From: Oscillospiraceae bacterium
Lineage (GTDB): Bacteria > Bacillota > Clostridia > Oscillospirales > Ruminococcaceae
Direction of reading: 5' to 3'
DNA: 64,000 bases
Assembly: GCA_016281125.1 (NCBI GenBank)
Contig: JAEEIA010000001.1
Coordinates: forward strand, 1-64,000
A program made the translations under genes and the position numbers. Positions 1 through 64,000 of the stretch are shown piece by piece (position 1 is the stretch's first letter; each line of letters begins with the position of its first letter). The notes below the pieces were generated by a model that saw only the letters and a list, made by a program, of their open reading frames with translations, was not told where the DNA came from and made no database searches.

Positions 1-1
1 A

Positions 2-124
2 TTTGAAGCGGCTGATCTGAAACAGTTTGCAGAGCTGGCGGGCTTTGATGTGATCCTTTGTGAGAAAGGAAACATTTATAAGCCGGAAGACGGAACGATT
101 CTGCATTGTTTATGCAGAAAATAA
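2..124 (+). CDS. C-terminal fragment of a CDS truncated by the window start
   Basis: Open frame from base 2 (FEAADLKQFAELAGFDVILCEKGNIYKPEDGTILHCLCRK) to TAA at 122-124. Confidence 0.6.
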   Translation, partial: FEAADLKQFAELAGFDVILCEKGNIYKPEDGTILHCLCRK

Positions 125-168
125 ATACGGCAAATTCTGATTTATCCGATTAGTCAAATACATACAAT

Positions 169-198
169 GCCCCGAAGCAATTTGAAATGCTTCGGGGC
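169..198. terminator. Hairpin between convergent genes, probable bidirectional terminator
   Basis: GCCCCGAAGCA-N8-TGCTTCGGGGC perfect stem; U-tracts are weak. Confidence 0.6.
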
Positions 199-287
199 AA
201 AACTTCTATATGGGTATCCGTCATATCCGGACCGGGCAGTGTTTTCCTGTATATGACTGCTTTGCCGGAGCTGCAGAAATTGATGTG

Positions 288-1334
288 TCATGCCGCTGTT
301 TGAATCCGCCGGATCAGCTCCTCCGCCGTCCGGTTCAGGAATGCCGTGTCCAGCGCACGGATATAATGCGCCTCCAGCTCGTCGTGGATCCGCAGTGCCT
401 CTGAAAGCAACGCTGCGGTCTGCGCTGCGGCTGCCTGTTCCGTCCGGATACAGAACCGCAGGAGCGTCCGCTGTGTACGCAACTCCGTGCCGTAAAAGCG
501 CTGCATGCGCACCGTGCTGACAGGCGTCAACCCGATGCTGTCCGGCAGCGCGTATGAAGCCGCGACAGTCAGCGAGAGCGCAGGGAGCACCAGCAGCTCC
601 GGCGCACGGTCTTTCCGCGTCAGCGAGCGCGTGATCTCTGCGTTCACCCCGCGTGCAGCGGCTTCCTCCGAGAGCGCCGTCAGCAGCTGAGCAGCCGCCG
701 TATGTGCAGGATCATCCAGCAGCATCAGGTCACAGTTCTCCGGCAGATAACACACTCGCCCCGCAGGCGTCAGTGCGATGCGCCGGCGTTCAAGGATTTC
801 GCCTTTTCTGGTGCTCTGCGGCAGAATGCGCGCCGCGAGCCTTGCCGCATACTGCGTCAGCTTTTCGCGCAGGAGCGCCCTTTCACCGATCTCCGCAATC
901 TGCTCCTCCATGGCGGCGATGCCCGCCAGTCCCTTGCGTGCCTGCAAATGCGCTGCCTGATTTGCCGCATAGAGCATACGCACCGCTTCTGCGGATTCGT
1001 GCAGGGATGCGCGGTCAAGCCCCGCGCCGAGATCCGTGACCGTGCCTGTCACATGGGGCAGCGCCGGGTCTGCCGCATGGGGCGCGGTTGCATCCGCAAT
1101 GAACACGCCGCGGTTTTCCAGCACGACCGCATCCAGCGATTGCGGATCCGACGCGCAGTGATAACAGGAAACGTCCTCCCCGGCAAAGGCCGCCGCAATC
1201 CGCTTCATCAGCGTGGATTTGCCCGTTCCGGGGCCGCCTTTCAGGTAATAGCCGAAACAGTGCCTGTGCGCTGCATAAAATGATGTGACAAAGCCCTCCG
1301 GCGATGCTCCGCCCAGAAAATATGTATTGCTCAT
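288..1334 (-). CDS. P-loop ATPase-like protein (PRK06851-like)
   Basis: Walker A GGPGTGKSTLMKR near the N-terminus; 348 aa ORF. Confidence 0.7.
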   Translation of the reverse strand: MSNTYFLGGASPEGFVTSFYAAHRHCFGYYLKGGPGTGKSTLMKRIAAAFAGEDVSCYHCASDPQSLDAVVLENRGVFIADATAPHAADPALPHVTGTVTDLGAGLDRASLHESAEAVRMLYAANQAAHLQARKGLAGIAAMEEQIAEIGERALLREKLTQYAARLAARILPQSTRKGEILERRRIALTPAGRVCYLPENCDLMLLDDPAHTAAAQLLTALSEEAAARGVNAEITRSLTRKDRAPELLVLPALSLTVAASYALPDSIGLTPVSTVRMQRFYGTELRTQRTLLRFCIRTEQAAAAQTAALLSEALRIHDELEAHYIRALDTAFLNRTAEELIRRIQTAA

Positions 1335-1527
1335 GGTATCCTCCCGGTTCCGGCCTGCGCCGTTTGCCTTATCCTATGCAGCAGCGCCGGTTTGGTGACA
1401 GTTCTTTACGGAACGGGCGAAAGCACGGGTTTTACTTTTTTCGCACATGCTTGCCGGATGCTCTTGACATTTTCTGCGGAATCGACTATAATAATTCAGT
1501 GTTTAGATTATGTTTCGGAGGTGGAGT

Positions 1528-2466
1528 ATGCATATGAACGGCAGTAAGCGAATGCGGACGGCGATTTCCTGTATGCTTACGGCGCTCTGCCTGAGCGGCT
1601 GTTCCCGCGATGAATTCTTGCAGACGCCCCCCGTGACAACACCTGCCGTTACGACCGTCACAACCGAGGCAGCGCAGACAGAGCCCCCGGTTACCACGAC
1701 AGACGCACGCCCGGTTCAGCCGCTTTCGCGTCCGGTGGTGCTTGACGACGAGGGGCGGCATCTGATTCAGAAGGTTCCGCATTATACGCAGTTTTCGGAT
1801 TATTACACCGCCTGTGAAACGCTGGCGGGGGTATCTCTGCTGCGGTATTACGGCATCGACATGACGCCGGATCGCTTTCTGGACGGCTTTCTCCCGGTGG
1901 CGGATAATCCTGGCTTGGGGGCTGACGGCAAAATGTACGGCGAGAGCCCGTGGCTGTATTTCATCGGCGATCCGCGGAGCATGGACGGCTTCGGCTGTTA
2001 CAGCGGCGCACTGGTGCGCGGCATCAACAAGATCAAAAAGGGTCTTGCAAAGGGACTCCGCGGGCAGCCCCTGGAAAAGCTCTGTGAGCAATATGTTGAT
2101 AAAGGGCAGCCGGTTGTGATCTGGGCGACGATGTACATGGAGTATCCGCAGCAGTCGATGAGCTGGTATCTGTCAGACGGGCAGCTTTTCACGTTCATGG
2201 TGCCGGAGCACGCGCTGGTGCTGATCGGGTATGACGACGACTGCTATTATTTCAGTGATTCGCTGCAATATGAGGATGTGGTCGGCTATGACAGGGACAT
2301 GACGGAAACGGCATACAACATGCTGCAAATGCAGGCTGTGGTGATAGATCAGCAGGTGCTCGGGGATGTGCCGGATTTCTGGCGCAAGCCGGCGGATGTG
2401 CTTTACGAGGAAACAGAGGCGCAGGAAGTTTACGAGGAACCGTGGTATGCCTGGGAATACTGGTAA
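1528..2466 (+). CDS. Lipoprotein with C39-like peptidase domain
   Basis: Lipobox LCLSGC; QKVPHYTQFSDYYTACETLAGVSLLRYYG resembles Peptidase_C39_2; SD CGGAGG supports start at 1528. Confidence 0.7.
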   Translation: MHMNGSKRMRTAISCMLTALCLSGCSRDEFLQTPPVTTPAVTTVTTEAAQTEPPVTTTDARPVQPLSRPVVLDDEGRHLIQKVPHYTQFSDYYTACETLAGVSLLRYYGIDMTPDRFLDGFLPVADNPGLGADGKMYGESPWLYFIGDPRSMDGFGCYSGALVRGINKIKKGLAKGLRGQPLEKLCEQYVDKGQPVVIWATMYMEYPQQSMSWYLSDGQLFTFMVPEHALVLIGYDDDCYYFSDSLQYEDVVGYDRDMTETAYNMLQMQAVVIDQQVLGDVPDFWRKPADVLYEETEAQEVYEEPWYAWEYW

Positions 2467-2545
2467 ACCGGTGCAAAGCCTTTCCTGACCGCGGGGGCGA
2501 TGCGGCAATCGTATCCCCATTTCATTACAAAGAGGAGGAATCACA

Positions 2546-2722
2546 ATGGCACTGCCGAAGGATCCGTTTATTCTGTTCAGCTATGTAAACACGCAGCTGC
2601 GGGACAGCGGCGTGACACTTTCTGAATTCTGCGCGCAGCAGGGAATCAGGGAGGACGAACTGAAATCGCAGCTTGCAGCGGCGGGCTTCCGCTATGATGA
2701 AGCAAACAGACGGTTTCGCTGA
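2546..2722 (+). CDS. Small DUF4250-like protein (58 aa)
   Basis: MALPKDPFILFSYVNTQLRDSGVTLSEFCAQQGIREDELKSQLAAAGFRYDEANRRFR; SD AGGAGG upstream; below the ORF track cutoff. Confidence 0.75.
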   Translation: MALPKDPFILFSYVNTQLRDSGVTLSEFCAQQGIREDELKSQLAAAGFRYDEANRRFR

Positions 2723-2748
2723 GAAACCGGAAAAAGCAGGAAAATGTA

Positions 2749-2790
2749 AAACAGTCGGCATCCGGTTTGTTGCCGACTGTTTTGTTTTTT
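2749..2790 (+). terminator. Rho-independent terminator
   Basis: AAACAGTCGGCA...TGCCGACTGTTTTGTTTTTT. Confidence 0.85.
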
Positions 2791-2896
2791 GCCGGGCAGT
2801 TGCATTTTACTGCGATTTATGATATAAGCGGGCAGTGCCCGCATCCATTTCATCCCCCATATTGGCAAATTCAGAATGAAAAAACACTTCCCCCCA

Positions 2897-2925
2897 TTGA
2901 ATTTTACGCAATAATATGATATAAT
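2897..2925 (+). promoter_or_regulatory. Sigma-A-type promoter for the phosphotransferase gene
   Basis: TTGAAT-N17-TATAAT. Confidence 0.7.
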
Positions 2926-2983
2926 AGCCGTAGTACGCTGGCCGGATTTGTCCGGCTCTGCTGATTGCCGCAGGGAGGTGCGC

Positions 2984-3763
2984 ATGAAACTGCCGGAACA
3001 ACTGGAAACGCTGCTGAACGGTCAGCCCTTTTCCGAGGAAACCGCGGGGCTTTCTGCTGAGACTGTCCGGATTTATCCCGACAGCGTCCTCAAAGCTGAG
3101 CCCGTTTCACAAAAGGCTGCGGATCATGTCCGGATGCTGCGATGGATGCACGGAAAGCTGCCCGTGCCGGAGGTGCTCTGCTGCGAATCCGATACGGATA
3201 ACCAGTATCTGCTGATGTCCCGGATTCATGGGGAACGCGCCTGTGCGCCGCGCTATATGGAACAGCCGGAGCTTCAGGTCAGGCTGCTTGCGGAGGCGCT
3301 GCAAATGCTCTGGAATACCGATGCGGCGGACTGCCCGCTCGTGTATTCGCTGGACGATATGCTTGCGCGCGCCGAAGAACGCGTCGCGCAGTTTCAGGTT
3401 GATACAAGCGATCCGGATATCTACGGTGAGGACGGCTTTTACAGCCCCGCCAAGCTGCTGCAATGGCTGCGGGTACACCGTCCGGAGCCGGATCCTGCGC
3501 TGTCACACGGGGACTTCTGCCTGCCGAATCTGCTGTTTTCCGGGGATTCCCTTGCGGGCATGATTGATCTGGGGGATGCGTGTGTTTTTGACCGCTGGTA
3601 TGACATTGCACTCTGCTGGCAGAGCATGTACCGCAATTTCAACGGCTATTACGGCGGCGCCGTTTACAGCGGCTGGGATCCGCTGCGATTGTTCCGTGCG
3701 CTCGGCATGGAGCCGGACTGGAACAGAATCCGGTTTTACATTCTGCTGGATTCTCTTTTCTGA
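2984..3763 (+). CDS. APH(3')-like aminoglycoside phosphotransferase family kinase
   Basis: LSHGDFCLPNLLF catalytic loop, MIDLGDACVFDRWYDIALC, and C-terminus LGMEPDWNRIRFYILLDSLF resembling APH(3') enzymes. Confidence 0.8.
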   Translation: MKLPEQLETLLNGQPFSEETAGLSAETVRIYPDSVLKAEPVSQKAADHVRMLRWMHGKLPVPEVLCCESDTDNQYLLMSRIHGERACAPRYMEQPELQVRLLAEALQMLWNTDAADCPLVYSLDDMLARAEERVAQFQVDTSDPDIYGEDGFYSPAKLLQWLRVHRPEPDPALSHGDFCLPNLLFSGDSLAGMIDLGDACVFDRWYDIALCWQSMYRNFNGYYGGAVYSGWDPLRLFRALGMEPDWNRIRFYILLDSLF

Positions 3764-3770
3764 ATACACA

Positions 3771-3810
3771 AAACCCGCAGACAGCTTTCACTGCCTGCGG
3801 GTTTGTTTTT
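3771..3810 (+). terminator. Rho-independent terminator
   Basis: AAACCCGCAGACAG...CTGCCTGCGGGTTTGTTTTTA. Confidence 0.8.
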
Positions 3811-3820
3811 ATGCTCTTGC

Positions 3821-5356
3821 TCAGAATGCCTGGTCGAGATCGACGTACTGCACCTGACCGAACACGGCATCGCCGTTGCGGTTCGTCAGATCCTTGAGCG
3901 ACGAAATGATCGAGGCGTTGATATTCTCGGACTTCTTCGCAACCGCAATCTTATATTCTGCGGTAACCTGTCCGGCCGGCGTATCATGCGGTGTCAGCAG
4001 GATGGCGTGTGCCGTGTTGACGCTGTTGATAACCTCATTGTAAGCATTTGTCGTATCGTCCGACGGAATCACGATGAGGAATTCATCGGAGCCGGTACGG
4101 TAGATCGTGCCGTTGACAAAGACCTTGCGCAGCGCCGTCACCGTCGAAAGGAGCACCTGGTCGCCCGCGTCGTTTCCGTAGGTGGAATTGATCAGGCTGA
4201 ATCCGGAAATATCAAAGAATACGAAGTAATAGCAGCCTTCGGGGCGCTTTTCCAGCTTTGCCGCATCCATCGAGAAGGAAACGCGGTTGTTTGCTTCGGT
4301 CAGCAGATCCTTGAACATTGCAGTGGTCAGGGACTGCTTGGTCTTTTCGGTCTTGACAACCTGCGAGGACAGCTTCTGGTTGATCTGCTCCTGCTTCTTG
4401 TTGATCACGCTGAACACGATGATCATGCCGAGCATCAGCAGGCCGAACAGCATCAGGAACATGCGCATCAGGTACGCAACGCGGTAAACCTCGCCCTTGT
4501 TGTCGTTGATCATGAGGATCCAGTTGTGATCCTTCATGTAGGAGTACGATGCGATATAGGAATCGCCGTCGGTGCCGCGGAATTCAAAGTTGCCGGGCTG
4601 GAGATCCTCGCCGTTTCTTGCGCGTGCGCAGAGCGTCTTGACGGTTTCGTCCTCTGCCACCTGAGATATCATGTAATCGTTGCGGTGGAAGATGTAGGTG
4701 TCGTCATTGACGTTGACCATGCTGTAATAGGAGTTGCTCAGGTCGCGGTTTGCGAGGTTGTGCAGATCCGCAATCAGGCCGTCCGTGAAGATGCCGATAC
4801 CCACAAGGCCGATCGGCTGTCCGTTTGCCCAGACTGCCTTGTACATGGACACGATCTGCTTGCCGCTGGCAGGGGAGAGGATGATGCCGGTGTCATATAC
4901 GCCGTTTCCGGCGTCAATCATGGCCTGCTGGAGCGCCGTGCGCGGGCCCTCGTCCTGACGCGTTGTCATGCCGACGATTTTGCTGTTCGTATGCGTGAGC
5001 ACCTTGGTATCCCATGTGCTGGCGTAGATGCCCTCCAGGAACGCGACGTCGCGGGAGAAGTTTTCCGTATATTCCTGTGCAATCGCAAAATATTCCGGAT
5101 CATTCGGATGAAGCATCAGATCGGTGATCTGTGCGGCGCGGCTGTACGCGGTCAGCGTCTTTTCCGCATTTGCGACGTAGTTGCTGACGATCTGTGCGCG
5201 CTCCTCGGTGATCGTCGCCATATGGTCGAGCGCGTTCTTGCGCGTGGTATAGCTGACGAATGCCGTCGTGATAACAAGCAGAATCAGCATGACGACGATT
5301 TGCAGGATGAGCACGCGGTTGACAGTCGATTTTTGAGAGGTTCCCTTCTTAGCCAT
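3821..5356 (-). CDS. Membrane sensor protein with Cache-like domain and degenerate GGDEF domain
   Basis: N-terminal TM, extracytoplasmic region, second TM, then FDISGFSLINSTYGNDAGDQVL...RTGSDEFLIVI (GSDEF instead of GGDEF). Confidence 0.8.
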   Translation of the reverse strand: MAKKGTSQKSTVNRVLILQIVVMLILLVITTAFVSYTTRKNALDHMATITEERAQIVSNYVANAEKTLTAYSRAAQITDLMLHPNDPEYFAIAQEYTENFSRDVAFLEGIYASTWDTKVLTHTNSKIVGMTTRQDEGPRTALQQAMIDAGNGVYDTGIILSPASGKQIVSMYKAVWANGQPIGLVGIGIFTDGLIADLHNLANRDLSNSYYSMVNVNDDTYIFHRNDYMISQVAEDETVKTLCARARNGEDLQPGNFEFRGTDGDSYIASYSYMKDHNWILMINDNKGEVYRVAYLMRMFLMLFGLLMLGMIIVFSVINKKQEQINQKLSSQVVKTEKTKQSLTTAMFKDLLTEANNRVSFSMDAAKLEKRPEGCYYFVFFDISGFSLINSTYGNDAGDQVLLSTVTALRKVFVNGTIYRTGSDEFLIVIPSDDTTNAYNEVINSVNTAHAILLTPHDTPAGQVTAEYKIAVAKKSENINASIISSLKDLTNRNGDAVFGQVQYVDLDQAF

Positions 5357-5395
5357 TGTTTACAATACTCCCTTTCTGATATTCAAACCCTTATT

Positions 5396-6034
5396 TTATT
5401 TTTTTCTGAATAGTCCGCCGAAGCCTTTTTTCTTTTTCGGCTGTTCTTCGTCTGTATCATCGTCGTCGTCAACTGTGTTGAGGAGATCGGTAACCTTGTT
5501 GCGCAGGAGATTGGCGTCATTGGTTGCCTCGGGAATCTGCACGGAAACGGCAGAAACGGAGGTGACTGTCGGTGCAGCATTAAACTGCTGGCTGATCTGC
5601 TGGCTGACCGGCTGACTGACGCGGCCGTCCGCATGGGTGCGCTGCTTCGGCATAATGCGGTTGAAGAATTCTGCGATGGGAACCGCACGGTCCATCATCA
5701 TGATTTCGCAGCGGATGTTATCTGGGTTCAGCGTCAGAATGCTGCGCATGCAGTCATCACATGGGAGCAGCGGCATTCCGTTTGCGCAGGACATCAGAAG
5801 CAGCGTGCAGACCGTGCTTTCGCCAGCGGTTTTCATGGCGCGCATGGCCTCAATCTCCGCGTGGATGTTGCGCTGGATGCCGTTGATCGTGTCGCGCCGG
5901 TTGAAGCCTGTGTAGAGTCTGCCGGAGATGCCTGCTATGACGCATACGGTATCATCCGGGAGCACCTGTTCACCGCTCATTGCGCGCTGTGCGGCTGCAT
6001 CCCGCGCCTGCTGGAAGATCATTTCATAAGTCAC
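5396..6034 (-). CDS. Cytidine-deaminase-fold protein with low-complexity C-terminal tail
   Basis: NIHAEIEAM and LLPCDDCMRSIL zinc/catalytic motifs; tail DDDDDTDEEQPKKKKGFGGLFRKK. Confidence 0.7.
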   Translation of the reverse strand: MTYEMIFQQARDAAAQRAMSGEQVLPDDTVCVIAGISGRLYTGFNRRDTINGIQRNIHAEIEAMRAMKTAGESTVCTLLLMSCANGMPLLPCDDCMRSILTLNPDNIRCEIMMMDRAVPIAEFFNRIMPKQRTHADGRVSQPVSQQISQQFNAAPTVTSVSAVSVQIPEATNDANLLRNKVTDLLNTVDDDDDTDEEQPKKKKGFGGLFRKK

Positions 6035-6717
6035 TCTTTTTAACCACCTTTCTCAGTTACGGGATCGGGAAATAATTAAGAATTATAGGATATATATGCC
6101 CAAAATTTAAAATTGTCCTCTCTGTTTTTATGATTATAACACAAAAATCATGCGCTGTCAACTGTTACGGGCAAAAAAATACCAAATTCACGGTAATTTT
6201 TTTTATTCACGTTATAATTCCGGCAGATATTACAAGCTGGAATTTATCACGTAAAATGCAGGAAGAACCGGGAACGCAAATTGTTGCGTGATGTACGGAA
6301 ACTGGAATGTATGGCAAAAAATATGATAATATTGCCTTGCGTGCGTACAACCTTAGAAATATACAAAACGTATACAGAATACAGACTATTACAGTGATGT
6401 AATTTATTCGCTGCAGGACCCGGCGCGGCTGTGTACGGAAATACCGGGCCGATACCGTTTCAGGTCGTGAACGCTGATGTTTTCCGTATTTCCCTGCACC
6501 GGCGTCCGAGCTGCGGTACGCGTCCGGCGTTCATGCGGAAGTTTGATGCCGTTCGGAACCGGCAGGATTTTTCTGTATAATTTGCAAATTTGAAAAATAC
6601 GGAAGAAAAATCCCGAAAACTGCGCTTTTAGGCCGATATTCTGCGCGGCATCCGGAACAAAGTACGATACTTCACAAAGAAGTTACGATTTATCAAGAAA
6701 AAAATGCGATTTACCCC

Positions 6718-6746
6718 TTGCTTTTTTTTCGATTATATGGTATAAT
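6718..6746 (+). promoter_or_regulatory. Promoter upstream of the 175-aa membrane protein
   Basis: TTGCTT-N17-TATAAT. Confidence 0.65.
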
Positions 6747-6842
6747 ATACGATATACGGAGTGTATAAAGATTTTAATAGGGAAGTTACATGATCCGGTG
6801 CATTTTGCAGCGGCAACAAGACGATAGAAGGGGTGCTTATTT

Positions 6843-7370
6843 ATGACCTATATGCTGAATGATATTGACGAAGCAATAGATCGCAAATTCCTCGTGACGA
6901 AGACCCTGAGCAATCAGGTGCAGGCGGGAACCATTGTGCATATCATGGATGCACTCAATAACAAGGACGGCACGGTGACGGTCTATTACCGCATCACCTA
7001 TACCAAGCAGGACTATACGGTCAAATTTGACAATGTCAAGCAGTTCTGCAAATGGGCACGTCCGGATAACTTCATCGCCCGCCATTATGAGAGCTTTAAT
7101 ATCAAGGAGATCCAGCGCTATGTGAAGCTGAAGGACAGAACCTTCACGTCGTTCTGCCTGCCGCTGATTCTGCTGGCTGTTGCCGTGATCTGGGCGATCT
7201 GCTGGCTGCTGATCGGCAAGGAAACCTTTACGTATATTCTGGCTGCTGTGCTGACTGTCGCAGCTGCCGTGCTGATTACGTTCACGTACCGCTCCAGCCG
7301 TCAGAAGGAGCTGATCAAGCTGTACAGCAAGGTCAGTGCGAATTCCAACTGGCGCGTCAATTTCAAGTAA
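6843..7370 (+). CDS. Membrane protein of unknown function with two TM helices
   Basis: 175 aa; hydrophobic segments FCLPLILLAVAVIWAICWLLI and FTYILAAVLTVAAAVLITFTY. Confidence 0.75.
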   Translation: MTYMLNDIDEAIDRKFLVTKTLSNQVQAGTIVHIMDALNNKDGTVTVYYRITYTKQDYTVKFDNVKQFCKWARPDNFIARHYESFNIKEIQRYVKLKDRTFTSFCLPLILLAVAVIWAICWLLIGKETFTYILAAVLTVAAAVLITFTYRSSRQKELIKLYSKVSANSNWRVNFK

Positions 7371-7503
7371 GCTGCGCAATGCAGGGATACCTTTTTTCAA
7401 ATATGCACCAAAGGCCGCACAGGATGCCTGTGCGGCCTTTCTGTTGTCTGCATTGTGCCGTCAAAAAAGCCCGTATCCTTGTTGTCCGGATACGGGCTGT
7501 GTG

Positions 7504-8748
7504 TTACATGCCTTTTTTATAGTTGAAGTTGTTTTTCGCAACCTTCTTACGCTCCTTGGCGTTCTTGAGCATCTCTTCCTTGGAAAGGCCGGTTGCATCG
7601 GCTTCCGCGGCGTCCGCCTCTGCGGCAGCATCGTCATCCAGGAAGTTGTTCAGGCGCTTTCTGAAAGCACCGCCGCTGCCTGCACCGAGATTCTGGGAAA
7701 CCAGCGTGCTGGTCGGAACGGCAGAAGCATGCACAGACTGCACTGCACCCGTTGCCGGATTATGCGGCATATAGGTGCTGGGCTGCTGCTGCGGGGGAAT
7801 ATAGCTGCTCTGCGGATAACCGCCCTGCTGCGGATAGCCGCCCTGCTGGGGATAACCGCCCTGCTGCGGGTAGCCGCCCTGCTGCGGATAACCGCCCATC
7901 TGCGGGTAGCCGCCCTGCTGCGGATAGCCGCCCTGCTGCGGATAACCGCCCATCTGCGGGTAACCGCCCATCTGGGGATAGCCGCCCTGCTGCGGATAAC
8001 CGCCCTGCTGGGGGTAGCCGCCCTGCTGCGGATAGCCGCCGCCCATCTGGGGATAACCGCCCTGCTGCGGATAGCCGCCCATCTGCGGATAAGCGCCGCC
8101 CTGCTGCCCGTTGAACACCGGGAACTGGAAGCCGTGCGCATCACCGCCGCCCATCTGCGGATACGGCTGCTGCTGCGCGCCTGCCTCGGGCTCAATCGTT
8201 TTGACATCATCCGTTGCGGTATTCGGTGCCGCAAAGAACGGATTGCTTTCATCTATCTGAACGCCGCCGACAAATTCAGTCTGCTGACCGAGCTTTTTCT
8301 TGGCCGGAGCAGGTGCAGCCTCTGCATCCTCAAATCCGCTGAGGAAATCGCTGACCTCCTCATGCGAAACCGGGATAATTGCAGAAAGCTCCTTGCTCTC
8401 TGTATCGGAAACGGCAACGGCGCATGCAGCATTCGCCATATTGGCCTTGACCAGCTGCTTCAGAGCATCTTCGGAGGGCTCTCTGACGGTACCGTCCGCA
8501 ACAAGAACCGTGACCATGCCGGATGCGAACTTTGCACCGATGAGTGCGCTGACCGCCTGCATTTCGGATTCCGTGCGCACTGCTTCACCGTCGGCAAAGC
8601 TGACGCCGGTGGAACCGCTGACGATGCTGTCGCGGTCCGCAGAAATCAGCGTGACGGATGCCTCCGGGATCGCTGCGAACTCCGGAAATGTGTCTTTCAC
8701 TTTCAGTGCAAACGCTTTTGCGGTGCTGATAAGCTCCATGACTTCCAT
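7504..8748 (-). CDS. Deaminase-fold pseudoenzyme candidate with [12 protein letters not shown] repeat tail
   Basis: N-terminal ~125 aa aligns by eye with the 5396-6034 product, with HAE->ESE and PCDDC->PSEDA; long Q/P/G/Y-rich tail. Confidence 0.65.
7806..8112 (-). repeat. 18-bp-period coding tandem repeat ([12 protein letters not shown])
   Basis: Recurring cgccctgctgcggatagc-like 18-mers on + strand, in frame with the minus-strand CDS. Confidence 0.9.
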
Positions 8749-8793
8749 ATTTCACCAAACCTTCCTTAATCTCTGAACGCCGCGCGACGGATA

Positions 8794-9708
8794 TCAGTCT
8801 GTATTTTTCAGCGCAGCCAGACGCTTTGCTTTTCTCTCTGCGGCATGGGCTTTGTTGTCTGCGGCCTTCTGCCGGAGCACGGGCGCCATTTCCGTGAGCA
8901 GCTCGCGGTCGCAGATGCACGAAAGGGAGATATCGTCCTCTGTGCCGAAATGCGAACGCTTGACCAGATTCTTCTGCACGGATTTGCCGAATTCCTCCAG
9001 CCGGTCGAGCTGACCGGTGAGGATCAGGTGATACTCGAGGAAATCGTCCTCATTGCTGAACGAGGTGTAAAGACCGTCTGTGGATGTGAACATGGCAATG
9101 ACCTTTTCATGCTCGGTATAGAAGCTGTTGAACATGGAAGCAGCATTGCTGTTGCACATGGATGCGGTCATATTGGCGGGGGCGGATTCATCGTAATTCA
9201 TCGGCATGACGGGCGTGCCGTCCTCAAACAATGCGACAAGGCTGCCGTCACCGATCTGGAATCCGAACTGGAAGCCCTTTCCGGCAACCGCGACAATCAG
9301 CGTTGTGCCGTAATAGGATTCCTTTGGAATTGCCTGAAATTCCTCTTTTGAAAACTTCTTTGATTCCTCAAGCCGGACAGGATTCTGCTCCAGATGGCGC
9401 TGGACGCGGGTATTCCAGTTGACGATGATCTGTTTTTCGATATTTTTGATGACCAGTCTGTGGTTGGCCGGAAAATCCTGCTCAAACCGCTCCGGATCCA
9501 TATAGAACCGACGGACGGTTTCGAGTGCCGCCTCCACTGCAAACTGCGAGCCGACATGGCTCCGGAAATATTTTTTGCTGCCGTGTCCGTCAGCTGCGAC
9601 GGCAATGGCGTAGTGCTCGTTGACCTCATATGCCGAATGATCCTGACACACAAGACCGGTAGCTTCGTGGCTCGCGCCGATAACAGAATGGCTGAAACCG
9701 CCGAACAT
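8794..9708 (-). CDS. PP2C-family Ser/Thr phosphatase
   Basis: VAADGHGS, FQIGDGSLVAL, MFTSTDGL and TEDDISLSCI motifs. Confidence 0.85.
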   Translation of the reverse strand: MFGGFSHSVIGASHEATGLVCQDHSAYEVNEHYAIAVAADGHGSKKYFRSHVGSQFAVEAALETVRRFYMDPERFEQDFPANHRLVIKNIEKQIIVNWNTRVQRHLEQNPVRLEESKKFSKEEFQAIPKESYYGTTLIVAVAGKGFQFGFQIGDGSLVALFEDGTPVMPMNYDESAPANMTASMCNSNAASMFNSFYTEHEKVIAMFTSTDGLYTSFSNEDDFLEYHLILTGQLDRLEEFGKSVQKNLVKRSHFGTEDDISLSCICDRELLTEMAPVLRQKAADNKAHAAERKAKRLAALKNTD

Positions 9709-9761
9709 CGCAACAGGCCCCCTTGAGTGATGGTAATTTTGTAATGCGCAGATCCGCGGGA

Positions 9762-10688
9762 TTACCAGCCGGTATCGAGCGAGATTGCGTCTGCGTCACC
9801 GAGATTCGTCATGGAATCCTGGATCTGCTGACCGAGCAGCTTCTGTTTTGCAGAGCGCACTTCCTCTTCGGAAAGCTCATGGTTGACGTCGTCGGAGAGC
9901 GTCATACTCTTGCTGCCGATCTGGGCGGAGGTGACTGCGATGATCTTGATCATGGCAGCAAGCTGTCCGCCGGAATACGCATGAACAACGGTATCCTTGG
10001 AGCCGGTGAATTCCTCGAGCATCTCGTCATTGGCTTCGCTGCCGATGCCGAGTGCGGCCTTCAGACCGAACTTATACCAGCTGTTCTGCTTCAATTCCTC
10101 AAGCGCTTCCTTGTAGTCGTCCGACGGATAGCCGTCCGTCATCAGGAAGATGACCGGTGCGAACGACAGGGAAGGCGAATTGAGGAAGCTGTTGCGGGAC
10201 ATTCTGGAGGAGAGCTCACGGAATGCCTCGCCCATATTGGTCACGCCGTCCGCGCGCAGACGGGACCATTCAAAGTCTTCGATCAGGATCGGCTCGGAGT
10301 ACATCCAGCGAACCTGTGTACCGAAGGTCAGCACGGCGATCTTGACATCGGTGTCTGCTTCACCGACTCTGCGGATCTCCGGAATCAGCTCCTCCATAAC
10401 GGTATTGAGCTCACCGATCTTCTTGCCGACCATGCTGCGCGAGGTGTCGATCAGGAAGAAGATGACGAGGCTCTTTTTGGAAACGCCGGTTGCGCTCAGC
10501 GGATCGTCGTCATCAAAGTCGAACAGCGCATCATCGGGTTCCTCAACGGGAGCAGGAGCGGCCTTGCCCTCTGCTGCCGCCGCAAGATTCTGAAGCGATG
10601 CCGCAGTCGCTTCCATCGCTTTTGCAGCATCCTCCGGCAGCTTATCCGCCGGATTGCCCGTCGGCTTGTTTTTATTGTCCTTACTCAT
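9762..10688 (-). CDS. vWA-domain protein (TerY-like)
   Basis: MIDAS DTSRSM; VIFLMTDGYPSDDYKEAL; adjacent to PP2C and kinase. Confidence 0.85.
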   Translation of the reverse strand: MSKDNKNKPTGNPADKLPEDAAKAMEATAASLQNLAAAAEGKAAPAPVEEPDDALFDFDDDDPLSATGVSKKSLVIFFLIDTSRSMVGKKIGELNTVMEELIPEIRRVGEADTDVKIAVLTFGTQVRWMYSEPILIEDFEWSRLRADGVTNMGEAFRELSSRMSRNSFLNSPSLSFAPVIFLMTDGYPSDDYKEALEELKQNSWYKFGLKAALGIGSEANDEMLEEFTGSKDTVVHAYSGGQLAAMIKIIAVTSAQIGSKSMTLSDDVNHELSEEEVRSAKQKLLGQQIQDSMTNLGDADAISLDTGW

Positions 10689-10735
10689 TATTCAGATACT
10701 TCCTTTCCTCCAAAATGCGGATGCATCATTGGGCA

Positions 10736-12079
10736 TCAGAGCGATGCCGTCACCTCACCGAAATCAATGATCAGGCCCTGCCAGATCGGGAAACCCTTTC
10801 CGGGCGGAATCTCGTAGAAATCGCCGTCCGGCATTTTTGCGCGCCATGTTTTGTCGGACATGTTCTTGAAGCCCAGCACACCGGGCTTCAGCTTGTTTTC
10901 GACAAGCATACCGGCGACTGTCTGAAAGTCCTCGGAATCCGGATCAATCTCACAGTCATAGAAGACGGATCCGACATACAGCGGCATACGGTTTTTGCGG
11001 TTGCTGAATTTGAGCGTTTCAAAGATTGTACCGCATTGCGGGCATTTATAGGTCTTGAAATCGACCATCTTGAACATGGATGTGAAATTGGTTCTGCCGC
11101 AGGTACACTGGATAATCTCGGAACGAAGGCGGATGAAGATCTTCTGCCATTCGTTCTCAATGATCCGCTTGTTCGGATCGGAGATGCCCAGCGTAAAGGA
11201 GCGGATGAACGCGTCCTTGACATAATCGGGATAAATGCGCCAGAACTTGATCACGTTGTCGTGGATGCCGCGGACGGGGCGGTTGCTGGCGTCATCCGGG
11301 TCGTAGATAAAGACTGCGTTCTGACCGTAATGCTTCAGCTCTGAGGATTCGGTCAGGCACACGTCCTTGACGACCTTTTCGCCCTCCATCGGATCGCCGC
11401 GGAACAGCAGCTTGAAGAGCACGACCGCGAGCGAATATTTATCCGTCTGGACATTCGGCTTTGCAACGCCGCGGACGACCTCCGGCGCCATATATCCGGG
11501 CTTGCCGCCGATGCCGAAGTTGCTGCCGTCCGGTGCGATGTTGTCGCAGTCACAGACGAGCACGGCGCCGGTATCCATATTGATGAAGAAGCCGCCGTCG
11601 TTCAGGTCCTGATAGCTCTTTCCGGCACGATGGAGCTGGCGGAACGCATTGACGATGTTGATGACCGCCGTCACCATTGCGTACAGGCTGGTGAACCGCA
11701 CGGGCGTCTTTGTGGAACGTCCGGTCAGCGGATCGACCGAGAGCTTGTAGGTGTTGAGGATATCGACGAAGGAATCGAAGCTCTCGGGCTTCAGCTCCAT
11801 GAGGTAGCCGAAGGTGCCGTCCTCTTTTTCCTTGGTCAGGTATTTCGGCCACAGGAACTTATTGCTCGGGGGACCGTCACTGATATTGTTCTGGATATTC
11901 TTGCGGAACGCCTTGGGGTTCTTCATCTTGTCGATGTCATACCACTTGAGCGCCCATTTCATGCCGTTATACCGGACGAGGTAGACGATACCCTGTCCGC
12001 CGCTGCCGATGACACCGAGTACCTGCGCTTTGCCGCCGTACTCCATTTCGACTTCCTGGCCGATCGAAAGCTCTACCAT
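10736..12079 (-). CDS. Ser/Thr protein kinase with C-terminal zinc ribbon (TerY-P-type)
   Basis: GSGGQGIVYLV glycine loop, WALKWYD, SYQDLNDGG catalytic loop, VLVCDCDN, GKPGYMAPE; CTCGRTNF...YKCPQCGT. Confidence 0.85.
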   Translation of the reverse strand: MVELSIGQEVEMEYGGKAQVLGVIGSGGQGIVYLVRYNGMKWALKWYDIDKMKNPKAFRKNIQNNISDGPPSNKFLWPKYLTKEKEDGTFGYLMELKPESFDSFVDILNTYKLSVDPLTGRSTKTPVRFTSLYAMVTAVINIVNAFRQLHRAGKSYQDLNDGGFFINMDTGAVLVCDCDNIAPDGSNFGIGGKPGYMAPEVVRGVAKPNVQTDKYSLAVVLFKLLFRGDPMEGEKVVKDVCLTESSELKHYGQNAVFIYDPDDASNRPVRGIHDNVIKFWRIYPDYVKDAFIRSFTLGISDPNKRIIENEWQKIFIRLRSEIIQCTCGRTNFTSMFKMVDFKTYKCPQCGTIFETLKFSNRKNRMPLYVGSVFYDCEIDPDSEDFQTVAGMLVENKLKPGVLGFKNMSDKTWRAKMPDGDFYEIPPGKGFPIWQGLIIDFGEVTASL

Positions 12080-12133
12080 ACGAATCTGTCCTCCCGTATT
12101 TTAGTAATGTAAGTCCGAGAATGATGTCCGGAT

Positions 12134-13195
12134 TCAGCGCGATGCCGCCGGGAGATAGGTTTCTACCGGAATTGCATTGCTGAGGCAGTATTTGTATACA
12201 TATGAATTTTCAACACAGACAATCGTCAGCCGCGGGCAGTATGCAAACGCATTCTTGTCAATGAACTTGACGCTGCTCGGGAGCGTCAGCTTGCGGAGCT
12301 TTTCGCAGCCTGCGAAGGCCTGCTCGCCGATGCTGCTGACGGTATCGGGAATCTCGACAATCTCCAGGCTCTTGCAGAAGGAGAATGTACTGTCTGCGAT
12401 CTCGAACACGCCCTTCGGCAGATTGATGCTGACGAGCTTCTCGCACTGGCTGAACGCCGCCTGACCGATCATGCGGAGGGAATCCGGCAGCTCGATCATT
12501 CTGAGGTGCTTGCAGTTGGAGAATGCGTATTCGCCGATTGCAAGCAGGGAATCCGGCAGCTGCACGGAGCGCAGGTTGCCGAAGCCGTCGAAGCTGAATT
12601 CCTCGATCTTCGTACATCCGTCGGGGATGACGACATTCCGCGAAAGAAAACGGTATTTGGAAGCCGCCGCGCGCGTGAACACATTATCGTTGACGCTGAC
12701 GGGGCGGGTGCGTTCCTGCTTTTCCTCTTCCTCCCCGGTTTTCTCCTTGACGCGAAGCGGGGATTCATAAGGCCAGCCGAGCATATAGGTCAGACATGCG
12801 AGCACGAATTCGGCGGCATTGTCCGAAAGGAACTTTTCGCCGAGCATGATGCTCTTGGCTTTTGTAATCGCCATCTCGTGGTTGCCTTGCTCAGAGAGCA
12901 GCACGCCGAGCATGTTGTCTTCAATCATGGAACGAAGGAGCTTTCTCTCCTTGTCATATTCGGCAATGTAATCATTGATGAGCGCAGTGAAGCGTTTCTC
13001 ATGGAAGAGCAGGCTGCCGTTGTACTTCATGAACAGGTCGCCCGAATGCTCCTTGAGCATCGTCTTCAGCTGCAGCTGAATATGCTGGGTATTTTCAAAT
13101 CCCTCTATGTTCTGGGGGGCAGGTGCTCCGCAGCCCGGACAGGAAATACTGTTCGGAGGGAGTTCTGCATGGCATTTCTCACACTGCATAGTCAA
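12134..13195 (-). CDS. Zinc-ribbon and BspA-type leucine-rich-repeat (LRR_5) protein
   Basis: CEKCHAELPPNSISCPGCGA; repeated IPDTVSSIGEQAFAGCEKL-type motifs. Confidence 0.85.
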   Translation of the reverse strand: MTMQCEKCHAELPPNSISCPGCGAPAPQNIEGFENTQHIQLQLKTMLKEHSGDLFMKYNGSLLFHEKRFTALINDYIAEYDKERKLLRSMIEDNMLGVLLSEQGNHEMAITKAKSIMLGEKFLSDNAAEFVLACLTYMLGWPYESPLRVKEKTGEEEEKQERTRPVSVNDNVFTRAAASKYRFLSRNVVIPDGCTKIEEFSFDGFGNLRSVQLPDSLLAIGEYAFSNCKHLRMIELPDSLRMIGQAAFSQCEKLVSINLPKGVFEIADSTFSFCKSLEIVEIPDTVSSIGEQAFAGCEKLRKLTLPSSVKFIDKNAFAYCPRLTIVCVENSYVYKYCLSNAIPVETYLPAASR

Positions 13196-13646
13196 CTCTC
13201 CTGATTCAGTCTGGATCTACCTTTTTTTGTGCGGCACGGCGCAGTACGCCGTACCAAAGATACTACTTATGACATTATAGCATGTTTTTGCGCAGTTGTC
13301 AAGTAAGATGTGCGCTTTAATTCGCGTATCCGCTAAGAAAAAAAGGCGGTTTTCTCCCTCTGCGGAAATGAAAAACAAAATACGCAAATAGTGTGGAAAT
13401 TCGTATGTTTTCTGATATTAAAGGGGGACTTTCGATGCGGTTATTTTACTTTGCGTTTGTTTATTTTGCATAAAAAATGAATAAAAAGATTGTGCCTTGT
13501 AAAACTGATTAAGCCTTGATATTTTTGCATAATTGTGATATTATAAATATATGAAAGGGCAGGATGTGTCAGTGAAGGGAGCATTCTGCGGATTCAATAC
13601 GGGTAAACCACAGTCAGTTATACCAAAAATGCAGGAGGAAGTTTAC

Positions 13647-15095
13647 ATGAAGAAGGCAAGCAGAAAGCTGCGGATCAGGCCGCTGCTGTGCGGGCTCGCC
13701 CTGCTGACGAGTTTCACGCTGACCGGCTGCTCAGTTCCGGGAAGCAGCGGCTCCGCCGGCGGCAGACCACAGACCACAAAAATCTATGTAATCGGTCAGT
13801 CACAGGGCATTTCGTTCTGGGACGACGTTGAGCAGGGTGCAAATGAAGCCGGTGAGGAATTCGGTTACGAGATCCATTATTCCAATGCGGAATCCGTTTC
13901 GGACGTGCAGTCACAGATCGATCTGATCAATGAAGCGATTTCTCAGCAGGCAAACGCGATTGTCATCTCGCCGAATGATGAGGCCAAGCTGAAGGATTCC
14001 ATTCAGGCAGCACGCGATGCCGGCCTTACCATTATCACGATCAACGCGGATTTTGAAGATACCTCGATGCGTTCGTCCTATGTCGGCACGAATAACCTGA
14101 CGGCCGGAAAGATCGCAGGCCGCCATATTGTCGAGGCGCTTACCGATCCGGTCAACGAGAAGATCCTTGTTGTAACGCATTCCGAAACTGCAAACTCCGC
14201 AGTTTCCCGTGTCAGCGGCATGTGCATGATTGACGGTCCGGCTTACGGTCAGGCAATGCAGAAGTCTATGCAGGAAGCGGCCATGGCAAGAGCTGCTGCA
14301 ATGCAGCAGGGCGGCCAGGGCAACGCAGGCGGTCCTCCCGAAGGTGCGGGCGGTCCTCCGGCAGATGCACAGCAGGGCAACGCAGGCGGTCCTCCGGCAG
14401 ATGCACAGCAGGGCAACGCAGGCGGTCCTCCGGCAGACGCGCAGCAGGGCAATGCGGGCGGTCCTCCGGCAGATGCACAGCAGGGCAATGCAGGCGGTCC
14501 TCCGGCAGATGCACAGCAGGGCAACGCAGGCGGTCCTCCGGCAGATGCACAGCAGGGCAACGCAGGCGGTCCTCCTCCCGACGGCGCAGGCGGCCCTCCT
14601 GCGGAGCAAAGCGGCCCTTCGGAAGAAGCGGCAGCTTCCCGCGAAGCGGCAATGCAGGGCGGCAAAGGTACGCTCCCGGCGAATGTCATGGTCAGAAACT
14701 GCGGCGGTGACCTGAATGTTGCAAAGACAATGACGATGGAGGCACTGAAAGAGAATCCGGATATCAAGGTCGTGTATTCTACGAATGAAACCTCGACGCT
14801 CGGTGTCTGCCAGGCGATTCAGGAGCTGGGACTTGAGCCGGATGAAATGACTGTCATCGGCTTCAATTCCAATGAATCGGAGCTCCAGTATCTCCGCGGC
14901 GGCGTTCTGGATGCACTGGTTGTCCAGAATCCGTACAACATCGGCTACCTCGGCGTGTACTATGCCGGGCAGTTTGCTACCGGCGGCGGTGCTTCCGGCA
15001 TGGAGTATACCGGTGTTGTGTATGTGACGGCAGAGAACATTGATGACGATGATATTCAGCTGATTCTGGATCCGAAGAAGTATATCGGTTACTAA
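13647..15095 (+). CDS. Periplasmic sugar-type substrate-binding lipoprotein with GNAGGPPADAQQ repeat insertion
   Basis: Lipobox LTGCS; IYVIGQSQGISFWDDVEQGANEAGEEFGYEIHY; SD AGGAGG. Confidence 0.8.
   Translation: MKKASRKLRIRPLLCGLALLTSFTLTGCSVPGSSGSAGGRPQTTKIYVIGQSQGISFWDDVEQGANEAGEEFGYEIHYSNAESVSDVQSQIDLINEAISQQANAIVISPNDEAKLKDSIQAARDAGLTIITINADFEDTSMRSSYVGTNNLTAGKIAGRHIVEALTDPVNEKILVVTHSETANSAVSRVSGMCMIDGPAYGQAMQKSMQEAAMARAAAMQQGGQGNAGGPPEGAGGPPADAQQGNAGGPPADAQQGNAGGPPADAQQGNAGGPPADAQQGNAGGPPADAQQGNAGGPPADAQQGNAGGPPPDGAGGPPAEQSGPSEEAAASREAAMQGGKGTLPANVMVRNCGGDLNVAKTMTMEALKENPDIKVVYSTNETSTLGVCQAIQELGLEPDEMTVIGFNSNESELQYLRGGVLDALVVQNPYNIGYLGVYYAGQFATGGGASGMEYTGVVYVTAENIDDDDIQLILDPKKYIGY
14319..14605 (+). 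repeat. 36-bp coding tandem repeat (GNAGGPPADAQQ)
   Basis: About six near-identical ggcaacgcaggcggtcctccggcagatgcacagcag units. Confidence 0.9.
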
Positions 15096-15113
15096 GAGAG
15101 GGAGGATACAGAA

Positions 15114-16340
15114 ATGGCAAACAAAAAAACGAAAACCGGTTTGGGATATATCTTCCTTGCGATCGGCTTCGCACTGGTTATGGCAGTGAACATTTTCCTT
15201 GTCAACTGGGTTTACGGCAGATTCACTGAAACCTCCGACCTGATGTCAACGCAGAGTAAGGCAATCAACTCCGCGAACGGTCAGCTCCAGACACTGAACG
15301 AGCAGTTCACGCAGCTTGTTACGCAGATCGGTGTTCCGCGTCAGCATACCGGCGCGATCAACGGTTTGTTCCCGGCGATCCAGGCTTCCCTGAACACTTT
15401 TGAGAGCCTTGAGGGACACGATGAATATGCGATCCGCCGATTCAAGCATGCGCGTGCGTACATTGATGCATATCAGCAGAAGGTTATTGAGTACTGCACG
15501 CAGGTCCTGAATTACGAGGACGGCGATGATGAAGAAGCAAAGGCAGAGTTTTACAGCAAGCTGCCGGATATTTATGAGCAGGAAATCGCGCCGCTTCAGG
15601 CATCTGCATCCGAAATGCTGGTCGCAACGGTCGGTATCTCGAATGTTGCAGCAGCGAAAAGAACCCGCGCCCTCAACAGGAATATGAACCTTGTCCGACT
15701 GCTCATGCTCGGCATTCTGCTCATCGGCGAGGCTGCAATCATCGTTGCAGGCCGGTTCAGAAAGCGTGCAACGGAAGAGCTCAGCCGTAAGAATGCACAG
15801 TTCGCGGATGCTTCCAGCAAGCTGATGCGTTCCCGCGAAAAGATGGAGGACTTTGCTGTCACGAGCATCCTGACCGGTTTGAAGAACCGTTATGCACTTG
15901 AGCAGGATATCGGCGGCCGTCTGGCGGAGGAGCAGTTCAATATCGCCGTGTTCGATATGGACAATTTCCGCAGCATCAACGATACCTACGGCTATGATTT
16001 CGGCGACGAATATCTGTCGCAGGTTGCAGAGCGCTTGAAGAGTGAATTCGATCAGTTCGCTGATATCTACAACATCACCGGCAATGAGTTCTGCTTCGTG
16101 TTCAAGCGTACGGTTTCCGATACGCAGGCCATCCGTCTGGTGGACAGCATTGCAGCTGTCATGAGCAGCCCGTACACGATCTTCAACCTGACGGTGCAGC
16201 TCTCCGTTTCCGCAAGTACCTATCACTATCTTGCGGGCGACTGCCTGAACGTCAACTCGCTGCTTGTCAAGATGGACAATGTGCTCCGTAATGCAAAGCG
16301 CGCGGGCGGCGGCCAGATTCTCCAGGTTGTGAACATCTGA
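15114..16340 (+). CDS. Membrane protein with degenerate GGDEF domain
   Basis: FDMDNFRSINDTYGYDFGDEYLSQVAERL...NITGNEFCFVF; two TM segments. Confidence 0.8.
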   Translation: MANKKTKTGLGYIFLAIGFALVMAVNIFLVNWVYGRFTETSDLMSTQSKAINSANGQLQTLNEQFTQLVTQIGVPRQHTGAINGLFPAIQASLNTFESLEGHDEYAIRRFKHARAYIDAYQQKVIEYCTQVLNYEDGDDEEAKAEFYSKLPDIYEQEIAPLQASASEMLVATVGISNVAAAKRTRALNRNMNLVRLLMLGILLIGEAAIIVAGRFRKRATEELSRKNAQFADASSKLMRSREKMEDFAVTSILTGLKNRYALEQDIGGRLAEEQFNIAVFDMDNFRSINDTYGYDFGDEYLSQVAERLKSEFDQFADIYNITGNEFCFVFKRTVSDTQAIRLVDSIAAVMSSPYTIFNLTVQLSVSASTYHYLAGDCLNVNSLLVKMDNVLRNAKRAGGGQILQVVNI

Positions 16341-16459
16341 TTTGCAGGCCGGAAAATGAAGAAAACAGCAGGGGAGAGGATCCGGAAGCGGATCTTCTCC
16401 CCGTGTTTTTCTCAATGTATAAAATGATATAAAAAAATATTACGGGTTGCGAAAATATA

Positions 16460-16488
16460 TTGACTTTTCATGAATTCCGTAGTATAAT
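16460..16488 (+). promoter_or_regulatory. Promoter upstream of the DivIVA-like gene
   Basis: TTGACT-N17-TATAAT. Confidence 0.75.
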
Positions 16489-16606
16489 AGATTTATATAT
16501 AAGGCAGCGTGCGCACAGGCAGCCGCGGGAGGCTATGCGCACCGTCCGGACGGGTCTTTTGCTTGGGATCCGGATGCGGAACTGCCTGCGGACAGGAGGT
16601 TGAAAT

Positions 16607-17812
16607 ATGTCTGAATCGAGATTTATGCAGACTGTGCTGTTCGGCGGCTATGAGCGATCTGCCGTTGAGGAACGGTTTGAATCTCTCAGCACACAGCTCT
16701 TTACCGTGAAAAATGAGCTGCGGGAAACCAAAAAGCTGCTCTCAGAACTGAAAAAAGGCTCTGACGAGGCCGCCGCGCTGGAGGAGATCCTTTCCGATGA
16801 GCGCGTCAAAATGGCGCAGGTCCAGGCACAGAACGAAACCGTGACAAAGAAAATCCGTGCGGCTGAGGACGATCTGGCCGCGCGCGATCAGGAGATAGCG
16901 CAGCTGAAAGCGCAGATCGCGGAGCTTCAGGATACACTGACGCAGAAAACCGAAAAGCTGACCTATCTGGAGGCAAATTCCGATGCGGAAGCGCTCAGCG
17001 CCGTGTTCATCGAGGCGCAGAAGTCAGCAGACCTGCTCGTCAGCATGGCGAAGAAGGATGCCGCTGCGCTGGAGGCCAATTCCAAGCGCCTTGCGGATAA
17101 CCTGGTCGCTGAGGCGAACAATACCGCCAGAAAGCTGATCTATGACGCAGAAACGAAGAGCGCGGAGCTGCTCTTCGATTCTGAAACGCGCAGCGAGCAG
17201 CTTTCTGCCGCAACCGAGAATATCAAGGCCTATGTGCTGGACGACGTGACGCGGCTGAAACAGAACGTCACCGCGCTCAGAGAGGCATTCGAGAATCTGC
17301 GGGAAGGCGGCGTGTCCTCGCTGAGCGAGGCCGAACAGCTGCTGATCCGGGCAGACGAGGATCTTAGGGCGGGCGGCGTGCCTGTTTACCGCGAGATCAT
17401 CGTACCGAAGAATACGGTGCCCGCAGAGCCGGAATATGAACCGGTCGATCACACATATTATACGCCGGAGGACGAAGCCGCAGCTGAGGCGAAGATCCGC
17501 CGTGAGGATGAGCTCAAGCGCCTGCGCGCGATGGCAAATTCTCTGAACGGTGAGAATCCGGAGGAACCCGTTCCGGGTATGCCGCAGCCGCCTGCTCCGG
17601 TGCTGGAACAGGAAGCTGCGCCGGCTGCTGAGGCAGAGGCTGCCGATGAGAACGGCGGGGAGCATCTCTCTCCGGAAGCCCATGAGGCGGCCGTAACGCC
17701 GGAAAAGGTCGGCAAAATCGTTCCGGATCTGGCCGCGCTCGCTGCACAGGCGGACGCGCTCACCCAGCAGGGCAAAAAGAAATACAAATATCCGGGTCGG
17801 AAAAAGTCGTGA
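16607..17812 (+). CDS. DivIVA-like coiled-coil protein
   Basis: N-terminal FMQTVLFGGYERSAVEERFESLSTQL, long heptad-rich coiled coil; SD AGGAGG. Confidence 0.65.
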   Translation: MSESRFMQTVLFGGYERSAVEERFESLSTQLFTVKNELRETKKLLSELKKGSDEAAALEEILSDERVKMAQVQAQNETVTKKIRAAEDDLAARDQEIAQLKAQIAELQDTLTQKTEKLTYLEANSDAEALSAVFIEAQKSADLLVSMAKKDAAALEANSKRLADNLVAEANNTARKLIYDAETKSAELLFDSETRSEQLSAATENIKAYVLDDVTRLKQNVTALREAFENLREGGVSSLSEAEQLLIRADEDLRAGGVPVYREIIVPKNTVPAEPEYEPVDHTYYTPEDEAAAEAKIRREDELKRLRAMANSLNGENPEEPVPGMPQPPAPVLEQEAAPAAEAEAADENGGEHLSPEAHEAAVTPEKVGKIVPDLAALAAQADALTQQGKKKYKYPGRKKS

Positions 17813-17858
17813 CATAATCAGGAAACAGACTTGAAAAGGAATTGAGGAGTGTAGTAAA

Positions 17859-19535
17859 ATGAACGAAATCATTATTGTCAAGCCGGAAAAATGTATCGGG
17901 TGCAATGCGTGTGTGAGAACATGTCCCGCACCGGAGGCCAACATTACGAGAAAGCTCGACGACGGCAGATTTATTACGTCGGTCAACCCCGACCGCTGTA
18001 TCGCCTGCGGTGAGTGCATCAAGACCTGTACGCACGGCGCACGCGATTATATCGACGATACCGAGGATGCGATGACGGCCGTTCTGCGCGACGAGAAGCC
18101 GATCATTGTGGTTATGCCGGAAATCAAGGCCGCTTACCCGACCAAGTGGAAGGGCATTCTGGACTGGTTCCGCAGCAAGGGCTGCGTGCTTTACGACGTA
18201 TCGTTCGGCGCAGACATCTGCACATGGGCGCATCTCCGTGCGCTGGAAAACAGCAGAATCGGCAATGTCATTACGCAGCCGTGCTCCGCTGTCGTGCGCT
18301 ACATCGAGCTGTATCAGCCGAAGCTGCTGACGAATCTCTCTCCGATTCACAGCCCGGTATCGTGCAGCGTCAAGTATATCAAGGAGTATCAGCGCCGTGA
18401 CAACCCGATTGCCGTGCTCTCTGCATGTATTGCGAAGAAAACCGAGTTTTCCGAAACCGGCCTGGTTGATTACAGCATCACGTTCAAGAAGCTGATGGAG
18501 TATTTTGACCGCAATGATATCCGGATTGCGACGAATCCCGTCGATGATTATGAGTATAAATTCGACGATGTGCAGGGCGCGCTCGGCTCGATTTATTCCA
18601 GACCGTGCGGCATGCGCGACAACCTGCTGGAGCATTCGCCGGAGCTGGCGATTGCCCATTCCGAGGGCGTTAACAGAGTTTACCGCGACCTGGAAACCTA
18701 TGCAAAGATGCCGGAGAACAAGCATCCGCAGATTTACGACGTGATGTCCTGCGAATTCGGCTGCAATATGGGACCGGCCTCCGATTCCGATCAGACGCCG
18801 TTTGACATCATGCTGACGATGCGTCAGGTTGAGCGTGAGGCGGAGGATCGCCGCAAGACCTCCACGAGCGTGTTCCGCGGCACTGAGGATAAGCTGTTCC
18901 GCCGCTTTGACGAGGAACTGAACTTCAACGATTTCGTCCGCAGCTACAAGCCCTCCAAGCCGACCGTCATGCCGAGTGATGCACAGCTTGAGCCGATCTT
19001 CCAGGAGCTGGGCAAGGATACCGATGACAAGCGCTGCCTGGACTGCAATGCCTGCGGCTATCGCTCCTGCCGTGAAATGGCAACCGCGATCTTCCGCGGT
19101 TTGAACTCCACGGACAACTGCATTGTCCATGCCAAGGAGGTTTTGGAGCAGGGTCTCGGCAATGCGGCGCCGGAAAAGCTCGGCAGCATTGCAGACGATT
19201 GCAGAAAGCTCGCGGAGCAGCTGACGGAAAAGACCGACGCGATCAGCGAGAGCATCGAAGCGATTGACGCATCCTCTGCGGCAACCGGCGAGCGTGCCGT
19301 CATGGTCACGGACCTGCTGCGCAATGTGGTTGCGTTCTGCAACGGCAATCCGGTCATGGATGAGGACAGTGTCCGCCAGCTGGTCGGCATTCTGGAAACG
19401 ACGATGTACTCGCTCGACGGCTTCGATGAGAACGTCAGCGAAACCGGCAAGAGCACAGAGCTGATCGGCGGTGCGCTTGGCGATATCAAGGGCGCGCTGG
19501 CATCGCTCAATGAAACACTCGGACAGCTCTCATAA
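17859..19535 (+). CDS. Group C-like (sensory-type) [FeFe] hydrogenase
   Basis: CIGCNACVRTCP and CIACGECIKTC ferredoxin motifs; VITQPCSAVV, LSACIAKKTEF, MSCEFGCNMGP; C-terminal CLDCNACGYRSCREMATAI [4Fe-4S] motif. Confidence 0.85.
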   Translation: MNEIIIVKPEKCIGCNACVRTCPAPEANITRKLDDGRFITSVNPDRCIACGECIKTCTHGARDYIDDTEDAMTAVLRDEKPIIVVMPEIKAAYPTKWKGILDWFRSKGCVLYDVSFGADICTWAHLRALENSRIGNVITQPCSAVVRYIELYQPKLLTNLSPIHSPVSCSVKYIKEYQRRDNPIAVLSACIAKKTEFSETGLVDYSITFKKLMEYFDRNDIRIATNPVDDYEYKFDDVQGALGSIYSRPCGMRDNLLEHSPELAIAHSEGVNRVYRDLETYAKMPENKHPQIYDVMSCEFGCNMGPASDSDQTPFDIMLTMRQVEREAEDRRKTSTSVFRGTEDKLFRRFDEELNFNDFVRSYKPSKPTVMPSDAQLEPIFQELGKDTDDKRCLDCNACGYRSCREMATAIFRGLNSTDNCIVHAKEVLEQGLGNAAPEKLGSIADDCRKLAEQLTEKTDAISESIEAIDASSAATGERAVMVTDLLRNVVAFCNGNPVMDEDSVRQLVGILETTMYSLDGFDENVSETGKSTELIGGALGDIKGALASLNETLGQLS

Positions 19536-19552
19536 TCAGAATCAAAAATACG

Positions 19553-19590
19553 AAGCACCTCCGGACAATGCATCCGGAGGTGCTTTTTGC
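19553..19590 (+). terminator. Rho-independent terminator
   Basis: AAGCACCTCCGGA-CAATGCA-TCCGGAGGTGCTTTTTG. Confidence 0.9.
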
Positions 19591-19604
19591 TTGTTTGAAA
19601 TTGT

Positions 19605-19689
19605 ATCGCTGCGCGATGATGGATCATGGGTTTCACCCGAAACCGCCAAAGAGTCACTGACCCTTTGGCGGGGTATGGGGCAGCGCCCC
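19605..19689 (+). repeat. Multi-hairpin intergenic element, copy A
   Basis: Consecutive hairpins ATCGCTGCGCGAT, GGGTTTCACCC, CCGCCAAAG...CTTTGGCGG, GGGGCAGCGCCCC. Confidence 0.65.
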
Positions 19690-19713
19690 ATGATCAATTC
19701 ATCGGAGATACCG

Positions 19714-20811
19714 CTATTGATACGCGGAGATCTGCTGCGTGATGCAGTGGATATTGCCGCCGCCGAGCAGTATGACACGGGCGGGCACCGGCACGATTTC
19801 TCTGTCCGGGATGCAGCCGCGCAGAATCTCGCAGGCGCGCGCATCGTCCGCTGCGTATTCGCCGCCGAACTGCGGGACGAGCACGCAGTCATTGCCGAAA
19901 TAGAAATTGACGTAGGATGCAGCCAGACGTTCGCCGGGCTCGCGGGTATCCTCGCCATCTGCGAAAATATAGCCGCCGCATTCTTCTGCCGTCACGCAGA
20001 CGGGTTTGTGCGGCACGGGCAGCTTGGTAATGCGCAGCCGCCGTCCCTTTGCGTCGGTTTCCTTCGATAATACGTCGAAATCCGCCTGCGACATCGCATA
20101 CTGCGGATCGTCCGGATTTTCGCACCAGGCCAGCACAACCTCGCCGGGCGCAGTGAATGCGCAGATGTTGTCGATGTGTTCGTTTGTTTCGTCGTTGTAG
20201 ATGCCGTAAGGAATCCAGATGACCTTTTCTGCGCCGAGATATTCGCAGAGTGTTTTGGTAATTTGCTGCTTTGTCATCTGCGGATTCCGTCCGCCGGAGA
20301 GCAGGCAGGCCTCCGTCACGAGCACGGTGCCTTCTCCGTCCGAATGAATCGCGCCGCCCTCCAGTACAAACGGGCGGGCGTTATAGCACGGCACGCCGAG
20401 TGCTTTGCAGAATGCGTCTGCTGCGGCGTCATCATTCTCGTAATCGGTATAAAGCCCGTCGAAATCGCCGCCCCACGCGTTGAATTGCCACGAGATGCCG
20501 CGCAGCGAACCGGCTGCACTGCGCACAAAGGTCGGCGCGATGTCCCTCGCCCAGGAATCGTCCGTGTCAATATGCAGCAGCTTCACGCCGTCCGGCAGCA
20601 TCGCAGCGGCGGTCTTTGCAGTCCGGTCATTGACGAGCATATAGACCTGCTCGCACTGTGACAATCTTGCTGCGATCATCGAAAATGCTTTCTGTGCCTC
20701 TGCCGGATCCGCCCCCCATGAGCCGGGGCGCTCCGGAAAGACCATCACAGTCCCGTGATGCGGTTCAAATTCTCCCGGCATATGAAAGCCGTCATTTTTC
20801 GGTGTGGTCAA
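19714..20811 (-). CDS. aguA: Agmatine deiminase
   Basis: MPGEFEPHHGTVMVFPERPGSW, DDSWARDIAPTFV, LEGGAIHSDGEGT, GGGNIHCITQQ. Confidence 0.95.
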   Translation of the reverse strand: MTTPKNDGFHMPGEFEPHHGTVMVFPERPGSWGADPAEAQKAFSMIAARLSQCEQVYMLVNDRTAKTAAAMLPDGVKLLHIDTDDSWARDIAPTFVRSAAGSLRGISWQFNAWGGDFDGLYTDYENDDAAADAFCKALGVPCYNARPFVLEGGAIHSDGEGTVLVTEACLLSGGRNPQMTKQQITKTLCEYLGAEKVIWIPYGIYNDETNEHIDNICAFTAPGEVVLAWCENPDDPQYAMSQADFDVLSKETDAKGRRLRITKLPVPHKPVCVTAEECGGYIFADGEDTREPGERLAASYVNFYFGNDCVLVPQFGGEYAADDARACEILRGCIPDREIVPVPARVILLGGGNIHCITQQISAYQ

Positions 20812-20897
20812 TCTGTCGGCCTCCTTTCTGAAATATCCATTTTGAAATACTGTTCCCCTGATTGATTCATCTGTTGATGCACTTCAAACAGCTGCAT

Positions 20898-21416
20898 TCA
20901 CCAGAGGTATTTTTCGCTCTGATACGGCTGCAGATCATCGTAATGGAACCACACGTCATAATACTAGGGATAAAAATTCCCGGGAGGAAGCTTGGTGTGA
21001 TCCATAAAGAAGGTCATTACAAAAACGCCGCCGGTCGGATCGGGGCTGCCCGGCTCGCTGCCGGCTTCCCGGAAGTCCAGCACATCCATGGAAAATAACC
21101 GCGCAAGCTCCTGCGGGGAATAATACGGCTTCGTAAACCACTTGTCACACAGACCCTGATTGCTCAGCCAGACGTATGCCCTTTGGATACATTCATCCAG
21201 ATGCTCCAGCACATCAATCACCCGATCGACCGTTTCATCCATCGTATTCTCAGGGGTGTGAATAGAAACTTCGACTTCATCATCCGCTTTTTCATTCTCA
21301 GAAAGATCAAAGAGTGTACCGAGAAGACCGTTAACTTGTTCGTAGAACGATAATTGCGACCAGTCTCTTTTTTTCAGAATGTCGATGAGTCCATCACGAG
21401 AATATCTGGCACTCAC
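20898..21416 (-). pseudogene. Paralog 1 of the tandem array, interrupted by in-frame TAG
   Basis: GTG start with upstream AAGGAG; TAG at 20964-20966; frame continues YYDVWFHYDDLQPYQSEKYLW* matching paralog 2 C-terminus. Confidence 0.75.
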
Positions 21417-21441
21417 TGCGCTCGCTCCTTTCGTTTCCGGT

Positions 21442-21954
21442 TCACCAGAGGTCTTTTTCGCTCTTGTACGGCTGCAAATTATAGTAGTGGAACCATACGT
21501 CATAATGCCAGGGATTATCCCTCATTTCCGGCATATCGAAGACAAGTATAAAATTGCCGCCGACCCTTTTTTTGCCGCCAGGCTCAATGGAAGCGACCTC
21601 GAAACGCAGGTCGCACATGGGATAATTCTTCTGCAGCAGCCACGCATAGGGCAGGTCCTGTTTGCTCAGCCAGTCGTATGCCTTTTGGATACATTCCTCC
21701 AGATGCTCCAGCACATCAATCATCCGGTCTGCCGTTTCGTCGGAAATCGTATTGTCAGGGGTGTGAACGGATACTTCGACAGAATCGGGTGTGCCATTCG
21801 CAAATGCTTCTTCTTCATCAGCGGATGTGCCGGTCGTATAAAGAAAGCAGTACGCATAGGGAAATCCGTTGTCGAGCTTGTGAAACCCAAGGCGCGAAAA
21901 GTCCCTTTTTTTCAGAATGTCGATGAGTTCATCACGGAAATATTCAATACTCAC
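21442..21954 (-). CDS. Paralog 2, immunity-like small protein
   Basis: GTG start after AAAGGAG; DNTISDETADRMIDVLEHLEECIQKAYDWLS. Confidence 0.75.
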   Translation of the reverse strand: MSIEYFRDELIDILKKRDFSRLGFHKLDNGFPYAYCFLYTTGTSADEEEAFANGTPDSVEVSVHTPDNTISDETADRMIDVLEHLEECIQKAYDWLSKQDLPYAWLLQKNYPMCDLRFEVASIEPGGKKRVGGNFILVFDMPEMRDNPWHYDVWFHYYNLQPYKSEKDLW

Positions 21955-21968
21955 TGCTTTTACTCCTT

Positions 21969-22472
21969 TCAGAATACCTTGATCCACCTTTCGGCCGCGA
22001 TCGGGCGCATGTCCTCGTAAACAAACTTCACGGTATACATCATAGCCCATCCCCCTGCATCGTCCATGAAAGAGATTGTAAAGCCGTCTGTGACCGGATT
22101 CGGATCATGTCCCCATCTGATTTTCCCGAAGGAGATTTCATACAGTTCCAGCTCTTTTTCATAGATTTTATCCATTTCATCCGGATACCATTTCGGATAC
22201 AGGTGCGCAAACAGTGTATCGTTGAAACGAAGATTGTTCAGCCAGCCGTATGCCTTCCGCAGACATTCGTCAAAATGCGTGAGCACATCCAGCATCCGGC
22301 TGACCGTTTCCTCCGGAATCGTATTGTCAGGCGCATCCGCACAGAGCCCGATCGCATCCGGTGTTTCCGAATAAATATCCAGATATGCTTTGCCGTCTTT
22401 GAAGCGAAAGTGTGAAAGATCCCTGTTTTTCAGAAAGGTGATGACATCCTCCATAGAATTGAATTCATACAA
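21969..22472 (-). CDS. Paralog 3, immunity-like small protein (start uncertain)
   Basis: DNTIPEETVSRMLDVLTHFDECLRKAYGWLN; GKIRWGHDPNPVTDGF; AAGGAG upstream of a TTG. Confidence 0.7.
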   Translation of the reverse strand: MYEFNSMEDVITFLKNRDLSHFRFKDGKAYLDIYSETPDAIGLCADAPDNTIPEETVSRMLDVLTHFDECLRKAYGWLNNLRFNDTLFAHLYPKWYPDEMDKIYEKELELYEISFGKIRWGHDPNPVTDGFTISFMDDAGGWAMMYTVKFVYEDMRPIAAERWIKVF

Positions 22473-22511
22473 GGCAATCGCTCCTTTCCGGTGATTCAAA
22501 ACCGGGTAAAT

Positions 22512-23015
22512 CTAAATGACCCATTCTTCGATCGCAACCGGACGCATGTCTTCGTAAACAAACTTTACGGAATAAGCACAAGGATCATAACCGTCCCATA
22601 TAAAGGTCATCAGAAAGCCGTCTGTGACTGGATTCGGATCATGTCCCCATCTGATTTTCCCGAATTGGATTCTCCATAATCCGTCATATATCTTATCCAT
22701 TTCTTGCGGAAACCATTTCAGATACCAGGCTATCTGTTTATTCTCATCCGAATTCAGATGAATCAGCCAGCCGTGTGCTTTCCGGATACATGCATAAAGA
22801 TGCTCCAGCACATCCAGAACCTGCCTGACTGTTTTCGGCGGAATGACATTGTCTGATACATTGTAGATACGGAGTACGCCGGCTTCTTTCGTATCAATCA
22901 TTGCATATGCTTCTTCGCCTTCGCTGCCAAAGTCGAAGAAGGAAAAGTTCCCTTCTTTCAAAAAGGCTATCACTTCAGCAAGATCATAGCATACAGGCTT
23001 CTGCACAGCAATCAC
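22512..23015 (-). CDS. Paralog 4, immunity-like small protein
   Basis: DNVIPPKTVRQVLDVLEHLYACIRKAHGWLI; GKIRWGHDPNPVTDGF. Confidence 0.75.
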   Translation of the reverse strand: MIAVQKPVCYDLAEVIAFLKEGNFSFFDFGSEGEEAYAMIDTKEAGVLRIYNVSDNVIPPKTVRQVLDVLEHLYACIRKAHGWLIHLNSDENKQIAWYLKWFPQEMDKIYDGLWRIQFGKIRWGHDPNPVTDGFLMTFIWDGYDPCAYSVKFVYEDMRPVAIEEWVI

Positions 23016-23021
23016 TTCCTT

Positions 23022-23474
23022 TCAGCAGCCCCAAACTTCAAGCGCGATCGGATGCCTGTCGCTGAAAAACTTCACGGTAAAATCCAAGGGATAGGATTCG
23101 ACCGTTGTAAAAGTCATCGTAAAACCGATCCCGTTCGGAAACAGATCATCGTTCCAGAAGCAGTTCCCGAAATACATGCCGTAGACCGCAAAGCCCTTGT
23201 CCAGTGCGTGCGGATAGCGTTCCAGGTCTATTTTCGCATCTTTGAGCCAGAGGTGTCCCTTATGGATACATTCATCCAGATGCTCCAGTGTTTCGATCAC
23301 ATTCCTGACAAGATTGTCCGGGATCTGAACGTCCGGCGCTTCGATGACGATTTCCCCTGCTTCGCGGGAATACACATAGGCACAGCCGTTCCGGAACTCG
23401 AAATCAGCAAAATTCCTGTTTCCGAGCAGACAGATAATATGCTTGACGGAAAATGTTTTTTCCAAAGCAGTCAC
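23022..23474 (-). CDS. Paralog 5, immunity-like small protein
   Basis: DVQIPDNLVRNVIETLEHLDECIHKGHLWLK; GFTMTF...DFTVKFFSDRHPIALEVW. Confidence 0.75.
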   Translation of the reverse strand: MTALEKTFSVKHIICLLGNRNFADFEFRNGCAYVYSREAGEIVIEAPDVQIPDNLVRNVIETLEHLDECIHKGHLWLKDAKIDLERYPHALDKGFAVYGMYFGNCFWNDDLFPNGIGFTMTFTTVESYPLDFTVKFFSDRHPIALEVWGC

Positions 23475-23494
23475 GCCCTTTCATCCTGCAATTT

Positions 23495-24621
23495 TTATGA
23501 AAGCCGCTCCTTGAAATCCTCATAGCCGAACTGCCGGATGATTTCACATTCGCCGTTTTCGTGCTGAATTGCGATTGCGGGCAGCGGCATGCCGTTGAAG
23601 GTGTTGTTCTTGACCATGGAATAAATCGCCATATCGCAGAAGGTCAGGCGGTCGCCCGCTTTGATCTCGCGGTCAAAGCTGTAATCCCCGATGATGTCGC
23701 CCGCTAAGCAGGTGCGCGCGGAAAGCCGGTATTCATAAGGCTTTTCGCCCCATTCTCCGGCGTCTTTCAGCGGCGGACGGTACGGCATTTCCAGCACGTC
23801 CGGCATATGACATGCAGCAGATGCGTCCAGAATCAGCACCTTGATGCCGTTCTCCACAATGTCCATGACTTCCGTATCGAGCCAGCCCGCATTCAGCGCA
23901 ATCGCCTCGCCGGGTTCCAGATAGACCGTCACGCCGTACTGCGCCCGGATGCGTCTGACCAGCGAAATCAGCGCAGGGACATCGTAATCGTCGCGGGTGA
24001 TGTGATGGCCGCCGCCGAGATTCAGCCATTTCATCTGCGGGAGGTACGCGCCGAATTTTTCCTCAAACGCCGCAAAGGTTGTGAGCAGATCGTCGGCATT
24101 CTGCTCGCAGAGCGTATGAAAATGCAGTCCCTCAACGCCGTGCAGCAGCTCCGGGCGGAAATTTGCCTTTGTCACGCCGAGCCGCGAGCCGGGCGCGCAG
24201 GGATCATAGATTGCGTGGTCGCCCTGCGTGGAACATTCCGGATTGACGCGGATGCCGACGCTGACACCGGCCTTTTCCCATACAGGACGGAATTTTTCCA
24301 GCTGCGTGAACGAGTTGAAGCTGATGTGATCGCAGATTTTGCAGAGCGCGTCAAACTCCGCGGGATCGTAAGCCGGAGAAAACACATGGTTCTCCTTCCG
24401 GAATTCCTCTGCGCCGAGCCGTGCCTCATAAAGGCCGCTTGCCGTTGTGCCGCTCAGATACTGTGCAATCATCGGATAGACCGCAAAGCATGAAAACGCC
24501 TTCTGCGCAAGCAAAATATGTGCGCCGCTCTCCTGTTCCACATGATGCAAAAGCTCCAGATTGCTCCGGAGCTTTGCCTCATCAATGATATAACAGGGAG
24601 TCGGCAGATCCTGCCGCCGCA

Positions 24622-24625
<4 letters not shown>
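23495..24625 (-). CDS. nspC: Carboxynorspermidine/carboxyspermidine decarboxylase
   Basis: PTPCYIIDEAKLRSNLELL, LLAQKAFSCFAVYPM, CEQNADDLL, WLNLGGGHHITRDDYD. Confidence 0.92.
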
Positions 24626-25887
<1,262 letters not shown>

Positions 25888-25909
25888 TGTAATGTACCTC
25901 CTGTTATGT

Positions 25910-25979
25910 GTCCGCTGCGCGGACGGATTTGAAATGGGCTGCGCGCCCAAACTGCGCCAAAGGGACAATGTCCCTTTGG
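25910..25979 (+). repeat. Multi-hairpin intergenic element, copy B
   Basis: GTCCGCTGCGCGGAC, GGGCTGCGCGCCC, CCAAAGGGACAATGTCCCTTTGG. Confidence 0.65.
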
Positions 25980-26000
25980 AATCCCGTCATGTATCAATGA

Positions 26001-26429
26001 TTATATTTCCCGTCCGATCAGCGTCAGATAGGCAAGTCCTTCATAGACCTGCTTTGCATCCGTGCCGAAGATGTTGACGGTCAGCAGATTTCCCTCACAG
26101 ATGCAGCCTGCGCAGATATGTGCGACAGTCTGCCCGTCCTCCTCATAATTGCATCCGCGGATCAGAACGGTGCAGCCGGGAACAACTAGTTCAGGAATAT
26201 CAATGACCGTGCTGTTTTCCGGTGCGCTTTTAGCAAAGACCGTTTCCATGACTGGTTCCGGCGCGGGAACGCCTGCTTTTTCCGCATGGAAGGCCGTCAG
26301 CCGGAAGGTCAGATCGCTGTCCGGCGGATAAAAGAGATTCTGGTCGGATTCCGCATCGTATTCATGGATCCAGTCAGCCGGAAATGCGGCGGTCCACTGA
26401 AACGGCAGACGGTATCGCTGCATCTTCAT
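26001..26429 (-). CDS. Hypothetical protein in the polyamine cluster
   Basis: 142 aa (MKMQRYRLPFQWTAAFPADWIHEYD...); abuts speE stop. Confidence 0.7.
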   Translation of the reverse strand: MKMQRYRLPFQWTAAFPADWIHEYDAESDQNLFYPPDSDLTFRLTAFHAEKAGVPAPEPVMETVFAKSAPENSTVIDIPELVVPGCTVLIRGCNYEEDGQTVAHICAGCICEGNLLTVNIFGTDAKQVYEGLAYLTLIGREI

Positions 26430-27292
26430 TACTTTTTCCGCTCCTCGGCGTCCTCCATCAGCTCCTCCACGTACTTCGGCAGCATGAATGCGCCGGTGTG
26501 CAGGTTCGTGGTGTAGTACCATGTTTTGATGTTGCGCTTCTTCCAGCGCTTCGCATCAAAATCGCGGAGCGGGTGGTATTTCTTGGACGCGAATCCGAAC
26601 AGCCAGTAGCCCGCCGGACAGGTCGGGATATGCGCCTGATAGACGCGGCAGATCGGGAACACGCGGAACGCCTTTTTGTGCATGGACTGGCATGCGCCCT
26701 CGTCCTCGTCATAGAACGGGCTGCCGTGCTGATAGACCATGATGCCGTCATCCTTGAGCGCCTTGTAGCACAGGCCGTAGAATTCCTTGGTGAACAGTCC
26801 GGCCGTATGCCCGAACGGATCGGTCGCGTCGTTGATGATGAGGTCGTATTCGCCGTGGCGGGTTCTGAGCGCGCGCAGGCCGTCCTGATTGTAGATCGTG
26901 ACGCGCGGATCGTCAAGCCCCTTTGCATTGTCCGGGAAATACTCGCGGCAGACATCGACAAACATTTCATCCGGCTCCACGACGTCAATCGTCTTGATCT
27001 CGTCATAATGGGAGAGCTCTCTTGCGACGCCGCCGTCGCCGCCGCCGATCACCAGCACATGCTTCACATCCGGATGCACGGCCATCGGCACATGGACGAT
27101 CATTTCATCGTAGATAAACTCGTCCTTCTCCGAGAAAATGACGCTGCCGTTGGATACGAGAAAGCGTCCGAATTCCGCGGAATCAAAGACGTCGATGCGC
27201 TGGAAGTCGCTCTGTCCGCTGTAAAGCTGTTTTTCGCAGCGGATGGACGCCTTGACATTGTCTGTATGCATTTCGGAAAACCAGAATTCCAT
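26429..27292 (-). CDS. speE: Spermidine synthase
   Basis: MEFWFSEMHTDNVKASIRCEKQLYSGQSDFQRIDVFDSAEFGRFLVSNGSV; VLVIGGGDGGVARELSHY; DLIINDATDPFG. Confidence 0.93.
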   Translation of the reverse strand: MEFWFSEMHTDNVKASIRCEKQLYSGQSDFQRIDVFDSAEFGRFLVSNGSVIFSEKDEFIYDEMIVHVPMAVHPDVKHVLVIGGGDGGVARELSHYDEIKTIDVVEPDEMFVDVCREYFPDNAKGLDDPRVTIYNQDGLRALRTRHGEYDLIINDATDPFGHTAGLFTKEFYGLCYKALKDDGIMVYQHGSPFYDEDEGACQSMHKKAFRVFPICRVYQAHIPTCPAGYWLFGFASKKYHPLRDFDAKRWKKRNIKTWYYTTNLHTGAFMLPKYVEELMEDAEERKK

Positions 27293-27317
27293 TTCTGTTC
27301 CTCCTTTGTTTCAGGGA

Positions 27318-27566
27318 TTACTGCTCTGTGGCTTCTTTCAGCAGCTTTGTGCGTTCCTCTTCGGTGAACATTCCGGGCGGGCAGATCTTTTCAAGCAGCT
27401 GCTCCGGTGTCATGGTGCAGTTCGGCTGCGAGAACGCCGTTTTCATGACGCCCAGAATGGTCTGATACCATTCATTATGTAGGTCGCCGGGCAGCTTGAT
27501 CTGCGGTTCGGCGGCAGGTTCTTCTTTTTTCTTCCTGAAAAACATGTCTTTTTCCTTATTCGTCAT
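27318..27566 (-). CDS. Small hypothetical protein
   Basis: 82 aa (82-aa ORF-track start; an internal Met at DMFFRKKKEEP is an alternative start). Confidence 0.55.
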   Translation of the reverse strand: MTNKEKDMFFRKKKEEPAAEPQIKLPGDLHNEWYQTILGVMKTAFSQPNCTMTPEQLLEKICPPGMFTEEERTKLLKEATEQ

Positions 27567-27705
27567 TCGATTTTTTCACCATATCGGTGATCCTGTATAT
27601 GCCGTAAAAGATCCAGATGATCCATGTCCATGCCCAGCCGTCGGTCAGCAGACTGAGAATCAGGTATACCGCCGCAACTGCAACGGCAATCATTGTCTGT
27701 TTCAT
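27556..27705 (-). CDS. Small membrane protein (49 aa)
   Basis: MKQTMIAVAVAAVYLILSLLTDGWAWTWIIWIFYGIYRITDMVKKSNDE; below the track cutoff from this Met. Confidence 0.5.
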   Translation of the reverse strand: MKQTMIAVAVAAVYLILSLLTDGWAWTWIIWIFYGIYRITDMVKKSNDE

Positions 27706-27709
27706 GAAA

Positions 27710-28258
27710 TTACCTCTGTATGATCCGGATGCCCTTGCTCTCCAGCAGTCTGAGCAGTTCTTCGCGGTTGCCCTCGGAATAACCGTCATCGTGCAGGCAC
27801 ATATAGAATTTCTGTTTCTTCTCACCGTGCAGCCGGAGATAGACCGTGCCGGCTTCTGCATAGCAGCATTCCGTGTTCGGATATACAAACCGGTTTGTCA
27901 CATCGCTGCCTTCATAGGTATGATGCGCGGAAATACCGGCTTCATCGAAGGTATAGGTGCGCGGTGCGAACAGGGAAGGATGCTTCATTGATTTCCGCCG
28001 CGCAATCGCACGCGGGAAAAAGACGTGGAGCAGTAAAAGCAAACCGCCGATGAACAGCAGCGACGCATAGATCCAGAAAGACGGCTTGCCGTCACGGTCA
28101 CGGATCAGAAAAAACAGTCCTGCGCTGCCGGAAAGAAACCAGACCGTTCCGAGCAGAAATGCAAGAATACGCAGGATGATCAGAAACGGCCGTTTGCGGA
28201 GCAGGGCATTCAGAAAGTCAATGTCCTGTTTGTTCATTGCAGTCTGATTGACGATCAT
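27710..28258 (-). CDS. YcxB-like membrane protein
   Basis: Two TM segments followed by YTFDEAGISAHHTYEGSDVTNRFVYPN. Confidence 0.65.
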   Translation of the reverse strand: MIVNQTAMNKQDIDFLNALLRKRPFLIILRILAFLLGTVWFLSGSAGLFFLIRDRDGKPSFWIYASLLFIGGLLLLLHVFFPRAIARRKSMKHPSLFAPRTYTFDEAGISAHHTYEGSDVTNRFVYPNTECCYAEAGTVYLRLHGEKKQKFYMCLHDDGYSEGNREELLRLLESKGIRIIQR

Positions 28259-28307
28259 GTTCGCCCTCCTTTGCGCAGAATGCGGCGCGGTCAGTATGAA
28301 CGGGATG

Positions 28308-28634
28308 TTATCTCTGAGCAGATGCTGTGTTCAGAACCATTGCTTTCAGCTTTTCCGCAAGTGTGCTGCGCTGCGCAGGATTTTTGACAGCGAAATTCAC
28401 AATATCCCAGTACATGTCATGCACCAGTGTGAAACGGATGCCGCCGCAGACGCATTCGTACTCGTCATCTCCGTCCTCCATCACCGTTGAACGGATATCA
28501 CTTTTCGTTCTGTTCACGGTGATGCCGTTTTGTTTGAACAGATCAAGAAAAAACGAAAGCTCGTTTCGGGGATCGGGCAGTCCGGTGATGCGGAAATAGC
28601 AGTCACTGCCTGTGGAATAGCTGATCTCAACCAT
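28308..28634 (-). CDS. Hypothetical protein
   Basis: 108 aa ORF in operon context. Confidence 0.6.
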   Translation of the reverse strand: MVEISYSTGSDCYFRITGLPDPRNELSFFLDLFKQNGITVNRTKSDIRSTVMEDGDDEYECVCGGIRFTLVHDMYWDIVNFAVKNPAQRSTLAEKLKAMVLNTASAQR

Positions 28635-28646
28635 TTCTGTTTCCTC

Positions 28647-30095
28647 TTAACGCAATACGTTCAGATGTTCGATTTCGGGATCCTCCGTGCCCTGCATGGA
28701 GCAGCCCTTTTCCTTTGCGTAGCGGATATAGTGGATGATGTCATCCGTGATGATTTCGCCCGGGGCAAGAATCGGGATGCCGGGCGGATAGCACATAACA
28801 AATTCCGAGCAGATTCTGCCGCTGGTTTCTTCCAGCGGGAGCATCTCCTTGTCTGCGTAGAACGCCTCCTGCGGCGTCGCAACGACCTTCGGCGGGATAT
28901 ACTCCTGCGAGAGCATACCGGTCGTATCGCACGAATACAGGCGCTTGATGTCTGCCAGTGCGCCGACCAGACGCTCAATATCCTGCATCCGGTCACCGAT
29001 CGAGATATATGCAAGAATATTGCCGATGTCACCGAACTCAATCTGAATATCGTATTCATCGCGGAGCAGGTCATAGACCTCAATGCCCGCAAGGCCGATG
29101 TCTCTGGTATAAACCGACAGCTTTGTGACGTCATATCCCATGCAGCTTGTGCCGTTGCACAGCTCGGAGCTGTAAGCGTAATAGCCGCCGATTTCGTTGA
29201 TCTCGGCGCGGGCATATTCTGCAATCTGCATGACCTTTGCAAAGGATTCCCGTCCGCGGAGCGCTAAGTTCCGGCGGGAAATATCCAGGCTGGAGATCAG
29301 CAGATACGAGGCGCTTGTGGTCTGCGTCAGATTGATGATCTGGCGGACATAGCCCTCATTGACGCCGGTATTGAGCAGCAGCAGCGAGCTCTGTGTCAGG
29401 CTGCCGCCGGATTTGTGCATGGAAACCGCTGCCATATCGGCGCCCGCAGCCATTGCGGAAACCGGCAGCTGTTCGTTGAAATAGAAGTGCGTGCCGTGGG
29501 CTTCGTCGGCGAGCACGAGCATGCCGTGCTCATGCGCCAGCTTCACGATGCCGCGGATGTCCGAGCAGATGCCGTAATAGGTCGGGTTGTTGACAAGCAC
29601 GGCAACGGCATCGGGATTCTCCTGAATGGCCTGCTCGACCTGCGAAAGCTCCATGCCGAGCGAAATGCCGATGCGCGGCTCCACATCGGGATTGACATAC
29701 ACCGGAATCGCGCCGCAGAGCACGAGCGCATTGATGACGCTCTTGTGGACATTGCGCGGGACGATCAGCTTCTGACCGGCCTTGCACGCAGAAAGGATCA
29801 TGCTCTGGACGGCAGAGGTCGTGCCGCCGACCATGAAGAATGCATGTGCCGCACCGAAGGCATCCGCTGCGAGCTCCTCGGCGTCGCGGATGACAGAAAC
29901 CGGATGACAGAGATTATCCAGCGGCTTCATGGAATTGACGTCGATGCCGACGCACTGCTCACCGAGCAGGCGCACGAGCTCCGGGTTTCCTCTGCCGCGC
30001 TTGTGTCCGGGTACATCAAACGGGACGACCCGCTGTCTGCGGAGCCGTTCCAGCGCCTCGTATACGGGGGCGCGCTTCTGCTGTTCAAGATCCAT
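28647..30095 (-). CDS. speA: Orn/Lys/Arg decarboxylase, likely biosynthetic arginine decarboxylase
   Basis: FDVPGHKRGRGNPEL, GGTTSAVQSMILSACKAGQKLIVPRNVHKSVINAL, ADEAHGTHFYF, SMHKSGGSLTQSSLLL. Confidence 0.85.
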   Translation of the reverse strand: MDLEQQKRAPVYEALERLRRQRVVPFDVPGHKRGRGNPELVRLLGEQCVGIDVNSMKPLDNLCHPVSVIRDAEELAADAFGAAHAFFMVGGTTSAVQSMILSACKAGQKLIVPRNVHKSVINALVLCGAIPVYVNPDVEPRIGISLGMELSQVEQAIQENPDAVAVLVNNPTYYGICSDIRGIVKLAHEHGMLVLADEAHGTHFYFNEQLPVSAMAAGADMAAVSMHKSGGSLTQSSLLLLNTGVNEGYVRQIINLTQTTSASYLLISSLDISRRNLALRGRESFAKVMQIAEYARAEINEIGGYYAYSSELCNGTSCMGYDVTKLSVYTRDIGLAGIEVYDLLRDEYDIQIEFGDIGNILAYISIGDRMQDIERLVGALADIKRLYSCDTTGMLSQEYIPPKVVATPQEAFYADKEMLPLEETSGRICSEFVMCYPPGIPILAPGEIITDDIIHYIRYAKEKGCSMQGTEDPEIEHLNVLR

Positions 30096-30374
30096 GTTCT
30101 GCTTGACCGATCCTTCTCATGTATTCTTTGCAGACGGTGTCTGCATGATGCGTCTGATCCGACAAATAAAGAGAAAAAGCACCCTGCACGAAGCCACCGT
30201 ACCAAGGCGGGAGCATCGGTGCGATGCCCGCGGCGAGAGTCATGATGATTCAGGTGCAGATTGCCTTTACCTAGTTAAGATGATTATAGCACAACTGCGC
30301 CGGACTGTCAAGTGAAATCGAAAAAGATTCCGTGCAGAGAGGATCATCGGCAGCCAAACTGTCCGGCATAAGAA

Positions 30375-30412
30375 AACCGCCTTGATTATTCAGGGCGGTT
30401 TCATTTATGTGA
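30375..30412. terminator. Hairpin between divergent genes
   Basis: AAACCGCC-N11-GGGCGGTTTC; minus-strand reading followed by TTTTCTT. Confidence 0.55.
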
Positions 30413-30506
30413 AAGAATATTATAGCACAGCCGCAGCTGCCGCGCAGTATTTTGCGTATGAATCCCGCATTCCGGGGCATACTGGAAGCAAATCCGGAAA
30501 AGGGAG

Positions 30507-31292
30507 ATGCGGCATATGGCATATCAGAAGGTCGTGATCGCGGGGCTGGATACCTCCAGGCTGGCCGTGCTGACAGAGGACGAAAAAATGCAGCTCCTGC
30601 GGGAAATGCAGGAAACCGGCAGCGAGCAGGCACGCGAAAAGCTGATCCTCGGGAATCTGCGGCTGGTGCTGAGCGTCATGCAGCGCTTTACCGGCCGCGG
30701 CGAGGATCCCGACGACCTGTTTCAGATCGGCGTGATCGGTCTGATGAAGGCAATCAGCAACTTTGACCTGTCAAAGGACGTGCGCTTCTCGACCTACTGC
30801 GTGCCGATGATCGCGGGCGAGCTGCGGCGGCATCTGCGGGATTCCCACGCCGTCCGCGTCAGCCGTTCGCTGCGGGATCTTGCCTATAAGGTTCTGCAAA
30901 CGCGGGAGCGCCTGACCGCCTCACTTAACCGTGAACCGACCGCACGGGAGATTGCCGCGGAGATCGGCGCGGCGCCTTCGGATGTTGTCGCTGCGTTGGA
31001 AAGCATCAGCGATCCCGTTTCGCTGTACGAGCCGATCTATTCGGATTCCGGCGATCCGCTCTGCCTGATTGATCAGATCAGCGATCCCGACAGCAATGAG
31101 AGCAGCTGGATGTCGGAAATCGCCCTGCGGGACGCGCTGGCCGCCCTCAGCGACCGGGAAAAGAATATCCTCCGCCGCCGGTTCTGGCAGGGGAGGACAC
31201 AGGTCGAGGTTGCGCAGGAAATCGGCATTTCGCAGGCACAGGTTTCCCGCATCGAGAAGGCGGCTATCGCAAAAATCAAGGAGCAGCTTTGA
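30507..31292 (+). CDS. sigG: Sporulation sigma factor SigG
   Basis: VVIAGLDTSRLAVLTEDEKMQLL...NLRLVLSVMQRFTGRGEDPDDLFQIGVIGLMKAI...QVEVAQEIGISQAQVSRIEKAAI. Confidence 0.92.
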   Translation: MRHMAYQKVVIAGLDTSRLAVLTEDEKMQLLREMQETGSEQAREKLILGNLRLVLSVMQRFTGRGEDPDDLFQIGVIGLMKAISNFDLSKDVRFSTYCVPMIAGELRRHLRDSHAVRVSRSLRDLAYKVLQTRERLTASLNREPTAREIAAEIGAAPSDVVAALESISDPVSLYEPIYSDSGDPLCLIDQISDPDSNESSWMSEIALRDALAALSDREKNILRRRFWQGRTQVEVAQEIGISQAQVSRIEKAAIAKIKEQL

Positions 31293-31746
31293 TTTTCTCA
31301 ACCTGCTGCATGATTTTATCCGCCCATTCGTCATCGGGCGGGCCGATCTGAAACACGCGGAAGCCGTAATACTGCCCGTTGGCGTAAACGGAGCGGTCGT
31401 CGTCCACATGCAGGTCAATCCGGTAATGCGCGGGATATTTTGAGGGCATCGGATCCTTGTGATCCGCCTGTACCTCTTTGGCATGGCGCGCGCCGTTGAC
31501 GATTTCGTCGATGCGGATGCCGTAATGCCGGAACAGCGAGCGGATATAAAACGGTGAGCGGAATGAGGTCGTGTAAACCCAGATTTCGCAGTCCGCTTCT
31601 CTGAGCCGCTGCATCAGTCCGATTGTACCCTTGCGCAGACGCTCATGATAGATTTTGCACCAGGGAAAATTCAGCGGCGGCTCCAGCGTAAAGCCGTCCT
31701 CCTCCGCCACAAACAGGGTATCGTCCAGATCAAAGGAAATACGCAT
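31276..31746 (-). CDS. HAD-superfamily hydrolase
   Basis: ISFDLDDTLFV (DxDxT); LHVDDDRS. Confidence 0.75.
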   Translation of the reverse strand: MRISFDLDDTLFVAEEDGFTLEPPLNFPWCKIYHERLRKGTIGLMQRLREADCEIWVYTTSFRSPFYIRSLFRHYGIRIDEIVNGARHAKEVQADHKDPMPSKYPAHYRIDLHVDDDRSVYANGQYYGFRVFQIGPPDDEWADKIMQQVEKIKAAP

Positions 31747-31755
31747 AAAAACCTC

Positions 31756-32376
31756 TCAATAGCTGACAAAATGTGTTTCGAGCAGCTCCAGCGCGGGCTT
31801 GCCGTTATAAAGCTCCGTCAACGCGGATTCCATTGCAGGATAATCAGCAGCGGGAATATCAAAGAGCAGCGTGACCTTATCGCTGAAATCGCTGCCCGCA
31901 TCCTTGATGCCGTACTGCGGCAGCATGTGGCTCAGTGTGCCGTAAAAGCTGTAATCCGTTTCCAGCCGGACGCGGTGCGACTCCCGAAACCGGAGCAGCT
32001 CCGCGCTGTTCAGCGATTCCGCTGCCGCACCGGAATAGGCTCTGGTCAGGCCGGGCGCGCCGAGCAGGACGCCGCCGAAATACCGCGTGACCACGCAGCA
32101 GACGTCGGTCAGCTCGTTTTTTTGCAGGACGCCGAGCACGGGCAGACCGCCGGTGCCCTGCGGCTCTCCATCGTCACTGTACCGCGTCGCGGCAGGCTCC
32201 CGCAGGATATATGCCCAGACATTATGGCGCGCCTTGTGATGCTTCGCCTTCACCGCCTCGATGATCTGCCTGCATTCCTCCTCTGTTTTTGCGGGGAAGA
32301 GCTGGGCAATGAACTCCGAGCGTTTTTCGGTGATGCTGCCTTCACAGGGCGCTGCAACGGTGGTAAATTCAATCAT
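31756..32376 (-). CDS. YigZ/IMPACT family protein
   Basis: GSITEKRSEFIAQLFPAKTEEECRQII; YSDDGEPQGTGGLPVLGVL; VVTRYFGGVLLGAPGLTRAY. Confidence 0.93.
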   Translation of the reverse strand: MIEFTTVAAPCEGSITEKRSEFIAQLFPAKTEEECRQIIEAVKAKHHKARHNVWAYILREPAATRYSDDGEPQGTGGLPVLGVLQKNELTDVCCVVTRYFGGVLLGAPGLTRAYSGAAAESLNSAELLRFRESHRVRLETDYSFYGTLSHMLPQYGIKDAGSDFSDKVTLLFDIPAADYPAMESALTELYNGKPALELLETHFVSY

Positions 32377-32390
32377 ACATGATCTCCGTG

Positions 32391-32918
32391 TTATCTCGAT
32401 AAGTATTCAAAGCAGATATATTCCCGCGTATCGGGAAAGGTCAGGACGCCGGAACTTCTGCTGCCGCTGCCGACAGGATTGTAGACGATGATCGTCGCGT
32501 CGGCAATATCCCTGTCCGTGACGCGGTCAAACGGCAGATGCAGCGGGAACGCATCCAGTCCCTCGTCCTCAGAAGCGCATGCCCCTGCTTTTTTTCCGTA
32601 CCAGTATGCCGGCGTTTCACGCCCGGGCTTGTCTGTATCCCGGTGCAGCCGGTACCGCTCCGAAAGCACCCGCTCAAAATCCTCTGCGGTGTCCTCCGGC
32701 AGCGTGTACGAATACAGATACAGCTTGCTGAGCAGCAGCCTGCGCTGCAAAAAGCGCATATTCTCTGCGCCGCTGCCCGGCAGGAACGGAACCTCGCCGC
32801 CGTCTTCGGTGTAGTCTGAGAACGAATCATACGTCCGGTATCTGCCGTGATAACAGAGCAGCGCGATGCCCGCAGCCAGGAGAACCGGAATTGTGATCAG
32901 CAGTCTTTTTTTCTTCAT
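32391..32918 (-). CDS. Membrane-anchored hypothetical protein
   Basis: N-terminal signal/TM MKKKRLLITIPVLLAAGIALLCY; overlaps next gene start. Confidence 0.7.
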   Translation of the reverse strand: MKKKRLLITIPVLLAAGIALLCYHGRYRTYDSFSDYTEDGGEVPFLPGSGAENMRFLQRRLLLSKLYLYSYTLPEDTAEDFERVLSERYRLHRDTDKPGRETPAYWYGKKAGACASEDEGLDAFPLHLPFDRVTDRDIADATIIVYNPVGSGSRSSGVLTFPDTREYICFEYLSR

Positions 32919-34108
32919 TACTTCACCATGCCGATCATTGCCTTATAGTCCGCGTCCGCGGGATTGATCCGACGCTGCGCCAGTCCGTAGATCGAGGTCG
33001 CGCGTGCTTCAAGCTCTGCGCAGGCCTTCTGCGCGGGGCCGAGCTCCGCCAGCTTTGAGAGAGAGGTGCCGTAGGGGAGTGTGGTGCCGGCATTTTTCGC
33101 GGCGGTCAGAATATCCCTGCCGCGTTCGGAGATTGCGAGGATTCTGCCGTAAGGCGGCGGGCTCTGCGTATCCTCCGGCCGGATGCCGATGAGCAGATCC
33201 AGCAGAATGCGCCGGATGCGTGCCATCGGATAGCGCTTGCTCTTGATTGCGAGCAGCAGCGATTCCAGCGAGGTTTCATTGCGGGCGGCGAGGATTTTGT
33301 TTTCGAGTCCCTGCCCGACCTCCGGCAGCGAAGCGATTTCCTCTGCGGTGGTCGTCCGCAGCTTATAGAGCAGCGCGCGTTCGAGCTTTTCAAATCTTGC
33401 GACGGTGCCGGTTGCGGCACAGCTGTTGATTGCGGCAGCGGAGGCCTCCGGGACGAGGTCGTCGAAGTCGTCGCTGCGGTTTTCCATGAGCTGACGGATC
33501 AGCGAGGCGCTGCCGATTTTGCCGGTCACGTTCATGCCGTCATGCATCTCGTTGCGTTTGACTGTAAACGGCTGGATTTTCAGCTTTACCGCGACCATCG
33601 CCTTGAGGTATTCGATGGCAAGGGTGTTGTTCGGATAGCTGAACAGCATGCCGACTTCATCGCCGCAGGTCTGGCGGATGACGATCTGGAGCGCCTTCGG
33701 ATACGAATTGCCGAGCTTCATCAGTTCCTCCAGCTCCGGCCGCTTTGCGCAGGCATAGCTTGCCTTGACGGCCGAGGTCAGCAGCGACAGGTCGCCGCAT
33801 TCGCTGCCGAAGGAGAGCTCATCGACGCAGCCCAGGCCTTTCAGGATGTACATGGCGCCCTTGGCATAGGTTTCCGCGGAGCTCAGGCAGTAGGCGACCG
33901 GCAGCTCAATGACAAGGTCTGCGCCGCACCGGATCGCTGTTTTGGCCCGTTCAAATTTGTTAAGCACGGCCACGTCGCCGCGCTGGACAAAGTTGCCGCT
34001 CATCAGGGCAACAATATGCGTCGCGCCGTTTTTGCGCGTCTGTTCGATATGATAGAGATGGCCGTTATGGAACGGATTGTATTCGCAGATGATACCGCTG
34101 ATCTTCAT
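32918..34108 (-). CDS. tmcAL: tRNA(Met) cytidine acetate ligase (TmcAL) family
   Basis: GIICEYNPFHNGHLYHIEQTRKNGATHIVALMSGNFVQRGD. Confidence 0.92.
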   Translation of the reverse strand: MKISGIICEYNPFHNGHLYHIEQTRKNGATHIVALMSGNFVQRGDVAVLNKFERAKTAIRCGADLVIELPVAYCLSSAETYAKGAMYILKGLGCVDELSFGSECGDLSLLTSAVKASYACAKRPELEELMKLGNSYPKALQIVIRQTCGDEVGMLFSYPNNTLAIEYLKAMVAVKLKIQPFTVKRNEMHDGMNVTGKIGSASLIRQLMENRSDDFDDLVPEASAAAINSCAATGTVARFEKLERALLYKLRTTTAEEIASLPEVGQGLENKILAARNETSLESLLLAIKSKRYPMARIRRILLDLLIGIRPEDTQSPPPYGRILAISERGRDILTAAKNAGTTLPYGTSLSKLAELGPAQKACAELEARATSIYGLAQRRINPADADYKAMIGMVK

Positions 34109-34327
34109 GAAATTGCCTCCTTGCTGTCAGTGAGATGCGTCCCGCGCGGCGCTTTGCCGTCATTCCGGACAAACCGGGCACGGTCACGGTGTATTCTGCA
34201 ATGCGAAATGCGGATTTTTTGATAATCCACTTGCAAGTTGCGGGATTATCGTGTATAATAAAGGATGCGACTGACCGTTCCGGGAACGGACGTCTATCAG
34301 AAGTATATTTTGAAAGGAAGAATTGTT

Positions 34328-35527
34328 ATGTTAATTCTCGTAGTCAACGCCGGCAGCTCCTCGCTGAAGTATCAGCTCATCAATATGGATGATGAGAGCG
34401 TTCTTGCAAAGGGCAACTGCGACCGCATCGGCATTGACGGCCATGTGAGCCACAAGACCGCAGACGGCAGAACCGTCGATGCGGACTGCACCTTCCCGAC
34501 GCATACCGAGGCGTTTGAAAAGCTCGTTGAGGTTCTGACGACCGGCGATGCAGCCGTCATCAAGTCCATGGACGAGATTTCCGCTGTCGGCCACCGTATC
34601 GTTCAGGGCGCAGAGGTCTTTGACCGTCCGTGCCTTGTCACGCCGGAGATCATCGACAAGATTGATGAGCTGAGAGAGCTTGCTCCGGTTCACAACCACG
34701 CACATGCGCTGGCGCTGCGTGCCTGCACCGCCGTCATTCCGAAGACCACGCCGCAGGTTGTTGTTTTTGATACCGCGTTCCATCAGACCATGCCGCCGAA
34801 GGCATATATGTTCGCACTGCCGTATGAGGATTACGAAAAGTACCACGTCCGCAAGTACGGCTTCCACGGCACCTCGCACCGCTTTGTTTCCGCGGCGCTC
34901 GCAGAGGCGATGGGCAGAGATATCAAGGATCTGAAGATCGTGTCCTGCCACCTCGGCAACGGTTCCTCGATCACCGCTGTACAGGGCGGCAAGTGCATCG
35001 ACACCTCGATGGGCTTCACCCCGCTGGACGGCATCCTGATGGGCACCCGCTGCGGCGCAGTTGACCCGTCTGCCGTGACCTTCGTTGCGGATAAGCACGG
35101 CTTCACACCGGATGAGATGAGCCAGTACATGAACAAGAAGTCCGGCTTCCTCGGCATTTCCGGCATCTCCTCGGATAACCGTGAGATTACCGCTGCTGCG
35201 GAAAAGGGCGACAAGCGCGCAATGCTCGCAAGCGAAATGCTCGCATATCAGATCCAGCGCTACATCGGCGCTTACACCGCAGCCATGAACGGCGTGGACG
35301 CTGTTCTGTTTACCGGCGGTATCGGCGAGAACTCCTGGGAAGTGCGTGAGCGCGTCTGCAAGGATATGACCTACTTCGGCATCGAGATCGACGAGGAGCT
35401 CAACAGAAATACCCGCGGCAAGCTGATGAAGATTTCCACGCCGAACTCCAGGACTGAGGTCTGGATCGTGCCGACCAACGAAGAGCTGCTGATCGCACGC
35501 GACACGCTGGCACTGATTTCTGAGTGA
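34328..35527 (+). CDS. ackA: Acetate kinase
   Basis: MLILVVNAGSSSLKYQLI; VFDTAFHQTMPPKAYMFALPY; GTRCGAVDPS; FTGGIGENS. Confidence 0.97.
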   Translation: MLILVVNAGSSSLKYQLINMDDESVLAKGNCDRIGIDGHVSHKTADGRTVDADCTFPTHTEAFEKLVEVLTTGDAAVIKSMDEISAVGHRIVQGAEVFDRPCLVTPEIIDKIDELRELAPVHNHAHALALRACTAVIPKTTPQVVVFDTAFHQTMPPKAYMFALPYEDYEKYHVRKYGFHGTSHRFVSAALAEAMGRDIKDLKIVSCHLGNGSSITAVQGGKCIDTSMGFTPLDGILMGTRCGAVDPSAVTFVADKHGFTPDEMSQYMNKKSGFLGISGISSDNREITAAAEKGDKRAMLASEMLAYQIQRYIGAYTAAMNGVDAVLFTGGIGENSWEVRERVCKDMTYFGIEIDEELNRNTRGKLMKISTPNSRTEVWIVPTNEELLIARDTLALISE

Positions 35528-35644
35528 TATATATTATTATACCACTAGTTATGCACAAAACGCAAGGCATTTTTGCTTGACGTTTTACACAAATTTGAGA
35601 AGCGATTTTTGGCACTGTCAAATGACGAACGGAGGCACAGCCGT

Positions 35645-36223
35645 ATGGCGAATTTCAAGGATGTGATCAAAGGCATTTTCCGCGAGGGCAGCGAGGAGGA
35701 CGATTATGTGCTTCCGCTGGACGAAAGCGGGCGGCTGATCCGGCCGATGGGCACTGTACGGGCAGTCGAGCACAGCTTCAAAACGCATGACCGCTCCGGG
35801 GGCGCACAGTCCGATCCGGACGCGGTTCTGCCGGATAAGCTCCCGCTGGATGACGAATCCCGCGCGCTGCTGGAAATTGCGGATGCAGTCCGCGGCAAGG
35901 CATACGCGAAGTATTCGGGATTCCGTGTCGGTGCGGCGCTGGTCGGCGCATCCGGTCAGGTTTATCTCGGCGTCAACATCGAGAACGCCTCCTATCCCGC
36001 CGGAATCTGTGCGGAGCGTTCCGCAATCTGCGCGGCGGTTTCCGCCGGAGAAACGGCGTTTTCCGCGATTGCGATTGTCGGCGGCGAAAACGGGGAGCCA
36101 TGCTTTCCGTGCGGCATCTGCCGGCAGGTGCTCTCGGAGTTCTGCGGCCCGGATTTCCCGGTGATCCTCACCGACGGCGTTTATTCGCTCGGCGGGCTTC
36201 TGCCGCATTCGTTCTCGCTCTGA
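35645..36223 (+). CDS. cdd: Cytidine deaminase with N-terminal extension
   Basis: AYAKYSGFRVGAALV, NIENASYPAGICAERSAICAAVSAG, PCGICRQVLSEF; ~80 aa N-terminal extension. Confidence 0.9.
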   Translation: MANFKDVIKGIFREGSEEDDYVLPLDESGRLIRPMGTVRAVEHSFKTHDRSGGAQSDPDAVLPDKLPLDDESRALLEIADAVRGKAYAKYSGFRVGAALVGASGQVYLGVNIENASYPAGICAERSAICAAVSAGETAFSAIAIVGGENGEPCFPCGICRQVLSEFCGPDFPVILTDGVYSLGGLLPHSFSL

Positions 36224-36356
36224 GCAGACAGATACAATGACAAAAGAGGCAGGAAGCAGGGGACAGCCCCGTGCCTCTTGCCTCTCCTTGATTCCGTTCG
36301 GAATCCGTGAAAGATGAAAAAGAAAGATATATCATGAACAAAAGAAGGGTGATACC

Positions 36357-37997
36357 ATGCGCAGGATGCGATCCCTGCTGCTTGTCCTGATGCTGACCGC
36401 AGTGTTCTGCTGCGGCTGCGGCGAGGATGAGAACGTCATCAAGGGCGCAGGGCATTCCTTTTCGTACTGCCTGGTCGGCAATCCGGATACGCTGGATCCG
36501 CAGCTCGCGGAAAATGCGTCTGCAAAGACGGTGCTGGCCAATCTGTTCGAGGGACTGCTCACGCTGGATGCGGACGGCAATCTGAAAAACGGCGTTGCGG
36601 AATCCTATGAGATTTCCGACGACCAGCTGCATTATTCCTTCCGGCTGCGGGAGGATTCCTACTGGTACGATGCCTATGCGGAGGACAGTGCGTTCGGCAA
36701 GGATGCAAAGCGGCGCGTCACGGCGCAGGACTTTGTGTTTGCGTTTCAGCGGCTGTTTGATCCGGAATACGGCTCCCCGAACGCTGCGGCGTACAGTTGC
36801 ATTGCGAATGCGCGGGAGATTATGGCAAGACGCCTTGCTCCGGGTACGGTTGGCGTGACGGCGAAATCGGACAGCGAGCTGGAATTCACGCTGGATTATC
36901 CGAACACAGGCTTTCTCATGCTGCTGACGGCGCCTGCCGCGCTGCCCTGCAATCAGGAGTATTTTGACAGCAGCAAGGGACGCTACGGGCTGGATGAGGC
37001 ATCGGTCATCGGGAACGGCAGCTTTGCCATGCAGCGCTGGCTGTACGATCCCTACGGCAAATACAATGTGGTGCAGCTGGTGCGCAATCCGCTGAACCAT
37101 GCGGTGCAGCGCGTGTTCCCGACAGACATCAATTTCTTTATCGAGGAATCCGATGCGGATGCTGCCGCGGTCTTTACCGAGGGAAATGCGGATTGCTTTG
37201 TGACGACGCAGAACAGTCTGGTCGGGCATTCGGAGTATTCCGCGCAGGGAAATTACAGCATCACGCTCGGGCTGATTGCAAATCCGGATTCGCATTTTTC
37301 AGATCCGAATGTCCGGGAGGCCATGGCACTGACGCTCGACCGTTCGCAGTTTCCTGCGGACGATCCCGATATTCGTCAGGCAGCGGGCATTCTGCCGCCG
37401 GGTGCGATGCTGCTCAACAAGAGCTGCCGCGAGCTGATTGCGGATGCAGCCTATCAGTCCTATAATCCGCCGGAAGCCGACCGGCTCTATCACAAGGCGA
37501 TGCGCAAGCTCCGCATCTCCGAGCTGGAGGAGGGCAAGGTGCTGGTCTGCGCCGGTATGATGGACTATGCACTGCTCGCTGAGGTGCTGGATCTCTGGCG
37601 CAGTGAGCTGGATCTCCATTTCAGCATTGAGGAGGTCACGGAGCCGGAATACGAAGCGCGGCTTCGCAGCGGCGACTATGCGCTTGCGCTTTATGCGGTG
37701 ACAGGCGCCTATCACGCTGCACCGGCGATTTTTGAGAGCGTGCTGGCGGACAGCCGTCTGCATTGCTCCGGTGCCGCGACTGTCCGGAAGCTGCTGGAGC
37801 AGGCAGCGGCGGAGCCGAATCTGACGGACTGCGTGGAGCTGTACCGTCAGGCGGAGGAGGCAATTCTCTCGGATCACTGCTTTATTCCGCTGTTTTACAA
37901 GCAGCGGTATCTGATCTGCAAGCGGGGCGTTTCGGACGTCGTGTTCAATCCGTTCAGCGGACAGGTGCAGTTCTCTGAGGCGAAGTTTTATAACTGA
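36357..37997 (+). CDS. Peptide ABC transporter substrate-binding lipoprotein (SBP_bac_5)
   Basis: Lipobox FCCGCG; LVGNPDTLDPQLAENASAKTVLANLFEGLLTLDADGNLKNGVAESYEISDD. Confidence 0.9.
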   Translation: MRRMRSLLLVLMLTAVFCCGCGEDENVIKGAGHSFSYCLVGNPDTLDPQLAENASAKTVLANLFEGLLTLDADGNLKNGVAESYEISDDQLHYSFRLREDSYWYDAYAEDSAFGKDAKRRVTAQDFVFAFQRLFDPEYGSPNAAAYSCIANAREIMARRLAPGTVGVTAKSDSELEFTLDYPNTGFLMLLTAPAALPCNQEYFDSSKGRYGLDEASVIGNGSFAMQRWLYDPYGKYNVVQLVRNPLNHAVQRVFPTDINFFIEESDADAAAVFTEGNADCFVTTQNSLVGHSEYSAQGNYSITLGLIANPDSHFSDPNVREAMALTLDRSQFPADDPDIRQAAGILPPGAMLLNKSCRELIADAAYQSYNPPEADRLYHKAMRKLRISELEEGKVLVCAGMMDYALLAEVLDLWRSELDLHFSIEEVTEPEYEARLRSGDYALALYAVTGAYHAAPAIFESVLADSRLHCSGAATVRKLLEQAAAEPNLTDCVELYRQAEEAILSDHCFIPLFYKQRYLICKRGVSDVVFNPFSGQVQFSEAKFYN

Positions 37998-38035
37998 TTC
38001 CGCAGAAGGGATGCTGCGGGAACAAAATTACGGGT

Positions 38036-38524
38036 GTGGAAAGGATCATTTTTATGTTCAAGCAATGGCTCAGCCGCCTGGAGGAGGACGGCTGGCAGAT
38101 CACGCTGGGGGAGCCCGGCGGATCACTGCCGGAGGCAATCGCGGACCGGTATCCGGTACCGGCTGCGTGGGAGTGCTTTATTGCACCGGTGCAGCAGTGC
38201 GTCAGCGGGGACGGCACTGTCCGGTTCCTGACCTTCGGGGATTATCAGCAGGAGGCAGAGGATGCCTGCTGGAATCAGTTTGAGCGCCGGAGTACGGCGG
38301 CAGCCGGGAACGATGAGGAGCAGTGCGCTGCTGTGACGGCTTTCTGGAATTATCATCTGCCTGTTGTGATTTGCAGCGGCAGTACATCCGCGTATTACGC
38401 GATTGATACGCAGTTCGGCAGCGTCGAGTACGGCACGGCGGCGGAGCCCGAATCGCCGGAGGTGGTTGCGGAGAGCTTTCCCGCATTCATCGGGAAAATC
38501 ATCAGCGGAGAAATCAAACTGTAA
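38036..38524 (+). CDS. SMI1/KNR4 (SUKH)-like protein
   Basis: SLPEAIADRYPVPAAWECFIAPVQQC...FLTFGDYQQEA; true start may be the Met at 38054. Confidence 0.6.
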   Translation: MERIIFMFKQWLSRLEEDGWQITLGEPGGSLPEAIADRYPVPAAWECFIAPVQQCVSGDGTVRFLTFGDYQQEAEDACWNQFERRSTAAAGNDEEQCAAVTAFWNYHLPVVICSGSTSAYYAIDTQFGSVEYGTAAEPESPEVVAESFPAFIGKIISGEIKL

Positions 38525-38550
38525 CGGAATACCGAAAACGGAGGACGGTC

Positions 38551-39315
38551 ATGCGAGCGGTCACATGGAATGTAAACGGTCTGAGAGCCTGCGAAAAGAA
38601 AGGCTTTGCGGACTTTTTTGCGGAGATGAATGCGGATTTCTTCTGCATTCAGGAAACGAAAATGCAGGAGGATCAGCTTTCAGCGCTGTCCTGGCAGGCG
38701 GAGGGATACCACGCATTCTGGAACAGCGCCGAAAAAAAGGGTTATTCCGGTACGGCAGTGTTCGCAAAGGAAGCGCCGCTCTCCGTCACAAAGGAAATGG
38801 AAACCGGCGGCATCTCCGATGAGGGCAGAGTGCTGACGCTGGAATATCCGGCGTTTTATCTGGTCAATGCCTATGTGCCGAATGTCCGGCGCGATCTTGT
38901 CCGGATTCCGCTGCGAATGGAGTGGGAGGACGCGCTGCGTGCGCATCTGCTGGCGCTGGATGCGAAAAAGCCGGTGCTTTACTGCGGTGACCTGAACGTC
39001 GCGCATCAGCCGATTGACCTGAAAAATGCAAAGGCCAACGAGGGCAATGCGGGCTATACTGATGAGGAACGCGCGAAAATGACCGAGCTGCTCGCGGCAG
39101 GGTTCACGGACGCATTCCGCAGCAAATACCCTGACCGCACCGATGCGTATACATGGTGGTCGTACATGGGCAGAGCGCGGGAAAAGAACGTCGGCTGGCG
39201 GATTGACTACTGGATCCTGTCGAACCGGCTTGCAGAGAAGATTGACGATGTGATTATCCATAAGGATACCATGGGCAGCGACCACTGCCCGCTGGAATTG
39301 CAGATCAATCTGTAA
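38551..39315 (+). CDS. xth: Exodeoxyribonuclease III
   Basis: TWNVNGLRACEKKGF, FFCIQETKMQEDQL, YCGDLNVAH, RIDYWILS, SDHCPLEL. Confidence 0.95.
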   Translation: MRAVTWNVNGLRACEKKGFADFFAEMNADFFCIQETKMQEDQLSALSWQAEGYHAFWNSAEKKGYSGTAVFAKEAPLSVTKEMETGGISDEGRVLTLEYPAFYLVNAYVPNVRRDLVRIPLRMEWEDALRAHLLALDAKKPVLYCGDLNVAHQPIDLKNAKANEGNAGYTDEERAKMTELLAAGFTDAFRSKYPDRTDAYTWWSYMGRAREKNVGWRIDYWILSNRLAEKIDDVIIHKDTMGSDHCPLELQINL

Positions 39316-39325
39316 CAGTACAGAA

Positions 39326-39364
39326 AAAGCCCGGAGCGGAATTGTGAACCGCTCCGGGCTTTGC
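39326..39364. terminator. Terminator hairpin between convergent genes
   Basis: AAGCCCGGAGCGG-N9-CCGCTCCGGGCTTTG. Confidence 0.8.
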
Positions 39365-39373
39365 TGTTGTCTG

Positions 39374-41449
39374 TCAGTCTTTTGTAACGGTGATCAGCTG
39401 TCCTGCAAGCTGCATGAATGCATCTTCGTCTGTCGTTGCACTCAGCTGCATGTTGCATCCGGTGATATCCGGCAGTATGCCGGACGGGACTACCAGCTCC
39501 CACTGGATCCAGGCCGTCTCTGTCAGATCAGCTTCGCTTTGGCAAAGCTCGTGTACTGTCAGAGAGAGAACGCCGTCTGCGGAAACATGCAGATTGGAGA
39601 TTGCGGTGGCTTTCGCAGCTTCATCCACGAGCATCGTCAGAACGATTTTGCTCGTTCCGTCGTCATATGTGCGGTAAGTGACACGTTCAGGTGCCTGACC
39701 CGGAAGTGCAAACTCCGGCTTTTCGCTTACCCTTGCATAGATCGTTGTGACGGAACCGGTCTGCTCCGGAATCCGGTGAATATCCTTGTTTCCGAAAATG
39801 GATGCTATAAAGCCCTGTCCTGCTCTGTTTTTCCAGTACCAGTTCTCTGCGGCTGTCGGATCCGTGACATCCTCCGGCGGCAGTTCATCCGTGTGATATT
39901 CGGTCATACCGATGACCGGCTTGACGGCATCCGGAATCTCGTTCGCCGGCACGGAGATGAAGAAATAGCGGTTTTTGCTCTCATCATACTGTCTGTCAGC
40001 CGGCATCATCGGCTGCGCTGCATCCGATACGGTCAGAACGCTGAGGTCGATATGCAGTTCGCCGGACGGTGTCAGTGTTCCGTCGTGATAATTGACGATG
40101 GCGGTATTGCGCGGCAGCTCGCTGGCCGGAACGCCGATGAAGATGATGTCATGCGGCTGGCCGTCATGCGAAATGTGCGTGCCGGAAACAGGATCCACGA
40201 TGGCTTCTCCGTCGGGCAGTGCTTTTTCAAGCCAGTCCGCAGAAAGGAAGGTCGTCAGCGCGGTATCATTCTGCTGGCCGCTGCCGGTCAGATAGCGCTT
40301 TCCGTCCGCTGCGGTGCGGATGACGTCAACGGTGATGCCGTCCAGCGGAATGTCATCGCCGCTGTAACCGTCCCAGAACCATGCGTAGAACGCATCTGAA
40401 TCCGGCTGTTCGGTGACATACGTCTGTTCTGCGTCCTCAGGCTGCGCGGGTTCTTTTTCGTTCCATGTGATAAAGAGATGCTCCGGCAGGGAATTGCGCC
40501 AGTCCTTGTATTCCTGCGTATTCTGCACATAGCTTGTCAGGCTCGATATATCGTCATAGCTTATCATTTCCGTGCTGTCTTTCAAGTCCGGAATCACGCG
40601 GTCAGGCAGTTTTTCGTCGTAATACGTTTCCGTATATTCCACAGATACCTTTCCGCCGCTGATGTCCTGCAATTCATTCTTCGGTACCGTGTATAAGCAA
40701 TGGTAGTTTTCATATAAACCGGTTTTGTGGAGAAAATCCGTCTGCGGATCGGTCAGCAGAAATGCTGAATACCGGACGGTGAGCGTGCCGTCCGCGGAGA
40801 GGGAAGCGCCGGTGAATTCTTCGTCAAAATATCTGAGGTAATTGGCCGGCAGCTGCTGCCCTTTATATGCAAAATACAGGACGTCGTATTCCGTGAATGT
40901 GTCCTCGCTGAGAATGAACATTCTATTCGGACTATCTGATGATAGGTTAGTATCTGCGGCCAGCTGCTGCCAATCGTTCATGCTGCGCAGAACACGAACC
41001 ACGCCGTTTTCAGACACTGCAGGGCTGTTCTCATCGTTTCCGCCGAAGTCAAATATATGTTGGATCAGCGGAACCTGTTTCTGCTGTGCAGCGTTCTCGC
41101 TGACGCCCGCGGCGGGCTGCGCTTCGCTTTCGGTGGTATATCCCGCATTCTTCTGCTCGGTGCGGCGGATCGCCTCTTTTCCGACCGGTACCGCAACGGC
41201 CGTACAGAGTACAACGGCTGCGGCGATGCCCGCCGTCCATGCCCACGGCCTTACCGTGCGCTTGTCTTTGCGCTGTTTCATTTCAATGTTCCTCCTTCGT
41301 GTGAGGACGGGTTTGTCTGTCCGCACAGGAGAATCGCCGTCGGCATCTTTGCCGGTCAGCGGGGCGCCGCTTTTCTGCCATTCATCCAGCTCATCGAGCA
41401 GATCCTGCGGCAGATTGCTGAGTGCATGGATCAGATCCTGCTCTTTCAT
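39374..41449 (-). CDS. Large single-TM protein, putative anti-sigma/sensor partner of the ECF sigma factor
   Basis: TM WAWTAGIAAAVVLCTAVAVPVG; 4-nt ATGA overlap with upstream ECF sigma gene. Confidence 0.7.
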   Translation of the reverse strand: MKEQDLIHALSNLPQDLLDELDEWQKSGAPLTGKDADGDSPVRTDKPVLTRRRNIEMKQRKDKRTVRPWAWTAGIAAAVVLCTAVAVPVGKEAIRRTEQKNAGYTTESEAQPAAGVSENAAQQKQVPLIQHIFDFGGNDENSPAVSENGVVRVLRSMNDWQQLAADTNLSSDSPNRMFILSEDTFTEYDVLYFAYKGQQLPANYLRYFDEEFTGASLSADGTLTVRYSAFLLTDPQTDFLHKTGLYENYHCLYTVPKNELQDISGGKVSVEYTETYYDEKLPDRVIPDLKDSTEMISYDDISSLTSYVQNTQEYKDWRNSLPEHLFITWNEKEPAQPEDAEQTYVTEQPDSDAFYAWFWDGYSGDDIPLDGITVDVIRTAADGKRYLTGSGQQNDTALTTFLSADWLEKALPDGEAIVDPVSGTHISHDGQPHDIIFIGVPASELPRNTAIVNYHDGTLTPSGELHIDLSVLTVSDAAQPMMPADRQYDESKNRYFFISVPANEIPDAVKPVIGMTEYHTDELPPEDVTDPTAAENWYWKNRAGQGFIASIFGNKDIHRIPEQTGSVTTIYARVSEKPEFALPGQAPERVTYRTYDDGTSKIVLTMLVDEAAKATAISNLHVSADGVLSLTVHELCQSEADLTETAWIQWELVVPSGILPDITGCNMQLSATTDEDAFMQLAGQLITVTKD

Positions 41450-42006
41450 AGGAAACCCTCCTCTTTCAGATACGTGCGCAGCTTTTCCTTTGTGCGCTTT
41501 AAGATCATTTTCACACGTCCGGCTGTGGAGCCGTGTGCTTCTGCGATTTCCGCAATCGGCTGCATCGAATAGTAGCGCGAGAGAAAAATCATGCGCTGCT
41601 CCTTCGGCAGAGAACGCAGAAAACGCGTCATAGCTTCCTGCAAAGCGATTGTATCCAGACGGGCTTCCAGATCCTCGTCCGATACGAGATAGGGTGCCAG
41701 CTCATCAAGCGCCGTTTCCATTTCTCCGCCGCCGCGTTTGGCGGTACGGCGTGCAGAGAGCCTGTCCAGTGCGAGATTCCGCGTGATGCCGGACACAAAC
41801 GCCGTCAGGGAGCGCGGCTCTGCGGGCGGAATGGCGTTCCAGAGCTTTAACAGCACATCGTTCGCGCATTCCTCTGCATCCTGTCGATCGCCCAGAATGC
41901 GGTATGCCATCGTGCGGCAGAGCTTGCCGTATTGCACGGACGCAGCCTGCAAGGCCTGCTCGTCGCGCGCCTGAAACATCCGCAGCAGCTTTTCGTCCTT
42001 GGTCAT
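41446..42006 (-). CDS. ECF RNA polymerase sigma factor
   Basis: RILGDRQDAEECANDVLLKLWNAIP; FLRSLPKEQRMIFLSRYYSMQPIAEIAEAHGSTAGRVKMILKRTKEKLRTYL. Confidence 0.9.
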   Translation of the reverse strand: MTKDEKLLRMFQARDEQALQAASVQYGKLCRTMAYRILGDRQDAEECANDVLLKLWNAIPPAEPRSLTAFVSGITRNLALDRLSARRTAKRGGGEMETALDELAPYLVSDEDLEARLDTIALQEAMTRFLRSLPKEQRMIFLSRYYSMQPIAEIAEAHGSTAGRVKMILKRTKEKLRTYLKEEGFL

Positions 42007-42123
42007 AGCGGGATCCCTCCTTTCTCCGGGGTGATGATGCTGTCCCCTTCACTTTATCTGACGGGAACGGGAGAAGCAAAGTAACAGAATCGGGTCACAA
42101 ATTTTTTTCGTATAGAGGAACAG

Positions 42124-42165
42124 TGAAAACCGCACCGGTTACAGAATGGGTTACCGGTGCGGCTA
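42124..42165 (-). terminator. Rho-independent terminator downstream of the serpin gene
   Basis: CCGCACCGGTAAC-N7-GTTACCGGTGCGGTTTTC on minus strand. Confidence 0.8.
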
Positions 42166-42175
42166 TGGTTTTCTG

Positions 42176-43420
42176 TCAGGACTCAGGCGTGTTCAGAATG
42201 CCCGTAAAGATCGGGAGCATGGTGTCCGTATCCACGATCATATAGAGGAACGGGCGGTCGAGAATGACCTCATGCTCCGTTTCGGGCGCCAGAGCGGAGT
42301 CAAGCACTTCGACGGTCGCAGCAGCGGCTTTGGTGCCCTCGGTGTTGACTTCGATCACGGCTTTCTGCATAATCGTTCCGATATTGAGCTGCGAATCCGC
42401 GATGCCGGAAAAATCTGCGTTTCCTCCGAAAGCGGAATTCATGTTCATTTCCTTCAGGATCGGAATCAGGTTGGTGGTGTATTCCAGCTTGAACTGCGGC
42501 AGTCCCGTGTTTGCATATTCCGGCTGCTCAATATCATGAAGCAGTGCGTTCAGGCTGTCGGGCGTCTGCTGAGCAAGGTACTCCTCCGGTGACAGGTCAT
42601 TCTTCGGCAGGATTGCCGCAAATGCATAGCCGTCTGCATACGGCTTCCAGAAGCCCTCAGCGGCTTCATCTTCCAGATAAAGCTCCTGGCTGTACATCAT
42701 GCTACATTCCTTTTCCTGCCCGGATGCAGTGCGGAACTGGTGCTTGCTCGGCTCGTTCTCATAGGGACTTTCCCATTTTGCGTCAAAAATGACCGCGTTA
42801 ATCAGCATCATGACAGATTCTTCGGAAAACGCATCAATCAGCTTGGGAATCATTCCGGCTGTGTTGTCGCTGCACCATTTGTTGACAATCTCCACAGCCT
42901 TGTTGTCAAACGGCGAGCTGTATATTTCAGCGCCGTAATAATCGGAGGCGGCGTGCAGGAAGGTTTCCTTTGCGGGGAATGTGCCCTTCTCTTCGCGCAG
43001 CCAGACGGAGTTTGCAGTGTGGAACCGTGCTTTTTCGGTGTCCGGCATGTTGGTGCGGTAGCTGTAAAGATATTTGTTCAGCGTATCCGCGGGAATGCCG
43101 CCGAGCATCTGCTCGATTTCCGCACGCGTTTCGCCGCCTGCGCCGTTTGCCGTCAGCGCGAGCACCTGCATCAGCGAAAACGGAGAAATCAGGATATTGC
43201 TGCCGGGGGCGTCCTTCGCAGCATTCTGCATCAGCGTGAATGCAAATGCATTCTGCCCGCTGAGAAATTGCGCGTCGGGATCCAGCCCCTGAACCTGCTC
43301 TGCCTTGAGATTCTGCGTGAGTGCAACGGTTTTTGCAGCGGCTGTCGGGCCGGTGCAGCCTGTCATGCTGACGAGCAGCGTCAGCGCTGCGGAGAATGCT
43401 GTCAATTTCTGGTGTTTCAT
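42176..43420 (-). CDS. Serpin, lipoprotein
   Basis: Lipobox VSMTGC; NILISPFSLMQVLALTANGAGGETRAEI; VIEVNTEGTKAAAATVEVLDSALAPETEHEVILDRPFLYMI. Confidence 0.95.
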   Translation of the reverse strand: MKHQKLTAFSAALTLLVSMTGCTGPTAAAKTVALTQNLKAEQVQGLDPDAQFLSGQNAFAFTLMQNAAKDAPGSNILISPFSLMQVLALTANGAGGETRAEIEQMLGGIPADTLNKYLYSYRTNMPDTEKARFHTANSVWLREEKGTFPAKETFLHAASDYYGAEIYSSPFDNKAVEIVNKWCSDNTAGMIPKLIDAFSEESVMMLINAVIFDAKWESPYENEPSKHQFRTASGQEKECSMMYSQELYLEDEAAEGFWKPYADGYAFAAILPKNDLSPEEYLAQQTPDSLNALLHDIEQPEYANTGLPQFKLEYTTNLIPILKEMNMNSAFGGNADFSGIADSQLNIGTIMQKAVIEVNTEGTKAAAATVEVLDSALAPETEHEVILDRPFLYMIVDTDTMLPIFTGILNTPES

Positions 43421-43593
43421 GTTACTTGGTTCCTTTCATTCATATTATAATTGTATGATAAATGAAGCGCTCTGATTTCCGTAAGGGCGTGCATAGCCGC
43501 CCGGTGTCTGCCGGATTCCCCGGATGTCCGCGGCATGCGCGGCAGGTTCCCGGCTGAACAGATCTGCTGCATTTTTCACATCGGATCGTTTTT

Positions 43594-44412
43594 TCAGGAT
43601 TCTGCGCTGTCTGTTCTGTGCTCGTTCAGATAGTCCCGAACCTCCTGCTCGATTTTCTTGATCATCTTCTGATCTTCAAAATCTTCCGGTTTGAAAGAGG
43701 CATAGCTGATCTGAACACCAATGCCGTTTGCAGTGAACAGGGCATAATCTGTAATGCTTTCATATTCACTTTCCTTATCCTTATGATCGTACTGCGTTTC
43801 GCTGTCACCGTATTGCCATTTGAACAGCGTGAGATAAACAAAACGCATGTGCCCGATGTAGGCCCAGGTATTCCTGTCCTCTGTTACGGTATCGGGATCG
43901 TCTTCCGCAACGGTCAGGCCGTGCTGATACTGATCATAAATTGCCCAGAATTTTTCTTTTGACGCGAGCTCGATGTCTTCATCGAACGCAGCGGGGAGCG
44001 AATCCAGCCCGTAGTAATCGAGCAACTCCTCGTCCGTTTTCTCAACAAAAACAGTCGGCCCGTCGTATTCCGGGGCAGGCTCCGCAGTGTTGTCCTCTGC
44101 TTCGCTGTTTTCCGGCGTTTCTGCTATATCCGGGGCGGCGTCTGCCGGTTCATCGTTCAGGGTTTCCGGGGTATTTTCTTCAGCCTGCTCCTCTTCACCC
44201 TTATATTGGGACATATTGTCGGTGGTGGCGTTTTCAAAAGTTTTGGCAGCGTGGAGCTGCGGCAGGAAGATGCCGAGCGCTGCCGTCAGGCAAAGACAGC
44301 ATGCAAAGGCGCCTGCGCCGGTCAGGATCCGGATGCGGGAGCGCTGCTTCCGCTGATAGGCCGCGCTTCTGCGGAACACCTCAGCCTGAAAATCTTCATT
44401 CGACATTCTCAT
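43594..44412 (-). CDS. Single-TM protein, putative anti-sigma partner
   Basis: TM ILTGAGAFACCLCLTAALGIFL; 4-nt overlap with upstream ECF sigma gene. Confidence 0.7.
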   Translation of the reverse strand: MRMSNEDFQAEVFRRSAAYQRKQRSRIRILTGAGAFACCLCLTAALGIFLPQLHAAKTFENATTDNMSQYKGEEEQAEENTPETLNDEPADAAPDIAETPENSEAEDNTAEPAPEYDGPTVFVEKTDEELLDYYGLDSLPAAFDEDIELASKEKFWAIYDQYQHGLTVAEDDPDTVTEDRNTWAYIGHMRFVYLTLFKWQYGDSETQYDHKDKESEYESITDYALFTANGIGVQISYASFKPEDFEDQKMIKKIEQEVRDYLNEHRTDSAES

Positions 44413-44993
44413 TCTGCAAGCTCACCTTCCTCTCCGATCAGATCCCGCAGCGTCTTTTTCGCGCGGTAAAGCAGATTGTCCACCTGTTTGCGGTTTTTCT
44501 TCATAATCCGTGCCGTGTCCTCGTAGGAGTATTCCTCAAAGTACACCAGATGCACCGCCAGCTGCTGATCCTCCGGCAGCTGTTTGAGCGCCTCGTTGAC
44601 CCTGCGCTTGCGGTCGTCCCGGATGACATGCTCCTCCAGGTCTGTTTCGTCCGCCAGAAACGGCTCAGCCTCGTCCAGAGGAATCTGCGCCGCCCGTTTG
44701 CGCTTGCGCAGATAGTCCAGCGCGCGGCTGCGGGCGATGACATACAGGAATGTTTTGAACGGATCCCTGAAATTATACTTGCGCGGATGTACGACCAGAT
44801 ACATGAACACGTCCGCGGCGATATCCTCCGCGGCGCAGATGTCATGCACGTACCTCTGGATAAAAAAGGTGACCGGATCACGGTATTCCTCGATGATTCC
44901 TGCAAAAGCCGATTCATCGCCGTCCAGCCAGCGGCGGTAATAGGTCGCGCCGTTTTCCATAGTGTTCTCCATTCTGCTGAAAGCTGCTTTCAT
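44409..44993 (-). CDS. ECF RNA polymerase sigma factor
   Basis: YVHDICAAEDIAADVFMYLVVHPRKYNFRDPFKTFLYVIARSRALDYLRKRKR; LKQLPEDQQLAVHLVYFEEYSYEDTARIMKKNRKQVDNLLYRAKKTLRDLI. Confidence 0.9.
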   Translation of the reverse strand: MKAAFSRMENTMENGATYYRRWLDGDESAFAGIIEEYRDPVTFFIQRYVHDICAAEDIAADVFMYLVVHPRKYNFRDPFKTFLYVIARSRALDYLRKRKRAAQIPLDEAEPFLADETDLEEHVIRDDRKRRVNEALKQLPEDQQLAVHLVYFEEYSYEDTARIMKKNRKQVDNLLYRAKKTLRDLIGEEGELAE

Positions 44994-45105
44994 TTACTGG
45001 TACGATGCGGGAGCGGTTTTTCCTTATGCGGATCAGGAAGATCATCAGATTGCACAAAATAATTTCCGAATGATTGTTGAATTTACAGAAATGATACTGA
45101 ATTGC

Positions 45106-45134
45106 TTGCAATTTTTACGAAAGCGTGTTATAAT
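45106..45134 (+). promoter_or_regulatory. Sigma-A-type promoter driving the sRNA candidate
   Basis: TTGCAA-N17-TATAAT. Confidence 0.75.
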
Positions 45135-45140
45135 AAAGTT

Positions 45141-45229
45141 GACCTTCTGAAACGGGAGCATACCCTCTTACAGGCTCCCGAAACCCTCTCCAAAGAAAGC
45201 CGTCCGGTACCGGGCGGTTTTTCTTTTTT
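45141..45229 (+). ncRNA. Putative free-standing small RNA
   Basis: Own promoter, 7-bp hairpin CGGGAGC/GCTCCCG with CCCTCT loop, linker ACCCTCTCC, terminator hairpin plus TTTTTCTTTTTT; no ORF. Confidence 0.6.
45200..45229 (+). terminator. Rho-independent terminator of the sRNA candidate
   Basis: CCGTCCGGTACCGGGCGG then TTTTTCTTTTTT. Confidence 0.85.
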
Positions 45230-45297
45230 CATACTATTATAACACAATTCGCAAGAAAAAGCAAGCCGGGTTTTGTGCTGCCGTGTTGCGCTGATGC

Positions 45298-45326
45298 TTG
45301 ACAGGAGGGGGAAAATGTGGTATGAT
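45298..45326 (+). promoter_or_regulatory. Promoter of uppP
   Basis: TTGACA-N17-TATGAT. Confidence 0.75.
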
Positions 45327-45362
45327 ATAAAAGTATATCTATGCATATTCAAGGAGGAAGCT

Positions 45363-46193
45363 ATGAGCATTTTTGACGCCATTATTCAGGCAATCATTCA
45401 GGGATTGACGGAGTTCCTGCCCGTTTCCAGTTCCGGACATCTGAAGCTGTATCAGGCCGTGACCGGACAGTCCGTGGAGGAAGGCACATTCCTGCTGGTG
45501 ATCCTGCATCTCGGCACACTTGTGGCGGTCTGTATCGCCTTCTGGGATACGATCTGGGCGCTGCTGAAGGAATTTTTCGTCCTGATCAAGGATATTTTCA
45601 CAGGCAAATTCAAATGGAAGTCCATGAACCCGGAGCGCAGAATGCTCATCATGCTGTTTATCTCGCTGGTGCTGCTTGTCCCGTTCTATCTGATCAAGGA
45701 CGTCTTTGAAAACATCTCGCTGCCGGTTCTGGCGCTCTGTTTTCTGTTTACGTCGGTTGAGCTGTTCTTTGCAAGCCGAAAGCGCAATAACAAAAAGACG
45801 GCCGGTGACATCACCGTGAAGGATGCTGTCGTGATCGGTCTGTTCCAGTGTGCGGCGCTGTTCCCGGGCGTGTCCCGTTCCGGCTCGACGATTTCCGGCG
45901 GCCTGTTCTCAGGTCTGGAGAAGGAAACCGCCGTCCGTTATTCGTTTGTCCTCGGCATTCCGGCGATTCTCGGCGGCTGCCTTGTGGAGCTCAAGGATCT
46001 GCTGGAGGGCACCATTGAGGTCAATATCGGTGCGGCAGCAATCGGCTTTGTCGTTGCAGCAGTTGTCGGCATTCTGGCAATCAAGCTCGTGCAGTGGCTG
46101 ATCCGCTCCGACAATTTCATCATCTTCTCGATTTACACGTTCCTCGTTGCCTGCGGCACGTTCATCTACTGGCTGGTCGCAGCAAGAGGCTGA
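45363..46193 (+). CDS. uppP: Undecaprenyl-diphosphatase
   Basis: IIQGLTEFLPVSSSGHLKL; FPGVSRSGSTISGGL. Confidence 0.95.
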   Translation: MSIFDAIIQAIIQGLTEFLPVSSSGHLKLYQAVTGQSVEEGTFLLVILHLGTLVAVCIAFWDTIWALLKEFFVLIKDIFTGKFKWKSMNPERRMLIMLFISLVLLVPFYLIKDVFENISLPVLALCFLFTSVELFFASRKRNNKKTAGDITVKDAVVIGLFQCAALFPGVSRSGSTISGGLFSGLEKETAVRYSFVLGIPAILGGCLVELKDLLEGTIEVNIGAAAIGFVVAAVVGILAIKLVQWLIRSDNFIIFSIYTFLVACGTFIYWLVAARG

Positions 46194-46242
46194 TTCCGCA
46201 TTCCTGAAACAGAGAGATTATCCGCGAAAGAAAGGTCACATC

Positions 46243-48912
46243 ATGGCAGAGAAAAAGAAAACCGGCAGAGCCGGGACCGGAAAGCGGACGTCATCCGCAT
46301 CCGGGAAAAAGGCACCTGCCAGGCGTACATCAGGTACGTCAAAGCGCACGCAGTCAGCGGCCAAAAAGGAGTCCGCGCAGTATGCCGGACAGGTACGGCC
46401 GATTGCGCTGATCGCGCTCGGCGTGCTGATTGCGCTGTTTGCATTTTATCCGGGGACGCGTGTCTGGCTTGCAATTCAGAACGGCCTGCGCGGGCTGTTC
46501 GGTGTCGGCGTGGCATTTGTGCCGCTTATCCTGATCTATTCCGGCTGGATGATCGCGCAGTCCAAGGATAAGCAGGCCTCCGGCAGCAACTTCTGGACGG
46601 TAATGCTTGCGCTGTGTGTCTGCTCGTTTGTGCAGGCGTTTTTCGGGGATCCGCTGACCGGCGTCAATCCCCAGACCGGTGAGCTGACGCACTTCGGAGA
46701 TGCCGTGAAGCTGCTCTGGGAAAACGGCAAGGAGCTCCGCGGAGGCGGTTTGCTTTCGGGTATCATCGTCGGGCCGCTTGTCGCGTTCTTTGACGTGATC
46801 GGCGCAAGAATCATCATCACGCTGTTCGTGATTGTCTTTCTGATGCTGGTCACGAACCGCAGCATTCCGGAGATGCTCCGCATTGCGGCAAAGCCTTTTG
46901 TCTGGATCTGGCACGGGATCGTCCGCGCCGCAACGAACGGCATGGATATGATCGACGGCTTTGAGCTGCCCGGGGAGGAGCCGGAGGAATCCGAGCCCGA
47001 ACCCGATGCGCCGCGGCAGAAGTATGTCCGCAGCAGCAAGCGCAATCCCGCACAGCCGGAGCCGGTGAAGCCGCAGTCCTCCGAACGCCGCCGCAGGCGG
47101 AAGGAGGAGCAGGAAATCGCCTTTATGCTCGACCGCGAGGCAGCCCCGCCGCCGCAGATCGACCGTGATTCCCTGCGCAACATCGACATGGACGTCCCGG
47201 TCTTTGATCATACCGAAACGGTTCCGGATGAGGAAATCAACCGCCTGACACCGGAGCCGGAGAACGGTGCGGAGGGCTTCCGGATGACGCTGGAGGAGGA
47301 GGCTTCGCTGGAGGCACTGGCGGAGCAGGCCTCGCTGGAATCCGAGGATACGAATCCGCTGCCGTGGCTCACAGACGGCGATGACGCAGAGGACGAGAGC
47401 ATCTACGAGGAGGTTCCTGAGATTCCCTATATCGCACCGCGTCTGGAGCTGCTGCACCGTGCGGACAACTCCGCGAACGATGCGGATAAATCCATGGAGC
47501 TGCGCGAAAAGGGCAAGCTGCTCGTCGATACGCTGGCGAGCTTCGGCGTCAGTGTCCGGATCACGGGCATCCGCCGTGGCCCGACGGTCACACGCTATGA
47601 GATTCAGCCTGCTGCGGGCGTCAAGATCGCAAAGATCACTTCGCTGGCAGATGACATCGGCCTGAACCTCGGCGGAAAATCCGTCCGTATTGAAGCGCCG
47701 ATTCCCGGCAAGCCTGCCGTCGGCGTCGAGGTGCCGAACAATACGAAGGATACGGTTTCTCTCAGAGAGATTCTCGAATCCGACGAATTCCAGAATTCGC
47801 AGAGCAAGCTGACTTTTGCGGTCGGCAAGGATATTGACGGACATGTGATCCTCGGCGACATCGCAAAGATGCCGCATATGATCATTGCGGGTACGACCGG
47901 TTCGGGCAAATCCGTCTGCACGAATTCGATTATCATGAGCATTCTGTTCCATGCCTCGCCGGACGAGGTGCGGCTGATTCTGGTCGATCCGAAGGTCGTT
48001 GAATTCCAGCCGTATGACGGCATCCCGCATCTGCTGATTCCGGTCGTGACGCAGCCGCAGAAGGCGGCGGGCGCGCTGAACTGGGCGGTGCTGGAAATGG
48101 AGCGCAGATATATGCTGTGCGCGACCTACGGCGTCCGTGACCTCAAGGGCTACAACGCGGTCGCGGAGAAGAACCCCGAGCTGAAACGGCTCCCGCAGAT
48201 TGTCATTATCATTGACGAGTTTGCGGATCTGATGATGAGCAGCGGCAAGGAGGTCGAGGCGGCGGTTATCCGCATTGCGCAGAAGGCGCGTGCGGCGGGC
48301 ATCCACCTGATTATTGCAACGCAGCGTCCGACCGTGGACGTCATCACCGGACTGATCAAATCGAATGTCCCGAGCCGGATCGGCATGAGCGTGAAATCGG
48401 CTGTCGATTCGCGTACCATTCTCGATACGACGGGCGCGGAAACGCTGCTCGGCAACGGCGACCTGCTGTTTTATCCGAACGGCTGGCGCGAGCCGAAGCG
48501 CGTGCAGGGCTGCTTCGTGTCCGACCAGGAGGTTGAGGCAGTCGCAACATTCTTAAAGAGCAGCGGTGCGTCGGAATACGATGCGGAGATTATTGAGGCT
48601 GTCGAGCAGGCGTGCCCGGCATCCAAGGGCGAAAAGACCGGCGACGAGGAGATCGGAGAGCTGACCGGTGACGAGGCGCTCGTGCTGAAAGCCGCGGAGC
48701 TCGCGGTCGATGCGGGACAGCTTTCCACGACGGCGCTCCAGCGGCGCTTAAAGCTCGGCTATGCCAAGGCCGCGCGCATTGTGGACGAGCTGGAGGAACG
48801 CGGCATCATCGGCCCCTCGGAGGGCGCCAAGCCGCGCAAGGTCATTATGACGCCCCAGCAGCTGACGGAATGGAAATTACAGCTTGCCTCAAACGGCAGC
48901 AAGGTTGAATAA
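46243..48912 (+). CDS. ftsK: FtsK/SpoIIIE family DNA translocase
   Basis: MIIAGTTGSGKSVCTNSIIMSIL; LILVDPKVVEFQPYDGIPHLLIPVVT; C-terminal gamma domain. Confidence 0.95.
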   Translation: MAEKKKTGRAGTGKRTSSASGKKAPARRTSGTSKRTQSAAKKESAQYAGQVRPIALIALGVLIALFAFYPGTRVWLAIQNGLRGLFGVGVAFVPLILIYSGWMIAQSKDKQASGSNFWTVMLALCVCSFVQAFFGDPLTGVNPQTGELTHFGDAVKLLWENGKELRGGGLLSGIIVGPLVAFFDVIGARIIITLFVIVFLMLVTNRSIPEMLRIAAKPFVWIWHGIVRAATNGMDMIDGFELPGEEPEESEPEPDAPRQKYVRSSKRNPAQPEPVKPQSSERRRRRKEEQEIAFMLDREAAPPPQIDRDSLRNIDMDVPVFDHTETVPDEEINRLTPEPENGAEGFRMTLEEEASLEALAEQASLESEDTNPLPWLTDGDDAEDESIYEEVPEIPYIAPRLELLHRADNSANDADKSMELREKGKLLVDTLASFGVSVRITGIRRGPTVTRYEIQPAAGVKIAKITSLADDIGLNLGGKSVRIEAPIPGKPAVGVEVPNNTKDTVSLREILESDEFQNSQSKLTFAVGKDIDGHVILGDIAKMPHMIIAGTTGSGKSVCTNSIIMSILFHASPDEVRLILVDPKVVEFQPYDGIPHLLIPVVTQPQKAAGALNWAVLEMERRYMLCATYGVRDLKGYNAVAEKNPELKRLPQIVIIIDEFADLMMSSGKEVEAAVIRIAQKARAAGIHLIIATQRPTVDVITGLIKSNVPSRIGMSVKSAVDSRTILDTTGAETLLGNGDLLFYPNGWREPKRVQGCFVSDQEVEAVATFLKSSGASEYDAEIIEAVEQACPASKGEKTGDEEIGELTGDEALVLKAAELAVDAGQLSTTALQRRLKLGYAKAARIVDELEERGIIGPSEGAKPRKVIMTPQQLTEWKLQLASNGSKVE

Positions 48913-48944
48913 AAAATATGCGAAATGCATAGGAGGAAATCAAA

Positions 48945-49133
48945 ATGAAGCATTCTAAGGGTACCATTTTTCTGAACGTCCTGATGATCCTGTTCGGAGT
49001 TGCATCGCTGATGGTGGTGCAGCGCAATCTGATCCATCACAAGATGATTACGATGGGGCTGACCTTCCTCGGTGCAGCCGTGTTCATGATCGGCGCAGTG
49101 CGGTTCTTTATCTCGGTGAAGAATAAGGGCTGA
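48945..49133 (+). CDS. Small membrane protein
   Basis: 62 aa with two hydrophobic segments; SD AGGAGG. Confidence 0.65.
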   Translation: MKHSKGTIFLNVLMILFGVASLMVVQRNLIHHKMITMGLTFLGAAVFMIGAVRFFISVKNKG

Positions 49134-49238
49134 GCCGCGCGGACATCTCAGATGCAGTCGACGCCCCGGCGCTGATCCGTGTTGCGTCTGAGTTGCGGAG
49201 GACATTTACAGATCACGACAGGTCAGGAGGTATGCATA

Positions 49239-49781
49239 ATGGCTGATCTGGTCAGACACAGCAAATTTCTGAGCCTGATTCTCCGGCATCAGCCGGAGGC
49301 GGCAGGCATTTCACTTGACCGGCAGGGCTGGGCAGAGGTTGCCCTGCTGCTCGCCGGAATGCAGAAGGCCGGGCATCCGGTCACGCCGGACATGCTGGAG
49401 GAAATTGTCCGCACGGATGAAAAAATGCGGTATTCCTTCAACGAAGACCACACGAAGATCCGCGCGAATCAGGGACACTCGGTTCATGTGGAGCTCGGTC
49501 TGGAACGAAAAGCACCGCCGGAATATCTCTGGCACGGCACCGCAGAGCGCTTTCTCAGCAGCATTCTTGCGGAGGGACTGCGCCCGATGTCGCGGCAGCA
49601 GGTGCATCTTTCCGCAGATCAGGAAACTGCGCGGAAGGTCGGGCAGCGGCACGGCAAGCCTGTGATTCTTCGCGTGCGTGCGGGCGAAATGCACCGCGAC
49701 GGCGCATATTTCTATCAGGCAGAGAACGGCGTCTGGCTGACGGACAACGTCCCCGTGCAGTATCTTGACCGCACGGAATGA
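49239..49781 (+). CDS. kptA: RNA 2'-phosphotransferase (Tpt1/KptA family)
   Basis: SKFLSLILRHQPEAAGISLDRQGWAEV; IRANQGHSV; LWHGTAERF; VHLSAD; ENGVWLTDNVPVQYL; SD AGGAGG. Confidence 0.93.
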   Translation: MADLVRHSKFLSLILRHQPEAAGISLDRQGWAEVALLLAGMQKAGHPVTPDMLEEIVRTDEKMRYSFNEDHTKIRANQGHSVHVELGLERKAPPEYLWHGTAERFLSSILAEGLRPMSRQQVHLSADQETARKVGQRHGKPVILRVRAGEMHRDGAYFYQAENGVWLTDNVPVQYLDRTE

Positions 49782-50172
49782 CAAGTGCCGAATCTGATTC
49801 GCAATTTTTGCGACAAAAATGCATTTTATGCTGAATATCAGGACGATTTTGCACATTGCCCCGACTGATATGCAGCTTTTGCAGGAAACATGGACAAACC
49901 GGCGGCAATATCTGAGCAGCACAGCACGGAATCCGCAATATTTCAGAAGATGCGCCGTTTTGTACAGGGCTTCTGTGCGATTTGCAGATTGAATCGTATT
50001 GATTTCAGAAACCGCCGTACTTCAAACAAAACGTCGTTTTCTCGGAAAACATGGATAATATGGCCGCAAAATTTGCACAGACTTTATGTGCAGGAGCAGC
50101 TTTTGCACATTTGTTTCAGTTTTTACAGAATTTCCGGATCATCTGCATATCCGGCCGGAAAGGAGCATCAGC

Positions 50173-52095
50173 ATGACCGGTTTTATTCCGGTGACGGCAG
50201 AGGAGCTGCGGGAACGCGGCGTCACACAGCCGGATTTTGTTTACGTAAACGGGGATGCCTACGTCGATCACCCGAGCTTCGGGGCGGCGATCATCTGCCG
50301 CATTCTGGAGCACGCAGGCTACTCGGTTGCGATGCTCGCGCAGCCGGACTGGAAATCCGACCGCGATTTTCAGCGCTTCGGATGCCCGCGCCTCGGCTTT
50401 CTTGTCAGCGCGGGCAATATTGACAGCATGGTCGCGCATTATACCTCGGCAAAGAAAAAGCGCTCCGATGATGCGTATTCCGCAGGAAATCTGGCGGGCA
50501 AGCGCCCGGACAGAGCCGTGATTGTATACTGCAAAAAAATCCGCAGTATTTACGGAAACGGTGTGCCGATTCTGATCGGCGGGCTGGAGGCGTCGCTGCG
50601 CCGCTTTGCGCATTACGATTACTGGGACGACAGCGTGCATCCGTCCGTGCTGTTGGAAAGCGGCGCGGATATCCTGAGCTTCGGCATGGGGGAGCACAGC
50701 ATGCTGGAAATGGCCGCACTGCTGGATGCAGGCGTGCCGGTCAGCGAGATCCGCGACGTCAGAGGCACATGCTACCTCTGCGATCCGGCAGACACGCCCT
50801 TTGGCTCCGCGGAATGTCCGTCCTATGCGCAGGTGAAGGAGAGCAAGGAGGCCTATGCAAAGGCCTGCCGCATCCAGTACGATCAGCAGGACGAGGTTTA
50901 CGGCAAGCGCATCATTCAGCGGCACGGCGATAAAATGCTCGTGCAGAACCCGCCTGCAACCTCGCTGACACAGCAGGAATTCGACGATCTCTACAAGCTG
51001 CCGTTCCAGCGGACGTATCACCCGATGTACGAATCCGAGGGCGGAGTGCCCGCAATCAAGGAGGTGCGCTTTTCGATCACGCACAACCGCGGCTGCTTCG
51101 GGTTCTGCAATTTCTGCTCGATTGCGCTGCATCAGGGCAGACGCATGACGATGCGCTCGGAGGAATCGGTGATCGAGGAGGCAAAATACCTGACCACGCT
51201 GCCGGATTTCAAGGGCTATCTGCATGATGTCGGCGGCCCGACTGCGAATTTCCGGCACCCGTCCTGCGAAAAGCAGTTAAAGCACGGGCTCTGCAAGGGC
51301 CGCAAATGCTTGGCGCCCGAGCCCTGCAAGAATCTGTATGTCGATCATCAGGACTATCTCCGGCTGCTGAGAAAACTGCGCGCGCTGCCGAAGGTCAAGC
51401 GTGTGTTTATCCGTTCCGGCATCCGGTATGACTATCTGCTCGCGGACAAGAACGACGAATTCTTCCGGGAGCTTGTGCGGTATCATGTGTCCGGACAGCT
51501 GAAGGTCGCGCCGGAGCACTGCTCGAATCATGTGCTGGATAAGATGGGCAAGCCGCATATTGAATACTACAAGGCGTTCCAGAAGCGCTTTTATGAGCTG
51601 ACGAAATCCATGAATATGGAGCAGTATCTCGTGCCGTATCTGATGAGCAGCCACCCCGGCAGCACGATGAAGGATGCGATTGTGCTGGCTTGCTTCCTGA
51701 AAGAGGAGGGAATCCGGCCGGAGCAGGTGCAGGATTTCTATCCGACACCCGGCACGATCTCGACCTGCATGTTTTATACCGGACTGGATCCGTATACGCT
51801 GGAGCCGGTCTATGTGCCGCGCACGCCGAAGGAGAAATCCGAGCAGCGTGCGATGCTGCAATACTTCAAGCCGGAGAACCATGCGCTGATCCGGCAGGCG
51901 CTGATCAAAGCCGGGCGCCGTGACCTGATCGGCAGCGGGCCGCATTGCCTTGTCCCCGCGGATCCCGCCGCTGAGCGAAAAACGCAGAAATCCGGAGGCC
52001 GTCCGCAGAAGCCGGGCGGGCGTCCGCAGAAAAACGGCAGTCCGCAGCACGGCGGAAGGCCGCAGAAGCATTCCGGCGGACAGCGCAGAAAATAA
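50173..52095 (+). CDS. YgiQ family radical SAM protein
   Basis: FSITHNRGCFGFCNFCSIALHQGR; VGGPTANFRHPSC; LVPYLMSSHPGSTMKDAI; SD AAAGGAG. Confidence 0.93.
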   Translation: MTGFIPVTAEELRERGVTQPDFVYVNGDAYVDHPSFGAAIICRILEHAGYSVAMLAQPDWKSDRDFQRFGCPRLGFLVSAGNIDSMVAHYTSAKKKRSDDAYSAGNLAGKRPDRAVIVYCKKIRSIYGNGVPILIGGLEASLRRFAHYDYWDDSVHPSVLLESGADILSFGMGEHSMLEMAALLDAGVPVSEIRDVRGTCYLCDPADTPFGSAECPSYAQVKESKEAYAKACRIQYDQQDEVYGKRIIQRHGDKMLVQNPPATSLTQQEFDDLYKLPFQRTYHPMYESEGGVPAIKEVRFSITHNRGCFGFCNFCSIALHQGRRMTMRSEESVIEEAKYLTTLPDFKGYLHDVGGPTANFRHPSCEKQLKHGLCKGRKCLAPEPCKNLYVDHQDYLRLLRKLRALPKVKRVFIRSGIRYDYLLADKNDEFFRELVRYHVSGQLKVAPEHCSNHVLDKMGKPHIEYYKAFQKRFYELTKSMNMEQYLVPYLMSSHPGSTMKDAIVLACFLKEEGIRPEQVQDFYPTPGTISTCMFYTGLDPYTLEPVYVPRTPKEKSEQRAMLQYFKPENHALIRQALIKAGRRDLIGSGPHCLVPADPAAERKTQKSGGRPQKPGGRPQKNGSPQHGGRPQKHSGGQRRK

Positions 52096-52124
52096 ACCGC
52101 TGTACCGCAGAAAGGAGCCTTACC

Positions 52125-52355
52125 ATGATCATGACGATTGACCGATTTGAGGGCGATTTTGCCGTGCTTTGTCTGTACGACGAGGCGACCGGCGAAACCT
52201 TTTACAAAAATCTCCCGGCGGACTGGCTGCCGGAGGACGCTGCCGAGGGCGACGTGCTGGTGAAGGCGGACGGCCGGTATGCCGTTGATATGAAGGAAAC
52301 CGAAAAACGCCGGGCAGAGGCAGCTGAAAAGCTCCGCGCCCTGCGGGAGGAATGA
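52125..52355 (+). CDS. DUF3006-like protein
   Basis: TIDRFEGDFAVLCLYDEATGETFYKNLPADWLPEDAAEGDVL. Confidence 0.75.
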   Translation: MIMTIDRFEGDFAVLCLYDEATGETFYKNLPADWLPEDAAEGDVLVKADGRYAVDMKETEKRRAEAAEKLRALREE

Positions 52356-52356
52356 T

Positions 52357-53595
52357 ATGCCGCATCTGCTGATTGCAGGGTGCGGCGCAGCCGGTATGTA
52401 CGCTGCGGTTCATGCGGCAAGGCGCGGCTGCAAGGTCACTGTGCTGGACGCCAACGACCGCCCCGGCCACAAGCTGTCGATCACCGGAAAAGGACGCTGC
52501 AACGTCACAAATGACTGCGACCTCGATACCTTTTTGCAGAATGTTCCGCGCAATCCGCGGTTTCTGTATTCCGCGCTGTCAAGGTGCATGCCGTCGGATG
52601 TGCAGGCGTTTTTTGAGGCGGAGGGCGTTCCGCTCAAGACCGAGCGCGGACGGCGCGTGTTTCCGCAGAGCGACCGTGCGCAGGATATTGTGCAGGCATT
52701 GTATCACGCCATGCAGGATGCGGGCGTGACCGTGCATCTGAATACCCGCGTCAAAAAGCTGCTGCTTCGTGACGGCGTCTGCGAGGGCGTGATGCTCTCT
52801 GACGGCGGGGAGATCCGTGCGGATGCGGTGCTGCTCGCAACGGGCGGCATGAGCTATCCGCGCACCGGCTCCCGCGGCGACGGCTACCGGCTCGCGGAGC
52901 AGGCCGGTCTGACCGTGATTCCGCCGCAGCCCTCCCTGATTCCGCTGGAAACCGCGGAGCAGGATGCCGCAGAGATGCAGGGGCTTTCCCTGCGCAATGT
53001 GACGCTGACCGTGAAACGCGGCAAAAAGGAAGTCTTTTCAGAGCTCGGGGAAATGCTGTTCACGCATTTCGGCATCTCCGGGCCGCTGGTGCTGTCTGCG
53101 AGCTGCCGCATGGATCCGCAGAAGCTCAGTGAGTATCTGCTGACCATCGACATGAAGCCCGCGCTGACACCGGAGCAGCTCGACGCACGGATTCTGCGTG
53201 ATTTCTCGGAGCAGCAGAACAAGGACATTGTCAATGCGCTGCGCGGGCTGCTGCCTGCCTCCATGATTCCCGTGATGCTGCATCGCGCGGGTATCCCGCA
53301 GACACAGAAGGTGCATGATGTGACGAAGGAGCAGCGCAGAGCGCTCGCGGAGGCGGTCAAGCGCTTTCCGCTTCACGTATCCGCCATGCGCCCGATTGCA
53401 GAGGCGATTGTCACAAGAGGCGGCGTTTCCGTGAAGGAGATTGATCCGAATACCATGGAGGCAAAGAAATGCCCCGGGCTGTATCTCGCAGGGGAGCTGC
53501 TGGATGTGGATGCGTATACCGGCGGCTACAATTTACAGATCGCGTTTGCGACCGGCTTTGCAGCGGCGGAGGCGGCCGCTGCGGCAGGTGCATGA
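52357..53595 (+). CDS. FAD-dependent oxidoreductase, HI0933/YhiN family
   Basis: LIAGCGAAGMYAAVHAARRGCKVTVLDAN; ITGKGRCNVTND; AGELLDVDAYTGGYNLQIAFATGFAA. Confidence 0.92.
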   Translation: MPHLLIAGCGAAGMYAAVHAARRGCKVTVLDANDRPGHKLSITGKGRCNVTNDCDLDTFLQNVPRNPRFLYSALSRCMPSDVQAFFEAEGVPLKTERGRRVFPQSDRAQDIVQALYHAMQDAGVTVHLNTRVKKLLLRDGVCEGVMLSDGGEIRADAVLLATGGMSYPRTGSRGDGYRLAEQAGLTVIPPQPSLIPLETAEQDAAEMQGLSLRNVTLTVKRGKKEVFSELGEMLFTHFGISGPLVLSASCRMDPQKLSEYLLTIDMKPALTPEQLDARILRDFSEQQNKDIVNALRGLLPASMIPVMLHRAGIPQTQKVHDVTKEQRRALAEAVKRFPLHVSAMRPIAEAIVTRGGVSVKEIDPNTMEAKKCPGLYLAGELLDVDAYTGGYNLQIAFATGFAAAEAAAAAGA

Positions 53596-53604
53596 CGGAC
53601 GGAG

Positions 53605-54279
53605 GTGGCTGCGTTGTTCGCTGCCGTCAGACTTTCGGAAAGCATAGACGGGATTGCATATGTCATCTCCTCAATCTTATTTATCATTGCGGCGGTGATC
53701 GGCGCAGTATGGCTGATTGCAGCCGCCGGTACGCGGAAGGTCGCGGACTGCATTCAGACGGCTGATCCGCAGTATGAAAAGCGGCTTCAGGAGTCTGCTC
53801 CGGTGACCGGCCGTGTTACGCAGATCCGCGAGAACCGCGCACGGATCCCGGGGAAAACCGCGTTTCACGATTATCATGTTGCGATTGCCTACAACCGCGA
53901 CGGCAAAGCGCTGACCGCGCTGTTCGGTCTGACGGCGGATCAGCCGCTTGCACTGACCGAGGGCAGCCGCGTGAAGCTGCGTCTGTTTCAATATCCGCTG
54001 ATGCGTACAACGCAGGAGGCATGGCATCGCGCGGAATCGGTCTGCGGCTTTCTGCCGGACGGGAGCGTTGAATACCGCAGTATCCGCGGGATTTCCGTGG
54101 ATGAAACCGCGACCGTAATGTTTGAGGAGGATTATCCTGCGTTTGCACAGGCGGAGCATTCTGCCTATACTGCACAGGATCACACCACTGTGCCGAATGT
54201 CATCCGCGTACTCGCGGTGATCTTTGCACTGGTCGGTCTTTCCGTGCTGGCCGGACTGTTCCGGCTGTTTGCAGGATGA
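53605..54279 (+). CDS. Membrane protein of unknown function
   Basis: N- and C-terminal TM segments flanking a soluble domain; start uncertain. Confidence 0.6.
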   Translation: MAALFAAVRLSESIDGIAYVISSILFIIAAVIGAVWLIAAAGTRKVADCIQTADPQYEKRLQESAPVTGRVTQIRENRARIPGKTAFHDYHVAIAYNRDGKALTALFGLTADQPLALTEGSRVKLRLFQYPLMRTTQEAWHRAESVCGFLPDGSVEYRSIRGISVDETATVMFEEDYPAFAQAEHSAYTAQDHTTVPNVIRVLAVIFALVGLSVLAGLFRLFAG

Positions 54280-54292
54280 ACGGAGGGCGCGC

Positions 54293-54667
54293 GTGAAAAA
54301 GTTTCTGGAGTTTCTTGTCATGATTCCCGCTGTGCTGATTTTCCTGCTGGTGATCCTCTTTGTTTCGGCGTATACGAATGAAAGTCCGTCACCGGAGCAG
54401 ATCGCCCTGGACAGGCTGATTCACGGCGCCGGTGCCGTGCTCATGCTCATTCTGATCGGGAGCGCGGTGATCGGTGCGTGGGTGCTTGTACGGGCGCAAA
54501 TCAAACATGTACCGGCGGAGAACCGTCCTGTGACATGGAAGGAACTGAAAAACCGTCCGCAGACGGAGCAGGCGCCGGATCCGGAAAAAGCGGAAAAGAT
54601 GAAAATGCTGACCGCGGTCGGCATTGCACTGGCGGCGGCGCTGCTCGCAATGATATTGTTTCGCTGA
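54293..54667 (+). CDS. Membrane protein of unknown function, GTG start
   Basis: VKKFLEFLVMIPAVLIFLLVILFVSAY; GGAGG SD upstream. Confidence 0.65.
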   Translation: MKKFLEFLVMIPAVLIFLLVILFVSAYTNESPSPEQIALDRLIHGAGAVLMLILIGSAVIGAWVLVRAQIKHVPAENRPVTWKELKNRPQTEQAPDPEKAEKMKMLTAVGIALAAALLAMILFR

Positions 54668-54693
54668 GTGCATCGGAAAAAAGGAGGGTTATT

Positions 54694-54954
54694 ATGAATT
54701 CAGACGGTGAAGTTTTCAGTTTTATCGGTATCGGTCTGACCGGCATTGTCAACTTTGTGTTTTATCTGATTGCATTTTTTGTATTCCTGTTTCTTGCGCG
54801 CCGTGCGAAGCGGCGCTTTCAGGCGGACTTATCCGAGCAATCGCAGAAGCAGTACAAGGGCTTCCGGATTGCGACGTTCGTCAGCGGCGGCGTCACGCTG
54901 CTGATGCTGCTCGTTACGGTCGGTGCGCTGGTGCTGGCATATGTGCTCTGGTGA
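54694..54954 (+). CDS. Small membrane protein
   Basis: Two TM segments; SD AAGGAGG. Confidence 0.7.
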
Positions 54955-55007
54955 TCCGGCCTGTGCCTTGTTCATGATTTTTACCCCTGAAAGAAAGGTC
55001 TGTTTCC

Positions 55008-57827
55008 ATGCTCGATAAAATCATTATCCGCGGTGCCAGAGAGCACAATCTCAAGAATATCAATCTGGAGATTCCGCGGGATAAACTGGTTGTGTTTACG
55101 GGGCTTTCCGGTTCCGGAAAATCCTCGCTTGCCTTTGATACGATCTATGCAGACGGACAGCGGCGCTATATGGAGTCGCTGTCCTCTTATGCGCGGCAGT
55201 TTCTGGGGCAGATGGAGAAGCCCGACGTGGACAGCATTGAGGGACTGTCCCCGGCGATTTCCATTGACCAGAAAACGACGTCCAAGAACCCACGCTCGAC
55301 GGTCGGCACGGTCACGGAGATTTACGACTATCTCCGTCTGCTCTATGCGCGCATCGGTACGCCGCACTGTCCGGTCTGCGGCAGGGAGATTGTGCAGCAG
55401 ACCGTTGACCAGATCACCGAGCAGATTCTCGCGCTGCCGGAGGGGACGAAGCTGCAGTTACTGGCACCGATTGTCCGCGGCAGAAAGGGCGAATATACCA
55501 AAGAGCTGGAGCAGGCGAAGAAATCCGGCTATGTCCGCGTGCGCGTGGACGGCAGTATCTACGATCTCTCCGAGAAGATCAAAATGGACAAGAACAAAAA
55601 GCACAGCATTGAGATTGTCGTGGACAGACTGGTCGTCCGGGAGAGCATCCGCTCGCGTCTGGCTGACAGCATTGAAACGGCGACGGCCCTGACGGACGGG
55701 CTTGTGCTGTTTGATATCATCGGCGGGGAGGAGCAGCTCTTTTCGCTGTCCTATGCCTGCCCGGAGCACGGCATCTCCGTGGAGGAGCTGACCCCGCGGA
55801 TGTTCTCGTTCAACAATCCCTACGGCGCGTGCGAAACCTGTACGGGTCTTGGTGTGTTTGCGGAATTTGATCCGGAACTGCTGATGCCGAACAAGTCGCT
55901 GTCCATACAGGAGGGCGGCTTCAAGGTGCTCGGCTGGAACTGGAAGGATCCGAAATCTGTCGCAAATATGTATGCAAATGCGCTGCATGAGGCTTACGGC
56001 GTCCCGCTGGATGTGCCGCTAAAAAAGCTGACTAAGGAGCAGCGCGACCTGTTCCTTTACGGCACCGGCGACGAGGAACTGACGCTGCATCAGGCGCCGG
56101 AATACGGCGGCGCGACCTATGTTCACCCGTTTGAGGGTCTGATTCCGAATCTGAAGCGGCGCTATCAGACGGCGGGGCAGTGGGCCAAGGACGAGCTTCA
56201 GCAGTATATGAGCGAGGTGCCCTGCCCGGACTGCAAGGGCAGACGCTTAAAGCCGGTGTCGCTCTCCGTTACGGTCGGCGGCATTGACATTGACGCGCTC
56301 TGCCGCAAGAGTGTCCGCGACCTTGTACGCTTCTTCAATGAGATTCAGCTGACCGAACGCCAGATGATGATTGCGCGGCTGATTATCAAGGAGATCCGCG
56401 CAAGACTGGGCTTTCTGGAAAGCGTCGGCCTCGGGTATCTGACTTTGGCGCGCGCGGCGGGATCCCTCTCCGGCGGCGAAAGCCAGCGCATCCGCCTTGC
56501 AACGCAGATCGGCTCTTCTCTGATGGGCGTGCTGTATATTCTGGACGAACCGAGCATCGGTCTGCACCAGCGGGACAATGAAAAGCTGATTGCGACGCTG
56601 AAACGCCTCCGCGACTGCGGCAATACGCTGATTGTTGTGGAGCATGACGACGACACGATGCGCGCAGCGGATTATATCGTGGATATCGGCCCGGGTGCGG
56701 GCGTTCACGGCGGCGAGATTGTCTGTGCCGGAACGCTGGACGAGATTATCAAATGCCCGGATTCCGAAACCGGCGCGTATCTCAGCGGGCGCAAAAAGGT
56801 ACCTGTGCCGGAAATCAGGCGGAGAGGCTCCGGTGAGGAGCTGGTGATCTACGGTGCATCGGTCAACAATCTGAAAGGCATTGACGTACACTTCCCGCTC
56901 GGCAAGCTGATCTGTGTGACCGGTGTATCCGGCTCGGGCAAGTCCTCTCTGGTCAACGAGGTGCTGTATAAGTATCTTGCATCGCACCTGAACCGTGCGA
57001 AGATCCGTTCCTCCGGCTATGACCGCATTGAGGGCGCCGAGCTGCTCGACAAGGTCATCTGTATCGACCAGTCACCAATCGGGAGAACGCCGCGCTCGAA
57101 TCCCGCGACCTATACCGGTGTGTTCGGGGATATCCGCGAGCTGTTCGCGCAGACGCAGGATGCAAAGACACGCGGCTACGGCCCGGGACGCTTTTCGTTC
57201 AATGTCAAGGGCGGCCGCTGCGAGGCATGCGAGGGCGACGGCATCGTCAAGATTGAGATGCATTTTCTGCCGGATGTGTATGTGCCCTGCGACGTCTGCA
57301 AGGGCGCGCGGTATAACCACGAAACGCTGGAGGTCAAATATAAGGGCAAGACCATCAGCGATGTGCTGGAAATGACCGTTGAGGAGGGCTGCGAATTCTT
57401 CTCCGCGATTCCGAAGATCGCCAAAAAGCTGAATACCCTGCGCGATGTCGGGCTCGGGTATATCAAAATCGGACAGCCAGCAACGACGCTTTCCGGCGGC
57501 GAGGCGCAGCGCGTCAAGCTCTCGACGGAGCTGCAAAAGCGCGCGACCGGCCGGACGATCTATATTCTCGACGAGCCGACGACCGGCCTGCACAATGCGG
57601 ATGTTCACCGGCTGATTACGGTGCTCCAGCAGCTTGCGGATACCGGCAATACACTCGTTGTGATTGAGCACAACATGGACGTGATCAAGGTCGCGGATCA
57701 TATCATCGACCTCGGCCCCGAGGGCGGCGACGGCGGCGGCATGATCGTTGCGGAGGGGACGCCCGAGGAGATTGCGGCCTGTGAAGCGTCGTATACAGGA
57801 CAGTTCCTGCGCGATTATCTGAAATGA
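55008..57827 (+). CDS. uvrA: Excinuclease ABC subunit A
   Basis: [62 protein letters not shown]. Confidence 0.98.
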
Positions 57828-57899
57828 GGCATGTTTTCTCCCGCTGCGTCATAGGATAAAACAGAGCGCAGACAACAGAACAAAACGGAGGTGTGTCCG

Positions 57900-58277
57900 G
57901 TGATTCGGGGCATTCATCATATTTCCATGAAATGCGGCACGGCAGCCGAATACCAGCAGGCAAAGGATTTCTATTTGCAGATACTCGGGCTGCGCGCCGT
58001 GCGCGAATGGGCTGAGGGCATCATGATTGACACGGGCTGCGGCCTGATTGAGATTTTCAGCAGCGGCGCGGGCATCCGGGAAAAGGGTGCGATCCGGCAT
58101 TTTGCCCTGCTGACCGACGACGTAGACGGTCTTGCCGCACGGATCAGAGCCGCGGGCTATGATGTGTTCATCGAGCCGAATGACCGTGTGATTCCGTCGG
58201 ATCCGCCGTTCCCGCTGCGGATGGCCTTCTGCACGGGGCCGCTCGGCGAGGAGATCGAACTGTTTCGTGAGCTGTAA
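57900..58277 (+). CDS. VOC/glyoxalase family protein (GTG start)
   Basis: IRGIHHISMKCGTAAEYQQAKDFYLQILGLRAVREW; EEIELFREL; GGAGG SD. Confidence 0.85.
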   Translation: MIRGIHHISMKCGTAAEYQQAKDFYLQILGLRAVREWAEGIMIDTGCGLIEIFSSGAGIREKGAIRHFALLTDDVDGLAARIRAAGYDVFIEPNDRVIPSDPPFPLRMAFCTGPLGEEIELFREL

Positions 58278-58294
58278 GATAAGCGGGGGAGAGC

Positions 58295-58558
58295 ATGGGA
58301 ACAGAGCACAGCGCAATACTGGAAAACCGCGAAAGATTGCAATTATCCGGCGTCACGGCCATCGACAGCTTTGATGACCGCGCCGTGGTGCTGTATACAA
58401 GCTGCGGACAGCTGACAATTCTCGGCAGGCAGCTGCATATGCAGCAGATCAGTGTGGAAACCGGGGACGTGATCGTCGAGGGCGAGGTGCAGGCCATGCG
58501 GTACAGCGACCGCAGCCGCACGGCGCCGGACGGACTGCTCGGGCGGCTGCTGCGATGA
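58295..58558 (+). CDS. yabP: Spore coat/cortex protein YabP
   Basis: ENRERLQLSGVTAIDSFDDRAVVLYTSCGQLTILGRQLHMQQISVETGDVIVEGEV. Confidence 0.85.
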   Translation: MGTEHSAILENRERLQLSGVTAIDSFDDRAVVLYTSCGQLTILGRQLHMQQISVETGDVIVEGEVQAMRYSDRSRTAPDGLLGRLLR

Positions 58559-58947
58559 CGCCGCATCTGACCGTCGGGCAGGAGCTGATGCGTTTTGCGC
58601 AGAGCATGCTGCTCGGGCTGCCTGCGGGACTGCTGCTCGATCTGTTCCGGACGCTCCGCGCACTGCTGCCGCATCATGCGCTGACAGTGTTCCTTGAGGA
58701 TGCACTGTACACATTTTCGCTGTGCCTGCTGCTGCAATGCTTCGTCTGGATGTACGCGGACACCGCACTGCGCTGGCAGTATGCATGCGGGGAGCTGCTC
58801 GGGCTTTCGGTTTACATGCTGACAGCCGGGCGCTTATGGGGTCACTTCCTGCTGCAGATCCGCAGACTGCGGCAATATATCGGCAGAATGCTGACCGTTC
58901 ATACAGAAAAAAACGCGGAACAGAAAAAAATCTCCGAAAGCACTTGA
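58555..58947 (+). CDS. yabQ: Spore cortex protein YabQ
   Basis: Membrane protein overlapping yabP, LLGLPAGLLLDLFRTLR; conserved gene order. Confidence 0.8.
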   Translation: MTPHLTVGQELMRFAQSMLLGLPAGLLLDLFRTLRALLPHHALTVFLEDALYTFSLCLLLQCFVWMYADTALRWQYACGELLGLSVYMLTAGRLWGHFLLQIRRLRQYIGRMLTVHTEKNAEQKKISEST

Positions 58948-58972
58948 CGTTTTCCGCGCTTTGCTGTATAAT
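58944..58972 (+). promoter_or_regulatory. Promoter upstream of the divIC-like gene
   Basis: TTGACG-N17-TATAAT. Confidence 0.7.
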
Positions 58973-59054
58973 AAAACTGTATCTTTATCGGATACGGCAA
59001 GAGAGAGAGCCCGCGACAGTGAACGCCGGGCATGTCAGAACGGAGAAAGTGACC

Positions 59055-59381
59055 ATGGAACGGAACAAGGGTATTCGCCGCGAGGCCGCAAAGGTGCGCA
59101 GACGCGCCGTTGCGGAGTGGCTGATCACCCGCATTGCAGCCGTCATTCTGCTGATCGCCTGTATCATTTCATTTGTATCGACACAGGCGGCGCTGAATGA
59201 GAAGCGGCAGGAGCAGGCGGAGTTGGAAGCCGCAATCGAGCAGGCGACAGATGAATATATTGAGCTGGAAAAATTCGTGGAGGCGGATGATCTGGAGGGG
59301 TATATGGAAAAGGCCGCGATTGAGGATCTCAATTACGCCTACCCGAATGAGCGCCGCTTTTATGACACGTCGAGAAACTAA
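59055..59381 (+). CDS. FtsB/DivIC-like septum formation initiator
   Basis: One TM plus coiled coil, yabP-yabQ-divIC gene order. Confidence 0.75.
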   Translation: MERNKGIRREAAKVRRRAVAEWLITRIAAVILLIACIISFVSTQAALNEKRQEQAELEAAIEQATDEYIELEKFVEADDLEGYMEKAAIEDLNYAYPNERRFYDTSRN

Positions 59382-59398
59382 GCACAGAAAGGATCAGT

Positions 59399-59848
59399 AT
59401 GCAGCTGGAAATCGGACAGATCTATGAGGGTCGTGTGCGGAGCATTACGCAGTACGGCGCGTTTGTTGAGGTCAGCGGGGAAACACCGCAGGACAGTGTG
59501 ACGGGCATGGTGCATATCTCGGAGGTCGCAAATACGTTTGTGAAGGAAATCCGTGATTTTCTGCACGAGGACGATACCGTGCGGGTGAAGGTCATCGGTG
59601 TGAATCCGCAGGGCAAGATCAGCATGTCTGTGAAGCAGGCAGCAGAACCGCAGCCGGAGCAGCAGAAGCCGCGCAGACCCCGCGAACAGCAGAAACCGCG
59701 TATCTACGAGCCGAAGCGATCAGTGCCGCAGTCGGAGATGAGCTTTGAGGATAAGCTGCTGCATTTCAAGCAGACCAGCGAGGACAAGATCTGTGATCTG
59801 AAGCGGGGCAGCGAGCGCAGAGGCGGCTCCCGCAGCAGAAGAAGCTGA
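59399..59848 (+). CDS. S1 RNA-binding domain protein (YabR-like)
   Basis: IGQIYEGRVRSITQYGAFVEV...GMVHISEVANTFVKEIRDFL...VKVIGVNPQGKISMSVKQ. Confidence 0.92.
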   Translation: MQLEIGQIYEGRVRSITQYGAFVEVSGETPQDSVTGMVHISEVANTFVKEIRDFLHEDDTVRVKVIGVNPQGKISMSVKQAAEPQPEQQKPRRPREQQKPRIYEPKRSVPQSEMSFEDKLLHFKQTSEDKICDLKRGSERRGGSRSRRS

Positions 59849-59861
59849 ATCGCAATGTTAA

Positions 59862-59892
59862 GGCCTCCGGATGTCCGGAGGCTTTTTTATAC
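59862..59892 (+). terminator. Rho-independent terminator
   Basis: GGCCTCCGGATGTCCGGAGGCTTTTTTAT. Confidence 0.85.
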
Positions 59893-59927
59893 GGATCCGC
59901 TGATATGAAAACAGAAAGCAGGCAAAT

Positions 59928-60680
59928 ATGAAAGACGATTTTTTCCGCCGCCGCATCATAGATCTTGCGGAGCAGGCGGATCGCACCGGACGCTTTACGT
60001 TCACGGATTTTCTGACGGAAGCGGAATACGGTGAATATCTTGCCGTGCGGGAGCAGCTCCCGCGCTGCGGCTGTACGGTCTGGGGCGGACATGAGAATGC
60101 CGACCGCGTCATGCTGCGATTCGGGAGTGAGGCGCAGCTCGGCTATGAGGAGCCGTTCCCGATTGTCTGCGTGGCGGTGCAGCCGGTGCAGGAGAAATTC
60201 GCGGAGCAGCTCAGTCACCGCGACGTGCTCGGTGCGGTGATGCATCTTGGCATCGAGCGCGGACAGACCGGCGATATTCTGACAGAGGGCAAGGCAGCCT
60301 ATCTGTTCTGCACGCCGGCCATGGGCGATTATATCTGCCGGGAAATGACGCGCGTGAAGCATACGACTGTTTGCTGCGCCGTGACGGACACGCTGCCGGA
60401 GGCCGCGGAAACGCATTTTGAAACGGTGACGGTGCAGGCGGCGTCCTCGCGCATTGACGGACTCATTGCAAAGCTGTATCACATGTCCCGCGGGGAGTGC
60501 CTGGCGCTGTTCCGTGCCGGAAAGGTCGCGCTCGGCGGTGCGGTGACGGAAAACAGCAGCGCGCAGCTCAAGCCCGGAGATGTGGTTTCGGTGCGCGGCT
60601 GCGGCAAATTCCGCTATGCGGGCGTTACCGGCACAACCCGCAAGGGCAATCAGATCATTGCACTGGAACGGTTCGTATAA
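59928..60680 (+). CDS. ylmH: YlmH-like S4-domain RNA-binding protein
   Basis: TFTDFLTEAEY; SRIDGLIAKLYHMSRGECLALFRAGKVALGG. Confidence 0.85.
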   Translation: MKDDFFRRRIIDLAEQADRTGRFTFTDFLTEAEYGEYLAVREQLPRCGCTVWGGHENADRVMLRFGSEAQLGYEEPFPIVCVAVQPVQEKFAEQLSHRDVLGAVMHLGIERGQTGDILTEGKAAYLFCTPAMGDYICREMTRVKHTTVCCAVTDTLPEAAETHFETVTVQAASSRIDGLIAKLYHMSRGECLALFRAGKVALGGAVTENSSAQLKPGDVVSVRGCGKFRYAGVTGTTRKGNQIIALERFV

Positions 60681-60697
60681 CATTTTATTGCAGCGCA

Positions 60698-60725
60698 GCC
60701 CTGTGATCTGTTCACAGGGCTTTGG
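60698..60725 (+). terminator. Terminator-like hairpin
   Basis: AGCCCTGTGATCTGTTCACAGGGCTTTGG. Confidence 0.65.
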
Positions 60726-60741
60726 CATGTCATCTGCAAAA

Positions 60742-60755
60742 TGACAGAATTGTCA
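60742..60755 (+). promoter_or_regulatory. Putative BceR-like response regulator operator
   Basis: TGACA-GAAT-TGTCA upstream of a -10-like TATCAT at 60790-60795. Confidence 0.45.
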
Positions 60756-60826
60756 CGTTCAAATTCACGGAGCAGTCATATTGACATGGTATCATAAAGA
60801 CATCAAAACGAACGGAGGAATCCACC

Positions 60827-61516
60827 ATGGAAATTCTGAGAGTTGAAAACGTAGTCAAACAGTACGGCGAGGGCGAAACCGCAGTGCGCGCGCTCGACGG
60901 CGTATCCTTTACCGTTGAGAAAGGCGAATTCGTTTCGGTGATCGGCCCGTCCGGCAGCGGTAAATCCACTTTGCTGCATATTCTGGGCGGCGTGGACAAG
61001 CCGACCTCCGGCAAGGTCTTTATCGACGGCACCGATCTCGGCGCGCTCAGCGCGGACAAGCTGGCGGTGTTCCGCCGCCGTCAGATCGGTCTGGTGTATC
61101 AGTTTTACAATCTGATGCCGGTGCTGAATGTCGATGAAAACATTGCGCTGCCGCATCTGCTGGACGGCCGCAAGCTCGATCAGGAACGGCTGGACAGCAT
61201 CGTGAAGCACCTCGGCCTGACGGAGCGCCGTCAGAATCTTCCGGGACAGCTTTCCGGCGGCCAGCAGCAGCGCGTGTCGATCGGCAGAGCGCTGTACAGC
61301 CGCCCGGCGATTCTGCTGGCGGATGAGCCGACCGGCAACCTCGACCGCAAGACCGGCGACGAGATCGCGGCGCTCCTGAAAGAATCCAACCGCGTGCAGA
61401 AGCAGACGCTGATCCTGATTACCCACGACGAGCGCCTTGCCATGCAGGCAGACCGCGTCTTTTATCTGGAGGACGGCAGACTTGTCCGGAACGAAACAGT
61501 CCGGACAAAAATGTAA
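60827..61516 (+). CDS. ABC transporter ATP-binding protein (MacB/BceA-type)
   Basis: VIGPSGSGKSTLLHILGGVDKPTSGKV; LSGGQQQRVSIGRALYSRPAILLADEPTGNLD. Confidence 0.95.
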   Translation: MEILRVENVVKQYGEGETAVRALDGVSFTVEKGEFVSVIGPSGSGKSTLLHILGGVDKPTSGKVFIDGTDLGALSADKLAVFRRRQIGLVYQFYNLMPVLNVDENIALPHLLDGRKLDQERLDSIVKHLGLTERRQNLPGQLSGGQQQRVSIGRALYSRPAILLADEPTGNLDRKTGDEIAALLKESNRVQKQTLILITHDERLAMQADRVFYLEDGRLVRNETVRTKM

Positions 61517-61534
61517 AAAGCGGGGGACAGAGCC

Positions 61535-64000
61535 ATGAAAAGCAGCAACATTATTTTTCAGGTGACAAAGCATTATATGAAGCGCAACCGCCGCCGCACG
61601 GTCATCACCTTTATCGGCATTGTGTTCATGGTCATGCTGATGACCTGTGTCTTTGCGGGCAAAAAGACTGCCCTTTCATATCTGGAGCATGTTGCTTCAA
61701 AGGATAAGGGCAGCTGGCATATGACGGCCTACGACCTGACACCGGACGAGGCAGACCGCATTGCGGCGCTGGACGACGTTGATTATATCGGGCGTTCCGC
61801 GCAGCTTGGACAGCTGGATTTTGCGCAGAGTGCCGATCCGGGATACAAGCCGTTTCTGGATCTCAGAGCCTATTCGCCGGAGTCGCTGGAATTCTTCTGC
61901 ATCCGGATGAAGGAAGGCCGCTTCCCCGAAAATGCAAACGAGGTCGTGATCAGCAGCTCTGCCGCGGAGGACGGTTCTGCCATTCAGATCGGTGATCATA
62001 TCAGCGGTGCGTTCTTCCGCAGAACGATCACCGGCATCAACCCGAAAAACAAGGAATCCGTTTTCCCGTATGATAACCTTGTCCTGCAATACGGCGAAAC
62101 CCTTGAAGTCCCCGGCAGCTTTATGTCGTATTCCGAGAATCCAGATTATACGGAGGAAAGAGTACCGACCGGTGCAGACGCAGATATGACTGTGGTCGGC
62201 ATCATGGAAACGCCGTCCTTTGAAAAGAAGGCCGGTGCGTCCTATATCGCGATCTGCGGCATGGACGGTCTTTCACCCAGCCGCGTAAATGCCGCGATCC
62301 GCTTTGCGGAGAACCGTTCGGTAGATCCGTTTGAACTGGAGGAGCAGATCCGGGAGATCACCGGACGCGATACGAAAACAGAAACCAATGATATGCTGCT
62401 GGCATTTTCGGCAAACAGCTCTTACAGCGGTTTGAATGAGATGACCGTCATGATCGAGATGTTTTTCACGGTGCTGATTATGGCAGCATCCATGATCCTG
62501 ATCTACAATGTGTTCAACATGTCATTTGCAGAGCGTGCAAAGTATCTCGGCATGCTCGCATCGGTCGGTGCGACGAAGCATCAGAAGCGGCAGAGTATTT
62601 ACTACGAGTGCTTTGTGTTGCTGATTCCTGCGCTGCCGCTCGGCATTCTGGCGGGGCTCGGTCTGGTCTACGGTGCAATGCATCTGCTGAAGCCGGGGCT
62701 TGATACGATTCTTTCTCTGACGAGCTTCGGCTTAACGGAAGGCGCTCCGGTGAAGCTCTTTGCAGACGGGAAGGCGATCGGCCTTGTGATTCTGATGAGT
62801 GCAGCCACGGTGATGATCTCTGTGCTGATCCCGGCATATCAAATCGGAAAGATCCAGCCGGTCGAGAGCGTGCGCGGCAATGCTGAAATCGCGAAGAAAA
62901 AGAATTTTGCGACGAAAACCCGTCTGCTTGCAAAGGGAAAGCCGGAACGTCTGCTTGCAGAAAATGCTGTCAGCAGATCCGGTCATCTGACAAAGGGCAT
63001 CATCCGCAGCATTGCCGTGTTCAGTGTGCTGACCATGGTGACGCTTTACGGCGCACAGGCTGTCATTCATGTTATGACGGCCATGTCCGAAGAAGAGGGC
63101 TGGGACTATATTCCGGAAACCTTTGATTATTACGCAATGGCAGAGGATGAAGCTGATTATCAGAACCTTTCTGCACTGGAGAAAAGCAGCATCGTAACTG
63201 CATACAAGGAGATCACCGACGGCTTCACATGGCTCAGCAGTTGTTATGTCAGTGATGCGTATATCGACGCGCTCAGGGAAATCTATTTGCAGTTTGATAA
63301 CCACACGGAGGCAGACTGGAATACGTATTATGAAAAGCACGGCGATATCCAGCAGATTCATGTGCTTGCAGTGGACGATGCCGATTTTCAGGCGCTGGCG
63401 AAAAGCGGGGATGCGGATATGCAGATTGCCGGTGACAGCAATATTCCTGCCGTTCTGGTTTATAATGAAGCACATCCTTCAACAGAGTATTTCCGGTTCG
63501 GATCGGAGAATCACGAATACCGGTATTTCACAGTGGATGACGTGATCAATGTACCGAAGGGCGGAACGATCGAGGTGAAGGGCGACCAGATCCTGGAACC
63601 CGGTACACCGATGACGGTTGCAGGCTTTGTCACGCCGGAATCCGCGAAAAATCTGATCCGGATCAGAACGGCTGTGCCGTACCTGCTTCTGAACCGCAGT
63701 GCATACGAGCTGCTCTGTGAAGAAATGGAGTTTTATTCTCCGGTGGTCTTTCTTGCAGCGGATCCTGAAAACAAAGAGAGTGTGGCTGCACAGCTCAAAG
63801 AGATCAAAACCGAAAGCGAGGCGCGCGGCAGCGATGTCGCAGTCGGGGATTACAGCAAGCGCAACATCACACTGAACATCCGGCAGGCGGTGACGGCAAT
63901 CGTTCGCGTGCTGGCATACAGCTTCACGGTGTTGGTTTCGATGATCTGCCTGCTCAACCTGTTCAATTCGATTCGAGGTAGGGCGGCTGAGCGTACACAG
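61535..64000 (+). CDS. FtsX-like ABC transporter permease, truncated by window end
   Basis: Open frame from MKSSNIIFQVTKHYMKRNRRRTVITFIGIVFMVML to window end with no stop; multiple TM segments; YLGMLASVGATKHQ. Confidence 0.9.
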   Translation, partial: MKSSNIIFQVTKHYMKRNRRRTVITFIGIVFMVMLMTCVFAGKKTALSYLEHVASKDKGSWHMTAYDLTPDEADRIAALDDVDYIGRSAQLGQLDFAQSADPGYKPFLDLRAYSPESLEFFCIRMKEGRFPENANEVVISSSAAEDGSAIQIGDHISGAFFRRTITGINPKNKESVFPYDNLVLQYGETLEVPGSFMSYSENPDYTEERVPTGADADMTVVGIMETPSFEKKAGASYIAICGMDGLSPSRVNAAIRFAENRSVDPFELEEQIREITGRDTKTETNDMLLAFSANSSYSGLNEMTVMIEMFFTVLIMAASMILIYNVFNMSFAERAKYLGMLASVGATKHQKRQSIYYECFVLLIPALPLGILAGLGLVYGAMHLLKPGLDTILSLTSFGLTEGAPVKLFADGKAIGLVILMSAATVMISVLIPAYQIGKIQPVESVRGNAEIAKKKNFATKTRLLAKGKPERLLAENAVSRSGHLTKGIIRSIAVFSVLTMVTLYGAQAVIHVMTAMSEEEGWDYIPETFDYYAMAEDEADYQNLSALEKSSIVTAYKEITDGFTWLSSCYVSDAYIDALREIYLQFDNHTEADWNTYYEKHGDIQQIHVLAVDDADFQALAKSGDADMQIAGDSNIPAVLVYNEAHPSTEYFRFGSENHEYRYFTVDDVINVPKGGTIEVKGDQILEPGTPMTVAGFVTPESAKNLIRIRTAVPYLLLNRSAYELLCEEMEFYSPVVFLAADPENKESVAAQLKEIKTESEARGSDVAVGDYSKRNITLNIRQAVTAIVRVLAYSFTVLVSMICLLNLFNSIRGRAAERTQ

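Follow-up and report, generated by a model that had tools for sequence, protein, structure and literature searches.

A genus-specific small RNA gene with two C-rich seeds, divergent from an ECF-type sigma factor gene, as a candidate regulator of cellulosome genes

Blocking of ribosome-binding sites (RBSs) has been shown for the small RNAs (sRNAs) LhrC (PMC4132741), RoxS (PMC4409812) and NfeR1 (PMC10746234). The LhrC1-5 RNAs of Listeria monocytogenes are short and terminated and carry CU-rich seeds both within a stem-loop and on the single strand before the terminator, with which they cover a Shine-Dalgarno (SD) sequence (PMC4132741). RsaE/RoxS of Staphylococcus and Bacillus block RBSs through C-rich single-stranded regions (PMC4409812), and the alphaproteobacterial alpha-r14/NfeR1 ‘cuckoo’ RNAs repeat identical unpaired anti-SD seeds among variable stems (PMC10746234). 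The CiaR-dependent csRNAs of streptococci are short Gram-positive RNAs that target translation initiation regions (PMC3091779, PMC4507080). RNA A, the predicted sRNA described here, would resemble each of these groups in the respective feature. It differs from LhrC, whose terminator loop adds a third seed and which has a UCCC motif, five copies and LisRK control (PMC4132741), in having one copy, two CCCUCU(C) seeds, linkage to an ECF sigma factor gene and no match in Rfam. RsaE/RoxS have another structure, a CCCCUUUGUU motif in RoxS, ResDE control and targets in redox and central metabolism (PMC4409812); alpha-r14/NfeR1 carry the seed CCUCCUCCC in three hairpins and target ntrBC and transport genes (PMC10746234); and the csRNAs are CiaR-controlled, with several similar copies in each genome (PMC3091779, PMC4507080), whereas RNA A has a single copy and a sigma-A-type promoter.

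The window analysed, the first 64,000 nucleotides of contig JAEEIA010000001.1 of an Oscillospiraceae bacterium, contains on its plus strand a sigma-A-type promoter (TTGCAA-N17-TATAAT, 45106–45134, with TG ahead of the -10 box), followed by the ~89-nt predicted RNA A (45141–45229), whose 5′ end we place from the -10 box. Hairpin P1 (45153–45180) pairs CGGGAGC with GCTCCCG (45153–45159/45174–45180) around a 14-nt loop, ATACCCTCTTACAG (45160–45173), and this apical loop holds seed 1, CCCTCT (45163–45168). Seed 2, CCCTCTCC (45184–45191), lies in the linker AAACCCTCTCC between P1 and an intrinsic terminator (45195–45229) with a helix of 12 pairs (45195–45222), a GGTACC loop and a T tract after it. 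The gene uppP has its own promoter outside the sRNA gene (TTGACA-N17-TATGAT, 45298–45326, plus strand, 11/12 matches). The first-pass annotation had named the same promoter, stem, loop, linker, terminator and uppP promoter, and all are present where it placed them; its linker needs one amendment, since the end, AAAGAAAG, can pair with the T tract and extend the terminator, so that the free linker is approximately AAACCCTCTCC.

A 91-nt RNA A fold has a predicted energy of -31.3 kcal/mol (z = -3.4), equalled in stability by 1 of 200 shuffles, and in the ensemble fold of the window’s RNA A both CCCUCU motifs are unpaired with a probability of ~0.97–0.99. RNA A in the window contains no ATG when read from the sequence, and coding potential was rejected for it.

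A covariance model built from three same-genus homologs, found by DNA search of relatives, located one copy in 19 of 30 genomes of the window’s genus (match L084 excluded); a further homolog in G003 (L006) and another, reduced one in G009 (L215) bring RNA A to 21 of the 30 genomes, in single copy each. The homologs have in common a -10 box of the TATAAT type, a hairpin whose loop contains (A)CCCUCU(C), a AACCCUCUC-type linker and a GC-rich terminator. Their stem sequences diverge strongly (CGGGAGC, CGGAUUCU, UGAAUUCAA, CUUGUACCG), and the fold of P1 is backed by compensatory changes in relatives. Across the modelled helices both sides are altered in 15 of 18 pairs and 91.8% of cells are paired, a level matched by 0 of 500 shuffles and falling to 37–48% when the partner strand is slid, although these figures lean towards the model structure because the alignment was fitted to it; in the same fitted alignment the terminator helix is paired in all homologs.

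Seed 1 is kept and unpaired across the 21 species, G003, G020 and G024 having slightly altered forms, and the loop motif has an unpaired probability of 0.85–1.0 in every species with RNA A. Seed 2 is kept in 19 of 21, being degenerate in G042 and absent from G009, and the linker motif is unpaired with a probability above 0.7 in most species (0.45 in G003, 0.57 in G043). Evolution therefore retains the structure and the two seeds while the rest drifts, the same pattern as reported for the alpha-r14 RNAs, where seeds stay constant and the remainder changes (PMC10746234). The first-pass annotation had proposed a covariance-model search and had made its case depend on conservation of the C-rich motifs and hairpins in relatives; the search recovered the family as described, and across 21 species the motifs are kept and the stems covary.

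Shuffled sequence also yields consensus promoter and terminator matches, which speaks for a chance assembly of a hairpin with stretches that resemble a promoter and a terminator. Because RNA A is conserved in 20 other species it is more than chance, and this conservation, together with the covariation and the fixed motifs, refutes that explanation, which we regard as almost certainly wrong. We are highly confident that RNA A is a real sRNA gene. Its conserved unpaired C-rich motifs are what an RNA pairing in trans should have.

Several further candidates were rejected. Weak family-wide matches to the model are attributed to chance, being without the CCCUCU motifs and, in those checked (L085–L091), without the sigma gene; the second match in G044 (L084) likewise has neither. 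A long-range stem closing around P1, hinted at by G021 and G004, fails in register across species.

Comparison with the described families places RNA A closest in layout to LhrC, as the conserved seeds lie in a loop and in a single-stranded linker; the terminator loop, in the window and in the homologs, has no CCCUC and hence no counterpart of the third LhrC seed. The likeness to RsaE/RoxS that had been drawn at first does not extend to membership, as neither the window nor the homologs gave a covariance-model match. The cuckoo-RNA arrangement of CCUCCUCCC in three hairpins is also absent, RNA A having one CCCUCU(C) hairpin and a linker seed. Against Rfam, the window gave no family at gathering score, and its top loose matches were unrelated and far below threshold; nothing credible was found for the RNA A homologs or for RNA B, the second RNA described below. 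By the tests made, RNA A is not a member of LhrC, RsaE/RoxS or alpha-r14. It has the conserved unpaired C-rich motifs and the short, independent, terminated form of the C-rich, SD-pairing RNAs of Firmicutes, and to judge from sequence it is a genuine new sRNA family of that known kind, restricted to the genus by these searches.

Divergent to RNA A lies an ECF-type sigma factor gene (Sigma70_r2/r4; 44409–44993, minus strand), which is linked to it in all 21 species at a distance of ~180–220 nt. Six of the nine species without RNA A have no ortholog of this sigma factor at E <= 1e-20, and the other three have only relatives of 30–41% identity, none with such an RNA adjoining; several of these nine genomes are incomplete, although G014 reaches 99% and G015 96% completeness. 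RNA A and the divergent sigma factor may be linked in action as well as in position.

A leader or attenuator would have the position of RNA A, 5′ of uppP or a PLP-enzyme gene and on the same strand. The gene 3′ of RNA A depends on the species, however: 12 of 20 loci have a decarboxylase-type PLP-enzyme gene there and only the window has uppP, and in the two nearest relatives uppP lies tens of kb away with its own promoter retained and RNA A not there. Because the downstream gene varies and relocated uppP keeps its promoter without the RNA, RNA A is not the uppP leader, a role ruled out by synteny. Every RNA A homolog inspected has its own promoter and terminator, and a leader of whatever gene follows is accordingly very improbable, as is an RNA arising as a side product of the promoter region of the divergent sigma gene. 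The earlier proposal of a discrete terminated sRNA gene, not simply a leader, stands on this synteny and on the promoters and terminators of the homologs.

The surroundings of the sigma gene offered some separate observations. An inverted repeat, TGAAAGCTGCTTTCA, at 44978–44992 coincides with the start of the annotated sigma open reading frame and is conserved in relatives; the true start of the gene may be further in, which would make TGAAAGCTGCTTTCA a leader hairpin or an operator. A gene at 43594–44412 overlaps the end of the sigma gene and encodes 272 amino acids, with a single membrane stretch predicted close to the N-terminus; this product matched nothing in Pfam or NCBIfam and is, by position only, likely an anti-sigma factor. 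Downstream of the sigma gene and in the same direction lie a gene for a serpin and one for a second sigma factor of the ECF type (41446–43420). Elsewhere on the window’s contig, a serpin-dockerin gene (L115) has the RBS GAGAGGGU.

CCCUCUC complements GAGAGGG and not the usual AGGAGG. In a census of RBSs over 864 kb of the window’s own genome (766 predicted genes), GAGAGGG occurred at 8 genes (~1%) and AGGAGG at 113. The anti-SD character first ascribed to the motifs thus survives as complementarity to an RBS class, though the class is the rare GAGAGGG and the motif is no generic complement of GGAGG.

A genome-wide pattern search for GAGAGGG near ATG, with sites read by translation and then by Pfam, gave ~20 plausible genes in the own genome, the seed motif having been fixed beforehand by the sRNA and plausible starts picked by inspection. 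Seven of the 20 are cellulosome genes, namely GH48, two GH9, a GH5-CBM6-dockerin, a serpin-dockerin, an LRR-dockerin (a BspA-type LRR protein with a dockerin near threshold) and a cohesin protein, corresponding to a binomial P of ~1e-6 to 3e-5 at 3–5% background. There was no general excess of GAGAGGG-N-ATG in the own genome (41 against 36 for a reversed-pattern control), and no significant enrichment among signal-peptide genes in the 864-kb sample (P = 0.15). In that sample dockerin genes were weakly enriched for GAGAGGG (2/23 vs 6/743, P = 0.02), and they paired better than other genes with RNA A segments (P = 0.004; 1 of 60 shuffled sets was as low). In G044, which has RNA A, genes assigned by N-terminal sequence as GH48, GH9-like and GH5-like are again prominent among those with GAGAGGG.

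The GH48 RBS is GAGAGGGG in 25 of 25 species, including those without RNA A; independently of the motif search, the gene carries ACGAGAGGGG or a variant with one flanking base changed in all 25. One GH9 gene carries GAGAGGGGG in the majority of species with a readable start, and most GH9 genes are without GAGAGGG. In G014, which is without RNA A, GAGAGGG is retained at GH48 and at two GH9 genes, so the RBS is independent of RNA A. The 17–18 nt 5′ of the GH48 start (ACGAGAGGGGAAAAAAGA) are near-identical in 25 species (L154–L178), with divergence farther upstream; for comparison, the uppP RBSs of the genus vary outside GGAGG.

We propose that RNA A is an intrinsically terminated, trans-acting sRNA of ~90 nt, presumably transcribed from its sigma-A-type promoter, which would display CCCUCU(C) twice as a near-identical seed, in the loop of a hairpin and in the linker that follows. 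Either seed could pair with a GAGAGGG(U)-type RBS over 7–8 nt, and such pairing would block translation initiation, repression being the expected sign. RNA A would then act as a post-transcriptional regulator of cellulosome and fibre-degradation genes, with a seed in common with RNA B; it is a probable regulator of fibre degradation because the GAGAGGG class is rare and biased to such genes. From sequence complementarity, pairing of RNA A with RBSs as such is quite probable, even with a seed as short as 7 bp, while a cellulosome regulon might equally well be right or wrong. We lean slightly towards the reading as a whole, in which a trans-acting sRNA pairs with GAGAGGG RBSs and its control is biased towards the cellulosome.

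The same seed might instead have its main targets elsewhere, among metabolic, regulatory, envelope or sigma-regulon genes, with the bias of GAGAGGG towards the cellulosome a separate matter. Roughly half of the genes with GAGAGGG lie outside the cellulosome, RNA A forms good duplexes with other genes too, the GH48 RBS is unchanged where RNA A is missing, and linkage to a sigma gene points to a programme for stress or the envelope. GAGAGGG is also the RBS of related regulators of the sensor-AraC type in both the own genome (L150, G000:C91) and G044 (L280, G044:C9), a possible conserved non-cellulosomal target. The enrichment of GAGAGGG users for cellulosome genes speaks against this alternative, which we consider rather unlikely.

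A paired-motif search brought up another predicted RNA that carries the same paired seeds as RNA A. This RNA B came to light in G005 and G012 and then in G010 and G013, divergent from AraC-type genes; where inspected, its neighbours are regulator genes of the periplasmic-binding-sensor or AraC type. The RNA B model has a best match in 28 of the 30 genus genomes, including eight of the nine species without RNA A, and the idea that RNA B is a stand-in only where RNA A is absent is wrong, RNA B being found in nearly all genomes. The ~165 nt of RNA B comprise a 5′ hairpin, an outer stem, an inner hairpin whose loop is of the CCCCUCU type, a linker carrying CCCUCUC, and a terminator whose loop (AUGCCGGUACACAU) hardly varies; its modelled helices are supported by pair counts. 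The own-genome copy (C80:110828-110912; locus L391, G000:C80:109300-112400, at ~1440–1620 on the plus strand, with homologs L364–L390) is the weakest of the 28 matches and has the same anatomy.

In several species the RNA B loop complements the GH48 RBS over 9 nt (CCCCUCUCG:CGAGAGGGG), which counts against main targets elsewhere, and the duplex between the G044 loop and the own-genome GH48 RBS has an energy of -19.6 kcal/mol. In the own genome the RNA B loop has diverged, and duplex energies do not separate dockerin genes. The presence of RNA B would explain why GH48 keeps GAGAGGG in species without RNA A. Tentatively, and with somewhat less confidence than for RNA A by itself, we suggest that this cellulosome-producing genus of gut and rumen controls translation of core cellulases through a GAGAGGG RBS code read by both RNAs.

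Identical single-stranded motifs repeated on two RNA scaffolds in one genus would also suit an RNA that titrates a protein, by a Csr/Rsm-like logic, and does not bind mRNA. The motif, however, exactly complements a specific conserved RBS class, and we know of no CCCUCU-binding protein in this group, which also counts against titration. Although protein binding was raised by the LhrC authors as well (PMC4132741), we find this explanation improbable for RNA A.

For cellulosome control, our literature search turned up sigma-I factors (PMC6056542) and, in Clostridium, mRNA processing (PMC4423207, PMC10311766), and no paper describing sRNA control of the Ruminococcus-type cellulosome. Should the target set be right, the way in which rumen and gut bacteria regulate fibre breakdown after transcription becomes open to direct tests, because each seed/RBS pair is short and precisely defined, and two RNAs of different scaffold have these pairs in common. 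The sigma-gene linkage, RNA B with the same motifs and the cellulosome-biased set of GAGAGGG RBSs go beyond what the first-pass annotation contained.

In many species (L364–L391), conserved DNA (GACAGT..., then a ACAATCCTGCATTG-like stretch) precedes the RNA B -10 box, ~60–130 nt upstream of the hairpin, and resembles either a site for a regulator or a -35 region of unusual type.
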